A DNA stretch of 64,000 nucleotides, from assembly GCA_021781795.1 (NCBI GenBank), contig JAJXWA010000012.1:1-64000 (forward strand), in the 5' to 3' direction. This document shows positions 1 to 64,000 of this stretch, in pieces. The position numbers were made by a program, and so were the translations under genes. The notes below the pieces were generated by a model. It ran no database searches. It was not told the DNA's origin and saw only the letters and a program-made list of their open reading frames with translations. The number at the start of each line of letters is the position of its first letter. Within the stretch, counting starts at the first letter, position 1. Source of the DNA: Acidobacteriota bacterium. GTDB lineage: Bacteria > Acidobacteriota > Terriglobia > Terriglobales > Acidobacteriaceae.

Positions 1-677
1 ACATCTTCAAGGGAGAGCCCGCTCGTCACGGACGCGCGCAGGCTCCACTTTCCATGCACCTCCGTTGCGCGAAAGCCGGGCCGGTCCGTTTCCACCAGGA
101 AGCCGCGCACGCGGTTATCCTCGTCCTCCACCTTCGCCCAGATGACCGCCACATCGGCCACATTGCCTGACGTGATCCACATCTTCTCGCCGTTGAGGAT
201 ATACTCATCACCGGCCTTGTGCGCCGTGGTCGTCATGCCGCCGGGGTTCGATCCAAACCCCGGCTCCGTCAGGCCAAAGCACCCAATCTTCTTCCCCGCC
301 GCCAGCCCCGGCAGCCACTGCTCCTTCTGTGCTTCCGTGCCAAATGTGTAGATGGGATACATCACCAGCGCCGACTGCACGCTCACAAAGCTGCGCAGCC
401 CACTGTCGCCGCGTTCCAGCTCCTGCATCACCAGCCCATACTCCACATTCGACATCCCTGCGCAGCCATAGCCTTCCAGGTTCGCGCCAAAAAAGCCCAG
501 CTCGCCCATCATCGGCACCAGTTCGCGAGGAAACCGCTCCGTGCGAAAGCACTCCTCAACAATTGGCATCAGGTTGTCATCCACAAACTCGCGCGCCGTG
601 CGCCGCACCAGCAGCTCGTCCTCGGTAAACGTCGCGTCCAGATTCAAAAAATCAAAGCCCTGAAACTTGAATGCCAT
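1..677 (-). CDS. gcdH: Glutaryl-CoA dehydrogenase-like acyl-CoA dehydrogenase, C-terminus beyond the window
   Basis: This FAD enzyme family oxidises and decarboxylates glutaryl-CoA to crotonyl-CoA in lysine and tryptophan breakdown. About 225 N-terminal residues are visible, read leftwards from the ATG at 677-675; the rest lies outside the window. Residues 75-120 (ERGDSGLRSFVSVQSALVM, then a segment ending QKEQWLPGLA) and the flavin loop GLTEPGFGSNP follow the glutaryl-CoA dehydrogenase pattern more closely than other acyl-CoA dehydrogenases. A later GKWSLRAS segment also matches that subfamily. The catalytic glutamate would lie in the missing part, so activity cannot be judged. No partner gene is visible. 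A general short-chain acyl-CoA dehydrogenase is the main alternative. Confidence 0.87.
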   Translation of the reverse strand, partial: MAFKFQGFDFLNLDATFTEDELLVRRTAREFVDDNLMPIVEECFRTERFPRELVPMMGELGFFGANLEGYGCAGMSNVEYGLVMQELERGDSGLRSFVSVQSALVMYPIYTFGTEAQKEQWLPGLAAGKKIGCFGLTEPGFGSNPGGMTTTAHKAGDEYILNGEKMWITSGNVADVAVIWAKVEDEDNRVRGFLVETDRPGFRATEVHGKWSLRASVTSGLSLED

Positions 678-805
678 GATGAATCCTTCTTTCTGCCTCG
701 CAATCCAAACTCGCAAGCCTAGCAGAGACCCCAAGGCCCAGGCCAGTGCGCCCGCGCACAATGCTCGCTCTGTTGTCGTGTGAGTCCCGGCCGCGCAGCT
801 CGCAG

Positions 806-2236
806 CTACTCGTCTTCTTCAATGCTGTCCGCGTATGTCGGATACGGCTCCGGCGCCCGGCTCGTCTGCATCGTCGCCAGCGTCTTCAGGTCGGTTTGCA
901 CCTGCGCCCACTGCTTTGCATCCCGCTTCGTCGTGATCGGCGCATTGGGATTCGCATAATACGCCTCGATGTCTTCCTTGATCCCGGGCGGAATTGGTTG
1001 CGTGGGTCTACGCGCCAGCCGCCGCAGCAGGTCAGCATACGTCGCATCCGTCAGCGGATAGCCGCCCGGCTGCACCACGTAGCCCGTATCCAGATCCCGA
1101 TTCGGCAGTGGATGCCGCGGGTCCATCGACTGAAGCAGAACCACATCACGCATTGCCGGGTCCTCCAGCATGTGCGCCAGCAGCCGTCGCGAAAATGCCT
1201 TCGGAGCCGCCTCAGCTGCAATTGGCTTGCGCGACTCCGGCGGGGTAAACCGCGCGAGCATCTCGCGAAGCACAGCCAGCGAAACTGTCAGGCTGTGGAT
1301 GTAGTCCGCCTCGGTCGCCGTACTTGGGTCCTTCACCGCCACCAGCTTCAACGGTCCCACCTTGGGTAACACCGTCAGCACGCTTGCCAGAGCATACGTT
1401 TCAAAGCCCGGCTTCTCACGATATGCGCCCCAGTCATTCGCCGCAGATACGCCATCAATCTCCTGCAGCAGCTCCTGAAACTCCGGACTGTTCGGCTCGG
1501 TGGGTTCGTGCCGGCGATGCAGCATCGTCACCGCATACGCAATCCGCGGAATGAAGGTCCGCGTCGCAAACCGGTAACCGGGCATGTTGAAGCGATGCCC
1601 CTTCACCACTGAAAAGTCTTCCGTCAACCCATACGTCTGGTAGTAAGCCAGCGCCAGTTGGCGCACCGGCACCTTTAATCCAACATGCCGCAGAAAGCGC
1701 AGCGGCGCCATGCGATGATGCGCCACCTCGTTGATGTCGAAGCCAAACTCGGTCTGCACGTGCTGGTGCCGCCCTTCGGCATAGCTCACCACCAGGCCAT
1801 ACTTCCTGCGCAGACGCGGAAAATCCTGCGGCACCGCCAGGTTCGTCGCCGTCGCGTGTCCTATCGAGTCGCCGATGTAGTGCGACAGCGCGCCAATCGC
1901 AAACGCCAGCTCGTCGGCGTTCTGCGCGTTCCGCAGCAGGTTCACGACAAAATCGCCGGACCGCACATAGTGCGTCAGATTCGAAAAGCGCGGATCGCCA
2001 AACGGATAGTAGCCAATATCCTGAATGACGCAGCCGCCGTAGGCATACGCGCGCGCTTCTTGCAGCTGCGCCGCCGTCAGCCCCGGATACCGGCTCACGA
2101 GCAGCGGCACAATCGAGTTCTGCCACGTCAGGTCAATCAGTTGTTCATGCGTCAGCAGAGAATAGGCAGTCGCGTGCGTCCCCGTCAGCAACAGCATCAG
2201 CACCGTCACTGCCGCCAGCAGCCCGCGTCGCTTCAT
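806..2236 (-). CDS. Exported zinc-dependent phospholipase C / P1-nuclease-fold protein
   Basis: The 476-residue product starts with a signal peptide (residues 1-25, hydrophobic core AAVTVLMLLLTG) and continues into a zinc-dependent phospholipase C-like domain. The new N-terminus is followed at once by YSLLTHEQLIDLTW; further candidate metal ligands lie in QDIGYYPFGDPRF and ALSHYIGDSIGHA, the His/Asp arrangement of this fold. The last 250 residues match nothing I recognise. The ATG at 2236 was preferred to an in-frame codon 96 bases upstream because it places the signal peptide at the N-terminus. It follows mlaF by 31 bases in the same direction, so it is probably the third gene of a phospholipid-handling operon. 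The substrate is not known. Confidence 0.75.
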   Translation of the reverse strand: MKRRGLLAAVTVLMLLLTGTHATAYSLLTHEQLIDLTWQNSIVPLLVSRYPGLTAAQLQEARAYAYGGCVIQDIGYYPFGDPRFSNLTHYVRSGDFVVNLLRNAQNADELAFAIGALSHYIGDSIGHATATNLAVPQDFPRLRRKYGLVVSYAEGRHQHVQTEFGFDINEVAHHRMAPLRFLRHVGLKVPVRQLALAYYQTYGLTEDFSVVKGHRFNMPGYRFATRTFIPRIAYAVTMLHRRHEPTEPNSPEFQELLQEIDGVSAANDWGAYREKPGFETYALASVLTVLPKVGPLKLVAVKDPSTATEADYIHSLTVSLAVLREMLARFTPPESRKPIAAEAAPKAFSRRLLAHMLEDPAMRDVVLLQSMDPRHPLPNRDLDTGYVVQPGGYPLTDATYADLLRRLARRPTQPIPPGIKEDIEAYYANPNAPITTKRDAKQWAQVQTDLKTLATMQTSRAPEPYPTYADSIEEDE

Positions 2237-2267
2237 CGCTCGATTCACTCTGCTGTGCTCTCCGTGT

Positions 2268-3095
2268 CTATGCCAGAAACTCGCGCACAAACGGATCCTG
2301 GCTGCGCACCAACTCTTCCAGCGAACCGTCAAAGATGAGCCGGCCCTCTGAAAGCATCAGAAAGCTCGTCTTCTCGTCCACCTTGCCCTCTGGCAGCGGC
2401 GTCATGGCATTTTGCTCCGCGTCGAACCGGTGCGTGCACATCACAAACGCATCCTGCAACCGGTGCGTCACCAGCAGAGACGGCGTGTGGTACACATCGC
2501 GCTGCTTCACAATCAGCTCGATGATTGTCGTCGATGTCACCGGGTCCAGTCCGCCCGTCGGCGAATCGTAGAGCAGCAACTCCGGCCTGTGAATCAGCGC
2601 CCGCGCAATCGCCACCCGTCTCCGCATCCCGCCCGACAGGCTGCTCGGATACATCCGAAACGTCTCTTCCAGTCCGACAAAGCGCAGCGCCTCCAGTACT
2701 CGAGCGTCGATCTCCTCGTCCGCCACCTGCTCCTGAATCAATTGGTATGCAACGTTGTCGCGTACCGTCAGCGAGTCAAACAGCGCGCCCTCCTGAAAAA
2801 CCATTCCCGTCCGCGTCCGTAGTGAGAACAGATCTTCCTCGCGCATCTGCGAGATCTCTTCGCCAAACAGGCGAATGCTGCCTTCATCCGGCCGCAACAG
2901 TCCGTTGGCCAGCTTCAGCATCACGCTCTTGCCCACACCCACCGGCCCCAGCACGATCCGCGTCTCGCCCGGCGCAACGCGAAAACTGATCTTCTCCAGC
3001 ACCGGCGGCCCGTCGAAGCTCAGCGTCACATCGCAGAAGCACAACACCGGCTCAGCTTCCGGAAGGGAAGCCGCACTCTGCGCAGTCTGTGCCAT
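2268..3095 (-). CDS. mlaF: MlaF-type ABC transporter ATPase
   Basis: This 275-residue cytoplasmic ATPase would power an MCE-type (Mla) lipid transporter together with the MlaE permease 8 bases upstream. Visible motifs are Walker A (GPVGVGKS, about residue 47), Q-loop (MVFQEG), signature LSGGMRRRVAIARA, D-loop GGLDP and switch histidine (LVTHRLQD). The Walker B segment reads LLLYDSPTGGLDP, so serine (TCG in the DNA) stands where the catalytic glutamate is expected. No MCE substrate-binding (MlaD) gene is in the window; the next gene is instead an exported phospholipase-like protein. The start at 3095 begins MAQTAQ. The family assignment is firm, while normal ATP turnover is open because of the Walker B change. 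Confidence 0.87.
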   Translation of the reverse strand: MAQTAQSAASLPEAEPVLCFCDVTLSFDGPPVLEKISFRVAPGETRIVLGPVGVGKSVMLKLANGLLRPDEGSIRLFGEEISQMREEDLFSLRTRTGMVFQEGALFDSLTVRDNVAYQLIQEQVADEEIDARVLEALRFVGLEETFRMYPSSLSGGMRRRVAIARALIHRPELLLYDSPTGGLDPVTSTTIIELIVKQRDVYHTPSLLVTHRLQDAFVMCTHRFDAEQNAMTPLPEGKVDEKTSFLMLSEGRLIFDGSLEELVRSQDPFVREFLA

Positions 3096-3103
3096 CGATG
3101 CCG

Positions 3104-3889
3104 TCACATCCAGCCCGCAAACAACGTCAGAATCAAACGGCTGATCAGGAAGTCCACAAAGATAATCAGCACCGACGCATTCACCACGGCCGAAATCGTG
3201 GACCGTCCCACGCCCTGCGTACCGCCCGTCGTCCGGATGCCATAGAAGCAGCCGATCGACGACAGAATGTAGCCGAAGAACAGCGGCTTCACCAGTCCCT
3301 GCACAATATCCGGCAGGCGCAGATGCTCCCATGCCATGTTGAGATATTGCGTTCCGTTCTGATGATTCATGAAGACCGTCACCATGCCTCCGCCCATAAT
3401 TCCGCAGGCATCCGCCACGATCGTCAGAAAAAACAGCATCAGCACGCTCGCAAAGATGCGCGGCGTCACCAGCTTGCGCAGCGGGTCCACGCCCAGCGCG
3501 CGCATGGCGTCAATCTGCTCCGTCACCACCATCGACCCCAGCTCGCTCGCCATGGATGACGCATTCCGTCCTGAGACCATCACGCCTGTCAGCACCGGTC
3601 CCAGCTCGCGAATCATCGTCAGGCTCACAAACTGTCCTGTCACAGCCGTAGCGCCAAACGCTGAAAGCGTCGCCGCCGACTGCAGCGCCAGCACGCCTCC
3701 GGTCGATAGTCCAGACAGCACCACAATCGAAAGCGACCCCACGCCGATAATGTCCGACTGCATCAAAAAATCGGCCCAGTAAATCGGCGGACGGAAAAGA
3801 TTCAAAAACGCGTCATACGCAAACAGGGAGTAGTCCTGGACCGTGAGAAGGATGCGCTTGGCTGCATTGCCGATCGGGTCTATCGCCAT
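3104..3889 (-). CDS. mlaE: MlaE-family lipid transporter permease
   Basis: The 261-residue integral membrane protein belongs to the MlaE permease family, the inner-membrane part of MCE lipid transporters that move phospholipids between inner and outer membrane. Hydrophobic helices are spread through the protein, and the central MIRELGPVLTGVMVSGR with the following ELGSMVVTEQIDAMRALG is the family hallmark. The ATG at 3889 was chosen because AAGGCGAG lies just before it; a longer form starting 42 bases upstream is possible. It is the first gene of mlaE-mlaF-phospholipase. The divergent otsA gene shares the 272-base spacer upstream. Confidence 0.9.
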   Translation of the reverse strand: MAIDPIGNAAKRILLTVQDYSLFAYDAFLNLFRPPIYWADFLMQSDIIGVGSLSIVVLSGLSTGGVLALQSAATLSAFGATAVTGQFVSLTMIRELGPVLTGVMVSGRNASSMASELGSMVVTEQIDAMRALGVDPLRKLVTPRIFASVLMLFFLTIVADACGIMGGGMVTVFMNHQNGTQYLNMAWEHLRLPDIVQGLVKPLFFGYILSSIGCFYGIRTTGGTQGVGRSTISAVVNASVLIIFVDFLISRLILTLFAGWM

Positions 3890-4161
3890 TCTCTCGCCTT
3901 GTCCATCGCCTGCAGGATCTGGAGCCCGCAACTCTTCTGCTCAGAATAGCGCATCGCAGCCCCTCACGCCGCCGCTGCGCCGCTCATCGCATCTTCGCTT
4001 CTTCTGCGCCTTTGCCCGGTCTCGCAAGCCATCGAAGCGTGGAACCTCATCGCTCTATGCGTATGAATTATCGTTGCTTACCGATCCGTGCCTGCAACTG
4101 TGCAATCAATCGAGCACCGCATGCATCTAAGATTACAAATCAGTGCAGAAGGAGAAACGAC

Positions 4162-6495
4162 ATGCACCACTTCCGCCTGCGCCTGATTCTGGCGCTTGTG
4201 GCAAGCGTCACGCTCGTCTCGCTCGCCTCCACTTATTTCGATGTGCTTGCACACAAGCACATCCTCCGCCAGGAGCTCGTGCGTCGTACCCGCTGGATGG
4301 GCCTTTCCATCCAGCCAGCCATCGAGCAGGACCTCATTGCAGGCCGCGGTGAAGCGATTGCTCCGCTCCTCGCCCGGTCCATGCAGCCCACCGCCGCACT
4401 TGCCATCGCCGTCTATGACGCGCATGGCGTGCTGCTGGCCGCCACAGGTTCTACAGGCCTCGTCCAGTCCCTTTCTTTCGCACCCTTGCAGCGCGCCCTG
4501 CGCAAGGGCGCCGTTATCGAAGCATTCGGCCACGATGATCGCAGCCAGTGGCTCGAGGAAGTCTTTCCCCTGCACAACGGCGATCAGCTCACCGGCGCGC
4601 TGGTGCTGCTCACCGATGCGGACTACATCCGCAGCGAAGCCAATGCCACTTGGGCGCGCAGCTTCTGGCGCGTCGTCGCTCTCGTCGTCCTCATCGCTCT
4701 CATCACCTTCGGCATGGTGCGCTGGTTCCTCTTGCAGCCCATGACGCGCGCCGTCGAGCGCCTGCGCAAGCTGCGCGCCGGTCATCCTGTTCGTCCTGCG
4801 CAGGTCGCAGCAAAAGATCTCAGCCTCTTTTCGCCACTGGCTCGCGAAATGGAAACCATGGCTGAGAGCCTTCGCCGCGCGCGCGCCGCCGCAGAGGCCG
4901 AGGCGCGTCTGCGCGAAGCAGGCGAAAGCCTCTGGACCGCCGAGCGCCTCGCCGTGCACATGCGCGACACCACAGGCTCCGGACGCATCTTCGTCGTCTC
5001 CAATCGCGAGCCCTACGTCCACATGCGTCAGGGCAAAGACATCGTCTGCCACGTTCCGCCCAGCGGCCTCGTCACCGCCATCGAGCCTGTGTTGCGCGCC
5101 TGCGATGGCGTCTGGGTCGCCAGCGGCAGCGGCACCGCAGACGCCGACACCGTCGATGAATTTGACCGCCTGCGTGTGCCGCCTGACGACCCGCACTACA
5201 CCCTGCGTCGCGTCTGGCTCTCCAACGAAGAAGAGTCCAGCTACTACGACGGATTTGCCAATGAAGGTCTCTGGCCGCTCTGCCACATCGCGCACACCCG
5301 CCCCATCTTCCGCTCCGGCGACTGGGCCTGCTATCAGCGCGTCAACGAACGATTCGCTCAGGCCCTGCTCGACGAGATCAAAGACTGCTCCGAGCCCATC
5401 GTCTTCGTGCAGGACTACCACTTCGCCCTCCTGCCGCGCCTCGTCAAAAATGCACGCCCCGACGCGCGCGTCGCCATCTTCTGGCACATTCCCTGGCCTA
5501 ATCCGGAGGCCTTTGGCATCTGTCCCTGGCAGGCCGAGCTCCTCGATGGACTGCTCGGCGCGGACCTCATCGGCTTCCACATTCCGCTGCACTGCAACAA
5601 CTTTCTGGCGACCGTCGACCGCACCATTGAAGCGCGCACCAGCCCCGAGCAGATGACTGTCCGCCGCCATGGCCACGTCACCGCAGTGCGTCCATTTCCC
5701 ATCAGCGTCGCCTTCGACAGCGTCCCCCCCGCCGCCATCGAGACCGCGCATAACGCTGAAGCCGCCCGCGCCGCGCTCCGCCGCCATCTCCTCGCAGGCC
5801 ACGGCGTGCGTGCGGAAGTCATCGCCCTCGGCGTCGATCGCATGGATTACACCAAGGGCATTGAAGAGCGCATGCTCGCCCTCGAAGAGTTGCTCGAACA
5901 GCATCCGTGGCATCGCGAGCGCCTCACTCTCGTGCAGATCGCCGCGCCCAGCCGCACCCGCATTCCCAGCTACGCCGATCTCAAGCGTCGCGTGGATGAA
6001 ACCGCCGCGCGCATCAATCAGCGCTATCAAACCGCGCACTGGCGGCCCATCGTGCTCGTTGAGCGCCAATGCAGCCACGAAGAGGTCTCCAGCTGGTATC
6101 GCATCGCCGACCTCTGTCTCGTCACCTCGCTTCACGACGGCATGAACCTCGTTGCAAAGGAATACGTCGCCGCGCGCGACGACGAGGACGGCGTGCTCAT
6201 CCTCAGCCGCTTCACCGGCGCATCTGTCGAGCTGCGCGACGCTCTCCTCGTTAACCCCTATGACATCGCCGGAGTAGCCGAAGCCATGCATCGAGGCCTC
6301 GAGATGCCGCGCGAAGAGCGCCGCCAGCGCATGCAGCTCATGCGCACCCACGTGCTCGAATTCAACATCTACCGCTGGGCCGCCAGCGTGCTTCGCGCCC
6401 TGCGTGAAGTACGCATCGAAGCCGACACCGCTGCCTCCATTCCTCCCGAGTCGGAGTCGCCGGCCATAACTGAAACGCAACGTAAACTCGCATAG
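4162..6495 (+). CDS. otsA: Membrane-bound trehalose-6-phosphate synthase with N-terminal sensor/HAMP module
   Basis: The GT20 domain joins UDP-glucose and glucose-6-phosphate to give trehalose-6-phosphate. This protein has 777 residues, whereas plain OtsA has about 470. The extra N-terminus holds a TM helix (about 5-24), an extracytoplasmic segment (25-165), a second TM helix (168-190) and a HAMP-plus-coiled-coil linker (190-270). The synthase spans about 273-755 with VSNREP, HIPWPNPEAFG, VDRMDYTKGIEER and TSLHDGMNLVAKEY. The start at 4162 has an AAGGAG Shine-Dalgarno at 4149-4154. The phosphatase gene follows after 7 bases. The layout suggests synthesis at the membrane under control of an external signal, such as osmotic stress; that control is inferred. 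Confidence 0.92.
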   Translation: MHHFRLRLILALVASVTLVSLASTYFDVLAHKHILRQELVRRTRWMGLSIQPAIEQDLIAGRGEAIAPLLARSMQPTAALAIAVYDAHGVLLAATGSTGLVQSLSFAPLQRALRKGAVIEAFGHDDRSQWLEEVFPLHNGDQLTGALVLLTDADYIRSEANATWARSFWRVVALVVLIALITFGMVRWFLLQPMTRAVERLRKLRAGHPVRPAQVAAKDLSLFSPLAREMETMAESLRRARAAAEAEARLREAGESLWTAERLAVHMRDTTGSGRIFVVSNREPYVHMRQGKDIVCHVPPSGLVTAIEPVLRACDGVWVASGSGTADADTVDEFDRLRVPPDDPHYTLRRVWLSNEEESSYYDGFANEGLWPLCHIAHTRPIFRSGDWACYQRVNERFAQALLDEIKDCSEPIVFVQDYHFALLPRLVKNARPDARVAIFWHIPWPNPEAFGICPWQAELLDGLLGADLIGFHIPLHCNNFLATVDRTIEARTSPEQMTVRRHGHVTAVRPFPISVAFDSVPPAAIETAHNAEAARAALRRHLLAGHGVRAEVIALGVDRMDYTKGIEERMLALEELLEQHPWHRERLTLVQIAAPSRTRIPSYADLKRRVDETAARINQRYQTAHWRPIVLVERQCSHEEVSSWYRIADLCLVTSLHDGMNLVAKEYVAARDDEDGVLILSRFTGASVELRDALLVNPYDIAGVAEAMHRGLEMPREERRQRMQLMRTHVLEFNIYRWAASVLRALREVRIEADTAASIPPESESPAITETQRKLA

Positions 6496-6502
6496 AAAGC
6501 AG

Positions 6503-7366
6503 ATGACCAACACACTCGCAGATCCGCCCGCTCGCAGCACCGAGCCAATACACAACACTGAAGCCATCTCCCCCAGCGCCGCAGCAACGCTCGATCGCTT
6601 CTTTCATCAGCTCGCGCGCTCTCCCCACCGTCCACTTCTCCTGCTCGACTACGACGGCACCCTCGCCGCCTTCCGCGTTGACCGCTTTCAAGCGCGCCCC
6701 TGGGCCGGAGTGCGCCGGCGCCTTCAGCGCATCCAGCGCCACGGCCGCACCCGTATCGCCGTCATCACCGGCCGTCCTGCCGCGGAGATCGCGCCCATGC
6801 TCGCGCTCGACGATCCCATCGAGGTCTGGGGCCTCCACGGCGCAGAACGGCTCCATCTCAACGGCCATCGCGAACTCGAAGAAGTTCCGCCTGCCGCGCG
6901 CGCGCGCCTCGACGAGTTGCGCGCTTTCCTGCGCATCAACTCACTCGGCGGGCTCTACGAAGACAAGCCCAACGCCGCCGTCATGCACTGGCGCGGTCAC
7001 GCCCCGTCGCGTGCTCGCCAGATCGAGCAGCGTGTCCGCGCGCTCTTCGCGCCGCTCGCGCAATTCGAAGGCATCGCTCTCCTGGAGTTTGAAGCCGGCG
7101 TCGAACTCCGCGTCGGCCGCGACAAAGGCGGCGCCGTCCGTCAGATCCTCGCAGAGTCCGGCGAAGACTCCCCTGTCGCTTATCTCGGCGACGACTTCTC
7201 CGACGAAGCCGCCTTTCGCGCCGTCAACCAGGCCCGCGGGCCTCACCTCAGCGTGCTCATGCGCCGTGCCTTTCGCGGCACCGCTGCCGAGCTTTGGCTC
7301 CGTCCTCCCGCGGCGTTACGAATGTTTCTCGCTCGCTGGGAAACGGTAGCTGCTTCAACAACGTGA
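6503..7366 (+). CDS. otsB: Trehalose-6-phosphate phosphatase
   Basis: This 287-residue HAD-superfamily enzyme removes phosphate from trehalose-6-phosphate and completes the OtsA-OtsB route to trehalose. HAD motif I is LLLDYDGTLA (about residues 48-57), motif II lies around ITGRPAAEIAPM, and motif IV is YLGDDFSDEAAF near residue 230, all with the acidic residues in place. The cap region contains GLHGAERLHLNGHRE and YEDKPNAAVMHWRG, typical of the family. It starts 7 bases after otsA and is surely co-transcribed with it. The N-terminal 35 residues are poorly conserved and probably disordered. Confidence 0.93.
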   Translation: MTNTLADPPARSTEPIHNTEAISPSAAATLDRFFHQLARSPHRPLLLLDYDGTLAAFRVDRFQARPWAGVRRRLQRIQRHGRTRIAVITGRPAAEIAPMLALDDPIEVWGLHGAERLHLNGHRELEEVPPAARARLDELRAFLRINSLGGLYEDKPNAAVMHWRGHAPSRARQIEQRVRALFAPLAQFEGIALLEFEAGVELRVGRDKGGAVRQILAESGEDSPVAYLGDDFSDEAAFRAVNQARGPHLSVLMRRAFRGTAAELWLRPPAALRMFLARWETVAASTT

Positions 7367-7434
7367 GTGTATGATGAGGGTCGAGAGCGCCCGATCCTTC
7401 GTTCTGCTCCGTTCGCGCTCCAGAGGCAACCCGA

Positions 7435-7458
7435 CCGGCAAGGCAGCCAGATTGCCGG
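7435..7458. repeat. Short inverted repeat before the lipoprotein gene
   Basis: CCGGCAA (7435-7441) and TTGCCGG (7452-7458) are perfect 7-base arms around a 10-base spacer, 54 bases before the lipoprotein start. No T-run follows, so it is more likely an operator or mRNA leader hairpin than a terminator. Confidence 0.35.
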
Positions 7459-7511
7459 CGTCATCCCCACGGGCGTACACGCGCTCCGATTGAACTAAGA
7501 GGAATCCCACA

Positions 7512-8306
7512 ATGTTAAAAATGATCGCTTCCAGGCCTGCACCGGTCCTCGCCGCCGCGTTGGCATTCGCGCTCGCCACGTCCTTTGCGGGCTGCAAAAA
7601 GACCTCCACCCCCGATACCACTGCGCAGAACGCCGCCCAGCCCGGCGCTCCCGGCGCTCAGCCCGGCGCACCCGGCTCAGCCCAGGGTGGTCCCGGCGCA
7701 CCCGCTGGACCCGGCCAATACGCGGGTGGCCCCGGTGCTCCGGGAGGACAGGGCCAATACGCAGGCGGCCAGGCTCCGGCTCCCGCGCCTCAGCCCATCA
7801 CGCTCACCATTCCGCCCGGAACTGACATCAACGTCCGCATCAACGAGAGCCTCAGCTCCCGTACATCGAACGTCGGTGATCCCTTCTCCGGAGAGCTCTC
7901 CTCCGCGCTCACCACGCCCAACGGCGACATCGTATTCCAGCGCGGCACCCCCGTCTCCGGCGCTGTTGTCTCCTCCAAGAATCAAGGTCGCTTCGCCGGC
8001 CGCGGCGTCCTCGCCATCGAGCTTCAGCAGGTCGCCGGCCGCCCCGTCAGCGCATCCGAATATGTCGTCAGTGAGAAGGGCAAAGGAAAGCGCTCCGCGT
8101 TGCTCATCGGCGGCGGTGCAGGAGCAGGCGCGCTGATCGGCGCGCTGGCCGGCGGCGGCAAGGGCGCGCTGATCGGCGGTCTGCTCGGCGGCGGCGCGGG
8201 CACGGCAGGCTCTGCCTTCACCGGCAACCACCCCCTCGTCATCCGCTCCGAGTCCATCGTGGTCTTCGGTCTCGAGCAGCCGCTCTCCGTCACCGTGCAG
8301 CGCTGA
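7512..8306 (+). CDS. Glycine/proline-rich putative lipoprotein with glycine-zipper segment
   Basis: I do not recognise a named family. The 264-residue product has a signal peptide ending in a lipobox-like FAGC, with the modifiable Cys at residue 28. A low-complexity stretch (about 40-90) rich in PGAPG and GQYAGG units follows, then a compact beta-type domain (95-190; IPPGTDINVRINESLSS), a glycine-zipper stretch (200-240; GGGAGAGALIGALAGGG) and a C-terminus ending in QPLSVTVQR. Glycine zippers in envelope lipoproteins often insert in or span membranes. AAGAGGA at 7497-7503 sets the start. A strong hairpin terminator follows, so the gene is probably transcribed alone. Confidence 0.78.
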   Translation: MLKMIASRPAPVLAAALAFALATSFAGCKKTSTPDTTAQNAAQPGAPGAQPGAPGSAQGGPGAPAGPGQYAGGPGAPGGQGQYAGGQAPAPAPQPITLTIPPGTDINVRINESLSSRTSNVGDPFSGELSSALTTPNGDIVFQRGTPVSGAVVSSKNQGRFAGRGVLAIELQQVAGRPVSASEYVVSEKGKGKRSALLIGGGAGAGALIGALAGGGKGALIGGLLGGGAGTAGSAFTGNHPLVIRSESIVVFGLEQPLSVTVQR

Positions 8307-8322
8307 TTCGAATACACACACA

Positions 8323-8374
8323 AACGCCGCACTCGGCGCCGGTCCTCCGGCTCCCGCGTGCGGCGTTCTATTTC
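8323..8374. terminator. Hairpin between two convergent genes
   Basis: AACGCCGCAC (8323-8332) and GTGCGGCGTT (8358-8367) form a perfect 10-base-pair stem with a GC-rich loop, followed by a short T-containing tail. It lies between the lipoprotein gene and the oppositely directed regulator gene, so it may serve both strands. Confidence 0.7.
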
Positions 8375-8379
8375 CCGGC

Positions 8380-9825
8380 CTATTCCCGGCTCTTCTTGCG
8401 AATCTCGACGTTCAACCGCTTGATCTTCTGGTTCAGTGTCGAAAGCGGAATCCGGAACTGCTCCGCGGCGTCAGTCTGGTTCCAGTTGCAGCGCTCCAGC
8501 TTCTCCACAATGATCCGCCGCTCGATGTCTTCCATAATGTCGAAGAGCGACGCATTCGGATTGTGCTCCAGCAGCGCGTCCTGAAAGCTGCGTCCCGTGA
8601 TGTGTCCCGGCAGCAGGTCCGATCCGATGATCGGCCCCGACGACAGCACCACGCCGCGCTCGATGGAGTTCTCCAGCTCGCGCACATTCCCCGGCCACTC
8701 ATAGTCGATCAGCGCCCGCATCGCGTCGGAGGACAGCTTCCGCTCGGGCAGGTTGTTCTCCTTCGAGTAGAAGTCCAGAAAATGCTGTGCCAGCAGCGGA
8801 ATATCTTCGCGACGCGCACGCAAGGGCGGCAGGTCGATCATGATCACGTTCAGCCGGTAGAACAGGTCTTCGCGAAACCGCCCATCCCGCACCGCCTGCC
8901 GCAGGTCCACATTCGTTGCCGCAAGAATACGGACATCCACCTGCATCTCCTGAATTCCGCCCAGTTGCATGAAGCGCCGGTCCTGCAGCACGCGCAGAAT
9001 CTTGGCCTGCGTGTCCATCCCCATCGTGGCAATTTCATCCAGGAACAGCGTGCCGCCGTTCGCGACTTCAAACAGACCCTTCTTCGAGGCAATCGCCGAG
9101 GTGAACGCGCCCTTCACATGCCCAAAGAGCGTGGACTCCAGCAGCTCCGACGGCATCGCGCCCGTGTTGATCGGCACAAACGGCTTGTCCTTGCGCGGCG
9201 AGTTCGCATGAATCGCCTTTGCGATGAGCTCCTTGCCCGTTCCGCTTTCGCCCTGGATCAGCACCGTCGACCGGCTCGGCGCCACTTGCGCCACCAGGTC
9301 GAACACCCGCAGCATCACGTCGCTCTTGCCCACGATGTTGGTGAAGTTGTACCGCTGTTTCAGCGTCCGCTTCAGTTGCAGGTTCTCTTCTTCGGCCCTG
9401 CGTCGCGCCACCGCCGAGCGGATGTCGGCCATCAGCTTCTCGTTGTCCCAGGGCTTCTGCACAAAGTTCTCAGCCCCGGCGCGGATCGCCTCCACCACGT
9501 TCTCCACCGTGCCATACGCGGTGATCATGATGACCGGCGTCTCCGGCTGCCGCTCCTTGATCTGCGGCAGCAGTTCCAGTCCGCTCTGCCCCGGCAGCGC
9601 CAGGTCCAGCAGCACCAGATCAAAATTCTCCAGCTCCAGAATGCGTAGTCCCTGCTCGCCGTCGCTGGCCATCTTCACCGTGTAGCCTTCCAGCGTCAGC
9701 AGCACTTCCAGCGATTCGCGGATCCCCGCCTCATCGTCGATCACCAGGATGCTTGCGCTTCCGGTAAATCCCAGTCCTCCCTGCGCAGCGGCTGCAGCAT
9801 TCAGAGGTTCATCAATTTCAGGCAT
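8380..9825 (-). CDS. NtrC-family sigma-54-dependent response regulator (GAFTSA variant)
   Basis: The 481-residue protein has a receiver domain (about 24-140, phosphoacceptor in VLLDLALPGQSG), an AAA+ domain (165-400) with Walker A GESGTGKE and Walker B GGTLFLDEIA, and a Fis-type HTH at the C-terminus (NWNQTDAAEQF). The loop that contacts sigma-54 reads GAFTSA instead of GAFTGA. Its start overlaps the stop of the histidine kinase gene by 8 bases, so the two are translationally coupled and almost certainly a cognate pair. It probably activates sigma-54 promoters, including a candidate in front of its own operon. The signal and target genes are unknown. Confidence 0.93.
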   Translation of the reverse strand: MPEIDEPLNAAAAAQGGLGFTGSASILVIDDEAGIRESLEVLLTLEGYTVKMASDGEQGLRILELENFDLVLLDLALPGQSGLELLPQIKERQPETPVIMITAYGTVENVVEAIRAGAENFVQKPWDNEKLMADIRSAVARRRAEEENLQLKRTLKQRYNFTNIVGKSDVMLRVFDLVAQVAPSRSTVLIQGESGTGKELIAKAIHANSPRKDKPFVPINTGAMPSELLESTLFGHVKGAFTSAIASKKGLFEVANGGTLFLDEIATMGMDTQAKILRVLQDRRFMQLGGIQEMQVDVRILAATNVDLRQAVRDGRFREDLFYRLNVIMIDLPPLRARREDIPLLAQHFLDFYSKENNLPERKLSSDAMRALIDYEWPGNVRELENSIERGVVLSSGPIIGSDLLPGHITGRSFQDALLEHNPNASLFDIMEDIERRIIVEKLERCNWNQTDAAEQFRIPLSTLNQKIKRLNVEIRKKSRE

Positions 9826-12673
9826 GGACAGACTTCCTCATCAGGGGAAATTCAAGGTGAAAGGTGGTTCCGGCGCCGACCGCGCTCTCAACTTCGATCT
9901 TGCCCGCATGCTCCTGAATGATTCCGTAAGAAACCGACAAGCCCAATCCCGTGCCGCGTCTCTCGCCCGGCTTCGGCATCGTCTTGGTTGTGAAAAATGG
10001 ATCGTAGATGCGCTTCAGATGTTCCGGCGAAATCCCCGACCCCGAATCCGACACCCGCGCCTCCACATGCCCATTCACAGTCGTCGCGATGCGCAGCGTC
10101 CCGCCTCCCGGCATCGCCTCCTTCGCGTTCAACATCAGGTTCAGGAACACCTGCTGCAGCTTGCCCGCGTTGCCGTGGATCGGCGGCAGCCCCTCGGCCA
10201 GCTCCGCCTCCACATGAATCTGTGCCGTCTTGAACTGATGCTCCAGCAGCGACAGCGTGTCGCGAATTACCTGGTTCAGATCCGTCTCGCGAAACTCCGT
10301 CGTCGATGTCCGCGAAAAATTCAGCAGCCCGTTTGCAATCTCGGATGCGCGAAAGCTCTGCTGCGTGATCTTTTCCAGCACCGGCCCCAGCCGCGCATCG
10401 CCCCGCAATTGCTTGCCCAGCATCTGCGCATAGCTTGAAATCACCGCCAGAGGCGTGTTGATTTCGTGCGCCACACCCGCCGCCAGCAGCCCAATCGAGC
10501 TCAGCTTGTCCGCCTGAGACAGTTGCGCCTCCAGGCTCACCCGCTCCGTAATATCGTCCACCAGGATGATCCGCCCTACCGCCACAAACTCGCGCGACAT
10601 CAGCGGCGCTATCGCAATATTCACCGTGCGCTGCTCGCCCGCCCGCGTCGTCAGTTGGAACTTGTAGAGGTTGTGCACGCCCGGCTCATTGCGCACCTGC
10701 TCCAGCGCCTCCATGAACTCAGCAGGAAACACCTGCGCCGCCGCCTGCCCAATCGCCTCAGCGCGGCTCAGCGCATACATCGCCTCCATCTGCGCATTCC
10801 AGCTCTCGATCCGGTCCTCCAGGTCCAGCGCCAGAATGCCCACGTTGATCGACTCGACGATGTTCTCGTTGAACTCCTTCAGTCGCTCAAACTCCGTGAT
10901 CTTCGTCTCCAGCCGCGCATACAGGCTTGCGTTCTGCAGCGCTATCCCGATGTAGCTTGCCAGCGACTCCAGCAGCTCCACATCCTCGCTCGAAAGAAAA
11001 TCACCGCCCAGCGTGCGTCCCAGCCCGATCACCGCAATCGTCCGCGTTGCCAGCCCGTCCTGCACGCGGCAGGGCAGATAGTAGTTCAAGTCCAGCGCCG
11101 CAGCCGTCTGCCGCTCCGCTTCGGTCAGGTGCAATGCCTGCTGCGCATTCTCGAGAAAGATGTGCGTATGGTCCTTCGTCCGGTCAAAGTCCAGAAAGCC
11201 CAGAGCCAGCCGCGACTCCGTCTGCCGGATCTCCGCCTGCAGCCCATGCGAAGCCGCCAGTCGCAGCCGCCCATCCTCGCTTCGCAGAAACACCGCCACC
11301 CGCGCCACCAGCAGCGTCCGCGGCAGTCGCTCCACAATTGAGTCCAGCAGAGCCTTCAGGTCCGTCTCCGAACTCAGTCCGCGCCCAAACTCGACCAGCG
11401 CTCGCCGGTAGTCATACCGCTTCCGGTCAAACGCCCGGTCCACCCAGTCCTGAATTCGCCGCTTCAGCGGGTCGAAGATCGCCGCCGTCAGCAGAATCGC
11501 CACCACCAGCGCGCCTTCGCGCATCGCCTCCGGCAGCCGCTGGTGCACCAGGTCCGCAATGATCGCGATAATCCCGAAGTAGCCGCCTAGAATCAGACCC
11601 GTCGCCAGCGTGTACGCCACGCCCCGCTTGAAGATCAGGTCCGTGTCCATCAGCCGGTAGCGCACAATCGCCCACGCGAATGTCAGCGGCAGAAACACCA
11701 GCGACAGCCCCGCCACCTTCGTCAGCAATCCCGGCATCCGCACGTCAAACAGGAACGGCGCAGCATACAGCAGCGTGAACGGAACCACCGCCAGCAGCGA
11801 TCCGCGCCACAGCCACTTCAGTTGCTGGCGCTCCAGCGGCGTATTCGCCCGCCGGTAACTGGTGTAGAACATCGCCGTCGCCAGCACATAAAACACGGCG
11901 TCGTACGCAGTCCCCGCCTGGTCCAGCCGGTGCTTCAGCAGCTCCGTCGCCTCCCAGCGGTTGATCGCCGTCAGCCACAGTCCCAGCATCGCCGCGCCCG
12001 GCGCATACACCAGCGGCAGCAGCAGCCTGCGCCGCACATTCTTCAGCCGCTCTTCTGGGAAGCTCAGCGCGAAATGCAGAAACAGCGCCGGCTGCAGGCT
12101 CTCCGCCGCCACATTCAGCCAGAAGACCGTCCAGTCCAGCGCGTCCAGCTTGCCCGTATACTTCAGCGCGTTCAGCGCAAACGACACCAGGCAGAACAGG
12201 TAGAAGTGCGTCGCCCGCGGCGCCGTCCACCGCCGGAACAGCACATACATCCCAATCGCCAGATAGATCAGCCCAATCAGTCGCAGCGCCTGCTGCACGC
12301 TCCGGTCCGGCGGCTCCGGAATCACCACCACCGGCGTATCCAGCGGGATATTGTCGCGCGTAATCGTGTAATTCGCCTTGCCGTAGACCTCGGTCCGGTA
12401 GAGCTCACGGTCCAGGTCCGCAAGATGGGTCGTCGCGTCGTCGTTCACCGCCGTCAGAAGGTCGTTCGGCTGGATGCCCGCCCGCTGACCTGGGCTCTCC
12501 GGCAGCACCTTCTCAGCCACCAGCCCGCCCTGGCCCTCCACCCACCACACACCGTCGTACGGCTGCTGAAAGCTGCTCTCCTGCCGGAAATTCATCACCG
12601 CAAGCGCCACCACGCCGACCGTCAGTATGGCCAGCAGCGTCGCCTGCACGCGATTCAACAGGTGGGGCTCCAT
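9818..12673 (-). CDS. Multi-domain membrane sensor histidine kinase
   Basis: The 951-residue kinase starts with a TM helix (about 10-28) and a PDZ-like periplasmic domain (40-115; GLVAEKVLPESPGQRAGIQ). About six to eight TM helices follow (125-400), an N-terminus resembling ComP-type kinases. Then come GAF (430-590), PAS (615-725), a HisKA domain with the phospho-histidine in AAGVAHEINTPLA, and an ATPase domain with N-box NLMLNAKEAM, DSGSGI and GTGLGLSVSYG. I prefer the ATG at 12673, because the in-frame ATG at 12721 falls inside a sigma-54-like promoter and has no good ribosome-binding site. It is the first gene of a two-gene operon with the regulator. Confidence 0.9.
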   Translation of the reverse strand: MEPHLLNRVQATLLAILTVGVVALAVMNFRQESSFQQPYDGVWWVEGQGGLVAEKVLPESPGQRAGIQPNDLLTAVNDDATTHLADLDRELYRTEVYGKANYTITRDNIPLDTPVVVIPEPPDRSVQQALRLIGLIYLAIGMYVLFRRWTAPRATHFYLFCLVSFALNALKYTGKLDALDWTVFWLNVAAESLQPALFLHFALSFPEERLKNVRRRLLLPLVYAPGAAMLGLWLTAINRWEATELLKHRLDQAGTAYDAVFYVLATAMFYTSYRRANTPLERQQLKWLWRGSLLAVVPFTLLYAAPFLFDVRMPGLLTKVAGLSLVFLPLTFAWAIVRYRLMDTDLIFKRGVAYTLATGLILGGYFGIIAIIADLVHQRLPEAMREGALVVAILLTAAIFDPLKRRIQDWVDRAFDRKRYDYRRALVEFGRGLSSETDLKALLDSIVERLPRTLLVARVAVFLRSEDGRLRLAASHGLQAEIRQTESRLALGFLDFDRTKDHTHIFLENAQQALHLTEAERQTAAALDLNYYLPCRVQDGLATRTIAVIGLGRTLGGDFLSSEDVELLESLASYIGIALQNASLYARLETKITEFERLKEFNENIVESINVGILALDLEDRIESWNAQMEAMYALSRAEAIGQAAAQVFPAEFMEALEQVRNEPGVHNLYKFQLTTRAGEQRTVNIAIAPLMSREFVAVGRIILVDDITERVSLEAQLSQADKLSSIGLLAAGVAHEINTPLAVISSYAQMLGKQLRGDARLGPVLEKITQQSFRASEIANGLLNFSRTSTTEFRETDLNQVIRDTLSLLEHQFKTAQIHVEAELAEGLPPIHGNAGKLQQVFLNLMLNAKEAMPGGGTLRIATTVNGHVEARVSDSGSGISPEHLKRIYDPFFTTKTMPKPGERRGTGLGLSVSYGIIQEHAGKIEVESAVGAGTTFHLEFPLMRKSVHA

Positions 12674-13010
12674 GGGAAAGTGACCTGCGCTCAAAGAATC
12701 AGTTTGCACGTCGCGTGCCATGCCTTGACATTGCCATCACTTTCGCTATGACAATCGCCAAATCACGCATTCCAAATACGTTAAGGTCTTTGCTTTTGCG
12801 GAGGCTGCGCCGCAATGCCCACTCTCTAAGACGCCGCCTGCAGAATTCTGTAAGCCGCCTACATAGTTTAGGACCAGCTATGAAAATCCGTATTCAACAT
12901 TAGCGGCACGCGCGCCCACGCGCAACTCCTTATTTTACGCCTCTTCTGCTTCCGCAGTTCCTTTTCACTCTGGAAATCGCAGCCCCGGCGCCGCAGCCGT
13001 CCGCCCGCCT
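12674..13010. other. 337-base spacer upstream of the histidine kinase operon
   Basis: No gene is supported here. The segment holds the araD 3' flank and the leader of the kinase operon, including the sigma-54-like element at 12705-12720. The middle is AT-richer than the surrounding genes. I see no convincing terminator for araD. Confidence 0.6.
12705..12720 (-). promoter_or_regulatory. Candidate sigma-54 (-24/-12) promoter
   Basis: On the minus strand the element reads TGGCACGCGACGTGCA. GG and GC are separated by exactly 10 bases, as required for RpoN promoters, and only the first T of the -12 TTGC is changed (to G). It lies about 32 bases before the chosen kinase start at 12673. The operon encodes a sigma-54 activator, so autoregulation is plausible. 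Confidence 0.45.
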
Positions 13011-13715
13011 TTACTTCTGTCCGTAGGTCGCCTTTGGCCCATGCTTCCGCTGGTAGTGGTGCTCGCCCACATACACCGGAATCCCGCTCACAGCCGGATT
13101 CAGCAGCATCGTCCGCCACGCCAGCCGCGCCACATACTCCAGCACGTCCGCATGTTCCACCGCCGCAGCCGCCGTCTGGCCCCATGCAAACGGAGCGTGC
13201 CCCGCCACCAGCACCCCCGGCACCGCCGCCGGATCCAGCCCCTCCGCGCGAAACCGCCGCACAATCACTGCCCCGGTATTCCGTACGTAGGCCTCGGCCA
13301 CTTCCTCGGCCGTCAGCGCCTCCGTCACCGGCACCGGCCCGTGAAAGTAGTCCGCATGGGTCGTCCCAAGGCAGGGAATCGCCCGCCCCGCCTGCGCCCA
13401 AGAGGTCGCAAACTCCGAGTGCGTGTGCACAATCCCGCCAATCTCCTTGAACTCGCGGTACAGCAGCGTGTGCGTGTCCAGATCGCTCGATGGCCTCAGC
13501 CGTCCCTCCACAATCTTGCCCTGCAGGTCCGTCACCACCAGGTCCTCCGGCGTCAGCTCGTCATAGCCCACCCCGCTCGGCTTAATCACCACCAGCGGCT
13601 CCCGCCCCGTCCGGTCAATCCCGCTCGCATTCCCAAAGGTGTGCGGCGCCAGCCCCCGCCGCGCAATCTCCCGGTTCGCGTGCAACACCTCTTCCCGCAG
13701 TGCCTCCAGCAACAT
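13011..13715 (-). CDS. araD: L-ribulose-5-phosphate 4-epimerase
   Basis: This class II aldolase-fold enzyme interconverts L-ribulose-5-phosphate and D-xylulose-5-phosphate in arabinose use. The 234-residue length is close to the E. coli enzyme (231). Hallmarks are TFGNASGIDR, VIKPSGVGYDELTPEDLVV, the zinc ligands in GGIVHTHSEFATSWAQAGR, the TTHADYFHGPVPVT segment and the C-terminal HHYQRKHGPKATYGQK. The ATG at 13715 was chosen because GGAGG lies 8 bases upstream and the N-terminus then aligns with known AraD. No araA or araB is nearby. A LacI/GalR-type half-palindrome lies 34 bases upstream, suggesting sugar-responsive repression. Confidence 0.93.
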   Translation of the reverse strand: MLLEALREEVLHANREIARRGLAPHTFGNASGIDRTGREPLVVIKPSGVGYDELTPEDLVVTDLQGKIVEGRLRPSSDLDTHTLLYREFKEIGGIVHTHSEFATSWAQAGRAIPCLGTTHADYFHGPVPVTEALTAEEVAEAYVRNTGAVIVRRFRAEGLDPAAVPGVLVAGHAPFAWGQTAAAAVEHADVLEYVARLAWRTMLLNPAVSGIPVYVGEHHYQRKHGPKATYGQK

Positions 13716-13748
13716 CGCCCCATCCTCCATCGTTCAACGCCTGTTTTC

Positions 13749-13762
13749 AGTAAGCGTTTTCT
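13749..13762. promoter_or_regulatory. Candidate LacI/GalR-family operator before araD
   Basis: AGTAAGCGTTTTCT on the + strand agrees with 12 of 14 positions of the catabolite-responsive-element consensus TGWAARCGYTWNCA when read on the opposite strand. It is centred on a CG step, as LacI-family operators are, and lies 34 bases upstream of the araD start. Confidence 0.4.
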
Positions 13763-14262
13763 AGACTCCCCAGTCTACCAGCATTCTCCTGCCATTCTCA
13801 CCAGCAACATCCCCTCGGGTGCCCCCTCACGCTTCTGAGACCGGCGAAACCACCAGCCCACCCCCGCCACCTGACAACCTGAAAGCTGACGGCTGAGCGC
13901 TGAATGCTGCTTTGGACTGCTTCGTCAAGCCCTGCCACCCAAAATAATCTCTATCTCCCTCATTCCAAACAATTCTCCCCGCCCCGTTTTGCATATTAAT
14001 TCCCGCAAAAGCTCACAATGGAAGTAGTCATGAAAAACCGCGCACTCCAACCCATCGCCCAGATCGCTTCGTTGGGGAAAGCTCTGTCATTCAACAGCCC
14101 GGTCCGTACCCCCACCGGAAAATACCCCCCTAAATTTATTTGCAGTTTTCAACATTTTCCTTGCGTGTTTTTGCTTCGTCGTTTTCGCCCCGGCTTCGCT
14201 TTTCACTCCAGCCTCCGGGTGCCGCACCTCGGGCGCTCCGTGCTTTTCGCGCAGCGGCCCCA

Positions 14263-14371
14263 GCGGTTCCACAGTTGCTGTATCCCAAAGTTGCAATGCC
14301 AAGTGGCTTTTCCTTAAGAAAAAGCCACCTTCACAAAACGCCAGAAACGGCTACACGTACTGTGGAACCGC
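14263..14371. repeat. Nested inverted repeats in the pheS leader region
   Basis: Outer arms GCGGTTCCACAGT (14263-14275) and ACTGTGGAACCGC (14359-14371) are perfect 13-base complements. Between them GTGGCTTTT (14303-14311) pairs with AAAAGCCAC (14320-14328) around a CTTAAG core. The structure ends 99 bases before pheS. It could be a leader attenuator, a terminator for an upstream transcript, or a short mobile repeat; the sequence alone does not decide. Confidence 0.6.
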
Positions 14372-14470
14372 TCGAATGGGTGAAGCCACCACGTCATCCC
14401 CGCACATCCTGCGCATTCGCAATCGCCGCCCAACCCGCAACCCACATGTGGTTTATCCTGCTAGTACCGC

Positions 14471-15577
14471 ATGACCACTGAAGCCATTCCCAACCTGTCG
14501 GCCTTTAGCGAGGCCGCTCTCAATCAGGCATTTGCCGCGCTCGAGCAGCAGGCGCGCGCCGCTGCCGCCGCGCTCGCCACGCCCGAGGCCGTTGAAGCCT
14601 TCCGCCTCGACTGGCTCGGCCGCAAGCAGGGCCGCCTCAACGAGGTCTCCTCGCGCTGGCTCAAGTCCGCGCCCCCCGAGGCCAAAAAAGCCCTCGGCCA
14701 GCGCTTCAACGCCCTCAAGACCGTCGTCGAATCCCTCCTCGACGCCGCCTCTGGTGCCGGACCGACGGACGCCGCTCTCGCCGCCGAGGCCATCGACATC
14801 ACCCTGCCCGGCTCCCACCGCCTCACCGGCGCCGAGCACCCCATCACGAAAACGCTCAACGAAATCGTCCGAGTCTTCGCGGCGCTCGGCTACTCCGTCG
14901 GCGTCGGCCCCGAGGTCGAAACCGACTACTACAACTTCGAGTGCATGAACTTCCCGCCCGGCCATCCCGCGCGCGACACGCAAGATACGCTGGTCGTTTC
15001 CAATCAGGAGCGCCGCCCGCAGCGCGATCGCCTCCTCCTGCGCACCCACACCTCGCCCGTGCAGATGCGCACCATGGAGCAGCAGCCGCCGCCCGTCCGC
15101 ATCGTCATTCCGGGCAAGGTGCACCGCAACGACGCGCAGGACGCCACGCACTCGCCCATCTTCCATCAAGTCGAAGGCCTCTGCGTTGACCGCAACATCA
15201 CATTCAGCGACCTCAAAGGCACGCTCGATCACGCCATGAAGGCGCTCTTCGGCTCGTCCGTCAAGACGCGCTTCTTCCCGTCGTTCTTCCCGTTCACTGA
15301 GCCCAGCGCAGACGTGCAGATCAGCTGCATCTTCTGCGGCGGCAAAGGCTGCCGCAAGTGCAAGCACTCCGGCTGGATTGAGCTGCTCGGCTGCGGCATG
15401 GTCGACCCCGCCGTCTTCGCTTTCGCGCAGGAGAAGCAACCCGCCTACGACCCGAAGAAAATCTCCGGCTTCGCCTTCGGCATGGGCGTCGAACGCATCG
15501 CCATGATGAAGTACGGCATCAGCGAAATCGGCCAGTTCTACGCGGGCGATATGCGCTTCCTGGGGCAATTCGCATGA
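14471..15577 (+). CDS. pheS: Phenylalanine-tRNA ligase alpha subunit
   Basis: PheS is the catalytic subunit of the alpha2-beta2 enzyme that charges tRNA-Phe. The 368-residue protein has an N-terminal coiled coil (about 1-90) and a class II synthetase core. Motif 2 lies around RTHTSPVQMRTM and KVHRNDAQDATHSPIFHQVEG; motif 3 is GFAFGMGVERIAMMKYG. A cysteine-rich insert, CIFCGGKGCRKCKHSGW (about 278-294), looks like a metal-binding knuckle and is found in many bacterial PheS. Its stop codon overlaps the start of pheT by 4 bases (ATGA), so the two subunits are coupled in translation. Confidence 0.97.
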   Translation: MTTEAIPNLSAFSEAALNQAFAALEQQARAAAAALATPEAVEAFRLDWLGRKQGRLNEVSSRWLKSAPPEAKKALGQRFNALKTVVESLLDAASGAGPTDAALAAEAIDITLPGSHRLTGAEHPITKTLNEIVRVFAALGYSVGVGPEVETDYYNFECMNFPPGHPARDTQDTLVVSNQERRPQRDRLLLRTHTSPVQMRTMEQQPPPVRIVIPGKVHRNDAQDATHSPIFHQVEGLCVDRNITFSDLKGTLDHAMKALFGSSVKTRFFPSFFPFTEPSADVQISCIFCGGKGCRKCKHSGWIELLGCGMVDPAVFAFAQEKQPAYDPKKISGFAFGMGVERIAMMKYGISEIGQFYAGDMRFLGQFA

Positions 15578-17709
15578 AGATACTCACTAAATGGCTCCGC
15601 GCCTACCTGCCTGAACTCCCCGTCGACGACGCACAGCTCGCCGAAGACCTCACCCTGCGCGGCATCGCCGTCGAGGGCATCTTCTCGCTCGGCGAAGGCG
15701 ACGGCTCCCTCTTCGAGATGGACATCACCACCAATCGCGTCGACGCAATGAACCACTACGGCATCGCGCGCGAGGCCGCCGCCGTCTACGGCGTGCCGCT
15801 GCTCCCGCTCAGCGCGGAACTTCCAAAGCACGCGCCGTCCGCGAAGGACTTCTCGGTGCGCATCGAAGCCGAAGACGCCTGCGGCCGTTTCACCGCGCGC
15901 GTCCTCCGCGGCATCACTGTTACCGATTCGCGCGACTGGTTCCCCGGCGCTGAAGTCGATACGTACTTCCGTCTCCTCGAGCAGAAGAAAATCTCCAGCG
16001 CCGTCGACGCCACCAACTTCGTCTGGCTCGCCATGGGCCAGCCCACGCACGCCTTCGACCTCGACAAAATCGAAGGCGGCATCCTCGTTCGCCGCGCCCG
16101 CAAAGGCGAAAAGCTCAAGACCCTCGACGGCATCGAGCGCACCCTCGACCCCGAAGATCTCGTCGTCGCTGACCACGTCAAGCCGCTCGCCCTCGCCGGT
16201 GTCATGGGCGGCTGGGACACGATGATTACGCCCGCGACGAAAAACGTCCTCGTTGAAGCCGCGTGGTTCGAGCCTATGGCCGTCCGCCGCACCGCGCGCC
16301 GCCACGGCCTCCATACCGACGCGAGCCACCGCTTCGAACGCGGCGCCGACTTCAACGCCGCGCCGGTTGCCTCGGCGCTCGTCAGCCGCATCCTGCTCGC
16401 CGCCGGCGGCTCCATTGAGGGCGGTCTCGTCGATGTCCGCGTGCCCGCGCTCGAGGCTCGTACCGCCGCGCGCAAGCCCATCGCGCTCGCGCTCAGTGAG
16501 GTCCAGCGCATCCTCGGCACCACCGTCGACGCCGACGGCATTACCGCCGCCACTGTCGAAGGCGTGCTGAAGGCGCTCGGCTGTGAACTGGTTGTGCAGC
16601 ACGAGGCCGGGTCTGAAGGAAAAAGGGTGTGGAACACCCCTTCCTGGCGTCTCGACATCGAGCGCGACATCGACCTCATCGAAGAGGTCGCGCGCGTCTA
16701 CGGCTACAACCGCTTCGCGAACACACTTCCGGCCTTCGGCGGCGGCGTCACCGCGCTGCCCTCGGCGCAGGCCGAGTCCGCGGTGCGTGACACCCTGCGC
16801 GCCGCCGGCTTCCACGAAGCCATCGCCAGCACCTTCTGCTCCGCGGCAGACGCAGCACTCACCGCGGCGCAACCCGGCCTGGTCGTGCCGCTCGGCAACC
16901 CGCTCAGTGAAGAAGCGGGCGTGCTGCGCCCCTCGCTCATTCCCGGCATGCTCGCCATGGTCGCCGGCAATCTTCATCGCGACCTCAGCGACGTACGCCT
17001 CTTCGAGCTCGGCACGGTCTTCAGCGGGGCGACAGAGAAAAGCGGGTCGACAGAAAAAGTCGACGAGCGCCCCGCGCTGGCTTTCGCTGCCGCCGGCCTG
17101 CTCCCCGAGCAGAGCCCGCTCCATCCCGCGCGCGCCATCGAATTCCACGACCTCAAGGGCGTCGTCGAGCAGGTTCTCGCCCTCTTCCAGACGCGCACCA
17201 TTTACTTCGACCGCTTCCCGCCCGAGGCCGGCCTCACGCCCGCCTGGCTCCATCCCTACCGCTCGGCGCGCATCGTGGCGGAAGGCACAACCGTCGGCTG
17301 GTTCGGCCAGCTCCATCCGCGCGAGGCCTCCGCGCGCAAGCTCAAAGACGCAGTCCTTCTCGGCGAGCTCTACCTCGACCGCCTCTACAAGCTGCCCCTG
17401 CGCAAGCCCGCCGCGCGCGAGCTCTCGCGCTTCCAGCCCGTGCGTCGCGATTTTTCTCTCATTCTCGACCAGAGCATCCCGTGGGAAACCATCGACGCCG
17501 CACTGGCCGCGCTCAACCTCCCCGAGATTGTTGACTGGCGCGTGCGCGAGGTCTTCCGCGATGCGAAACTCGGCGCGCGCGACTACTCGCTCCTCCTCGG
17601 CGTCACCTTCCAGGCCGCCGACCGTACCCTGCGCGATGAAGAGCTGCAGAGCTATCACGCGCAGGTCGTCGCCGCTGTGAACCAGGCTGGTGCGCGCCTG
17701 CGCAGTTAG
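15574..17709 (+). CDS. pheT: Phenylalanine-tRNA ligase beta subunit lacking the OB tRNA-binding domain
   Basis: PheT pairs with PheS and carries the editing and tRNA-positioning domains. It has 711 residues, against about 795 in E. coli. The N-terminus runs from the B1 start (MKILTKWLRAYLPELPVDD) straight into FEMDITTNRVDAMNHYGIAREAA by about residue 50-70. The EMAP/Arc1p-like OB domain, normally at about residues 40-150, is therefore missing. The B3/B4 editing region (PTHAFDLDKI, GVMGG), B5 domain (RDIDLIEEVARVYGYN) and C-terminal ferredoxin-fold anticodon domain (FQPVRRDFSLILD) are present. It is the second gene of pheST. Confidence 0.96.
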   Translation: MKILTKWLRAYLPELPVDDAQLAEDLTLRGIAVEGIFSLGEGDGSLFEMDITTNRVDAMNHYGIAREAAAVYGVPLLPLSAELPKHAPSAKDFSVRIEAEDACGRFTARVLRGITVTDSRDWFPGAEVDTYFRLLEQKKISSAVDATNFVWLAMGQPTHAFDLDKIEGGILVRRARKGEKLKTLDGIERTLDPEDLVVADHVKPLALAGVMGGWDTMITPATKNVLVEAAWFEPMAVRRTARRHGLHTDASHRFERGADFNAAPVASALVSRILLAAGGSIEGGLVDVRVPALEARTAARKPIALALSEVQRILGTTVDADGITAATVEGVLKALGCELVVQHEAGSEGKRVWNTPSWRLDIERDIDLIEEVARVYGYNRFANTLPAFGGGVTALPSAQAESAVRDTLRAAGFHEAIASTFCSAADAALTAAQPGLVVPLGNPLSEEAGVLRPSLIPGMLAMVAGNLHRDLSDVRLFELGTVFSGATEKSGSTEKVDERPALAFAAAGLLPEQSPLHPARAIEFHDLKGVVEQVLALFQTRTIYFDRFPPEAGLTPAWLHPYRSARIVAEGTTVGWFGQLHPREASARKLKDAVLLGELYLDRLYKLPLRKPAARELSRFQPVRRDFSLILDQSIPWETIDAALAALNLPEIVDWRVREVFRDAKLGARDYSLLLGVTFQAADRTLRDEELQSYHAQVVAAVNQAGARLRS

Positions 17710-17773
17710 CCGCGCAACAAGCAAAAATGGCGCTATACTTGCACGGAAAGGGAGCGCCGCGGAGGTCACGACC

Positions 17774-18124
17774 ATGACGCAGACATTCTGGAGTACTGAG
17801 GTCGCCGAAGAGCCCCAGCAGGATCTTGCGCCCGCGACGGAGCAGGCTGAAGCAGCTGCCGAGCCCGCAACGCTCGCTCTCAGTGCCGACGATTTCGCCG
17901 CGCTCGAAGAGCGCATCGTGCGCGCCGTTGAACTGGTCAAGCGCGAGCGCCAGGCCCGCGCGGAAGCAGAAGAACGCGCCGCCAGAGCCGAGGCCGGGCT
18001 CGCCGCGCAGGTGCCGCTCACCGCTCAGCTCAAGCAGGAACTCCGATCTCTTCGCACCGAGCGCGATCAGGTTCGCCAGCGCGTTGAACGTCTGCTCTCC
18101 CAATTGGATGCCTTGGAGTTATGA
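17774..18124 (+). CDS. Small coiled-coil protein upstream of zapA, ZapB-like
   Basis: The 116-residue acidic protein starts with about 35 flexible residues and then forms a continuous predicted coiled coil (about 40-116) rich in Glu, Arg, Ala and Leu heptads, for example RAVELVKRERQARAEAEER. It lies 7 bases before zapA, and a GGAGGT Shine-Dalgarno (17761-17766) fixes its start. Position and shape suggest a ZapB-like partner that links ZapA to the division apparatus. That role is inferred from context, because coiled coils carry little family signal. A TATACT box at 17734-17739 may drive the zapB-like/zapA pair. Confidence 0.75.
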   Translation: MTQTFWSTEVAEEPQQDLAPATEQAEAAAEPATLALSADDFAALEERIVRAVELVKRERQARAEAEERAARAEAGLAAQVPLTAQLKQELRSLRTERDQVRQRVERLLSQLDALEL

Positions 18125-18131
18125 GGATTTG

Positions 18132-18458
18132 ATGGCGAAGAAGAATTCCCCGCAGCAGCAGCAACCACAATCCGCATACACCACTGTCTCCATCTACGAC
18201 CAGACCTATCACCTCACCGGCCAGGACTCCGAGCACATTCGCCGTCTTGCTTCGCAGGTCGATGCCAAGATGCGCGCCGTCGCCGCGCAGGGCCGCACCG
18301 TCGACTCCCTCCGCGTTGCCGTGCTCGCTGCGATGAACCTCGCCGATGAGCTGTCGCAGGCCACGCACGCAGACCCGCGCAAGGGACACACCCGCGCCGT
18401 CAGCCTTCGCGGACTGCTCGATGAAGTCCTCGAAGCAGACCTCAAGACCGGTTCGTAA
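18132..18458 (+). CDS. zapA: Cell division protein ZapA
   Basis: ZapA binds FtsZ and promotes filament bundling at the division site. The 108-residue protein has the ZapA head (about 15-65: YTTVSIYDQTYHLTG, EHIRRLASQVDAKM), and the helix DSLRVAVLAAMNLADELSQ continues into the dimerising region. The C-terminus is unusual in ending with a short RGLLDEVLEADL helix rather than a long coiled coil. The ATG at 18132 was chosen because it begins the conserved domain. 6S RNA follows, reproducing the zapA-ssrS order known from many bacteria. Confidence 0.9.
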   Translation: MAKKNSPQQQQPQSAYTTVSIYDQTYHLTGQDSEHIRRLASQVDAKMRAVAAQGRTVDSLRVAVLAAMNLADELSQATHADPRKGHTRAVSLRGLLDEVLEADLKTGS

Positions 18459-18540
18459 ACGATCATTCCCGATTCGATTTCACGCGCCCGAAATAAAACC
18501 GCCGCGCACACTACCACACCGCGCCAAGCCAGCACAAGAC

Positions 18541-18569
18541 TTGCAATTCCGCGCGACTGCACCTACTAT
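18541..18569 (+). promoter_or_regulatory. Sigma-70-type promoter of 6S RNA
   Basis: A -35 box TTGCAA (18541-18546) and a -10 box TACTAT (18564-18569) are separated by 17 bases. Transcription would start near 18576, exactly where the 6S RNA fold begins. Confidence 0.7.
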
Positions 18570-18575
18570 CCGCTT

Positions 18576-18772
18576 AAGAAGACCGGCCTGCAAAGCAGGT
18601 GAGGCGATCAACGCTGGTTGAACCAACATTCAATGAACAGGAGCTCGACTCGACAATCGGTTCTGTGTGCCGTGTCCGCCAGTCCGGAATGCCTAATGAA
18701 CCGCGGAGAGCTCCACCGTCTTAGGACGGGTTCACCAGCGCGTCGCCCACGGCCCAGTGGGCCGGATTTCTT
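18576..18772 (+). ncRNA. ssrS: 6S RNA
   Basis: 6S RNA binds the housekeeping RNA polymerase by mimicking an open promoter. About 195 nucleotides fold as one long hairpin with a central bubble. The closing stem pairs GGCGA and CGCTGG near 18602-18616 with CCAGCG and TCGCC near 18735-18746. An upper stem pairs GGAGCTC (from 18640) with GAGCTCC (about 18706-18712). The small downstream hairpin CCGTCTTAGGACGG is the usual 6S 3' element. The segment TGCCGTGTCCGCCAGTCCGG resembles the E. coli 6S upper-stem sequence. Position after zapA, the promoter, and a CGGCCC/GGGCCG terminator (about 18750-18775) all agree. The 3' end is approximate. Confidence 0.85.
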
Positions 18773-18806
18773 TTCCTTCCCCGCCTGAGCCTATATCCTT
18801 GCTTCA

Positions 18807-19625
18807 GTGCATCCAGTCCTCCTCCACTTCGGTCCCGTCTTCATTCCTGCCTATGGCGTCATGACGGCTCTCGGCCTCCTGCTCGCGCTTGGCCTCATCC
18901 TGCGCACGGCACGCATCGCACGCGTTGCGGTCAATGACCTCTGGAACCTCTGCATCCTCGCTCTCTTCGTTGCGCTCATCGGTTCGCGCCTGGTGCTGAT
19001 CCTCGTCAACTGGACCGTCCTGCGCAGTCACCCCGCCTGGCTGCTGGGCCTCGCCATGGTGCACCATCCTCTGCTGGCAGGCGTTGCTTCGCTCCTCGCG
19101 CTCGCTGCTGCATTGCCATACGCGCTCCATCGCCGCATGCCCCTCGCCTCCACCGCAGACGCAATCGCCGCGCCGCTGGCTCTCGGTCTTGCATTCGAGC
19201 AGTTCGGTGCGCTCCTCGCCGGCTCCGGCTTCGGCACAGAGACCAGCGCGCGTCTGGGCATCGTCTACACCAGTCCGCTTGCCGCCCGCTGGAGCGGCAC
19301 CCCCCTTGGCGTGCCGTTGCAGCCCGTGCAGCTCTACACGGCGCTCGCCTGGCTCACCCTTTCGCTTGCATTGCTCGTCTGGCTGCCCTCGCGCCGCCAG
19401 CAGGGTGATGTGGCAGGCCTCTGCCTGGTAAGCGCAGGCGCGCTCGTCTTCTTCACAGAGTTTCTCCGTGACACCGAAGGCCGCGGCGCGGTCTTCGGCG
19501 GCGCCATCGACGGACCGCAGATCGCCGCAATTGCGCTTGTGCTCGCCGGTGCCATCCTGCTCCGCGCGCGTCCCGCGGCAACGCCTCAACCGGCGATGCA
19601 GGACTCCGAGGCTCTCCATGATTGA
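18807..19625 (+). CDS. Lgt-family membrane protein with degenerate active site
   Basis: The 272-residue polytopic protein aligns along its whole length with prolipoprotein diacylglyceryl transferase. FGPVFIPAYGVM matches the Lgt N-terminus, VPLQPVQLYTAL the HPSQLYE region, and FTEFLRD keeps the late arginine. The catalytic segment, normally GRLGNFINGE, instead reads AFEQFGALLAGSG, losing the essential arginine and asparagine, and the loop histidine of the FHGGL region is also gone. It may have another function or may work only with a true Lgt elsewhere. It uses a GTG start, has no clear Shine-Dalgarno, and overlaps the pseudouridine synthase gene by 8 bases. Confidence 0.75.
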   Translation: MHPVLLHFGPVFIPAYGVMTALGLLLALGLILRTARIARVAVNDLWNLCILALFVALIGSRLVLILVNWTVLRSHPAWLLGLAMVHHPLLAGVASLLALAAALPYALHRRMPLASTADAIAAPLALGLAFEQFGALLAGSGFGTETSARLGIVYTSPLAARWSGTPLGVPLQPVQLYTALAWLTLSLALLVWLPSRRQQGDVAGLCLVSAGALVFFTEFLRDTEGRGAVFGGAIDGPQIAAIALVLAGAILLRARPAATPQPAMQDSEALHD

Positions 19626-20766
19626 CACACAAACGCTGATCGTGCCCGCGGAGGCAGCCGGTCAGCGTCTCGATCACTTCCTCGCCACACAACTCCAGGG
19701 CGTCAGCCGCAGCCGCGTCCAGTTGCTCCTTGAACAGGGGGACGTGCTCCTCGACGGCGCGCATCCCAAGCCCTCGCACAAGCTGCGCGGCGGCGAGCAG
19801 ATTGCCGTCACCGGCCAGCCGCATCCCGCGCCGCTCAAGGCAGAGGCCGAAGACATCCCGCTGCACATCGTCTACGAAGATGACGATCTCGCCGTCATCG
19901 ACAAGCCCGCCGGCATGATGGTGCACGCTGGGGCAGGGCATACAGACGAAGCCCGCAGCCGCGGCACGCTCGTCAATGCGTTGCTCTTTCACCTCCGTGC
20001 GCTTTCCTCCACCGGCGGCGACCTGCGCCCCGGCATCGTCCACCGCCTCGACAAAGAAACCAGCGGCCTCATCATCGTCGCCAAAAACGACCGCGCCCAC
20101 ACGAAGCTGGCAAGCCAGTTCTCCGGGCGCGAGGTCCACAAAACCTACATCGCCCTCGTGCAGGGCGCAGTCGAGCGCGACAAAGGCACCATCACCGCGG
20201 CCATTGCGCGCGACCCCGTTCGACGCACCCGCATGACCACGCGCCCCAGCGAGAATGCCCGCTCCGCCGTCTCTCACTACGAGGTGGTCAAGCGGCTCAC
20301 CACGCGCTTCGGTAAATTCACGCTCATTCGCGTTCGCATTGAAACCGGTCGCACGCACCAGATTCGCGTGCACATGGCTTCGCTCGGCCATCCCGTTGTA
20401 GGCGACACACTCTACGGCGCTGCCGGCCAGCTTTCCGAGCAGCAACCTGCGGGCGTCCCAGCCGCGCGCCGCAAGACCGCTCCCGAGCGCCTTCGCCTCG
20501 GCCGCAACTTCCTCCACGCAGCGCGCCTTGAGTTTGCGCACCCCATCACCGGCAAGTCCATTCAGTTGGAGTCGCCGCTCCCCGCAGAGCTCGCGGATTT
20601 CCTTTCTCGCCTCGATCCGGTCTCACAACCTGACCCGGTCTCACATCCGGGCCCAGCCTCGGTCCCGTCCTCGGCGGATTCGGCTGCCGCGGAGCCGCCC
20701 GGCCTGCAAAACATCACGAAAGTTACGCGCACCCCCCGGCCCGGCAAGAAGCGATTGATAAAATGA
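19618..20766 (+). CDS. rluD: RluD-type 23S rRNA pseudouridine synthase
   Basis: This enzyme converts specific uridines of 23S rRNA to pseudouridine. The 382-residue protein has an N-terminal S4 RNA-binding domain (about 15-75), then the RluA/RluD catalytic domain with IDKPAGMMVHAG, the catalytic aspartate in GIVHRLDKETSGLIIVAK and the GRTHQIRVHMASLGHPVVGD motif. The last 60 residues are a Pro/Ser-rich tail ending in a basic cluster (RTPRPGKKRLIK), absent from typical RluD and possibly RNA-binding. The ATG at 19618 overlaps the stop of the upstream lgt-like gene. The exact rRNA position modified is not deducible, so rluD is a best-fit name. Confidence 0.88.
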   Translation: MIDTQTLIVPAEAAGQRLDHFLATQLQGVSRSRVQLLLEQGDVLLDGAHPKPSHKLRGGEQIAVTGQPHPAPLKAEAEDIPLHIVYEDDDLAVIDKPAGMMVHAGAGHTDEARSRGTLVNALLFHLRALSSTGGDLRPGIVHRLDKETSGLIIVAKNDRAHTKLASQFSGREVHKTYIALVQGAVERDKGTITAAIARDPVRRTRMTTRPSENARSAVSHYEVVKRLTTRFGKFTLIRVRIETGRTHQIRVHMASLGHPVVGDTLYGAAGQLSEQQPAGVPAARRKTAPERLRLGRNFLHAARLEFAHPITGKSIQLESPLPAELADFLSRLDPVSQPDPVSHPGPASVPSSADSAAAEPPGLQNITKVTRTPRPGKKRLIK

Positions 20767-20773
20767 GGCAAGT

Positions 20774-21847
20774 ATGATCCGTAAGCAATCGAGCCTTTCC
20801 CTCGTGGCGCTTCTTTGTGCCGCCACGCTCCAGGCGCAACAATCGCCGGTCACTCCCGCAGCTTCGTCGCCCGCTCCGCAGCCCTCTGCCGCGCAAGCTG
20901 CCGCTCCCGCCCAGCCGCCGGCCAACCAGTCCCAACCCAGTCAGACGCCGGCCGGTCAGGCCGCGCCCGGTCAGGCTCAGGCTCCGCAAGACCAGTCCGC
21001 GGACAACGCGCCCGTCATCCGGGTCGGCGTCAACGAAGTCAACCTCATCTTCACCGTCACGGATAAGCACGGCCACTACATTCCCAATCTCAAGCAGAGC
21101 GACTTTGCGCTGCTCGATGACCAGAAGGCCCCGGCTCGCGTCACCTCCTTCCGCCAGCAGATTAATCTGCCGCTCCGCGTCGGCATCGTCATTGACGCCA
21201 GTACGTCCATCCGCACCCGCTTTCAGTTTGAGCAGCAGTCGGCCATCGAATTCCTGCTCCAGGTGCTGAAGTCGCGCAGTGACCGCGCCTTTGTCATGGG
21301 CTTCGATGTTACGCCCACCGTTACGCAGGACTGGACCAACAACCTCGACGGCCTCGAGACCGGCATCAATCGCCTGCGTCCCGGCGGCGGCACCGCGCTC
21401 TTCGACGCGGTCTACTCGGCCTGCCGCGACAAGCTCCTCGACGTTGCCCGCGGTCAGGAGCCCGTTCGCAAGGCCATGATCCTGCTCTCCGACGGCGACG
21501 ACAACCAGAGCCACGTCTACCCCGACGAAGCCATCAAGATGTGCCAGCGCGCCGAGACCATCATCTACGCCATCAGCACCAACTGGACGCCTAGCCGCGG
21601 CAAGGGCGATCAGGTGCTCGCGCGCATGGCCGAGGAAACCGGCGGCCGCGTCTTCTTCCCGCCTTCGGTTGAAGAGGTCTCCAACAGCTTCAAAGGCATC
21701 GAGGAAGAATTGCGCAGCCAGTACGCCCTCACCTACGAGCCCGCTGACTTCAAGTACGACGGCGCCTTCCGCACCATCTACCTCTACTGCAACGATCGCC
21801 GTTACGTGGCGCGCGCCCGCAAAGGCTACTTCGCTCCGCGACAGTAA
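20774..21847 (+). CDS. Secreted acidobacterial-type VWFA-domain protein
   Basis: The 357-residue protein has a signal peptide (1-21, LVALLCAATLQAQ), a Pro/Gln/Ala-rich linker (22-78) and a von Willebrand factor A domain of the kind expanded in Acidobacteriota. The metal-ion site is VIDASTS (DxSxS), followed by GGGTALFDAVYSA and LLSDGDDNQS. Just before it, VNLIFTVTDKHGHYIPNLKQ is the extra N-terminal beta domain of this subfamily. Such proteins are thought to mediate envelope or extracellular protein contacts; no partner is evident. It starts 7 bases after rluD and ends before a strong terminator. Confidence 0.88.
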   Translation: MIRKQSSLSLVALLCAATLQAQQSPVTPAASSPAPQPSAAQAAAPAQPPANQSQPSQTPAGQAAPGQAQAPQDQSADNAPVIRVGVNEVNLIFTVTDKHGHYIPNLKQSDFALLDDQKAPARVTSFRQQINLPLRVGIVIDASTSIRTRFQFEQQSAIEFLLQVLKSRSDRAFVMGFDVTPTVTQDWTNNLDGLETGINRLRPGGGTALFDAVYSACRDKLLDVARGQEPVRKAMILLSDGDDNQSHVYPDEAIKMCQRAETIIYAISTNWTPSRGKGDQVLARMAEETGGRVFFPPSVEEVSNSFKGIEEELRSQYALTYEPADFKYDGAFRTIYLYCNDRRYVARARKGYFAPRQ

Positions 21848-21871
21848 CACTCCGCTCGCGGAACCACGCAC

Positions 21872-21903
21872 AGAGCCGGCCTCCACGCCGGCTCTCTCTT
21901 TTT
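21872..21903 (+). terminator. Rho-independent terminator after the VWFA gene
   Basis: AGAGCCGGC (21872-21880) and GCCGGCTCT (21887-21895) form a perfect 9-base-pair stem with a 6-base loop, followed by CTCTTTTT. It ends the lgt-like/rluD/VWFA transcript. Confidence 0.92.
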
Positions 21904-22062
21904 GCGCGACGATCTTGCGCGGACTGTTTCAATTCGGGCCAGCCGGATTCGGCGATTCCCATTTCCGCCCGCGTGCAACTTTCTTCTTCGTGCGCGCTGC
22001 TCCACAAGCCCCATCCTGCGATGAAATAGACAGAGCGCGATTCCGTTTTCGGAGGCATTCCA

Positions 22063-22599
22063 GTGATCCGGCAGGCTATCTCATGCGACATCTGCGGCGC
22101 TGAAATGCAGCGCGCCAATCACTGGTTCGTAGCCTGCAGCCACGCTGGAGAACTGCGGGTCAGCGGTTGGAGCGCCGGCAAGCGGCTGCGCGCCGGGGCC
22201 AAACACCTGTGCGGGCAAACCTGCCTGCACAAGCTCGTCGATGAGTTCCTGGCGCGCACCCTTGCTGCACCTTCGCAGCCTGCCTCCAATGATTCCATTG
22301 CGGCGGCCGCGTTCGCAGCGCACAAGGCTCTACCTTCCCGCGCTCTTCTCCCCGCAGCGCCCCGTGAGAATCGCGATTCAAGCAAGCAGCCCAACACCAG
22401 CATCGACGAGTTCGAATCCTCCGCGCGCCTCATTCCCACACCCGGCCCGCTTACGCAATCCAATGACGCTGCTGCGCCGGAGCCGCCCGCCTTCGCCACG
22501 CGCAACTGGCGCGCCGAGGCCTGGAAGCGCGAGCGCGAGCGCGTTCTGCGCGGCGATACGCGAGCCTCATCGATCGCGCACCACCGCAACATCGCCTGA
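22063..22599 (+). CDS. Hypothetical protein with N-terminal CxxC motif
   Basis: I do not recognise the family. The 178-residue protein begins with ISCDICGAEMQRANHWFV, and a second cysteine pair lies in KHLCGQTCLHKLVDEFL (about 46-62), so residues 8-60 could form a small zinc-binding domain. The rest (70-178) is Ala/Pro/Arg-rich and probably disordered, with a basic helix AWKRERERVLRG near the end. The GTG at 22063 has GGAGG 7 bases upstream. It is convergent with ligA, only 9 bases away. No signal peptide or TM helix is seen. Function unknown. Confidence 0.72.
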   Translation: MIRQAISCDICGAEMQRANHWFVACSHAGELRVSGWSAGKRLRAGAKHLCGQTCLHKLVDEFLARTLAAPSQPASNDSIAAAAFAAHKALPSRALLPAAPRENRDSSKQPNTSIDEFESSARLIPTPGPLTQSNDAAAPEPPAFATRNWRAEAWKRERERVLRGDTRASSIAHHRNIA

Positions 22600-22608
22600 A
22601 CCCGCAGG

Positions 22609-25885
<3,277 letters not shown>

Positions 25886-26056
25886 CCACGCCCGGCGCAA
25901 ACCCGCTTCTCTGCGTTGCCCGCATGAAAATTTTTGTTCACTTCGTATGCAGCCGCGTGCTGCAGGGTTGACCCACAGACCATTGCCCCTCAGAATAAGG
26001 AGAAGCTCCATCGTCCAGGTCCCAGTCTTCCGGCTTATCTCGCACGTGAGGTTTCC

Positions 26057-26587
26057 ATGCCCGCATATCTGCTGATTCTGATCGCCGTTCTCAGCCGTCT
26101 TCTGCCTCACCCTGAGTGGCTGAACTTCACCGCCGTCGGCGGCGCGCTGCTCTACTTTGGCGCTCGGCGTTCCTGGCGCGAGATGCTGGCCCCGCTTGCC
26201 GCCCTCATGGTCACGGACTACTGCCTCACGGTCTTCACCTACCACTACTCATTCGTCTGGTCTGACTACGCGACCACGTGGGGCTGGTATCTGGCCGCTA
26301 TGGCGCTCGGCCACATCCTGCTCCACGCGCGCACCACATTGGTTCGCGTAGGCGCAGGCGTGGTCCTCGGTCCTACCTCGTTTTTCATCCTCTCCAACTA
26401 CGCCGTGTGGGCGGGCAGCGCCATGTATCCGCGTTCGTGGTCGGGTCTGGCCGCCTGCTATGCCGCTGCCATTCCGTTCTACCGCAATGACCTCGCCTCC
26501 ACCGCCGTCGTCTGCGCGCTGGCATTCGGCATACCCGTGCTCGTTCGTCGCTATTCTGCCGCGCACGCGGCGCAGGCCAGCGCATAA
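26057..26587 (+). CDS. DUF6580-type small membrane protein
   Basis: The 176-residue protein has about five TM helices and the pattern of the DUF6580 putative transport family: PAYLLILIAVLSRLLPHPEW at the start, NFTAVGGALLYFGAR, and LMVTDYCLTVFTYHY in the middle. These proteins look like the substrate-binding subunits of small vitamin or ion transporters, but no substrate is established and no energising subunits are nearby. The ATG at 26057 has GAGG 5 bases before it. Its terminator hairpin overlaps the 3' end of the opposing DedA gene. Confidence 0.72.
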   Translation: MPAYLLILIAVLSRLLPHPEWLNFTAVGGALLYFGARRSWREMLAPLAALMVTDYCLTVFTYHYSFVWSDYATTWGWYLAAMALGHILLHARTTLVRVGAGVVLGPTSFFILSNYAVWAGSAMYPRSWSGLAACYAAAIPFYRNDLASTAVVCALAFGIPVLVRRYSAAHAAQASA

Positions 26588-26662
26588 GCGCAAATCCGCT
26601 TGAGTCTTCGGCCCGCAAGGCCTCAGCCGGAGATTCAGGCCAAGGTGTTCTGAAATGAAGAT

Positions 26663-26695
26663 GCGCGTCCTGCTACGGGCGCGCTTCTGTTTTTT
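26663..26695 (+). terminator. Terminator overlapping the dedA-like 3' end
   Basis: GCGCGTCC (26663-26670) pairs with GGGCGCGC (26677-26684) with one G-T pair, and TTCTGTTTTTT follows. It would end the DUF6580 transcript while lying inside the last codons of the opposing gene. Confidence 0.75.
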
Positions 26696-27293
26696 CCTGC
26701 CGCTTCTTCAGCCACCAGCCCAGAATGGCCAGCGCCACCAGCACGGCCACCAGAGCCAGCGCCGTTACTGCATGATGCGCCACCAGGTTCACCGCGCCCG
26801 GTCCAAGCTTCAGCACCAGCAGTGCCAGCAGCAGCCAGCGCACCAGCCGCCCGGCGAAGACAGCCACCATGTAAGGCCCCACGCGCATCTCGAAGACGCC
26901 CGCGGCAAACACGAAGATCTTCCACGGTGTCGGCGGCGGCAGCATGGAGGGGATCATCACCGCCAGAAACTCCTGCCGCTCGAACCGGTCCCGTAGCTCC
27001 TCGAATCGCTTGCGGTTCACCCGCTTCAGCAGAAACAGCTCGCCGCCCGCGCGACCCAGCCCGTAGGGCAGCAGGCCGCCGATCGCCGAACCGGCCGCGG
27101 CCAGCAGGCAGTAGAGCCAGAAATGGCTCTTGTTCTGCCACACAAAGACCGCCAGGATGGCGTCCATCGGTACCGGGATGCTGGACGAATCCAGCAGCGC
27201 CACTGCGCCTGCGCCCCAGAAGCCCAGCTTTAGAATTGCCGGCAGAGCCGCCAGCTTCCACCACGCCAGGAGTTTTAAAAAAACCTGCTTCAA
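26673..27293 (-). CDS. DedA/VTT-domain membrane protein (YqaA-like)
   Basis: The 206-residue protein has the VTT (SNARE-associated Golgi) domain of the DedA family, whose members move lipids or small ions across the membrane or affect envelope homeostasis. The core shows the re-entrant segment LLDSSSIPVPMDAILAVFV, the GSAIGGLLPYGLGRAGG glycine motif, and MIPSMLPPPTPWKIFVFAAGVFEM with paired prolines. Four to five TM helices are visible. The C-terminus ends in a basic tail (KKRQEKTEARP). It stands alone, between two convergent or divergent neighbours. Confidence 0.85.
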   Translation of the reverse strand: MKQVFLKLLAWWKLAALPAILKLGFWGAGAVALLDSSSIPVPMDAILAVFVWQNKSHFWLYCLLAAAGSAIGGLLPYGLGRAGGELFLLKRVNRKRFEELRDRFERQEFLAVMIPSMLPPPTPWKIFVFAAGVFEMRVGPYMVAVFAGRLVRWLLLALLVLKLGPGAVNLVAHHAVTALALVAVLVALAILGWWLKKRQEKTEARP

Positions 27294-27456
27294 ACCCGTT
27301 CCTTTCCGCCGTCCAATCCGTCCATTCCAAAAGATTGATTGTACGTTCCGCCTGTCAGTCGGGGACGATTTGCCTCCTGCGCCGGGAATGAGAAAATAGG
27401 GAGGAAGGATTCGTGAGGGAAGCTGCGCCTAGGCGCCGCCCGTTCCCGCCGGAAGC

Positions 27457-28557
27457 ATGCCCACCACCCAACCACCCACTGCAGCCAACGAGCCGAACGA
27501 GTCGAACGGCGCGAACGAGCGCCCTGAGGCCTCGTCCCTGACCGCGTCTCCGGCCACCGAAGAGCCGCGCTCGGATGAACCGCGTGGCTCCGGCCGCGCG
27601 ACGTCCCGGTGGGTTGACTACGACACGCACGAACTGCTGGAGATGATCAGCGAGCTTGAGGATGAGCGCCGCTGGTCGCGGCTGCGCGAGGGCATCTGGC
27701 TCGCCATTCTCATCCATATTCTGCTGCTCTCGGCCATTACGTGGATTCCGAAGTATGTCTTCCGTGTGCCCCCGGTTGTCGATCCCTTTGACGCCATTAA
27801 GCAGCGCAAGGATCTCAGCTATCTCGACCTGCCACCCGACGCGCTGCGCCAGCTCCAGCCCAAGGTGAAGGTCAAGCCGTTGCCGGAGAAGAAGCCCCTC
27901 ATCGACAAGCAGACGCTCGAGGAGATGAACAAGCCGGAGGCTGCGCCGCCTCCACCGCCGCCTCCCACCGAGCAGCCCAAGGCTGAAACCCCGCAACCAG
28001 CTCCGCCCATTCCGCCCAGTGCGCAGTCGCAGTCGCAGATCAGCGCGCCCCGTCCGCAGGCCGTACCGGCGCGGCCCAACTTCGCCATGCAGTCTGAGAA
28101 CCCCGCCGACCAGCTGCGCGAGGCCATGCGCGGAGCCGCGCAGAATCGCGGCTCCAGCGGCAACAATTTGCCCTCCGGCGGCGGCTTGTCGATGCACCCC
28201 GGCGCGGGCACCGGTGGCGTGGAAGTCCTCTCGGACACGCAGGGGGTGGACTTCAACTCCTGGCTCATGCGCTGGCACCGTGAGACCGAACGCACCTGGG
28301 ACCCGCTCATTCCCGACGAGGTCAATCCGCCGATCCTCAAGTCCGGTGCCGTCATCATTCGCTTCAAGGTGTTGCCCAATGGCCGCGTCATGGATGGCAG
28401 CATGGTGCTCGAAGGCCGCTCCGGCGATACCGGCCTGGATCGCGCCGCATGGGGCGCCATCACCGGCTCAAATTATCCGCCGCTGCCGCGCGAGTTCCAC
28501 GGGCCGTATCTTGAACTCAGGGCAGTCTTTCTCTACAACATGCAGCCGCCTCAGTAG
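27457..28557 (+). CDS. TonB-family protein
   Basis: The 366-residue protein has a Ser/Asn/Glu-rich cytoplasmic head (1-70), one TM helix (about 80-98; IWLAILIHILLLSAITW), a Pro-rich periplasmic spacer (130-200, including a run of eight prolines) and a TonB-like C-terminal domain (about 255-366; GAVIIRFKVLPNGRVMDG and ALRAV-type strands near the end). This matches TonB energy-transducer architecture, linking inner-membrane proton motive force to outer-membrane receptors. The cytoplasmic head before the TM is much longer than in E. coli TonB. No exbB or exbD is in the window. Confidence 0.8.
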   Translation: MPTTQPPTAANEPNESNGANERPEASSLTASPATEEPRSDEPRGSGRATSRWVDYDTHELLEMISELEDERRWSRLREGIWLAILIHILLLSAITWIPKYVFRVPPVVDPFDAIKQRKDLSYLDLPPDALRQLQPKVKVKPLPEKKPLIDKQTLEEMNKPEAAPPPPPPPTEQPKAETPQPAPPIPPSAQSQSQISAPRPQAVPARPNFAMQSENPADQLREAMRGAAQNRGSSGNNLPSGGGLSMHPGAGTGGVEVLSDTQGVDFNSWLMRWHRETERTWDPLIPDEVNPPILKSGAVIIRFKVLPNGRVMDGSMVLEGRSGDTGLDRAAWGAITGSNYPPLPREFHGPYLELRAVFLYNMQPPQ

Positions 28558-28580
28558 GATGGGTCATCTCATCGCTCCGA

Positions 28581-28626
28581 GACGGGCGAGTATCATTCAC
28601 TCATAGGCTTCCCGCCCGTCATCTTT
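28581..28626 (+). terminator. Hairpin after the TonB-family gene
   Basis: GACGGGCG (28581-28588) pairs perfectly with CGCCCGTC (28613-28620), with a smaller GAGT/ACTC pairing in the loop, and ATCTTT follows. It lies just before the TPR gene's ribosome-binding site and could also act as an attenuator. Confidence 0.5.
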
Positions 28627-28636
28627 CAGGGGCATC

Positions 28637-29785
28637 ATGGCGACCCGGTCCTACAGGCTTGATTCTTCGCGACTTCTACGGCGTGAACCCGTAGCCCTGG
28701 CCGTGTTGACCCTCGCCGCAATCCTGGCTTTCCTCTTCGTTACGGGACTCTCGCGGATGTTTCATGCGCAGCAGGATGCGCTCGCCCAGCGATGGTCTTC
28801 GCGCGGACTCACGGACCTGCAGGCCGGCCGGTATGCAGACGCCATCCCTGAGTTTCGCGCCGCACTGCTCTACTCCCGCGACGACTTCGACTTCCGGCTC
28901 GGCCTGGCGCAGGCGCTCATCGGGCTTCACCGCAACGCCGAGGCCTATACCTACCTCATCAATCTCTGGGGACGCCGTCCCGAGAACGGCGTCGTCAACC
29001 TTGAACTGGCCCGCATCGCCGCAGAGCAGGGGCAGACCGAGCAGGCCCTCCGCTCCTATCACAACGCCATCTACGCCAACTGGCCCGCAGGGCAGGAAAG
29101 CCGGGCAACCGAAACGCGCTTTGAACTCGTCGAATACCTTCTCAAGCTTCAGGCCAGGACCCAGGCGGAGTCCGAGCTGATCTCGCTTGCGGCCTCCGTG
29201 GGCGATGATGCCGCGCAGCAAACACGTCTTGGCGCTCTATTTCAGCGCATTCCAGACTACGAGCACGCACTCGCGGCCTTTCGTCGCGCACTCGCCGCCG
29301 ACTCTCACGATCCTGCAGCCCTTACCGGCGCAGGAACCGCTGCCTACGATCTGGGTCGCTACTCCATCGCAGAACGCTACCTGCAGGATGCGGTCAGCCG
29401 CAACCCCGGCGACTACATCAGCAACGACCGCCTCAGGATTGCCCGGCTTGTCCTGCAACTCGATCCCCTTCGGCCCCGCATCCGTGCCGCGGAGCGCGAT
29501 CGTAATGTCATGACAGCCTTTGCCGCCGCAGGCGACCGGCTCAAGGCCTGCCCCGTCGCCGCAACGTATGCTGCCGCCGGCACATCGAAACAGGATCTTG
29601 CCGCGCAGTGGGCAAAACTGAAGCCTCAGATCACCCCGAGCGGCCTGCGCCGCGATCCCGACCTCACGACCACCGCGATGGATCTGGTCTTTACCGTTGA
29701 GCGCCAGGCAAGCGAGTGGTGCGGTACGCCGACCACCACCGACTCAGCACTTCTGTTGATTGCAAAACTACACGAGGGGAACTGA
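28637..29785 (+). CDS. Membrane-anchored TPR protein
   Basis: The 382-residue protein has an N-terminal TM helix (about 19-41; VALAVLTLAAILAFLFVTGL) followed by at least five tetratricopeptide repeats (50-270), for example GRYADAIPEFRAALLYS, GQTEQALRSYHNAIYAN and PDYEHALAAFRRALAAD. The C-terminal 100 residues are helical without a known domain. TPR arrays bind other proteins, so this is probably a periplasmic scaffold. AGGGG lies 6 bases before the ATG. The CLC transporter gene starts 1 base after its stop, suggesting co-transcription. Confidence 0.82.
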   Translation: MATRSYRLDSSRLLRREPVALAVLTLAAILAFLFVTGLSRMFHAQQDALAQRWSSRGLTDLQAGRYADAIPEFRAALLYSRDDFDFRLGLAQALIGLHRNAEAYTYLINLWGRRPENGVVNLELARIAAEQGQTEQALRSYHNAIYANWPAGQESRATETRFELVEYLLKLQARTQAESELISLAASVGDDAAQQTRLGALFQRIPDYEHALAAFRRALAADSHDPAALTGAGTAAYDLGRYSIAERYLQDAVSRNPGDYISNDRLRIARLVLQLDPLRPRIRAAERDRNVMTAFAAAGDRLKACPVAATYAAAGTSKQDLAAQWAKLKPQITPSGLRRDPDLTTTAMDLVFTVERQASEWCGTPTTTDSALLLIAKLHEGN

Positions 29786-29786
29786 C

Positions 29787-31586
29787 TTGGGCTCGATCCG
29801 GAACTCGCACGCATCGGCGCAAACATCGTCCGGTGCCCCGGCGCTCGCCGAGAAGAACGCGCCGGCTCAGGCTGCGTCTGCCGCGGGCTTGTCTCCGGCA
29901 GGTGTAATTTGGTCGGTCTTCCGCGAAGACCGTTTCTTCCTTGTCCTCTCGGTTTTCATCGGCATCTTCGCTGGTCTTGCCGTGGTCTGCTTCCGCTTCG
30001 CCATCGACTGGAGCCGCATTTACTTGCTTGGCACCGGCGCTGAGCTTTCGCCATGGCGGCTCATCCTTGCGCCTGCGCTGGCCGGGCTCGCTATCGCCGT
30101 CCTCACGATTCACGTTTTTCCGGCGGCTCGCGGCAGCGGCGTCAACCAGACCAAGGCCGCGCTCTACATCTACGACGGCTATATCCCATTCAAAACGGCA
30201 ATCGGCAAGTTCATCGCCTCGTCGGTCGCCATTGGCGCGGGCCACTCGCTCGGCCCCGAGGACCCATCGCTGCAGATTGGCGCAACTCTGGCCTCCGCCA
30301 TCGGCCGACGCATGAAGCTCTCGCGCGACCGCATGCGCCTGCTTGCGCCGGTCGGCGCCGCCGCAGGCCTCGCCGCCGCATTTAACGCCCCCATCTCTGC
30401 TGTGCTGTTTGTCATCGAAGAGGTCATCGGCCGCTGGACCGCAGGCATTCTCGGCTCTGTCGTCCTCTCGGCGGTCTCCAGCGTTGTTGTCATGCGCAGC
30501 TTTCTCGGCTCGGAGTCGCTCTTCCGCATTCCGCCGGTCGAATTGCGCCGCCCCTCCGAACTCGTTGCTTACTGCATCCTCGGCATCATCGGGGGCTTTG
30601 CGTCGGTGGCGTTTTCCAGCGGCATCGGCGCGCTGCGCCCGCGCTGCCGGAACATGCCGCAATGGACGCAGTACCTGCAGCCCGCCGTAGCCGGTGCGCT
30701 CATCGGCCTCATCGCTGTGCTGGGCGCGCCGCAGGTGATGGGCGCCGGCTACGAATACATGGACGAGGCGATGCACGGCCAGTTCACCTGGCAATTCCTC
30801 GCTATTCTCGCCGCGCTCAAGATTCTCGCCACCTTGCTCTCGTTCGTCAGCGGCACGCCCGGCGGCATGTTTGCGCCCACGCTCTTCATCGGAGCGATGC
30901 TCGGTGCGGCTGTGGGCGGAGCCGAGCACGCCCTGCTGCCCCACTTCCACTACACCGCTGGAACCTACGCGCTCGTCGGGATGGGCGTTCTCTTCGCGGG
31001 ATTCCTGCGCGCGCCCATGACCTCTGTCTTTATGGTGCTTGAGGTCAGCGGCAATTACACCATCATCGTGCCCGTGATTGTCGCCAACACCTTCGCCTAC
31101 GTCATCTCCCGCGCGCTGCAGCCGGTACCCATCTTCGACGTGCTTAGCCGCCAGGACGGCCTCGATCTGCCCTCGATGGAAGAACTGCGCGAGGAAGATG
31201 TTCTGCGCGTGGAAGATGCAATGCAGCCCTCGCCCGGACCCGTGCTCGAATGCGACGATTCGCTTGACAGAGGCTTTCTCGAGCAGGAGAAGTCTTCGTG
31301 CCCCTTTCTGATGGTGCGCCTGCCCGCCAACGGCTGGGCCTGCCTTGAACAGAAGCAGGCCGAGGCATGGATGCGGGAAGGCCGCGGCGGCTATGCCCTC
31401 GGCACTCTGCTCACGGATGCCCGCATCCCTTACGTGCACCCGGATCAACCATTGGACACGGTGCTGCGCTACGTGGACCGCTGGCCGGTTGTTCCCGTGG
31501 TGAATCGCGCCAACCTGCGCAAACTCGAAGGCGTTATTTCACAGCGCGATGTGCTCGCGCGCTACCGCGATTTTGGTGGCGAATAG
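29787..31586 (+). CDS. CLC-family chloride channel/antiporter with C-terminal CBS region
   Basis: CLC proteins move chloride, often in exchange for protons. The 599-residue protein has about ten TM helices and a C-terminal CBS region (about 455-595; VISQRDVLARYRDF). The ion-pathway motifs are altered: GSGVNQ for GSGIPE and GPEDP for GREGP, with the gating glutamate kept. GGMFAPTLFIGA matches the third motif, and the internal proton-path glutamate is kept in ISAVLFVIEEV. A TTG start at 29787 was chosen because GAGGGGA lies 6 bases upstream; a longer form would overlap the TPR gene. Confidence 0.88.
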   Translation: MGSIRNSHASAQTSSGAPALAEKNAPAQAASAAGLSPAGVIWSVFREDRFFLVLSVFIGIFAGLAVVCFRFAIDWSRIYLLGTGAELSPWRLILAPALAGLAIAVLTIHVFPAARGSGVNQTKAALYIYDGYIPFKTAIGKFIASSVAIGAGHSLGPEDPSLQIGATLASAIGRRMKLSRDRMRLLAPVGAAAGLAAAFNAPISAVLFVIEEVIGRWTAGILGSVVLSAVSSVVVMRSFLGSESLFRIPPVELRRPSELVAYCILGIIGGFASVAFSSGIGALRPRCRNMPQWTQYLQPAVAGALIGLIAVLGAPQVMGAGYEYMDEAMHGQFTWQFLAILAALKILATLLSFVSGTPGGMFAPTLFIGAMLGAAVGGAEHALLPHFHYTAGTYALVGMGVLFAGFLRAPMTSVFMVLEVSGNYTIIVPVIVANTFAYVISRALQPVPIFDVLSRQDGLDLPSMEELREEDVLRVEDAMQPSPGPVLECDDSLDRGFLEQEKSSCPFLMVRLPANGWACLEQKQAEAWMREGRGGYALGTLLTDARIPYVHPDQPLDTVLRYVDRWPVVPVVNRANLRKLEGVISQRDVLARYRDFGGE

Positions 31587-31728
31587 TACAAGGCAACGGC
31601 AAACTTCGGATTTCCCTTCACCTGTCCTGCGAGATAAAATTCCAGGTAGAGACGATGCGCGGAACCCTTGCCATTTCGTCAATCCCTTCGCTCAAGCGAT
31701 TCCGTCGCGGCCGGCCTGACCGTGGACG

Positions 31729-31757
31729 TTGAACCCCCGCGCTGAGTAATCTAATCT
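31729..31757 (+). promoter_or_regulatory. Sigma-70-type promoter for acnA
   Basis: TTGAAC (31729-31734) and TAATCT (31752-31757) are 17 bases apart, placing transcription start near 31764 and leaving a leader of about 115 bases. The leader ends in a small hairpin, ATCCGC/GCGGAT (31848-31865), just before the ribosome-binding site. Confidence 0.5.
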
Positions 31758-31878
31758 CGTCGAAATTCCTGCTTCTGCGCCGTGCTGCGTTCCGGTCGGA
31801 GGAGTTCTCACGGGGTAAATCCCAGGTTCTTATCAGTCTCGAAGCCCATCCGCATGCACGCGGATAGAAAGGTCCCCA

Positions 31879-34653
<2,775 letters not shown>

Positions 34654-34680
34654 GAGAGCACGTAAAGGCTCCACAACAAC

Positions 34681-34717
34681 GAAGGCCGCTTCCCAGTGGG
34701 AGGCGGCCTTCTTGTCT
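34681..34717. terminator. Bidirectional terminator between acnA and pyk
   Basis: GAAGGCCGC (34681-34689) pairs with GCGGCCTTC (34703-34711), and the arms extend inward through CTTCCCA/GGGAG, with TTGTCT after. It separates two convergent genes. Confidence 0.88.
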
Positions 34718-34732
34718 CGGCAGGCTTCTGCG

Positions 34733-36337
34733 CTACTTGCGGCGCGCGGGCGTCTTTGCAGGCTTGGCGGCGGGACGCTTTGCCGCGGGTGCAGCCGCAG
34801 CAGCGGGCGCCATGGTTGCAGGAGCGACGACAGGCTTTGCGGGTTCCTCGTGCGTCGCCAGAAAGCGCGCACCCTCCAGGCTCTGCTCGCCCAGCACGTG
34901 GAGGCGCAGGAAGTTCGTCGAGCCGGACTTGGTGCGTGTGCCTGCAACAATCGCAATCACCTCGCGTGCGCGCACGTAGCCTTGCTGCTCCAGCAGGCTC
35001 TCCGCGACCTCCACCAGTGCCTCGGTCGTCGTGACCTTGGGGCAGCGGATGGGCGTAGTGCCCCAGAGCAGATTGAGGCGATTCACTGTGACCTCAATCG
35101 GGCTGAGAGCAAAGATCGGCGCTGCAGGATGATACTTCGAGAGCTGGCGTGCCGTCGTTCCCGACTCCGTAAAGAGGGCGATACCGCGAAGATCCAGATC
35201 TTCGGCCGCGTGCGCGGTGGCCTCGCAGATGGTCTCCGCGATAGAGAGATGGCTGGCACGCGAGCGATGTTCCTTGCGAGTGTCCTTCATGTGGCGCTCG
35301 GCCTCTGAGACAATGCGCGCCATCATGGCCACGGCTTCCACCGGATACTTGCCCACTGCAGACTCGCCGGAGAGCATCACCGCATCCGTGCCGTCATAGA
35401 CCGCATTCGCCACGTCGGAAACTTCCGCGCGCGTGGGCCGCGGATTCTCAATCATCGACTCGAGCATCTGCGTTGCCGTGATCACCGGCTTGCGATATTC
35501 CGCTGCACGGCGAATGATGTGCTTCTGAATCGCTGGAACCTTTTCCGGCGGTACTTCCACACCCAGATCGCCACGGGCCACCATGATGCCGTCGGCCACC
35601 TGCAGAATGTCGTCGAGGTGGCGGATCGCCTGCGGCTTTTCGAGCTTGGCAATAATCCAGGTCTCGCCGCCATACGCAGCTACGCGGTTGCGCACCAGGC
35701 GTACATCTTCCGCAGTCCGGACAAACGATACCGCGATCGCATCTACGCCGTTCATGATGGCGAACTCGAGATCCTCGGCGTCCTTTTCTGTAAGTGACGG
35801 AACGCGCACCGGAATACCGGGAAGATTGATGCCCTTGTTTTCGCCGAGCATGCCGCCGTTAATGATCTCGCAGATTACATCCGCGCCGTCGACTTCATGC
35901 ACGCGCAGCTCAATCAGTCCATCCGACAGCAGAATGCGCGAGCCCTGCTCAACGTTTTCCGCGAGCGTCTTGAATGTCGTGCCCACGACCGCCGCAGTGC
36001 CAGGGACCTCACGTGGCGTGATGGTAAGCCGTGCGCCGGCCTTGAGTAGTACGGGCTGATGGTCCTTCAGCTTGGATGTGCGAATCTTCGGTCCTTGCAG
36101 GTCGCCGAGGATGCAGAGGGGCTTGCGCTCCTCGCGGCTCACCTTGCGAATCATGCGAATGAGGGCCAGCTTTTCCTCGTGCGTTCCGTGCGAAAAATTC
36201 AAACGGACAACATCGATGCCTGCGCGGACCAGATCGCGGAAGGCAGACTCAGTGTTGGAAGCCGGGCCGAGGGTGGCTACTATTTTTGCACGGCGCTGGA
36301 TAGGGGATTCGGTCAGGCTTGTTTCTGCAAACGACAT
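34733..36337 (-). CDS. pyk: Pyruvate kinase with basic Ala/Pro-rich tail
   Basis: Pyruvate kinase makes ATP and pyruvate from phosphoenolpyruvate in the last step of glycolysis. The 534-residue protein has the substrate-binding RLNFSHGTHEEK, ILGDLQGPKIRT, the catalytic signature IIAKLEKPQAIRHLDDIL with MVARGDLGVEVPPEKVPAIQ, and TATQMLESMIENPRPTRAEV. The allosteric C domain is complete. About 45 extra residues at the end form a low-complexity tail rich in Ala, Pro and Lys (AAKRPAAKPAKTPARRK), unlike standard enzymes. The start at 36337 begins MSFAETSL. A possible -10 box (TACAAT, minus strand, 36398-36403) lies 60 bases upstream. Confidence 0.95.
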   Translation of the reverse strand: MSFAETSLTESPIQRRAKIVATLGPASNTESAFRDLVRAGIDVVRLNFSHGTHEEKLALIRMIRKVSREERKPLCILGDLQGPKIRTSKLKDHQPVLLKAGARLTITPREVPGTAAVVGTTFKTLAENVEQGSRILLSDGLIELRVHEVDGADVICEIINGGMLGENKGINLPGIPVRVPSLTEKDAEDLEFAIMNGVDAIAVSFVRTAEDVRLVRNRVAAYGGETWIIAKLEKPQAIRHLDDILQVADGIMVARGDLGVEVPPEKVPAIQKHIIRRAAEYRKPVITATQMLESMIENPRPTRAEVSDVANAVYDGTDAVMLSGESAVGKYPVEAVAMMARIVSEAERHMKDTRKEHRSRASHLSIAETICEATAHAAEDLDLRGIALFTESGTTARQLSKYHPAAPIFALSPIEVTVNRLNLLWGTTPIRCPKVTTTEALVEVAESLLEQQGYVRAREVIAIVAGTRTKSGSTNFLRLHVLGEQSLEGARFLATHEEPAKPVVAPATMAPAAAAAPAAKRPAAKPAKTPARRK

Positions 36338-36480
36338 GAAATGGACTCCAGAAAGGGCTAAATCGAACAGGAATTTGTACGAATTGCGGCCAGATTTATT
36401 GTACACGCGGTGCTTGGCCACAACGTGACACGACGCTTCTGTTGCAGGTTGTAACGAGGCGCAAAGTGAGGCGTGCGCGG

Positions 36481-37353
36481 TCAGATCTGGCTTTCCGTTT
36501 GCACGGGAGCCTCCTCTGGTACTCCCTGGCGTTCACGGAAGAGCACTCCATTCAACTCCGCGCCGAGCAGCGCGCTGAAGAGCGTGATATAGAGCCAGAC
36601 CAGAGTCGCGATGCCCGCGCCAAATGAGCCATAAAACATCGAGTAATCGGCGATGCGCGTCACGTAGATTCCGAACGCAAGCGTCGCCGGAAACCAGATG
36701 ACCGTGGCAGCGATGGCGCCAGGCATCACCCACACCCAGTGTTCGCCGCGCTTGGTGCCGAAGTGATAGAGCGCCGCGAGAACCGTGACGCTGGTCGTCA
36801 GCGCGATAGCCCATCGCGCCAGCCGCCATCCCACCAGCACGATGTGGCGCAACTCATGGCTGGATCCGCTGATCATCCAGCCTTCAATCTGCCGACCGAA
36901 AACAAGCACCAAGGAGGCCAGAGCCAGCGGAACGAGGACAATCGGCACCAGCATCAGTGCGCGCATTCTTCGCTGCCAGAAGCCCCAGTCGCCACGCGGC
37001 AGACGGTAAGCGCGGCGAAAGCCTTCCATCAGCGAGAGCATCAGACCGAGCCCGGCAAAGACCGATAAGCTTGCCGCTGAAAGGATGAGTTGCACCGAGC
37101 GCAGATGCTGTGCCTGCATATACGTCTGCAGCATGTCCAGGGAGCCGGTTGGCACCAGCGGCTCAAAGGCAGACCGCATCTCGACGATGAGCCGGCTCCC
37201 CTCAGGCACCATGGCCAGTATGGTTGCCGTCACAATCAAGGCAGGGAAGAGCATGAGCATGCCGCTGTACGCCGCGGCTTTCGCCGTGTCGAGCACATCG
37301 TGCTCGAGCGCGAGCCAAAGAGCCTTGCGAAACTGTGCAGCCAATCCAGCCAT
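36481..37353 (-). CDS. YihY/BrkB-family membrane protein
   Basis: The 290-residue protein has six TM helices in the YihY/virulence factor BrkB pattern. Family features are the early AAAYSGMLMLFPALIV, the central YRLPRGDWGFWQRRMRALMLV, and the conserved late segment YSMFYGSFGAGIATLVWLYI followed by LLGAELNGV. The molecular role is unknown; the family is unrelated to RNase BN despite old names. GAGAAG lies 4 bases before the ATG. It is downstream of and parallel to the LacI gene by 121 bases, but no operon is evident. Confidence 0.88.
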   Translation of the reverse strand: MAGLAAQFRKALWLALEHDVLDTAKAAAYSGMLMLFPALIVTATILAMVPEGSRLIVEMRSAFEPLVPTGSLDMLQTYMQAQHLRSVQLILSAASLSVFAGLGLMLSLMEGFRRAYRLPRGDWGFWQRRMRALMLVPIVLVPLALASLVLVFGRQIEGWMISGSSHELRHIVLVGWRLARWAIALTTSVTVLAALYHFGTKRGEHWVWVMPGAIAATVIWFPATLAFGIYVTRIADYSMFYGSFGAGIATLVWLYITLFSALLGAELNGVLFRERQGVPEEAPVQTESQI

Positions 37354-37474
37354 TGTCTTCTCTTTGAGAGTAGAGCACGGCCGCTGGGTTCTGCGAGCTG
37401 TTGCGTTTGTAAAAGGGGCTCAGGATTGCAACCGTCCGATCGACGCCCGCCGCGTGTGCTCGGAGCGGATCGCG

Positions 37475-38512
37475 TCAGACCGGCCGCGTTGACTCGCGCA
37501 CGATCAGTTCAGGCGCAACGACCACATCTTGCGTCGCCGCGTCCTGCTTCTGAATGAGCTGCAGGAGCAGCCGTCCGGCCAGCTCTCCCATGGCGCGCAC
37601 GGGCTGGCGTAGCGTTGTCAATCCGGGCAGGTGGTAGGCCGCGGAAGGGATATCGTCAAACCCCACAACGGATACATCGCCGGGCACGCTGAGGCCGGCC
37701 TCATGAAACGCACGCATTGCGCCCAGAGCCGTGAGGTCGTTGAAGGTGAGCAGTGCGGTGAAAGGCAGCCCAGTCTGCAGCAAGACTCTGGCGGCCCGAT
37801 AGCCCTCCTCGGGCGCAAGCGCCACCTGTCTTTTTCCGGGCGACTGAAGAGAGCGGACAAGCTGTGTCCTGATCTCGATGCCGTGTGCACGCAGCGTGCC
37901 GGCAATCCCCTGCCAGCGCTCTTCGGTGGCCGGGCGCCAGTCATGGCCTTTGATCACGGCAAATTGCCGGTGGCCGAGCGCAAGGAGGTGCTCGACCGCC
38001 ATCTGCGCACCAAGACGATTGTCGAGCAGCACGCGGCTCATCGCGCCTACCGCCGGGAATCCTCCGATGGAGACGACGGGGCCGTCCAGCGGCTCGTCCA
38101 CCGGAGTGTTCAGCAGGATGAAACCTTCCACCGCACGCTGCGCCAGTCGCCGCGGATACTCCCGGATCAGCTTCCTGTCGCCGTGATGAACGGCCAGGAA
38201 AAATGCGTAGTTCTCCGCATACAGGGCCTGATCGATGCCGCCGAGCACCGCGGCTGAGTAGCTTTCATCAATTGCAGGCAGCAGGATGGCAACGGTGAAG
38301 CTGCGCTGTGAGGCTAAATATTTTGCGTAGATGTTTGGCTGGTAATTGAGATCACGCGCCGCGCGCAGAATTCGTTCCCGCGTCTGTTTGGGAATGCCGG
38401 CGGCCAGCGGCGCATTGTTCAGCACGAGCGACACCGTGCTCGGATGCAGGCCCAGATGCTGCGCAAGCGCCTTCTGCGTCATCCGGGGGCGAGTTCTGCC
38501 GTGCGTGTGCAT
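37475..38512 (-). CDS. LacI-family transcriptional regulator
   Basis: The 345-residue repressor-type protein has an N-terminal LacI HTH and hinge (about 10-70; MTQKALAQHLGLHPSTVSLVLN then KYLASQR) and a periplasmic-binding-protein-like sugar-sensing domain (75-340; GFDDIPSAAYHLPGLTTLRQP). It lies directly downstream of the secreted GH79 gene and in the same direction. A strong LacI-type palindrome lies before that gene, so it probably controls the glycosidase in response to a sugar breakdown product. The effector is unknown. The start at 38512 has a GAGAG 12 bases upstream; an internal ATG at 38482 is an alternative. Confidence 0.92.
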   Translation of the reverse strand: MHTHGRTRPRMTQKALAQHLGLHPSTVSLVLNNAPLAAGIPKQTRERILRAARDLNYQPNIYAKYLASQRSFTVAILLPAIDESYSAAVLGGIDQALYAENYAFFLAVHHGDRKLIREYPRRLAQRAVEGFILLNTPVDEPLDGPVVSIGGFPAVGAMSRVLLDNRLGAQMAVEHLLALGHRQFAVIKGHDWRPATEERWQGIAGTLRAHGIEIRTQLVRSLQSPGKRQVALAPEEGYRAARVLLQTGLPFTALLTFNDLTALGAMRAFHEAGLSVPGDVSVVGFDDIPSAAYHLPGLTTLRQPVRAMGELAGRLLLQLIQKQDAATQDVVVAPELIVRESTRPV

Positions 38513-38653
38513 CGGATCGAATCTCTCGTCGTAGGATTCAGGCCGCGATACAAAGGAATGCCGGTGTCATGCTTCAGTAACGCGAGGCTCAGAGATTCCG
38601 CGCGGATGACGCCGACCGTGCAACTTGATGCCGCTCATCCGCGCAGAGGTAGA

Positions 38654-40243
38654 TCAGCGGCAGCTTGCGTTACCGGCTTTGGGTATTGCAAAGAAGCTGA
38701 TGCTGGCCGGCAGCAGCTCAATCGTACCCGCGGCAACAGGCACTCCAGCCATTGCAGGCAGATCGCCGCTGGCGGTGAGAGCAAGTTCCTTGCCATTCAG
38801 TTGTGCCGACGTGCTCATAAGATCCGGCGAGGTGAGCTGGTAGCGCACCGCGCCCGCGGGCAGGTGAATGGCTTCGGGGGCAGTGCGATCCGTATTCATC
38901 GCCAGCAGCGCCACGCCTCCCCGCTGGTTGCGCAGGCAGTGTGCATACAGATAAAGGTTCTGCCCGGCGGCGTCTCCTGCATCGAGCACCGTGGTGCCCA
39001 TGAGCCTGCGCCACAGCACGGCAGCCCAGTAGTTGGGCCGCGGCTGCAGCGTGGCTTCATCCAGCAGACCGTAATCGCTGGCGTCCAGTGTGTTGTGAAT
39101 CACGACCTTGACGCCCTGCTTCGCAAGGATGCCAAGCTGATTGAGATAGCGGAAGCTGTCAACAAAGTCGGAAGCCCAGGGGTCGCCGCCGCACGCCGTC
39201 TCTGCCGTCTCCGTGTTCCAGATTGGCGTCCCCGGCGCGAACCGGTCCCGAAGCTTTGCGTAGAACTCCTCTTCCTTTGCCGTGGACATCAGCCATTCGC
39301 GCGTCAGCGCGCGGTCGGGCGAGGTCTTTGCGACTCCTCCCATGGCCGCGCAGCGCTGCGACACGCCGCCGTAAAAGTGGTACGCGAAAACATCGAGGCC
39401 GGGCCCTTCTGCGGCGAGCATGTCTTCGGTGCGGACGAGCTGCATCGATGCGGGCTGCTGCCCCAGAGACCCGCCTTCCCCAACGGAGTCCGGCCCGATG
39501 ATCTTCGTCTCTGGAGATGCCTTCCTGATAAATGCTTCAAAGACCTTGAAGTCGCGTCCGTATTGCGCGGCGTCGTAGCCTTTGGGCGCTCCGCCCATCG
39601 TGGCAAAAGTGGGCTCGTTAAAGTACTCGATTCCGTCGATGTGGCCGCCGGCGCTGTGCGTGTAGTCCAGCACCTTCTTGAGTTCGACCGGTGTCCATAC
39701 GCCCGCGGCGTCGCGCACGCCGGGGCTGATGGCAAAAGATGTGACGAGGCCATCATCGACGGCGCGGGTAAAGTCCAGCACGCCCTGCCACTCCTGGCGC
39801 GTGAGAACGCTGCGGAAGCCGTCCGGAGGAGTTGCAGGCGCCGGGCCATTGGAGTCATCGAAGTAGGTCGAGTTGGCCCAGGTTCCGCTCACGCGCACAT
39901 ACGCAGGGCTCAGAGCCGATGCCAGCTTGCGCAGTTGTGGATTCGCGAGGTCAATTGGCTTGCGGTAGCGATACATTGAGGCGTTCATGCCCGCCGGAGT
40001 GGAGCTCGGAGCAGTATCCGCCACAGCCGCTGGGCCCGAAGTCGCCTTCTTGTAGGGAGCCCAGAAGCGGCCGCCAGTCACCTCAACCATCTCGATGTTA
40101 TAGGACTGGTAGCGCTCACTCACCGTGCCGATCCTGGGCAGCTTGGAGGGTGCAATCGCCACCGGCTTCGGCGCCTGGGCAAACAGAAGAGATTGGGCCG
40201 CGACGACCACCGCCGCTGCTGAAAAGTTCCGGAATTGCATCAT
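38654..40243 (-). CDS. Secreted GH79-family (heparanase-like) glycoside hydrolase
   Basis: The 529-residue protein has a signal peptide (1-22) and a TIM-barrel region resembling the heparanase/beta-glucuronidase family GH79. The likely acid/base glutamate is in GIEYFNEPTFATM. The nucleophile segment is WNTETAETACGG, followed by FRYLNQLGILAKQGVKVV, ALDASDYGLLDEA-like sequence and the PRPNYWAAVLWRRLMGTTVLD block, which closely tracks heparanase. A C-terminal beta domain ends the protein. AAGG lies 5 bases before the ATG. Likely substrates are uronic-acid-containing polysaccharides, but specificity cannot be read from sequence. Regulation by the neighbouring LacI protein is likely. Confidence 0.83.
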   Translation of the reverse strand: MMQFRNFSAAAVVVAAQSLLFAQAPKPVAIAPSKLPRIGTVSERYQSYNIEMVEVTGGRFWAPYKKATSGPAAVADTAPSSTPAGMNASMYRYRKPIDLANPQLRKLASALSPAYVRVSGTWANSTYFDDSNGPAPATPPDGFRSVLTRQEWQGVLDFTRAVDDGLVTSFAISPGVRDAAGVWTPVELKKVLDYTHSAGGHIDGIEYFNEPTFATMGGAPKGYDAAQYGRDFKVFEAFIRKASPETKIIGPDSVGEGGSLGQQPASMQLVRTEDMLAAEGPGLDVFAYHFYGGVSQRCAAMGGVAKTSPDRALTREWLMSTAKEEEFYAKLRDRFAPGTPIWNTETAETACGGDPWASDFVDSFRYLNQLGILAKQGVKVVIHNTLDASDYGLLDEATLQPRPNYWAAVLWRRLMGTTVLDAGDAAGQNLYLYAHCLRNQRGGVALLAMNTDRTAPEAIHLPAGAVRYQLTSPDLMSTSAQLNGKELALTASGDLPAMAGVPVAAGTIELLPASISFFAIPKAGNASCR

Positions 40244-40652
40244 GTCCGCCTTGTAGCGGCGCGTTCAGGAGTCGCCGCTTATCCTTATTCAATCGGTTGA
40301 ATAAGTCTAAGCCATGGTTGAGCCATGCGCTCCTTCTTGTCAAGAAGATTGTGATTGCGAACGGAAGAAATTTCGCAATCTACAACGAAGAAATCGCGCC
40401 GCACATGAGCTGACGGGTGGGATAAGAAGAGAACATATCAATGAGAGAGCCGCTGCACGATGCGAAGGGAGCGTCGCGCAAGCCGCTTTGCATCAATGCG
40501 ATAATGAGTGAGAGCAGTCGAGTGTCCGAAGGCGCGCAAGAGGGGCGGCGAGGGGTCACGGCATCGGCATGCTTGATCGGCAGGCGCGGATTCGGGCGGT
40601 CCCCGTGCAGTCCCGCACCCCATTCAATGTCTGCCTGGATGCCAGTAAACCC
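40244..40652. other. 409-base divergent region between the GH79 gene and metH
   Basis: No credible gene lies here. It contains the LacI-type operator at 40284-40305 and a small CATGG/CCATG inverted repeat next to it. The 250 bases leading to metH show no S-adenosylmethionine, S-adenosylhomocysteine or cobalamin riboswitch signature that I can recognise. Confidence 0.6.
40284..40305. promoter_or_regulatory. LacI-family operator upstream of the GH79 gene
   Basis: A 22-base palindrome centred on CG: left half CTTATTCAATC (40284-40294), right half GGTTGAATAAG (40295-40305), with one mismatch. It lies 41 bases before the GH79 start codon, and the adjacent gene encodes a LacI-family regulator. Confidence 0.75.
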
Positions 40653-43600
40653 ATGAGCAAAGACATCGGCAGCACACTCGGCAAGATACTTGAACAACGC
40701 ATCGCCATCCTCGACGGCGCGATGGGAACGACCATTCGCACCTACGGGATGAAAGAAGCGGATATGCGTGGCACGCGCTTTAAGGATGCGCCGAAGGAGC
40801 TGCTGAATAACGGCGATCTGTTTGTGCTCACACAGCCTGGCATGATTGGCGATATTCACCGGCGCTTTCTTGAGGCGGGCGCGGACATCATTGAGACGAA
40901 CACGTTTGGCGCGACGAGCATTGCGCAGAGCGAGTTCTTCGTCGAGGATCCGCGCGAGCATGGAGGCCGCAAGGATCCAGCGTTCTATCAGAAGGTCATT
41001 GACGACTCGTTCCTGAAGAATCTTGCATGGGAGGTGAACGAGACCTCCGCGCGGCAGTGCCGGGAGTGGGCCGATCGTGTGGCCAATGCAACCGGACGCC
41101 CGCGCTTTGTCGCCGGGTCCATCGGACCGCTCACGGTTTCGCTCTCCAACTCGCCCGATGCCGACGATCCGGGATTTCGCGTCGTCACGTTCGACCAGGT
41201 GCGCACGGCCTACAAGGAGCAGGTGCGCGCGCTTATCGCAGGCGGATCGGATCTGCTGCTTGTGGAGACGATCTTCGACTCACTGAATGCGAAGGCCGCG
41301 CTGGTCGCCATTCGCGAGGTCTTTGATGAGGACGGGCTGACGGCAGCGCAGCGCGAACTGCCCATCATGATCTCGGCTGCAGTCGGGCGCGGCGGCGAAA
41401 CGATGATCTCCGCGCAGACGGTCGAGGCCTTCTGGAATGCCGTCGAACACGTGAAGCCGTTTTCGGTGGGGCTCAACTGCTCGCTTGGCCCTGACCTGAT
41501 GTATCCGTTTCTTGAGGAACTGGCGCAGAAATCGAACACCGCCATTTCGTGCTATCCCAATGCAGGATTGCCCAATCCGCTCTCGCCGACAGGCTTCGAC
41601 CTGGAACCTGCAGACATGGCGCAGCGGTTCAGCGAGTTTGCGCGCGGCGGGCTGATCAACATTGCCGGAGGCTGCTGCGGCAACACGCCGGAGCACATCG
41701 CGGCGATTGCGAAGGCGCTTGAAGGCAAGCCGGCGCGCGAGCGTCGAGCAATCTCCACTGGCACGGCGGAACCTGTCGCGGCGCGGCCTGCGTTTCGCCC
41801 GCTGCGCCTCTCGGGTTCGCAGCCGTTCACGCAGCAGGCTGGCGTCTTCATCATGATTGGCGAGCGCACCAACGTGGCCGGCTCGCCGAAGTTCGCGAAG
41901 CTCATCAAGGAGGGCAAATACGAAGAGGCCGTAAGCATTGCGCGGCAACAGGTGGAGAACGGCGCCAACGTCATCGACATCTGCATGGACGAGGGCATGA
42001 TTGATGGCGTGGCGGCGATGTCGCGCTTTGTACAACTGCTTGCGAGCGAGCCCGAGGTCGCCAAAGTTCCCTTCATGATCGATTCGTCGAAGTGGGAGGT
42101 CATTGAGGCTGGACTGAAGTGCCTGCAGGGCAAAGGCATCGTCAACTCCATCTCGCTCAAAGAAGGCGAAGATAAGTTCCGCCAGAACGCGGCTACAGTG
42201 CTCAAATTCGGCGCGGCCGTCGTCGTGATGGCGTTTGACGAACAGGGGCAGGCCGCGAGCTACGAAGATCGCATCCGCATCTGCGAGCGCGCCTATCGCA
42301 TCCTCGTCGATGAGGTTGGCCTCGCGCCGGAAGACATCATCTTCGATCCCAATATCCTCACCGTGGCCACCGGCATGGAAGAGCACAACAACTATGCCGT
42401 GGATTTCATCCGGGCGACGAAGTGGATCAAGGAAAACCTGCCTCACGCTAAAGTGAGCGGCGGCGTCTCCAACATTTCGTTCAGCTTTCGCGGAAACAAC
42501 AAGGTCCGCGAGGCGATGCACGCGGCGTTCCTCTATCGCGCCATTGCCGCCGGCATGGACATGGGCATTGTGAACGCAGGCATGCTCGAGGTCTATGAAG
42601 AGATTGATCCAGTTCTGAAGACGCTTGTAGAGGATGTGCTTTTGAACCGCCGCGCTGATGCGACCGAGCGGTTGATTGAATTCGGCGAGAAGCTGAAGGC
42701 TGAGGGCCCAGGCACTGCCGCGACCGAGAAAAAGGCCGAAGAGTGGCGCAACGGGACAGTGGAGGAGCGCCTGTCGTACGCCCTCGTCAAGGGCATTGAC
42801 GCGTACATCGACGCGGACACCGAAGAAGCGCGCGCGAAGCTGGGACGACCGCTTGCTGTGATTGAGGGCCCATTGATGGATGGCATGGGCGTGGTCGGTG
42901 ATCTCTTCGGCGCGGGCAAGATGTTTCTCCCTCAGGTTGTGAAGTCGGCTCGTGTGATGAAGAAAGCGGTTGCCTACCTTACGCCGTTTATGGAAGCCGA
43001 GAAGGCCGCGATGGCTGCTGCGGGCCAGGAGGTGCGCACGCAGGGCAAGATCGTGCTCGCCACGGTGAAGGGCGACGTGCACGACATCGGCAAGAATATT
43101 GTGGGCGTCGTGCTTGCCTGCAATAACTACGAAGTCATCGACATGGGCGTGATGGTACCCGCGGAGAAGATTCTGGAGCGCGCCCGGCAGGAGAAGGCCG
43201 ACGTCGTGGGCCTGAGCGGTCTCATTACGCCGTCGCTCGACGAGATGGTGCATGTGGCTCGCGAGATGGAGCGGACGGGGCTCAAGCTGCCGCTTCTCAT
43301 CGGCGGCGCGACCACAAGCCGCGCGCATACTGCCATCAAGATTGCGCCGCACTACAGCCAGCCTGTGGTTCACGTTCTGGACGCAAGCCGTGCCGTTCCG
43401 GTGACGACCAGCCTACTCAGCCAGGATGGAAGGACGGAATTTGTTGCGCAGTTGCGCGCCGAGTATGAAGCCGTGCGCAAGGCCCATGCGGCTCCGCGCT
43501 TGCAGACGGTCCCCCTTGAGACAGCGCGCAGGCGACGCACTCCGATTCAATGGCGCGCGGAGGATCTTGCTGTGCCAGCGTTCACGGGCATTCGCATTCT

Positions 43601-44504
43601 GGAGGACTTTCCGCTCGCCACTCTGCGCGAGTTCATAGACTGGACTCCGTTCTTCCACACGTGGGAACTGAAGGGCGTCTATCCGCGCATTCTGGACGAT
43701 CCGGAAAAGGGCACACAGGCACGCCAACTCTTTGAGGAAGCCAACGCGCTGCTCGATCGCATCATCGAAGAAAAGCTGCTGCGCGCGCGCGGCGTCTACG
43801 GATTCTTTGCTGCCAACGCGATTGGCGACGATGTGGAACTGTACACGGATGAGACGCGCACGCAGGTGCTGCAGCGGTTCCATTTCCTGCGCCAGCAGTC
43901 GGACCGCGAGGGCAGTGAGCCGTGCCGTTCGCTGGCGGACTTTATCGCGCCGCGCGAGACCGGGCTGCGCGATTCTCTCGGCGCCTTTGCGGTCACCAGC
44001 GGAGTGGGCCTGCAGGAACTGCGCGAAAGTTTCCGCGCGCAGCACGATGATTACAACGCGATCATGGCGGAAGCTCTCGCCGACCGGCTCGCCGAGGCCT
44101 TTGCAGAATGTCTGCACAAGCAGGCGCGGGAGGACTGGGGCTACGGACACGCAGAGAGCTTCACCAGCGGTGAGCTCATTCAGGAGAAGTATCGCGGCAT
44201 CCGCCCTGCGCCCGGATATCCCGCATGCCCGGATCACACGGAGAAGGGCGCACTGTGGCAGCTCCTCGACGTGGAAAAGAATGCTGGCATTCAACTCACG
44301 GAGTCCTTCGCAATGTGGCCGGGGTCGAGCGTCAGCGGTCTCTACTTCGCGCATCCTGAGTCGCGGTATTTCAGCCTGGGCAAGATCGAGCGCGATCAGG
44401 TGGAGGATTATCACCTGCGCAAGGGCATGAGTCTGGAAGAAGTGGAGCGGTGGCTCGGACCCAATCTGAACTATGCGCCATCCGCGCTCCAGACCGCGGA
44501 CTGA
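40653..44504 (+). CDS. metH: Cobalamin-dependent methionine synthase
   Basis: MetH transfers a methyl group from methyltetrahydrofolate to homocysteine through cobalamin. All modules are present in 1283 residues: the homocysteine domain (1-370) with zinc cysteines in [10 protein letters not shown] and [10 protein letters not shown]; the pterin domain (about 400-670; [27 protein letters not shown]); the B12 cap and B12 domain with [20 protein letters not shown] (the histidine ligand) at about 810-830; and the C-terminal AdoMet-binding reactivation domain ([29 protein letters not shown]). The start at 40653 begins [10 protein letters not shown] and lacks a clear Shine-Dalgarno. It is transcribed alone, divergent from the GH79 gene. 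Confidence 0.97.
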
Positions 44505-44534
44505 TTTGCCGCGGTGCGCACATCGCCTTCCTCG

Positions 44535-44540
44535 TATAAT
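44535..44540 (+). promoter_or_regulatory. -10 box implying a leaderless purE transcript
   Basis: A perfect TATAAT ends 7 bases before the purE ATG at 44548, so transcription would start at or next to the start codon. No good -35 box sits at the usual distance, and no Shine-Dalgarno precedes purE. Confidence 0.45.
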
Positions 44541-44547
44541 CAGGCTC

Positions 44548-45039
44548 ATGAGCGATGTGCCATTGGTCGGCGTGGTCATGGGCAGCAAAAGCGACTACGA
44601 GACGCTTTCTGCTGCCGTGGAGATTCTGCGCGAGCTGAAAATTCCATATGAGACGCGTGTCGTCAGCGCGCACCGCACTCCCGATCTTCTCTACAAATAT
44701 GCCGAAACGGCGCGAGACCGCGGCCTGCATGTAATCATCGCCGGCGCGGGCGGCGCCGCCCATTTGCCTGGCATGCTTGCGGCGAAAACACTTGTGCCCG
44801 TTCTCGGAGTGCCGGTTCCGGCAACGCAGTTGAATGGATTGGATGCGCTGCTGTCCATCGTGCAGATGCCGAAGGGCGTGCCGGTGGGCACGCTGGCCAT
44901 CGGCAAAGCCGGCGCGGCCAATGCTGCATTGCTTGCTGCAGAGATCCTCGCCAGCCACGATGCTGCGCTTTACGAGCGCCTGACGGGCTGGCGCACCGCC
45001 CGCATGGAAGAAGTGCTGAAGCAGGAGCTTCCTGCGTGA
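44548..45039 (+). CDS. purE: N5-carboxyaminoimidazole ribonucleotide mutase
   Basis: Class I PurE rearranges N5-CAIR to CAIR in purine synthesis. The 163-residue protein shows [36 protein letters not shown] and [17 protein letters not shown], then [20 protein letters not shown], all family signatures. The presence of purK confirms the class I (N5-CAIR) route. Its stop overlaps the GTG start of purK by 4 bases. The ATG at 44548 lies just after a TATAAT box, so translation may start on a leaderless mRNA. Confidence 0.96.
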
Positions 45040-46214
45040 CGGAAACAGCTTCTTTAGTGGGCGTCAAGGAACACAGAGTGGTCCTGCCCGGTGGCCTCAT
45101 CGCGATTCTGGGCGGCGGTCAGCTTGGACGCATGACTGCGATAGCCGCGCGCACCATGGGATACCGCGTGCGCGTCATGGATCCGGAAGCCACGTGCCCC
45201 GCAAGTTTTGTAGTGGACGAAACGATCGTCGGTCGATGGGACGATGAAGAAGCCGCGAGGCGGCTTGCCAGCGGAGCCGATGCGGTCACTCTCGAGATCG
45301 AGCAGATTGGCGTGGATGCTCTGCGTCGTGTGGCGCAACTTGCTCCACTCCGTCCCGGCGTGGAGCCGGTTCGCATCATTCAGGACAAGACTCTCCAGAA
45401 GACGTGGCTGGCGGAGCACGGCTTTCCCGTGGGTGCTTTTCGCGTCGTGCGCAGTGAAGCCGAGTTGCAGGAGGCCGTTCCGCAACTGGGGGCTCGCGTC
45501 TTTCTCAAGATCGGTCGCGGCGGCTACGATGGCCGTGGGCAGGCTCGCATCGGCATGGGTGCGTCCGCAACGGAAGAGGCTATCCACGCGGCCTGGAAGT
45601 CAATTGGCGAAATGCCGGCTGTTGCAGAAAAGGCGCTGGACCTTGATTTTGAGATCAGCGTGATGGCAGCGCGGAATTCCGCAGGCGAAGTACGGAGCTA
45701 CCCGGCGGCGCGCAATCATCACGAGAACCAGATTCTGGCCTGGAGCGTGCTGCCTGCTGATGTACCCGCCGAACTGGAGCGCCGCGCGGAAGAGCTTGCG
45801 TCTTCCATCTGCGCTGCGCTCGGCATCGAAGGGCTGCTCTGTGTGGAGATGTTTGTCACGCGGGATGGCGAGTTGTTTGTGAACGAACTCGCTCCGCGAC
45901 CCCACAACAGCTATCACCAGAGCGAACGCGGCTGCGTGACCAGCCAGTTTGAGCAGCTCGTGCGGACGACGTGCAATCTTCCGCTGGGCGATACGGCGCT
46001 GCTGACGCCCGCGGCCATCGTGAATCTGCTTGGAGAAGTGTGGCTGGATGGTGCGCCGGACTTTGCCGCCGCGCTCGCGGTTCCGGGCGTGCGCCTGCAT
46101 CTCTACGAGAAGCACACGCCGCGCAAGGGGCGCAAAATGGGTCATCTCTCCGCTGTTGGATCTACAGCTGACGAAGCTCTCGAACGCGTTCTTGAGGCGA
46201 AGCGACGGTTGTAG
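45036..46214 (+). CDS. purK: 5-(carboxyamino)imidazole ribonucleotide synthase
   Basis: PurK is the ATP-grasp enzyme that makes N5-CAIR from AIR, bicarbonate and ATP, feeding PurE. The 392-residue protein begins its nucleotide-binding region with [18 protein letters not shown] and VTLEIEQI. The ATP-grasp core has [12 protein letters not shown] and [19 protein letters not shown]. It uses a GTG start overlapping the purE stop (GTGA), typical of coupled translation. An N-terminal extension of about 20 residues precedes the fold. Confidence 0.95.
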
Positions 46215-46552
46215 CTCCAGCCGGCTCGCTCCGTACGCCGGACCATACATCGGAAGCTGTATTCACAACATCGTATTCATTAAAATTCTGTTCCATCCAA
46301 TGCGAAGCAAGAATGCCCCTTTCTGACTTGCTTCCCAACTTCGCTGCGCTACTATGGTAACGAGCAAGAACACCTTGCTCGCAAGCCAACGCTGAACGGC
46401 ATTCCCTGGCGCACCCGGTCGAGACCCCTTTCTCCTCCGATTTGTGCCGCTGTGAACGGTGGCGGGATAGGTGTGTCTTTCCGCTGCTTCATCGTGAGTC
46501 GATTTCCGTATGGGTGGACACGTCTGCGTCCGGCCCGCGGAGCAGGTGAGTT
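46215..46552 (+). other. 338-base leader region of the cytochrome bc operon with hairpins
   Basis: No gene is seen. Pairings are CGAGCAAG/CTTGCTCG (46361-46368 with 46374-46381), GCCGCT/GGTGGC near 46446-46463, and CTGCTTC (46484-46490) with GGAGCAG (46539-46545). The last would hide the ribosome-binding site 8-14 bases before the first cytochrome gene. GTGTC (46473-46477) and GACAC (46517-46521) offer a competing pairing. This looks like a structured 5' leader, but I cannot match it to a known riboswitch class. Confidence 0.4.
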
Positions 46553-47872
46553 ATGCGAAGAGTTGTTCAGATTTTTGCTGTCTTTTTATTGATTGCGGTT
46601 CTCCAAACCGCTCACGCAGTTCCAAGTTTCGCGCGGCAGACCGGATTGTCCTGCAATGTCTGTCATAGCAATCCTCCGGAGCTTACGGCGTTCGGCCGAA
46701 ACTTCAAGCTGCGCGGCTACCTGCTGACCGATACCAGCCGCAAGGACAAGATTGGCAATGTCAAGGATCTGTTTTTGACGCGGTCCATTCCTATATCCGT
46801 CATGGTCCTTCTTTCCAACACGTCCTACCAGGCCAATCAGCCGGCCAGCCAGAACAACTCGGCGGGCTTTCCGCAGCAGTTGAGCTTCTTCTTCGCCGGT
46901 GCGTTCGCTACGCACTTCGGCGGACTCGCGCAGGTGACCTATACCCATGCCGATGACCACTTCGGCATGGATAACACGGACCTGCGCTATGCCAATGATG
47001 CGAAGCTCGGGGGCAAGGATCTCGAATACGGCGTGACACTCAACAACAACCCCACTGTTGAAGATGTCTGGAACAGCACGCCGGCGTGGGGTTTCCCGTG
47101 GATTCAGACCGCCTCGGGCGTGAGTCCGATTGCGTCTCCCATCATCAACGGAACGCTGGGTTCCGATGTGGCCGGCGTAGGTGGTTACGGCTTGTGGAAC
47201 AACCATCTCTATGCCGATGTGACCGTATATCGATCCGAACACGCCGGTGCGTCTTCGCCTGTGAACGGGGCGGGTCAGTCTTACAACATCAGCGGGGTCG
47301 CGCCCTACTGGCGCGCGGCCTGGCAGCAGACCTTTGGCAGCAACTATCTCGAAGTCGGCACCTACGGCATCTACATGAACTCGTTCCCCGGCGGTATCTC
47401 CGGACCCGAGGATCGCTACGTGGATCCATCCTTTGACTTCCAGTATGAGCGGCCGCTTGGCGCGAATCTTTTGGATGTGCATGGAACCTACATCCACGAG
47501 AAGTCGAATCTTGGCGCGACCTTTGCATCTGGGGGCGCCACCACCGCGCAGAACCATCTGAACACGCTGAAGCTCGACAGCACCTATCACTGGCGTAACA
47601 AATACAGCGCCACGGGTGCACTGTTCTCCACTACAGGCAACAGCGACCCGCTGCTCTATGCCCCGGCTGCACTCACGGGCAGCAACAACGGCAATCCGGC
47701 GACGAAGGGATACATCGCACAGTTTGGCTGGTGGCCATCGCAGAACATCGACATCGACTTCAACTACTCGGGCTACTTCAAATTCAATGGCGCCAGCACC
47801 AACTATGACGGTGCGCTGCGCAACGCCTCAGACAACAACACCGTGTACATGGCTTTGTGGCTCAACTTCTAG
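46553..47872 (+). CDS. Outer-membrane beta-barrel protein with N-terminal monohaem cytochrome c motif
   Basis: The 439-residue protein has a signal peptide (1-23), one haem c site CNVCH (about 34-38, in RQTGLSCNVCHSNPPEL), and then about 390 residues of alternating polar/aromatic strands with a terminal phenylalanine (MALWLNF), the hallmark of a beta-barrel inserted by the Bam machinery. Haem-bearing barrels of this kind could pass electrons at the outer membrane or bind the periplasmic partners of the bc complex encoded next. It heads the operon and is followed after 8 bases by the Rieske gene. The family name is not known to me. Confidence 0.78.
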   Translation: MRRVVQIFAVFLLIAVLQTAHAVPSFARQTGLSCNVCHSNPPELTAFGRNFKLRGYLLTDTSRKDKIGNVKDLFLTRSIPISVMVLLSNTSYQANQPASQNNSAGFPQQLSFFFAGAFATHFGGLAQVTYTHADDHFGMDNTDLRYANDAKLGGKDLEYGVTLNNNPTVEDVWNSTPAWGFPWIQTASGVSPIASPIINGTLGSDVAGVGGYGLWNNHLYADVTVYRSEHAGASSPVNGAGQSYNISGVAPYWRAAWQQTFGSNYLEVGTYGIYMNSFPGGISGPEDRYVDPSFDFQYERPLGANLLDVHGTYIHEKSNLGATFASGGATTAQNHLNTLKLDSTYHWRNKYSATGALFSTTGNSDPLLYAPAALTGSNNGNPATKGYIAQFGWWPSQNIDIDFNYSGYFKFNGASTNYDGALRNASDNNTVYMALWLNF

Positions 47873-47880
47873 GAGTGGTC

Positions 47881-48438
47881 GTGGAACAGCAAATTGAAAA
47901 AGTGAATGCGGCAGGTCAGAAGGATGTCATCATCATCAATCGCCGATCGTTTTTTGGCGCGTTGATGGCGGTTGGGTCGCTGGGCATGGGGGCGATTCTT
48001 TCAGTCCCTGTGCTGCGGTATGTGCTGTACCCGCTCTACGCAAAGGCATCGGGCACGGAGTGGTCCGACGTAGGCGAGATGAGCGAATTCGCCAACGCAA
48101 CCGGACCGGTGCGCAAGACCATCACCTTTGCCCAGCGCGACGGCTGGCGTGAGGTTGTCTCCGCGCAGTCCGTATACGTGAGCCGCAATGCAGACGGGCA
48201 ACTGGAAGTGCTTTCGGCCATCTGCCCGCACCTTGGCTGCAGCGTGAGCTGGCAGCAGGCGCAGTCGGAGTTTGTGTGCCCCTGCCACGGCGGGCGATTC
48301 CAGGCCGACGGGCAGCACGTCTTCGGTCCACCGCCTCGGGCGATGGACAAGCTGACCACGCGCGTGCAGGACAACAAGCTGCAGGTGCGTTTCCAGTATT
48401 TCCGGTCGAACGTGCCCAACCAGGAAAAGCTGAGCTAA
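47881..48438 (+). CDS. Rieske iron-sulfur subunit of a cytochrome bc complex
   Basis: This protein carries the high-potential 2Fe-2S cluster that takes electrons from quinol. The 185-residue protein has an N-terminal signal anchor with a twin-arginine-like motif (NRRSFFGALMAVGSLGMG) and the cluster ligands CPHLGC (Cys, His) and CPCHGG (Cys, His) about 20 residues apart, then GPPPRAMDKL. A GTG start with AGGAG 5 bases upstream fixes the N-terminus. It sits between the haem-barrel gene and the cytochrome b gene, so the three form one respiratory operon. Confidence 0.93.
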   Translation: MEQQIEKVNAAGQKDVIIINRRSFFGALMAVGSLGMGAILSVPVLRYVLYPLYAKASGTEWSDVGEMSEFANATGPVRKTITFAQRDGWREVVSAQSVYVSRNADGQLEVLSAICPHLGCSVSWQQAQSEFVCPCHGGRFQADGQHVFGPPPRAMDKLTTRVQDNKLQVRFQYFRSNVPNQEKLS

Positions 48439-48457
48439 TCCGGAAGAGAGTGGAACC

Positions 48458-51103
48458 GTGGAGAAAAAAGAAAAGTCAGCCTCTGCCGAGCCTGTGAGCG
48501 GCAGCCCTGCCAAGCGCCTCTTTCATTGGATGGATAGACGCGCCGGCGTTGACAAATTGATGAAGGAGTCGCTGGACGAGCCGATTCCGGGTGGGGCGCG
48601 CTTCGCCTATGTCTTCGGCTCGGGCCTGCTGTTCATCTTCATCTCGCAGATCATTACCGGCCTTTGCCTTGCTTTGTATTACGTTCCGTCTGCCGAGACT
48701 GCACACACCAGCGTCGCCTACATCACCAAGCAGGTGGCGGCGGGCGCGTTTCTCCGTAGCCTGCATTACTACGGCTCCAGCGCGATGATCATCGTGCTCG
48801 TGCTCCACTTCCTGCAGACGTTTCTTTTCGGCTCCTATAAGGGCCGGCGGGAACTGCTGTGGATGTCTGGGGCGACGCTCTCGCTTTTTGTGCTGGGCAT
48901 GGGCTTCACCGGCTATCTGCTTCCGTGGGACCAGAAGGCCTACTTTGCCACTGCAGTCGGCACCAACATCGTCGGCGAGGTGCCGCTCATTGGCGAGTGG
49001 ATGACGCGCCTGCTGCGCGGCGGCGACACCATCGGCACGCTCACGCTTTCGCGCTTCTATGTGGCGCACGTGTTCCTGATTCCGGGCATCATCATCGGAT
49101 TCATCGCGATTCACGTCTTTCTGTTTCGCAAGGCTGGTGCAGCCGGTCCGATTGATGAAGACCCCATCGATCCGAAGATGGCACCCGAGGGCTTTTATCC
49201 AAAGCAGGTGCTGATGGATATGGCTTTCGCGCTGCTCCTGATGATTGGGCTTGGATTCCTGGCGTACTTCCATCCCGTCGGACTGGGCCCGATTGCCAAT
49301 CCAGCGGACACGCACTTCCTGCCTCGGCCGGAGTGGTACTACCTGCCGATGTTTGAGTGGCTCAAGTTCTGGGAAGGCCCCAAGGTGGTCTTCGCCGTGG
49401 TCGTGGTGCCGGGCCTGCTGGCGGCGCTCTTCTTCCTGCTGCCCTTTCTTGACCGCAGCCTGGAGCGCAGACCATGGCGCAGGCCGATTCCAGTTCTCGC
49501 GGTGGCAATCGTGCTCATGGGCACAATCTATCTGGGTGAGCGCAGCCACATGGATGACGAGAGCGATCCCACGACCGCCGCGCAGCTTGCGCTGCAGGCT
49601 CAGCAGGAAGAGGAATACACGCACGCGCCCTTTGAGCCTTATATGGAATCGCCCGGTGGCACAGGCCCGCTGGCTCTGCCGGTCGGCCCGGTCAATCCTC
49701 TGGTGGCGCAGGGGCGCGGCGTCTTTCAGGCGCATGGATGCTCAGGCTGTCACGGCGATGTGGGGCTCGGAACCACGGTTGCTCCCAGTCTGAAGGGCAT
49801 CACCACCAAGTATCCTGAAGCGCAGCTCATCGCGCTTCTGCACAACCCCAACGCGCAGATGCGCGCCGGACACATGCCGGCGGTGGACGCCTCGCAGTCC
49901 GACATGTCGGCGCTTCTTGCTTATCTTGGCGTCATCGGAACTCCGATGGCGAACGTACAGGCCTCCTCCGGTGCATCTCTGACGACAGCGGCCAGCCACA
50001 TGGGTGAGGCGCCCGCAGGCAGCGAAGCAGGCGCAGAAACTGGTGCCGCGCCTCTGTCCAGTGCGGCCACTGAAGGCGAGCAACTCTTCCAGCAGCGCGG
50101 CTGCTTTGCCTGCCATGGACAGGCCGGGGCAGGAGGTCGGGCGCCGGCGATGGCGCCGATGATTGCGCACTTGAGCGATGCGCAGATTGCGCAGTTGCTC
50201 ACGCATCCCAATGCGAAGATGCAGGCCGGCGGTATGCCTCCCTTCTTTGGGACCGATGAACAGAAGAGCGCGGTGATTGCCTATCTGCGCACACTGCGCG
50301 CCCCGCCTGCGCCGCAGCCGGCGCAGGCTGCAGCGGCTCCCGCGACGGAGCAGGGGGGCAGCGTGCCCTATCCGGAGATGCCACCTGCGACCGCGGCTGC
50401 TGCTCCCAGCTCGGCTGCACCCTCTGCGATGAGTTCAGCCCAGGCGACAATGATTGCGACGCCGCCCAGCCCCGGACGCGCGCTGTTCCTTTCGCAGGGC
50501 TGCGCTGCCTGTCATGGGCCCACGGCGCACGGCACGCAGTTTGCGCCTTCGCTGATCAACATCAGCAAGAAATTTCCCGGCGACAAGCTGCCGTATCTGC
50601 TGCATCATCCGACCGCAAAGATGAAGGCCGGCGGCATGCCCACGGTTGCACTCCCTGACCAGCAGTTTTCTCAATTGATCGCGTATCTCGATAGCCTCAC
50701 ACCCGAATCCGCGCCGCCACCGGCGCCAGCTCCTGCTGCGCAGGCTGGCATGAGTTCCTCAGGCGGCAGCGCCCCTGCAACAGCCAGCGGCAATGCCGGC
50801 GTCCCAGCCGCAGCGCCTGCGGCCGCGCCAGCGCAGTTGAGTCCGCTGGAACTGCGGGGGCAGAAGATCTTCCAGAGCATGACGTGCGAAACCTGTCACG
50901 GTGTAGGCGGATTGCATGGAACCGTAGCCGCGCCGCCGTTGGCAGGCACCGCATCGCTGCTGCCCCCGGACGTGCTCGAGAACCTGCTGCGCCACCACTC
51001 GAGGCGCATGCAGCAGGGTGGCATGCCGCTTACCAATCTGAATGCGCCGGACATGAAGGCGCTGGTTGCCTACATTCGTTCCATGCCTTCACAGCCGAAC
51101 TGA
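48458..51103 (+). CDS. Cytochrome b fused to four monohaem cytochrome c modules
   Basis: The 881-residue protein contains the quinol-oxidising membrane core and its own electron-acceptor haems. Residues about 30-365 form a full cytochrome b (b6 plus subunit IV) with haem ligands in SLHYYGSS and VLHFLQ, and in VAHVFLI and IAIHVF. The second pair has 14 residues between the histidines, as in b6. The quinol site reads RPEWYYLP. After a linker come four CxxCH sites, CSGCH, CFACH, CAACH and CETCH (about 428, 548, 682, 810), each followed by a methionine-containing RAGHMP or GGMP loop and joined by Pro/Ala linkers. No separate cytochrome c1 gene exists. GTG start. Confidence 0.92.
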   Translation: MEKKEKSASAEPVSGSPAKRLFHWMDRRAGVDKLMKESLDEPIPGGARFAYVFGSGLLFIFISQIITGLCLALYYVPSAETAHTSVAYITKQVAAGAFLRSLHYYGSSAMIIVLVLHFLQTFLFGSYKGRRELLWMSGATLSLFVLGMGFTGYLLPWDQKAYFATAVGTNIVGEVPLIGEWMTRLLRGGDTIGTLTLSRFYVAHVFLIPGIIIGFIAIHVFLFRKAGAAGPIDEDPIDPKMAPEGFYPKQVLMDMAFALLLMIGLGFLAYFHPVGLGPIANPADTHFLPRPEWYYLPMFEWLKFWEGPKVVFAVVVVPGLLAALFFLLPFLDRSLERRPWRRPIPVLAVAIVLMGTIYLGERSHMDDESDPTTAAQLALQAQQEEEYTHAPFEPYMESPGGTGPLALPVGPVNPLVAQGRGVFQAHGCSGCHGDVGLGTTVAPSLKGITTKYPEAQLIALLHNPNAQMRAGHMPAVDASQSDMSALLAYLGVIGTPMANVQASSGASLTTAASHMGEAPAGSEAGAETGAAPLSSAATEGEQLFQQRGCFACHGQAGAGGRAPAMAPMIAHLSDAQIAQLLTHPNAKMQAGGMPPFFGTDEQKSAVIAYLRTLRAPPAPQPAQAAAAPATEQGGSVPYPEMPPATAAAAPSSAAPSAMSSAQATMIATPPSPGRALFLSQGCAACHGPTAHGTQFAPSLINISKKFPGDKLPYLLHHPTAKMKAGGMPTVALPDQQFSQLIAYLDSLTPESAPPPAPAPAAQAGMSSSGGSAPATASGNAGVPAAAPAAAPAQLSPLELRGQKIFQSMTCETCHGVGGLHGTVAAPPLAGTASLLPPDVLENLLRHHSRRMQQGGMPLTNLNAPDMKALVAYIRSMPSQPN

Positions 51104-51359
51104 GACCGGCCGCGAACAATTCAGTTCGCGTCGTGTTCCAAAAACGCCCACGACAGTCACAGCGAAAGAGCTGTGGCTCTCGTGGGTTCTTTCTTATACC
51201 GTTCGTGCTGCGACGCTTTTGCTGCCACTCCTGTGCGCATCCTCGCGAGCTTCTGCCGCTAAGAGTGGCTTTAGCTTCGAGCGACTTCGTCAGAATCGCC
51301 ACAGTGACTATCGTGCCGTGCACACCCTCGAGCTGCCCTCCCTTTGCGCTTTCTCCGAG

Positions 51360-51375
51360 TGTGATTTAAATCACG
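51360..51375. promoter_or_regulatory. CRP/FNR-type palindrome 1
   Basis: TGTGATTTAAATCACG contains a perfect 14-base palindrome GTGATTTAAATCAC (51361-51374) with the TGTGA-N6-TCAC spacing of CRP-family sites. It lies 163 bases before the lipoprotein start. Confidence 0.65.
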
Positions 51376-51382
51376 CTTTTCC

Positions 51383-51398
51383 TGTGATTTCAGTCACT
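51383..51398. promoter_or_regulatory. CRP/FNR-type palindrome 2
   Basis: TGTGATTTCAGTCACT repeats the TGTGA-N6-TCAC pattern of the first site. The two centres are 23 bases apart, close to two helical turns, so two dimers could sit on the same face of the DNA. Confidence 0.6.
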
Positions 51399-51537
51399 GA
51401 CGCAGCCATATGGCGCAAGAGAGACTCGTTGGCATGCAAGCAGGTGGCATGGCGATCCGGGGCGATTTGCTTCGGTCAGCCTGCAAGGTTTTGGCGGAGT
51501 GACCATGCGTTCTTGCTTCCCCCTCGAGGAGACACGT

Positions 51538-52995
51538 ATGACCACTCAACGCACTCATAATTCGTTGCGCGCACTCCTTTGCCTTGCCGCAATTGCAATC
51601 ACGACCTTGCTCGCGACCACTCTCAGCGCCTGCGGCGGCGCCGGTACTGCGGCAACCACCGGGACCAATCCCACGCCAATGCCGGTCACGACCACTCCGG
51701 TCCAGGTCAACATCGGCGACTCGCCCGCCGACTGGATGCTGGCGTTTTCGATGAATATCAACTCCATGACGCTGACAGGCAGCAATGGCAATGCAACGGT
51801 GGTCTCCACTTCGACGCCGATGGAGATGATGCACCTGATGGGCACCATGCAGCCATTGGCCATGGTGAATGCGCCACAAGGCACCTACACCGGCGCAACC
51901 GTGACCATCGGCGCGGCGACGGTGACTTATATGGATCCGACCACGAAGACTGTCACGCAGCAGACAATGCAGGGACCCATGACCGGCAGTGTGACGTTCT
52001 CGACGCCCATTAGCGTAGGATCCGCGCCGATGGCGATGGGATTCGACCTCGACCTCGCAAGCTCCGTAACCCAGAGCTCAAATGGCAGCCTGATGATGAA
52101 CCCCGTCTTTCATGTGACCAGCGGTGCGCAGGGTTCGGGCAATCCGATGGATTACACCGACGGCGGAATCGGCGAGATGATGGGCTCGATCTCAGGTGTC
52201 TCCGGCAGCTCGTTCACGATGACTTCGATGCAGGCGTTTGGCAACTTCACCTTCGCCACCAATTCCTCCACGGTGTTCGAAGGCACGACGATGGGCACGA
52301 TGGGCAGCGGCATGCTGGTGATGGTCGATGCCACTCTTCAATCGGATGGATCGCTGCTTGCAACCAGAGTGCAGTCGATGATCGGTTCAGGCGGCATGAT
52401 GGGCGGCGGCATCGTCACGGCAGAGACGGGCCAGCCTCCGACATCGCTGACGCTGGTGATGCAGAATGGCGTGGGCTCCGGCATGATGGCGTCGTTCCTC
52501 GCTGAGGGCGTGACAGTAAACCTGGCCACCAGCACAACGTATGAGATGAACGGGGACAACATCGACATGTCCGGGCTGCCGTTTACGCCGGTGTTTGATG
52601 GAAGCCACATCTTCGTGGGCCAGAGCGTGATGCCGATCAGTACCGGCGGCATGATGAGCGGATCGGGCGGAATGGGCGGCGGCATGATGGGCGGCACATC
52701 GATGGCAGGCTCCCTTACCGCGTCGGAACTGATGCTGATGCCGCAGGGCGTCACCGGAACGGCAGGCACCGCACTGACCAGTGGAAGCGCAACGAGCTTC
52801 ACAATGACGATGTCCTCGGACTCGGCGTTCACGACCCTGACCGGCGCGACCAGCGTGATGGTCTTCCAGCAGAAAGGGACGATCATGGAGGGCGGAACCA
52901 CCATTGCGAGTGGCGCTTCCATGCACGCCTTCGGGCTGCTCTTTTATGACGGAGGGCAGTGGAAGATGGTGGCGCTGCGCATGGGCGCAAATTAG
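51538..52995 (+). CDS. Methionine-rich lipoprotein with DUF4382/DUF5666-like domains
   Basis: The 485-residue protein has a lipoprotein signal (TTLSAC, Cys at residue 32), a Thr-rich linker, an N-terminal domain resembling DUF4382 (about 55-190; VQVNIGDSPADWML), then repeated beta-rich segments resembling DUF5666 (MMGSISGVSGSSFTMTS; SGMLVMVDATLQSDGS). Methionine is unusually frequent, with clusters GGMMGGG, MMSGSGGMGGGMM and PMEMMHLMGTMQP. Clusters like these can bind copper(I) or be oxidation targets, though neither is shown. GAGGAGA lies upstream of the ATG at 51538; a longer start 39 bases upstream is less likely. Confidence 0.75.
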   Translation: MTTQRTHNSLRALLCLAAIAITTLLATTLSACGGAGTAATTGTNPTPMPVTTTPVQVNIGDSPADWMLAFSMNINSMTLTGSNGNATVVSTSTPMEMMHLMGTMQPLAMVNAPQGTYTGATVTIGAATVTYMDPTTKTVTQQTMQGPMTGSVTFSTPISVGSAPMAMGFDLDLASSVTQSSNGSLMMNPVFHVTSGAQGSGNPMDYTDGGIGEMMGSISGVSGSSFTMTSMQAFGNFTFATNSSTVFEGTTMGTMGSGMLVMVDATLQSDGSLLATRVQSMIGSGGMMGGGIVTAETGQPPTSLTLVMQNGVGSGMMASFLAEGVTVNLATSTTYEMNGDNIDMSGLPFTPVFDGSHIFVGQSVMPISTGGMMSGSGGMGGGMMGGTSMAGSLTASELMLMPQGVTGTAGTALTSGSATSFTMTMSSDSAFTTLTGATSVMVFQQKGTIMEGGTTIASGASMHAFGLLFYDGGQWKMVALRMGAN

Positions 52996-53016
52996 CCGTT
53001 CAGCAACGTAGATGTG

Positions 53017-53058
53017 CGGGCTTCAGCTTCGAACGAAACTGGAGCCCGTCTTCATTTT
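53017..53058 (+). terminator. Terminator after the Met-rich lipoprotein gene
   Basis: CGGGCTTCAG (53017-53026) pairs with CTGGAGCCCG (53039-53048) with one G-T pair, followed by TCTTCATTTT. Confidence 0.7.
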
Positions 53059-53118
53059 GTGCGGATCGACTCGCCGCGGCGCAGTGCCCATTCCGCGCGC
53101 TGATAAAATTGAAGCTGC

Positions 53119-54402
53119 ATGATGCTGAAAAATTGGTATGCGCGGTGGATGTATGCATGGGAGACGCGCCTCACCACGCGCGACGAGAACCGCGTGGTCC
53201 GTCCGCTGGAATGGGGCTTTGAGTGGATCGCCCCGTTTCTCGAGGAGCACGGCTTCGGCGCGCTGCTGCCTGGCCGTGCGGGACTGAGCGAGGATTCCGC
53301 GGCAGAAGTTGCGATGGTGCGAATCAACGATCTGCTGATTCGCCACAGCGACAAGTTTTTCGGCTACGAGCGCCCAACAGATTTTCGCCTCGAAGTGCGG
53401 CACGCGGAGTTGTTTCCAACCAACGTCCGCCCGGAGACCCTCGCCAAAGATGCGGAGATCAAGCGGCAGGCAGCGGAGGGCCGGACCAAGCCTGCGCAAT
53501 TTCTCCGCTTCACCTCGCCGGAACGCACGCCTTATCCGGAGAATGATCTCGTCAATGCGCGCTGGTATCCCGCGCCCATCAACAAAGGCGATGCGCGCCC
53601 GCGTCAGGCCATTATCGTGCTGCCGCAGTGGAATGCCGACGCCTTCAGCCACAATGCGCTCTGCGCCATATTCAATCGAATGGGCATCTCGGCGCTGCGC
53701 CTGTCCAAGCCTTACCACGACATTCGCCGCCCCGCGGAGCTGGAGCGTTCCGATTACGCCGTAAGCGCGAATATCGGGCGCACGCTCTCGGCCTGCAGGC
53801 AGGCAGTCGTCGATATCCGCTGCTGCGTGGACTGGCTTGAGGAGCAGGGTTACGAACACTTCGGCGTACTGGGCACGAGTCTCGGCTCCTGCTATGCCTT
53901 TCTGGCCAGCATGCACGACCCGCGGCTCCGCGTGAATGCCTTTAATCATGCATCCACTTCATTCGGTGATGTCGTGTGGGCAGGCCAGAGCACACGCCAT
54001 ATTCGCGAGGCGCTGGAGCAGGCAGGGCTGACGCAGGAGCGGCTGCGCGCGCTGTGGGCGGCCATCAGCCCGGTCAGCTACTTTGACCGCATCATGACGG
54101 AAGAGTCTGGCGGTCGAGACAAGCGCGCGCTGCTCGTCTATGCCGACTACGACCTCACCTTTCCAAGAGAGTATTCGCTCAAAGTCGTCGAGGCGTTCCA
54201 GCGCGTAGGTCTCAACTTCGATCTGCGCGTTCTGCCCTGCGGGCACTATACGACCGGCGAAACGCCCTTCCAGTACATGGACGGATGGCACATGGGTTCG
54301 TTCGTGTATCGCGCCTTCAAGGCGCTGCGCGAGGAGAAGCCCGTGCCGGCTCTCGCGAAGGATGCGCTGGAGGCTGCGGAAGAGGAAGTGAGCGCGCGTT
54401 AA
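53119..54402 (+). CDS. Alpha/beta hydrolase-fold protein
   Basis: The 427-residue protein has an N-terminal region of about 165 residues without a known domain, then an alpha/beta hydrolase fold. The nucleophile elbow is GVLGTSLGSCYAF (Ser near 255). An aspartate candidate lies in LVYADYDLTFPREYS and a histidine in LPCGHYTTGETPF, giving a plausible catalytic triad. No signal peptide is seen. The ABHD18/DUF2048-type hydrolases are a possible relative, but I am not certain. Its stop codon overlaps the stop of the convergent kinase-like gene by 4 bases. Substrate unknown. Confidence 0.75.
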   Translation: MMLKNWYARWMYAWETRLTTRDENRVVRPLEWGFEWIAPFLEEHGFGALLPGRAGLSEDSAAEVAMVRINDLLIRHSDKFFGYERPTDFRLEVRHAELFPTNVRPETLAKDAEIKRQAAEGRTKPAQFLRFTSPERTPYPENDLVNARWYPAPINKGDARPRQAIIVLPQWNADAFSHNALCAIFNRMGISALRLSKPYHDIRRPAELERSDYAVSANIGRTLSACRQAVVDIRCCVDWLEEQGYEHFGVLGTSLGSCYAFLASMHDPRLRVNAFNHASTSFGDVVWAGQSTRHIREALEQAGLTQERLRALWAAISPVSYFDRIMTEESGGRDKRALLVYADYDLTFPREYSLKVVEAFQRVGLNFDLRVLPCGHYTTGETPFQYMDGWHMGSFVYRAFKALREEKPVPALAKDALEAAEEEVSAR

Positions 54403-55826
54403 CGGCTGGTGAGCGAGGGTGTGACGCTCACGCCGGATTGCCGATACGCGAAGTGAAGCAGCCATGTCCGTGCAGATCCATTCGCCGCAGGGTCAAAGCG
54501 CCATTGCTGCGCCGCCTCCTGAGAGATTCTGGCGAAGTAGCGGCTGGGGCCGGGCGACTCCAATTCCGTGCTGGTCACGTCGCCCGATGAACCCGCAGTG
54601 ACGCGGACTATCACGTTCACCTTGCCTTGAATCGAAGCTTGCGCCGAAGGCAGCACCTTCGGCATGACCTGCTTCACAACCCCATTTCCCACCGATGCTG
54701 CGGGTACAACCACGTTCGGCGATGCTTCGACGGAAGGGGAGTCGGCAGACGCGCGATGTTCCGGCCGGGGTTTGGCTTTGGGCGTGGCAGTCGCTCTGTG
54801 TGACCTGGGCACAACGCTGCTCGCTTGTGGAACGGCCGCGGAGGCATCGGGCGGCGTGGCTTGCCGCGACGAGCGCAACTCCCATACTGCAAAGAACACG
54901 GCCACTGCGGCAGCAGCGGACAGAATTGCGGCGCGGAGGCGACGTCTGGGTCTGGCTGCGCCCTCGGTGCTGCCCCAGCCATCGGTAGACAGGCTCCTCG
55001 AGTGGCGCTGGGAGCCTCCATCAGCTGTGCCGCTTGCGCTTAGACTCTGGCCCGCAAGCATCGAACGCACATCGCTGATCGAACAGCGCAGCGATGGCTG
55101 CGGCTGCAGGCATGCGCGGGCAATCGAGGCAAAGGGCTCTGGCACTTCAGGCGGAACCTTGGGCACAGCTTCGATGGCCCGGTTCCAGTCCAGCGGGTGC
55201 TGCGTGAGCGTCTCCACAATGGTCATGCCCAGCGACCACATGTCGGTAGCAGCAGAGAATGGAAGGGAGCCAATTTCGGGGGCATCGTAAATCGAATGCG
55301 CACTGCCGGAACGTCCCAGGGAGCCCGCGAAACAGATTCCGTCCATTGCAATCTGTAATCGATCCTTGGAGACCAGCAGATTCGAGGGCTTCAGGTGCGC
55401 ATGGACCAGGCCGTTTTCGTGCAGGTAGGAAAGCGCATCGAGGACAGGATCGAGCATCTCGCGGGTTTCGCGTGCTGTGAGCGCTCTCTGGGGCAGTAAC
55501 GACGCAAGAACCTCATCGGCATAGTCCATTACAACGTAGAAGATGTCGATGCCATTCAGCATGCAGGCGCCGACGTACAACATCGGCATCAGGTGAGGAT
55601 GGACGATTTCTCGGTCCTGCGGCTTTCCCAGGATGCTGGCTTCGAGGTCGATGGAGCCGGCCGGTATCAGCTTGATGACAACCTTGCGCGCGGGGTCCTC
55701 GGGCAGCACGGTCAGATAGACGCCGCTGTGCGCAGAGCCGCCCAGCCAATCACGCAGGGGGAAGAGTCCATCGACGACTTGACCGGCCCAATCGCTTCGG
55801 ACCACTGCTTTCATGCCACAAATCAT
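54399..55826 (-). CDS. Pseudokinase with TM helix and TonB-like C-terminal domain
   Basis: The protein, about 475 residues, starts with a serine/threonine-kinase-like domain (about 15-260). The VAIK lysine (KVVIKLIP), APE (DAPEIGS) and DMWSLG motifs are present, but the catalytic loop reads VHAHLKPSN. Histidine therefore replaces the essential aspartate of HRDLKPEN, and DFG is changed to MDGICFAG. A TM helix follows (about 300-318; AAILSAAAAVAVFFAVW), then a Pro/Ser spacer, then a TonB-type C-terminal domain (about 400-470; GKVNVIVRVTAGSSGDV, QQWRFDPAA). The start is uncertain: TTG 55850, ATG 55826 or ATG 55814. It lies just after an M23 peptidase gene and probably shares its transcript. Confidence 0.85.
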   Translation of the reverse strand: MICGMKAVVRSDWAGQVVDGLFPLRDWLGGSAHSGVYLTVLPEDPARKVVIKLIPAGSIDLEASILGKPQDREIVHPHLMPMLYVGACMLNGIDIFYVVMDYADEVLASLLPQRALTARETREMLDPVLDALSYLHENGLVHAHLKPSNLLVSKDRLQIAMDGICFAGSLGRSGSAHSIYDAPEIGSLPFSAATDMWSLGMTIVETLTQHPLDWNRAIEAVPKVPPEVPEPFASIARACLQPQPSLRCSISDVRSMLAGQSLSASGTADGGSQRHSRSLSTDGWGSTEGAARPRRRLRAAILSAAAAVAVFFAVWELRSSRQATPPDASAAVPQASSVVPRSHRATATPKAKPRPEHRASADSPSVEASPNVVVPAASVGNGVVKQVMPKVLPSAQASIQGKVNVIVRVTAGSSGDVTSTELESPGPSRYFARISQEAAQQWRFDPAANGSARTWLLHFAYRQSGVSVTPSLTSR

Positions 55827-55861
55827 ACTCTCGTCACGCTGGATGACCAAAACCTTATGCG

Positions 55862-56746
55862 TTACGGAAGGGCCGTAAGATTCAGTGTCAGCAGCTTCGC
55901 CGGGTCGAGATACGCGCCCTGCCAGCGCACGGCCCAGTGCAGATGCGGGCCCGTGACGCGGCCGGTAGCTCCGCTCAGGCCCAGCAGTTGGCCCTTCGCT
56001 ACGCGCTGACCCTCGCGCACACGAATGCGGCTCAGATGCATGTCCATGGTGAAGAGGCCAAGCCCATGATCGAGGATGACGCAGTTGCCTTCGTAGTAGA
56101 GCGGGCGCGCCAGCACAACAATGCCCGCATTGTCCGCGACGACCGGCGTACCCGTACGTGCTCTGAAATCCATGCCCTTGTGAATGCTGGACAGTTCGCC
56201 ATTAAAGACGCGGCGCGTGCCGAAGCTGTCTGTAGGCTCCGCGCGAACCGGAGCGCGAAAACCTCCATGCCAGAGGCGCTCTGGAATGCTCGCAGCAAAG
56301 ACGGCCGCCTTGATCTTCTTCTCGTCGTCGATCTGCCGGAGTTCCTCCCCGCTGGGCGCTATAAAGCGCGGTGCAACGCTGAGCGTGCTGGTGCGGTAGT
56401 GAGCCGGATAGATGAGGATGGTCTGGATGAGGTTCTGAGTGACGGAACCCGCGGTGACCGAAATATCGAGTTGCGAAGGACCGGAGGGCGCTTCGACATC
56501 CACTCCGGCCAGCGCATACCAGACGTCGCCTGTGTCCGCCCGGAAGAAATCGAGCTTGCGGCCGAGCCACTCGCCTTCGGGCTTTGCCTCAGCGGGCGCC
56601 GCAACGCGAATGATCTCCGGCGAGCCCGCTTCCACATTGGAGGGCGTGAGCGTGACGACCGGAGCGGAAGCTGTCTGCGCCGATGCGGAGAGCGATCCGC
56701 AGCCAGAGATAAGCATCAGGGCACAAAAAAAGCGAGAGCCGGCCAT
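55862..56746 (-). CDS. M23/LytM-family peptidase, putative lipoprotein
   Basis: LytM-type zinc endopeptidases cut peptidoglycan cross-links or activate amidases. The 294-residue protein starts with a signal sequence whose ISGC could be a lipobox (Cys 16). An N-terminal beta domain (25-160; VTLTPSNVEAGSPEIIRVA) precedes the M23 domain (about 175-290). Zinc ligands are intact: HKGMDFRA (His, Asp) and GPHLHWAV (HxH), with MDMHLSRIRV supplying the third active-site histidine. It lies between the EF-hand-like repeat gene and the pseudokinase gene, all in the same direction. Confidence 0.92.
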   Translation of the reverse strand: MAGSRFFCALMLISGCGSLSASAQTASAPVVTLTPSNVEAGSPEIIRVAAPAEAKPEGEWLGRKLDFFRADTGDVWYALAGVDVEAPSGPSQLDISVTAGSVTQNLIQTILIYPAHYRTSTLSVAPRFIAPSGEELRQIDDEKKIKAAVFAASIPERLWHGGFRAPVRAEPTDSFGTRRVFNGELSSIHKGMDFRARTGTPVVADNAGIVVLARPLYYEGNCVILDHGLGLFTMDMHLSRIRVREGQRVAKGQLLGLSGATGRVTGPHLHWAVRWQGAYLDPAKLLTLNLTALP

Positions 56747-56790
56747 GCGTTCAGCATACCGGCTCGCACAGTTGGATTGCGTACTCGCAG

Positions 56791-57414
56791 TTAGCGGGCC
56801 TGATGTGCGCCGTTGTGCTTCTGGCGATAAATCTGCCGGCTGGTGCTGTTCTGGCGCTGATTGATATTCTGGCGCTCCTGCTGCGTGAGATGGCCGCCAT
56901 TGGCCGCGCGGTCTGCCGCGATGCTGCGGTTGATGTTCTGCTCACGGCCCTCGGTGCGTGCCGCTTCACCCGCCGTCATCTGTCCGCTGCGGATGCCCTG
57001 CGCGATGCGATCCTGCTGGTTCTCGCGGCGCTGGCCCACTGCGTTGTTGCCATAGTGCGCCTGGGCGGCGTTGTGCTTGTCCTGGTAGATGGAGCGGCTG
57101 ATGTTATTTTGCCGGTTGTTGATCTGCTGCCGCTCCTGCGGTGTCAGCTTGCCGCCATTGGCCGTGCGATCCGCGTGAATCTGCTGATTCAGGTTGGCTT
57201 CACGGCTTTCGAGATTCTTGGTTTCGCCGGCGGTTAACTGGCCGGATTGCACGCCATTGGCAATGCGGTCCTGCTGGTTCTCGCGGTGCCCGTTGACAGA
57301 GTTCGGCGCGGGACTGGGCTGTGCGGCAGGCTGCGGCGCCGGCTGTGACTGCTGCGCGAAGGTCGGGGCCGATACGGCGAGGGCTGCGGCGAGCATCAAA
57401 GACACTTTCGACAT
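56791..57414 (-). CDS. Secreted two-repeat protein with four EF-hand-like loops
   Basis: I do not recognise a named family. The 207-residue protein has a signal peptide (1-20) and two copies of a unit of about 80 residues (52-130 and 135-205), each starting RENQQDRIA and ending near RSIYQDKHN or RQIYRQKHN. Each unit holds two loops shaped like EF-hands: NGVQSGQLTAGE, DRTANGGKLTPQE, QGIRSGQMTAGE and DRAANGGHLTQQE. The Gly, Leu and final Glu are at EF-hand positions, but most acidic calcium ligands are missing. GGAGG 6 bases before the ATG sets the start. It is first in a cluster with the M23 peptidase and pseudokinase. Confidence 0.75.
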   Translation of the reverse strand: MSKVSLMLAAALAVSAPTFAQQSQPAPQPAAQPSPAPNSVNGHRENQQDRIANGVQSGQLTAGETKNLESREANLNQQIHADRTANGGKLTPQERQQINNRQNNISRSIYQDKHNAAQAHYGNNAVGQRRENQQDRIAQGIRSGQMTAGEAARTEGREQNINRSIAADRAANGGHLTQQERQNINQRQNSTSRQIYRQKHNGAHQAR

Positions 57415-57589
57415 ACTGATCCTCCAAAAGATGTTCAACTGGAATTCTTGCGGGATTTCGGCCCACGGCCATCTTAACCCCGGGTTTCCAAGGAAAGTTG
57501 CGAACGAACGAAAACTTTAGTTGCAGGATGCTCGCCTGCGGACAACAAAGATCGAATTCTCGTAACGCAAACTGGCTCGGGATCATCCT

Positions 57590-58393
57590 ATGAACCATAT
57601 GCCTCTGACTGTCATCGATCGGGCTGCTTTTGCGAGGGGCGCGCTGTGGCTTTTGATGGGCGCAGTGCTGACCACGCTACTGGTCTTCGGACAAGCCGTG
57701 CCTCCGGCAGCGCGAACGCCGGTCCTGGTGGAGTTGTTCACCTCAGAGGGCTGCTCCGATTGCCCGCCAGCAGACGAATTGCTGGCCCGCCTTGACCAGG
57801 AGCAGTTCGTTCCCGGCGCGGAGGTCATCGTTCTAAGTGAGCATGTAACCTACTGGAACCATGACGGATGGCACGATCCGTTTTCGATGCAGGAGATGGA
57901 CGAGCGGCAACGCGACTACGTCTATCGCTTTGGGCTGCAGGACAGCTACACGCCGCAAGCGGTCGTCGATGGAGCGCAACAGCTCGTTGGCAATGCCCCC
58001 AATGCGATGGTGCAGGCCATCGAGAGGGCGGCTGGCGTGCCGAAGCAATCTCTGACGATCGAGAGTGCTCACTGGGACAACGGCGGCGTGGATTTTTCCG
58101 TGCATGCCTCAGCAAACAGCAGCGCCCGACTGGAAGCAGCCGTGGCTGAAGATGCGACGCAGAGCGAGGTGAAGAGCGGTGAGAACGCAGGGCGCACCTT
58201 GCACCATGTCGCGGTCGTACGCGCGCTCAAGGACTTTGGTTCAAAGGGCCTCAATGGACAGCCTCTGCACCTTGCCGCCCCAGACCCGATGCACGGTGCG
58301 GATGCGAAGATGCGGGTACGCCTGGTGGTGTTTGTGGCTGACCGCAAGACCGGCCACGTGCTGGCCGTGGCAGAGCAGACGCTGGCCCGCTGA
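57590..58393 (+). CDS. DUF1223 thioredoxin-like exported protein
   Basis: The 267-residue protein has an N-terminal TM/signal segment (about 17-36; GALWLLMGAVLTTLLVFG) and a DUF1223 domain with a thioredoxin-like fold. Its redox motif is in VELFTSEGCSDCPPADELL (CSDC), and HVTYWNHDGWHDPFS and YTPQAVVDGAQQLVGN are family blocks. It probably works in the periplasm on thiols, but no substrate is known. It is divergent from the EF-hand-like gene. The start could be the first ATG or the one 9 bases later. Confidence 0.88.
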   Translation: MNHMPLTVIDRAAFARGALWLLMGAVLTTLLVFGQAVPPAARTPVLVELFTSEGCSDCPPADELLARLDQEQFVPGAEVIVLSEHVTYWNHDGWHDPFSMQEMDERQRDYVYRFGLQDSYTPQAVVDGAQQLVGNAPNAMVQAIERAAGVPKQSLTIESAHWDNGGVDFSVHASANSSARLEAAVAEDATQSEVKSGENAGRTLHHVAVVRALKDFGSKGLNGQPLHLAAPDPMHGADAKMRVRLVVFVADRKTGHVLAVAEQTLAR

Positions 58394-58482
58394 ACAGGCG
58401 TGAGTCGTAACAAATAAAAGGGCTTGCCGCGCCGGATATCTTCGTGCTCCGTTGCCGGACTGAAATGCCCTATCATCAACAT

Positions 58483-59763
58483 ATGACCGACCGCATGGCT
58501 CTTTCCCTTGCCCAGGCCGACCCCGAGGTCGCCGCTGCTATTGACCACGAAACCCTGCGCCAGCACGATGGGCTGGAGATGATCGCGAGCGAGAACTTCG
58601 TCTCCGAGGCCGTGCTGGAGGCCGCAGGTTCGGTCTTTACCAATAAATATGCAGAAGGCTATCCCGGACGCCGCTACTATGGCGGATGCGAGTATGCCGA
58701 TGTGGTGGAAAATCTTGCACGCGATCGGGCCAAGCAGATCTTCGGCGCGGAGCATGCCAACGTGCAGCCGCACTCCGGTTCACAGGCCAACGCTTCGGCC
58801 TACATGGCAGTGCTGCAGGCGGGCGACACGATTCTCGGCCTGGACCTGGCCCACGGCGGTCACCTGACCCACGGACACAAGCTCAGCTTCAGCGGCAAGC
58901 TCTACAAGACGGCCTTCTACCATGTGAATCGCGAGACTGAGGTCATCGACTACGACGAGCTTGAGGCGATCGCCCTGCGGGAGAAGCCGAAGGCCATCAT
59001 CGGCGGCGCCAGCGCCTATCCGCGGCTGTGGGACTTTGCCCGCATGCGCCAGATTGCCGACAAGGTTGGCGCAGTCTACATCTTCGATATGGCGCATATC
59101 GCCGGTCTCGTGGCAGGTGGCGCGCATTCCTCGCCTGTGCCGCACGCACACATCACCACAACCACCACGCACAAGACGCTGCGTGGGCCGCGCGCCGGGC
59201 TGATTCTCTGCGGGCAGGATCTTGCCGCAGCCGTGGATAAGGCCGTTTTTCCCGGCCAGCAGGGCGGGCCGCTCGTGCATATCGTCGCCGCCAAGGCCGT
59301 TGCTTTCGGCGAGGTGTTGCGTCCGGACTTCAAAACCTACGCCGCGCAGATTGTCGCCAACGCCAAGGCGCTGGCCGCGGGCTTGCAGGAGGCCGGCTAT
59401 CGACTCGTTTCGGGCGGCACGGACAACCACCTCATGCTCGTGGATGTGTTTGAAAAAGGCATCCTCGGCTCCGAGGCGGAACTGGCTCTGGGCAAGGCCG
59501 GCATCACCGTGAACAAGAACGCCATTCCCTACGATACGAATCCTCCGCTGAAGCCATCGGGTATTCGCATCGGCACTCCGGCGCTGACCACGCGGGGTAT
59601 GAAGGAAGGCGAGATGCGCCAGATCGCCCGCTGGATTGACCAGGCGCTGGTCGAGCGCAACAACGATGCCGCTCTTGCGCGCATCCGCGGCGAGGTGGCG
59701 GAACTGGCCAATCATTTTCCGCTCTATGCGTGGCGTCGCGCGCCGGTGGCGGTGGGCGCCTGA
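58483..59763 (+). CDS. glyA: Serine hydroxymethyltransferase
   Basis: GlyA converts serine and tetrahydrofolate to glycine and methylene-THF, feeding one-carbon units to purine synthesis and to MetH. The 426-residue protein shows [36 protein letters not shown], the PLP site [17 protein letters not shown] (lysine), and the ligand [20 protein letters not shown] box lies 7 bases before the chosen ATG, so this mRNA may be leaderless like that of purE; other in-frame starts are upstream. A strong terminator follows, so it is monocistronic. Confidence 0.97.
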
Positions 59764-59781
59764 GTCGTCCGCTAGCCGTCG

Positions 59782-59818
59782 AACCCCGCGCAACTTCCAG
59801 TCGCGCGCGGGGTTTCCC
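59782..59818 (+). terminator. Terminator after glyA
   Basis: AACCCCGCGC (59782-59791) and GCGCGGGGTT (59805-59814) form a perfect 10-base-pair stem with the tail ending TTTCCC. Confidence 0.85.
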
Positions 59819-59895
59819 TATCCAAAGTTGGATGAGAAAAATTCGCTGTTCGCGTTGAAGTGAGTCATTGCCCTGGAAGCACGTAGGAGGAAAGA

Positions 59896-60426
59896 ATGCG
59901 CCTCGCGCACGGAATCGTCGCTGTGGCTCTCTTGATCACCATGCCGGTGTTTGCCTCGAACGGCGAGCATGGAAACAAGGACAACCAGGGATGGAATGGA
60001 CAGGGCGCGCCGGAGCACGGCCCCGGGCGCTTTCACGGCAATCCGCATCGCTATGACCAGGGTTACAACTACAGCGATGGTGAGGGGCATCCCTTCTACC
60101 CGCATGTGGACGGCGACCGCTGGATTGGCCACGACACCGGCGAGTACGACGATCACTATCACCTCGACCGCCCGTGGGAATACGGACGCTTTGACGGCGG
60201 CTTTGGACGAGGCCATTGGTGGCGCATCGAAGGCGGCGGGCCCGGTAGATTCTGGTTCCGGGGTTGGAACTGGTCCGTTGCGCCCTACGATGTTGGATTC
60301 TGCAACGGCTGGAACTGGGATGATGACGACGTATCCATCTATCCCGATCCGGACCACATCGGCTGGTATCTGGCGTACAACATGCGTCTCGGCACCTACG
60401 TCCACGTGATGTACATGGGGCGATAG
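59896..60426 (+). CDS. Secreted Gly/His/Trp/Asp-rich protein of unknown function
   Basis: No family is recognised. The 176-residue protein has a clear signal peptide (1-20; IVAVALLITMPVFA). The mature part is very rich in His, Gly, Trp, Tyr and Asp, for example GHDTGEYDDHYHLDRPWEYG, RGHWWRIEGGGPGRFWFRG and NGWNWDDDDVSIYPDPDH. Such composition suggests a metal-rich or aromatic beta structure outside the cytoplasm. TAGGAGGA sits 5 bases before the ATG, a very strong ribosome-binding site. One cysteine is present (near 137). It lies next to another small secreted His-rich protein. Confidence 0.8.
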   Translation: MRLAHGIVAVALLITMPVFASNGEHGNKDNQGWNGQGAPEHGPGRFHGNPHRYDQGYNYSDGEGHPFYPHVDGDRWIGHDTGEYDDHYHLDRPWEYGRFDGGFGRGHWWRIEGGGPGRFWFRGWNWSVAPYDVGFCNGWNWDDDDVSIYPDPDHIGWYLAYNMRLGTYVHVMYMGR

Positions 60427-60526
60427 CCGTACCCGCGCCAGCCTGCTTGCATCTGGGCCAGCCTCGCGGCTTAGGATGGAGTGGTTCGTTGCGCCTGCTG
60501 CAATAAGGGCGTAAAGGAGGACGACA

Positions 60527-60793
60527 ATGCGTGCATCACGATTGGCCATGACGGCGCTGCTTGCAGTCGGTCTGCCGCTTTGGGCGCAAAACGATAACGG
60601 TCACGGCAACCCGCACGGAGCGCCCCCGGGACAGATGAAACCCCACGGCAACCCGCACGGAGCGCCCCCGGGGCAGATGAAGCCCCATGGCAACCCGCAT
60701 GGAGCGCCTCCGGGGCAGATGAAGCCCCATGGCAACCCGCATGGAGCGCCTCCGGGGCAGATGAAGCCCCACGGCAACCCGCACGATCAATAG
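60527..60793 (+). CDS. Small secreted His/Pro-rich tandem-repeat protein
   Basis: The 88-residue protein has a signal peptide (1-21; LLAVGLPLWAQ) and then four exact copies of HGNPHGAPPGQMKP plus a partial fifth, ending HGNPHDQ. Repeated histidines and methionines suggest metal binding, possibly copper or nickel, but this is inferred only from composition. AAGGAGG lies 7 bases before the ATG. The repeat is nearly identical at DNA level, so copy number may vary between strains. A terminator follows the gene. Confidence 0.82.
   Translation: MRASRLAMTALLAVGLPLWAQNDNGHGNPHGAPPGQMKPHGNPHGAPPGQMKPHGNPHGAPPGQMKPHGNPHGAPPGQMKPHGNPHDQ
60602..60785 (+). repeat. 42-bp tandem repeat inside a coding sequence
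   Basis: Units run 60602-60643, 60644-60685, 60686-60727 and 60728-60769, with a 16-base partial copy to 60785. Each encodes 14 residues in frame. Differences between units are few and mostly silent (CCCCCGGGA against CCTCCGGGG). Confidence 0.95.
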
Positions 60794-60845
60794 GCGGTAA
60801 GCCCTTCGGTGCAATCCCTGAGGGTGCGAAGATGCTGGCAGATTC

Positions 60846-60872
60846 AAAGGACAGGCTTTGGCCTGTCCTTTT
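60846..60872. terminator. Terminator between the repeat protein and lipA
   Basis: AAAGGACAGGC (60846-60856) and GCCTGTCCTTT (60861-60871) form a perfect 11-base-pair stem with a TTTG loop, followed by TTCG. It lies between convergent genes. Confidence 0.85.
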
Positions 60873-60906
60873 CGTTGGTGTGCTGGGAGCTCTCTCGCTC
60901 TGAAGA

Positions 60907-61812
60907 CTAAGCGGACAGCGAGACCAGAGTGGACGATGCCTGCTCGTGCGCATGATAGCTGGAGCGAACCAGCGGGCCCGACTCGACGTGACGAAAGCCC
61001 ATGCGCAACGCTTCAGCCTTTAGCTCGGCAAACTCGCGTGGAGTGTAGAGTCGCGCCATAGGCAGATGATCGCGAGAGGGTCGCAGATACTGGCCGATGG
61101 TCAGGATGTCGCAATGGACGCCGGCCAGATCGCGGAAGACATCCAGCAGCTCGGGCGTCTCTTCGCCCAGGCCGACCATCACGCCGGACTTCGTGACGCC
61201 CGCCGGATTCAGCTCTTTGGCATAGCGCAGCAGCTCCAGCGTGCGCTCATAGCGCGCACCGGAGCGCACCGCGCGGTAGAGCCGCGGCACGGACTCGGTA
61301 TTGTGGTTCAACACCTCAGGCCGGGCCTCGACCACGATTTGAATGGCTTCGCGGTTGCCCTGAAAATCGGGGATAAGCACCTCGACGCGGCATCGCGGCG
61401 CCTGGCGGCGAATCTCTTCGATGACCATGGCAAATGCCCGTGCACCGCCCATGAGGTCATCGTCGCGATTGACGCTGGTGATGACAGCGTGCTCCAGACC
61501 CAGCACAGCCACGGCCTCCGCCACCCGGCGGGGCTCATCAAAATCAATGGGTTCCGGACGGCCTTTGGGCACGGCGCAGAAGCCGCAGCGGCGCGTGCAG
61601 AGATTGCCGAGCATCATGAAGGTGGCTGTCTTGTGGTGCCAGCACTCGCCAATGTTGGGGCACTGCGCGCTCTCGCACACGGTGTTCAGTCCGAGCGAGC
61701 GCGCCAGACGCTTGAGCCCGTGGTAGTTCTCGCCCACAGGGGCGCGCGCCTTCAGCCACTCCGGCTTGGGAGCAGGCATCTTCCGCGCGGGCTCAATCTG
61801 CACCAGGTCCAT
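60907..61812 (-). CDS. lipA: Lipoyl synthase
   Basis: LipA is a radical-SAM enzyme that inserts two sulfurs into protein-bound octanoyl groups to make lipoyl cofactors. The 301-residue protein has the auxiliary cluster cysteines in [15 protein letters not shown] and the radical-SAM cluster in [14 protein letters not shown] (CxxxCxxC; glycine replaces the more common proline before FC). [29 protein letters not shown] and the C-terminal [12 protein letters not shown] motif with the third-cluster serine are present. It is divergent from purL, with an 85-base spacer. No lipB is nearby. Confidence 0.97.
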
Positions 61813-61897
61813 GCATCTTCATTGTAGCGGGCTGGAAACCAGCCTGTTCCGGCGGGCGCTCCGGAGCGCAGACCATGCGACAATGGAAGTACCCGCG

Positions 61898-64000
61898 ATG
61901 ATTACCGAAGCCTTGCCGTCCTCCGTTCCTGAACCGTGCACGGTTACACCCGAGTTGCTGGCGCAGCACAGCATCACAGCAGAAGAGTACGAGCGGATTC
62001 TGGCCGCGCTGGGCCGTGTGCCCTCGCTTACGGAGCTTGGTATTTACTCCGTGATGTGGAGTGAGCACTGCTCGTATAAATCGAGCCGCGTCCACCTGAA
62101 GCGCCTGCCCACCAAAAGCGAGCGCGTGGTGCAGGGACCGGGCGAGAACGCAGGCATCATCGACGTGGGCGACGACTGGGCCTGCGCATTCAAGATTGAG
62201 AGCCACAACCACCCCAGCTACATTGAGCCGTTTCAGGGCGCGGCCACCGGCGTAGGCGGCATCCTGCGCGACATCTTCACCATGGGCGCGCGGCCGCTGG
62301 CGGTGATGGATTCACTGCGCTTCGGACCCATCCGCAAAGAGGATGCGCCCGAGCCGGAGTTCGTCGCGAAGAATCACTCCATCGTGGAGGGTGTGGTGAG
62401 CGGCATCGCCGGCTACGGCAACTGCTTTGGCGTGCCCAATCTCGGTGGTGAAACGAAATTCGAGCCCTGCTACAGCGGCAATCCTCTGGTGAACGCCTTC
62501 GCGCTGGGCCTCGTGCGCAAGAGTGAGATCTTCTATGGCAAGGCCACAGGCACCGGCAACCCGGTGATCTATGTGGGTGCGAAGACTGGCCGCGACGGCA
62601 TTCACGGCGCAACGATGGCCAGCGAAGAGTTCAAGGAAGGCTCGGAACAGAAGCGGCCCAACGTGCAGGTGGGTGATCCCTTCATGGAGAAGCTGCTGCT
62701 CGAGGCCTGCCTTGAGGCGATGAAGACCGGCGCGATCGTCGGCATTCAGGACATGGGGGCAGCGGGCCTCACCTGCTCCACCTGCGAGATGGGCGCGCGC
62801 GGCGGCGTGGGCCTCGATGTGGAACTCGACAACGTGCCTCAGCGCGAGACTGGTATGACTGCTTACGAGATCATGCTGTCTGAGAGCCAGGAGCGCATGC
62901 TGCTGGTGGCCGAGCGTGGGCGCGAAGACGATGTGCTGAAGGTCTTTGCGAAGTGGGGACTCGACGCGGTCATCGTGGGCACGGTGATTCCCGAGCCGCG
63001 GCTGCGCATTCGGCATCACGGCGTGCTCATGGCCGACATTCCCAACCAGTCGCTCACCGACGATGCACCGCTCTATCACCGGCCGGTCGGTACATGGAAG
63101 TCGCCGCTCCCGCTGGACCCGCCGGAGCAAGCGCAGACTGAACTCGAAAAGGACCGCGACTTCACCGCCGATCTCAAGCAGTTGCTCGGCAGCGCCAACG
63201 TTTGCTCCAAGCGCTGGGTGCATGAGCAGTACGACACCATGGTGCAGACCAACACCGTGCAGGGGCCCGGCGGCGAGGCAGGCGTGATGCGCATCAAGGG
63301 CACGGGCACGCCTGGCCACGAGCGAGGGCTGGCCATGGCGCTGGACGGCAACGGGCGCTGGTGCTATCTCGATCCCAAGCTGGGCGCGATGCACGCCGTG
63401 GCGGAGGCAGCGCGCAAGGTGGCCTGTACCGGAGCAACGCCTGTCGCGGCGACGAATTGCCTCAACTTCGGCAACCCCGAGAAGCCTGAGATTATGGCAC
63501 AGCTTTCGGCGGCGATTGACGGCATCGCCGAGGCCTGCACGGAGCTGGGCACGCCTATCACCGGTGGCAATGTCTCGCTCTACAACGAAACGCGCGGCGA
63601 AGGCATCTATCCCACCCCCGTGCTGGGAATCGTAGGCATTCTGGACGATGTGACCACGGCTGTGCCCGCTGGTTTTCAACGCGAGGGAGACGCCATCGTA
63701 CTCATCTGGCCGATTCCCACAGGGCAGGATCCGGATCCAACGCTGAAGGTTCCGTTTGCGGAGGAGCAGATCAGCCACAACATCGTGGGGCACAGCGAGC
63801 CCATCGCCGCTGAAGGCGACGCGGAGATTAGCGCAGCCTCGCCCACGGAGTTGCAGGTCTTCGGCTCATCGGAATACGCAAAGGTTGTGCTGGGCGGCAT
63901 CTGGGGCCAGCCGCCGCCGCTCGATCTGCACGCGGAGGCGGATTTACAGACGCTGCTGGGCGAGCTTGCCAAGTGCGAACTGATTCACTCGGCGCGCGAT
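61898..64000 (+). CDS. purL: Phosphoribosylformylglycinamidine synthase subunit PurL, C-terminus beyond the window
   Basis: PurL turns FGAR, glutamine-derived ammonia and ATP into FGAM in purine synthesis. The 701 visible residues fit the short bacterial PurL (about 740-780), which works with separate PurS and PurQ. Hallmarks are [72 protein letters not shown] and [17 protein letters not shown] 8 bases before the ATG at 61898 favours that start over the in-frame ATG at 61883. The frame is open to the last base of the window. purQ and purS are not in the window. Confidence 0.95.

Follow-up and report, generated by a model that had tools for sequence, protein, structure and literature searches.

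The locus analysed here raises the question of what a membrane protein may do when it joins a kinase fold that has lost its catalytic aspartates to a C-terminal domain of the TonB type. The window, a stretch of 64,000 nucleotides on contig JAJXWA010000012.1 of an Acidobacteriota bacterium, contains an open reading frame on the minus strand (54399-55814) that encodes 471 residues plus a stop, with the start ATG at 55814 and the stop codon at 54399-54401. A second in-frame ATG at 55826, the start chosen by the earlier note, is an alternative. The protein, aligned with 127 homologues, consists of a kinase domain, one membrane helix, a linker rich in Pro, Ala and Ser, and a TonB C-terminal domain, in that order. 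This architecture is confirmed as real and lies far beyond chance, and the reading of the earlier note that a pseudokinase, a membrane helix, a spacer and a TonB-type domain occur in one protein was borne out by Pfam, hydropathy and AlphaFold2/Foldseek. A scan for promoters and terminators gave counts near chance (one promoter-like match vs 0.6 expected; four terminator-like matches vs 2.5, sd 1.8).

The kinase domain spans approximately residues 8-256 (55047-55793, minus strand), as placed by Pfam and by the PknB match of the family profile. The protein matches both kinase-fold profiles significantly, with E-values of 9.9e-20 for Pkinase (PF00069; residues 89-249) and 7.8e-11 for PK_Tyr_Ser-Thr (PF07714; residues 28-252), and among solved structures the profile built from the protein family finds PknB as its best relative (7.3e-28). 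A single-sequence AlphaFold2 model of the whole protein reached a pLDDT of 34.9 and was unusable for the kinase domain. The catalytic loop reads LVHAHLKPSNLL, with HAH in place of HRD and His140 at the position of the essential Asp, as had been noticed before (VHAHLKPSN, residues 137-145; 55380-55406, minus strand). The region corresponding to DFG is QIAMDGICF (residues 154-162; 55329-55355, minus strand), and because its M-D-G aligns onto the D-F-G of PknB in the profile alignment, the metal-binding DFG Asp is lost too, with Met157 at its column. Thus the claim of an altered DFG was also correct, and neither of the two aspartates that characterize active Hanks-type kinases is found in this protein.

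We determined how far these losses extend by recovering 131 frames from the fetched loci, of which 128 were aligned, the window protein among them. Left out were L004 and L115, which represent a C-terminal half on the same contig, and L116, a duplicate of L005. The HRD-Asp column of the alignment holds Asp in 1 homologue, Arg in 59 and His in 53, while the DFG-Asp column holds Asp in none of the 128. Both aspartates are absent from 127/128 sequences, and neither a canonical H.D.K..N loop nor a DFG motif occurs in any. Since 127 of the 128 homologues lack both residues, the inactivation is, as judged from the alignment, a property of the whole protein family and not a local mutation. The earlier note had allowed that homologues with an intact HRD aspartate and proven kinase activity would speak against its reading; no such homologue was found among the 128 of the family, the sole one with an HRD Asp (L133) being without the DFG Asp, and intact kinases joined to TonB_C appear elsewhere in the phylum, in two proteins (L202 and L212) discussed below. 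The other kinases found in the host genome, which is 88% complete, number six, and all of them keep HRD and DFG. The assignment of the clade to Acidobacteriota is based on the contig of L004 (JAGWML010000108.1, an Acidobacteriota MAG), which was identical to G383, of the same genus, over 5700 compared bases.

Such losses might simply mark a decaying kinase gene without function, and a patchy distribution could be read in the same direction. At E ≤ 1e-20, homologues were present in just 142 of 398 genomes of the host's taxonomic family; as the other 256 show no match at this threshold, the gene must be dispensable in many. An order-level draw, which overlaps the family draw, gave matches in 136/397 genomes, and a phylum-level draw gave matches in 4/396, all from the host's own taxonomic family. 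Full-length frames are nevertheless found across 33 of 79 genera, invariant columns of the family alignment also lie outside the catalytic residues, and the kinase region shows low dN/dS in six close pairs (0.145, 0.046, 0.069, 0.137, 0.313 and 0.151). The corresponding values for the TonB_C region were 0.762, 0.105, 0.084, 0.075, 0.903 and 0.100, where the two high values come at dS of 0.05 and 0.13, and those for linker plus helix were 0.25-0.69. Gene decay is therefore very improbable and was rejected on the grounds of the full-length frames, the low dN/dS and the invariant columns. Because so many relatives keep the inactivated design, the protein looks like an uncatalogued signalling or scaffold protein of the membrane, and the homologues make up a conserved pseudokinase family.

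The family has also retained part of the active site. The beta-3 Lys (Lys48 in the motif VVIKLI, residues 45-50; 55665-55682, minus strand), the catalytic-loop Asn (Asn145) and a new Asp immediately behind the position of the lost DFG Asp (Asp158) are each present in 122 of 128 homologues, and all three occur jointly in 115. The consensus of the family is HG[RH]xKPSN for the loop and KLS[SAT]Dx for the DFG region. It is conceivable that Asp158 or another group supports phosphotransfer or some other nucleotidyl reaction, as an active but non-canonical enzyme would require, and the text of a recent review attributes other activities to SelO and SidJ, which may serve as analogies (PMC12599244). 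We consider this unlikely, given how the remainder of the site is built. The HRD Asp has given way mostly to Arg or His, and in the glycine loop Ser takes the second glycine position in 100 and the third in 89 of 128 sequences. The pairing of beta-3 Lys with alpha-C Glu seen in active Hanks-type kinases is missing, since the column placed by the PknB alignment holds Glu in 2/128, next to a Trp in 112/128. The activation segment is short as well. Among the 126 members in which it was measured, 80 span 24 residues from the DFG-Asp column up to the Glu of APE and 122 fall within 21-25, which is less than in PknB by the profile alignment. For ATP binding, the retained Lys and Asn would allow it, whereas the degenerate glycine loop and the lost alpha-C Glu oppose binding of the canonical kind.

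The C-terminal domain occupies residues 376-471 (54402-54689, minus strand). On the window protein itself, Pfam TonB_C scored 21.9 bits (2.4e-4), just below the cut-off of 24.6. This sub-cut-off score is settled by the family and by the model. Pkinase was found in 103/103 scanned members and TonB_C in 98/103 at E ≤ 0.01, so that the two domains do occur together in one protein, as had been proposed, and 67 of 67 C-terminal domains match the NCBIfam model tonB_Cterm (TIGR01352) at E ≤ 0.01, 52 of them also matching the AgmX/PglI C-terminal model at the same threshold. A profile of the domain searched against solved structures returned TonB chains first (best 5.7e-7), with TonB filling the top ten. 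Profile-to-profile comparison by hhalign with four other TonB_C domains of the host genome gave 97%, compared to 0.4% for a control that paired the kinase profile with the TonB profile. An AlphaFold2 model of the domain built from two sequences reached a pLDDT of 90.9, the other four models lying at 68-74, and the best Foldseek match was the C-terminal domain of E. coli TonB (1xx3; probability 1.00, TM 0.72/0.77, E 6.6e-4), which was also the single match with E ≤ 0.001. The TonB fold expected by the earlier note is thus what structure prediction returned, and profile matches and model together indicate that this is a true TonB-type fold, of the kind that TonB energy transducers carry at the C-terminus. 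The TonB_C subtype travels with the kinase: among 27 genomes examined as a subset of the 256 without a kinase match, two match the subtype at 1e-8. In G353 the hit (8.9e-35) sits in a frame that continues past the end of the fetched sequence, possibly a truncated copy; in G013 the hits are weak and fall in multi-TonB_C proteins.

With such a tip, the protein could be a transducer for outer-membrane transporters whose use is gated by the cytoplasmic pseudokinase. The fold, the Pro-rich linker and the presence of four ExbB-type matches in the host genome would all suit such a regulated TonB. The single membrane helix comprises residues 295-313 (54876-54932, minus strand; 19-residue hydropathy 2.08) and sits behind an Arg-rich stretch. 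A helix-like stretch is present in 126 of 128 homologues. It is missing in L005, where the contig ends within the frame and the remainder lies on the contig of L004/L115, and in L131, which encodes a kinase alone and near which no convincing TonB_C was found. Summed over 125 homologues, the 12 residues before the helix contain 371 Lys and Arg against 98 Asp and Glu. As the basic residues also prevail after the helix (256 vs 77), the charge rule supports the topology moderately at most. The S-x3-H spacing of the motor motif is that of E. coli TonB. TonB and TolA have a motor-binding SHLS motif in common in their membrane helices, according to the part of PMC12204202 consulted. Neither S...H nor the wider [ST]xxx[NH] was found in any of 125 helices of the family, that of the window protein included, and a His in the helix core occurs in 2/125. 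Of the other anchored TonB_C proteins of the host genome, five were compared, and the wider pattern is present in three; since L175 and L180 are also without it, this control is imperfect. The frames read at L174, L177 and L178 were other than the TonB_C ones and were set aside.

The linker (approximately residues 314-375; 54690-54875, minus strand) points in the same direction. It is estimated at ~72 residues, or 78 as length minus 80, the measure used for the others, against 117, 160, 145, 225 and 189 residues in the five other anchored TonB_C proteins, and the family median is 55. The ExbB-type matches lie on contigs C14 (where the TonB of L172 is approximately 0.5 kb away), C22 (two) and C32, and no ExbB match was found on the window's contig, C71. 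Because the motor-type motif is absent from all 125 helices and no ExbB lies nearby, the window protein is probably not a TonB energy transducer, despite its TonB tip. We therefore regard a pseudokinase-regulated TonB as rather unlikely, and the earlier suggestion that the periplasmic part touches an outer-membrane receptor in the manner of TonB became doubtful in view of the short linker and the missing motif.

The gene neighbourhood offers another possibility. An M23 peptidase gene (55862-56746, minus strand; Pfam 8.7e-30) lies 47 bp upstream of the ATG at 55814 on the same strand, and the two genes may share a transcript. Downstream, an alpha/beta-hydrolase gene is placed tail to tail with the pseudokinase gene, with a 4 bp overlap. 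The protein might thus be a cell-wall sensor or regulator that works with peptidoglycan hydrolases such as the adjacent peptidase, much as the TonB-like SjdR of Anabaena, which has a cytosolic N-terminal extension, shapes septal peptidoglycan in the account given by the part of PMC8262864 consulted. A frame like the M23 protein of the window was found in 5 of 129 loci, the window included, all of them close relatives, and in none of the other 124 fetched loci, some of them short (blastp E ≤ 1e-4); flanking sequence exceeds 3 kb on each side in 95 of the 129 loci and falls short of 3 kb on one side in the other 34. Being a neighbour in only five loci, the M23 gene is not part of a conserved unit. 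Frame clustering over the 129 loci found no conserved operon partner, only lineage-local neighbours: one cluster in 31 loci, two in 16 each, and large same-strand protein pairs in 10. By their motifs, we take the first to be RNA-methyltransferase-like and the two others to be GAPDH- and PGK-like. The wall peptidase named by the earlier note is thus a genuine neighbour but a weak candidate for a partner; a partnership with M23 was rejected as the general explanation, and a role as wall sensor alongside such hydrolases seems improbable.

Fusions of a kinase-like region to TonB_C are not confined to this family. Searching 347 phylum genomes with the TonB_C profile of this family gave matches in 43, and among 16 of the fetched loci whose frames were read we identified five such proteins outside the host's taxonomic family. 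L195, from another family of the same class, has the loop FALGGLKPSAIM and lacks the activation segment (Pkinase 1e-4, TonB_C 0.0071). L202 and L212 both have HRD and DFG (Pkinase 9e-49 and 2.1e-32; TonB_C 1.1e-21 and 4.1e-14), and L209 and L216 are degenerate kinases (Pkinase 0.066 and 2.6e-5; TonB_C 2.3e-16 and 1.6e-16). A 49-row tree, midpoint-rooted, built with 30 of the 67 A3 rows and with 17 of 46 inner branches open, places the family and L195 on one side of a long branch (96/93) and L202 and L212 among ordinary kinases. The branch that carries L209 and L216 has a length of 3, and both of them, like L212, did not pass the composition test. We reject, with reserve, that the family shares its origin with the intact kinase-TonB_C proteins, because the tree separates them under a midpoint root. 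When 199 phylum genomes were searched with L202, no other match among those listed reached its TonB_C end, and 19 C-termini from this search showed no TonB_C on inspection by eye. Given the five outside fusions and the separation of L202 and L212 from the dead family, kinase-TonB_C fusions look recurrent in the phylum, with the dead family as one separate line.

The titles and abstract openings returned by searches of the PMC literature, a scope outside which subscription journals fall, name no kinase-TonB_C or pseudokinase-TonB_C protein, which agrees with the view that the fusion is not a standard architecture. Receptor kinases of the PknB type have a similar layout, in which a kinase and one helix precede an extracytoplasmic PASTA sensor; here TonB_C replaces PASTA and the catalytic aspartates are gone. 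The text of a 2025 pseudokinase review, figures aside, contains neither TonB nor Acidobacteri- (PMC12599244). As far as searched, the family is uncatalogued, and its kinase domain may belong in an unnamed corner of the 42-family classification, as compared through the text of that review. The same text describes conserved loss of catalytic residues in ActPs1-3, GLW, CP1, DYD and DLHK, and GLW resembles our protein in having a membrane region after the kinase domain. The present family keeps the beta-3 Lys and the loop Asn and has lost the HRD and DFG aspartates. As described there, ActPs2 changes the beta-3 Lys to Arg and the HRD Asp to Asn, GLW has GLW in place of HRD, and DLHK keeps the HRD Asp and has no membrane region; the columns of our family agree with none of these three descriptions.

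Other membrane proteins share parts of the design, as far as the consulted portions of the sources describe them. In EssB/YukC of type VIIb secretion, too, a pseudokinase is part of a membrane protein, whose extracellular domain serves as a contact hub, YukC contacting all T7SSb components; EssB/YukC is a Firmicutes secretion subunit, whereas the window protein has TonB_C in place of the T7SS part (PMC9600267). TonB and TolA have the same C-terminal fold, joined by a linker to one membrane helix (PMC12204202), but the window protein has a kinase fold of ~290 residues in front, its helix lacks the motor-type motif and its linker is shorter. SjdR of Anabaena and GltJ/AgmX of Myxococcus combine a cytosolic part, a helix and a TonB-like periplasmic domain, yet their cytosolic parts, ~65 residues in SjdR, are not described as kinases (PMC8262864).

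Sequence and model thus point to a kinase fold without the HRD and DFG aspartates, followed by one helix, a linker and a TonB-type fold. On this basis we propose, with moderate confidence, that the window protein crosses the inner membrane once and serves as a receptor or scaffold, linking a contact in the periplasm to a pseudokinase switch. The kinase part would lie in the cytoplasm and the TonB-type domain in the periplasm, where the latter may capture a peptide partner by beta-strand addition, in the way of TonB and TolA, and closer to the inner membrane or the wall than to the outer membrane. Such a contact would alter the oligomeric state or the shape of the pseudokinase, which, rather than transferring phosphate, would offer a docking or allosteric switch to a partner in the cytoplasm, and ExbB/ExbD would not drive the protein. 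The partner is perhaps one of the host's intact kinases, any of the six that retain HRD and DFG being a possible candidate.

More tentatively, and as a possibility that we would not yet favour, the TonB C-terminal domain, originally a tip that transmits force, may repeatedly have become the sensor part of membrane-spanning receptors in Acidobacteriota, through fusion with kinases both active and degenerate and with a weak receiver-like domain. One branch might then signal through a dead kinase whose new Lys-Asn-Asp site would be a nucleotide-gated switch or would perform new chemistry. The family offers a compact case, with 128 sequences that combine a conserved dead site with a predicted periplasmic domain that is confidently modelled, and analogues of the same layout with an intact kinase occur in the phylum. 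The family also suggests that, apart from import across the outer membrane, the TonB fold can function as a sensor module in the periplasm.

Several members of the pseudokinase family deviate from its standard form. At one fetched locus, the family member is a kinase-only frame lacking a membrane helix (L131:4984-5772), and neither a membrane helix nor a convincing TonB_C domain was found downstream of it. Three second copies, carried by genomes that also encode a standard copy, are longer (L112, 572 aa; L113, 574 aa; L114, 542 aa) and have lost the catalytic-loop asparagine.

Outside this family, the Ser/Thr kinases at loci L202 and L212, from other families of the same phylum, each retain both HRD and DFG and carry a membrane helix and TonB_C, with additional PEGA matches in L212. 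The L209 and L216 proteins consist of a degenerate kinase-like domain, a membrane helix, a Lys/Glu-rich stretch and TonB_C, and each is followed by a frame that is probably glutamine-synthetase-like.

Within the window, the pseudokinase-TonB_C gene neighbors an alpha/beta-hydrolase (53119-54402, + strand) whose closest resemblance noted is to RcgR, a family of putative quorum-lactone hydrolases; the match has an E-value of 3.2e-46, and its 158 bits fall below the family cut-off of 182 bits. Elsewhere in the window, a TonB/TolA-like protein of 366 aa (27457-28557, + strand) matches TonB_C weakly (8.9e-4, below cut-off) and includes a linker rich in Pro; the next gene encodes a TPR protein.

Finally, a single protein on contig C58 of the window's own genome (L175:1-1737) combines a weak receiver-like domain (Response_reg, 0.0094, below cut-off), a membrane helix and TonB_C (2.9e-16). 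L175 is a further case, in the same genome, of a signaling-like domain joined to a TonB tip.
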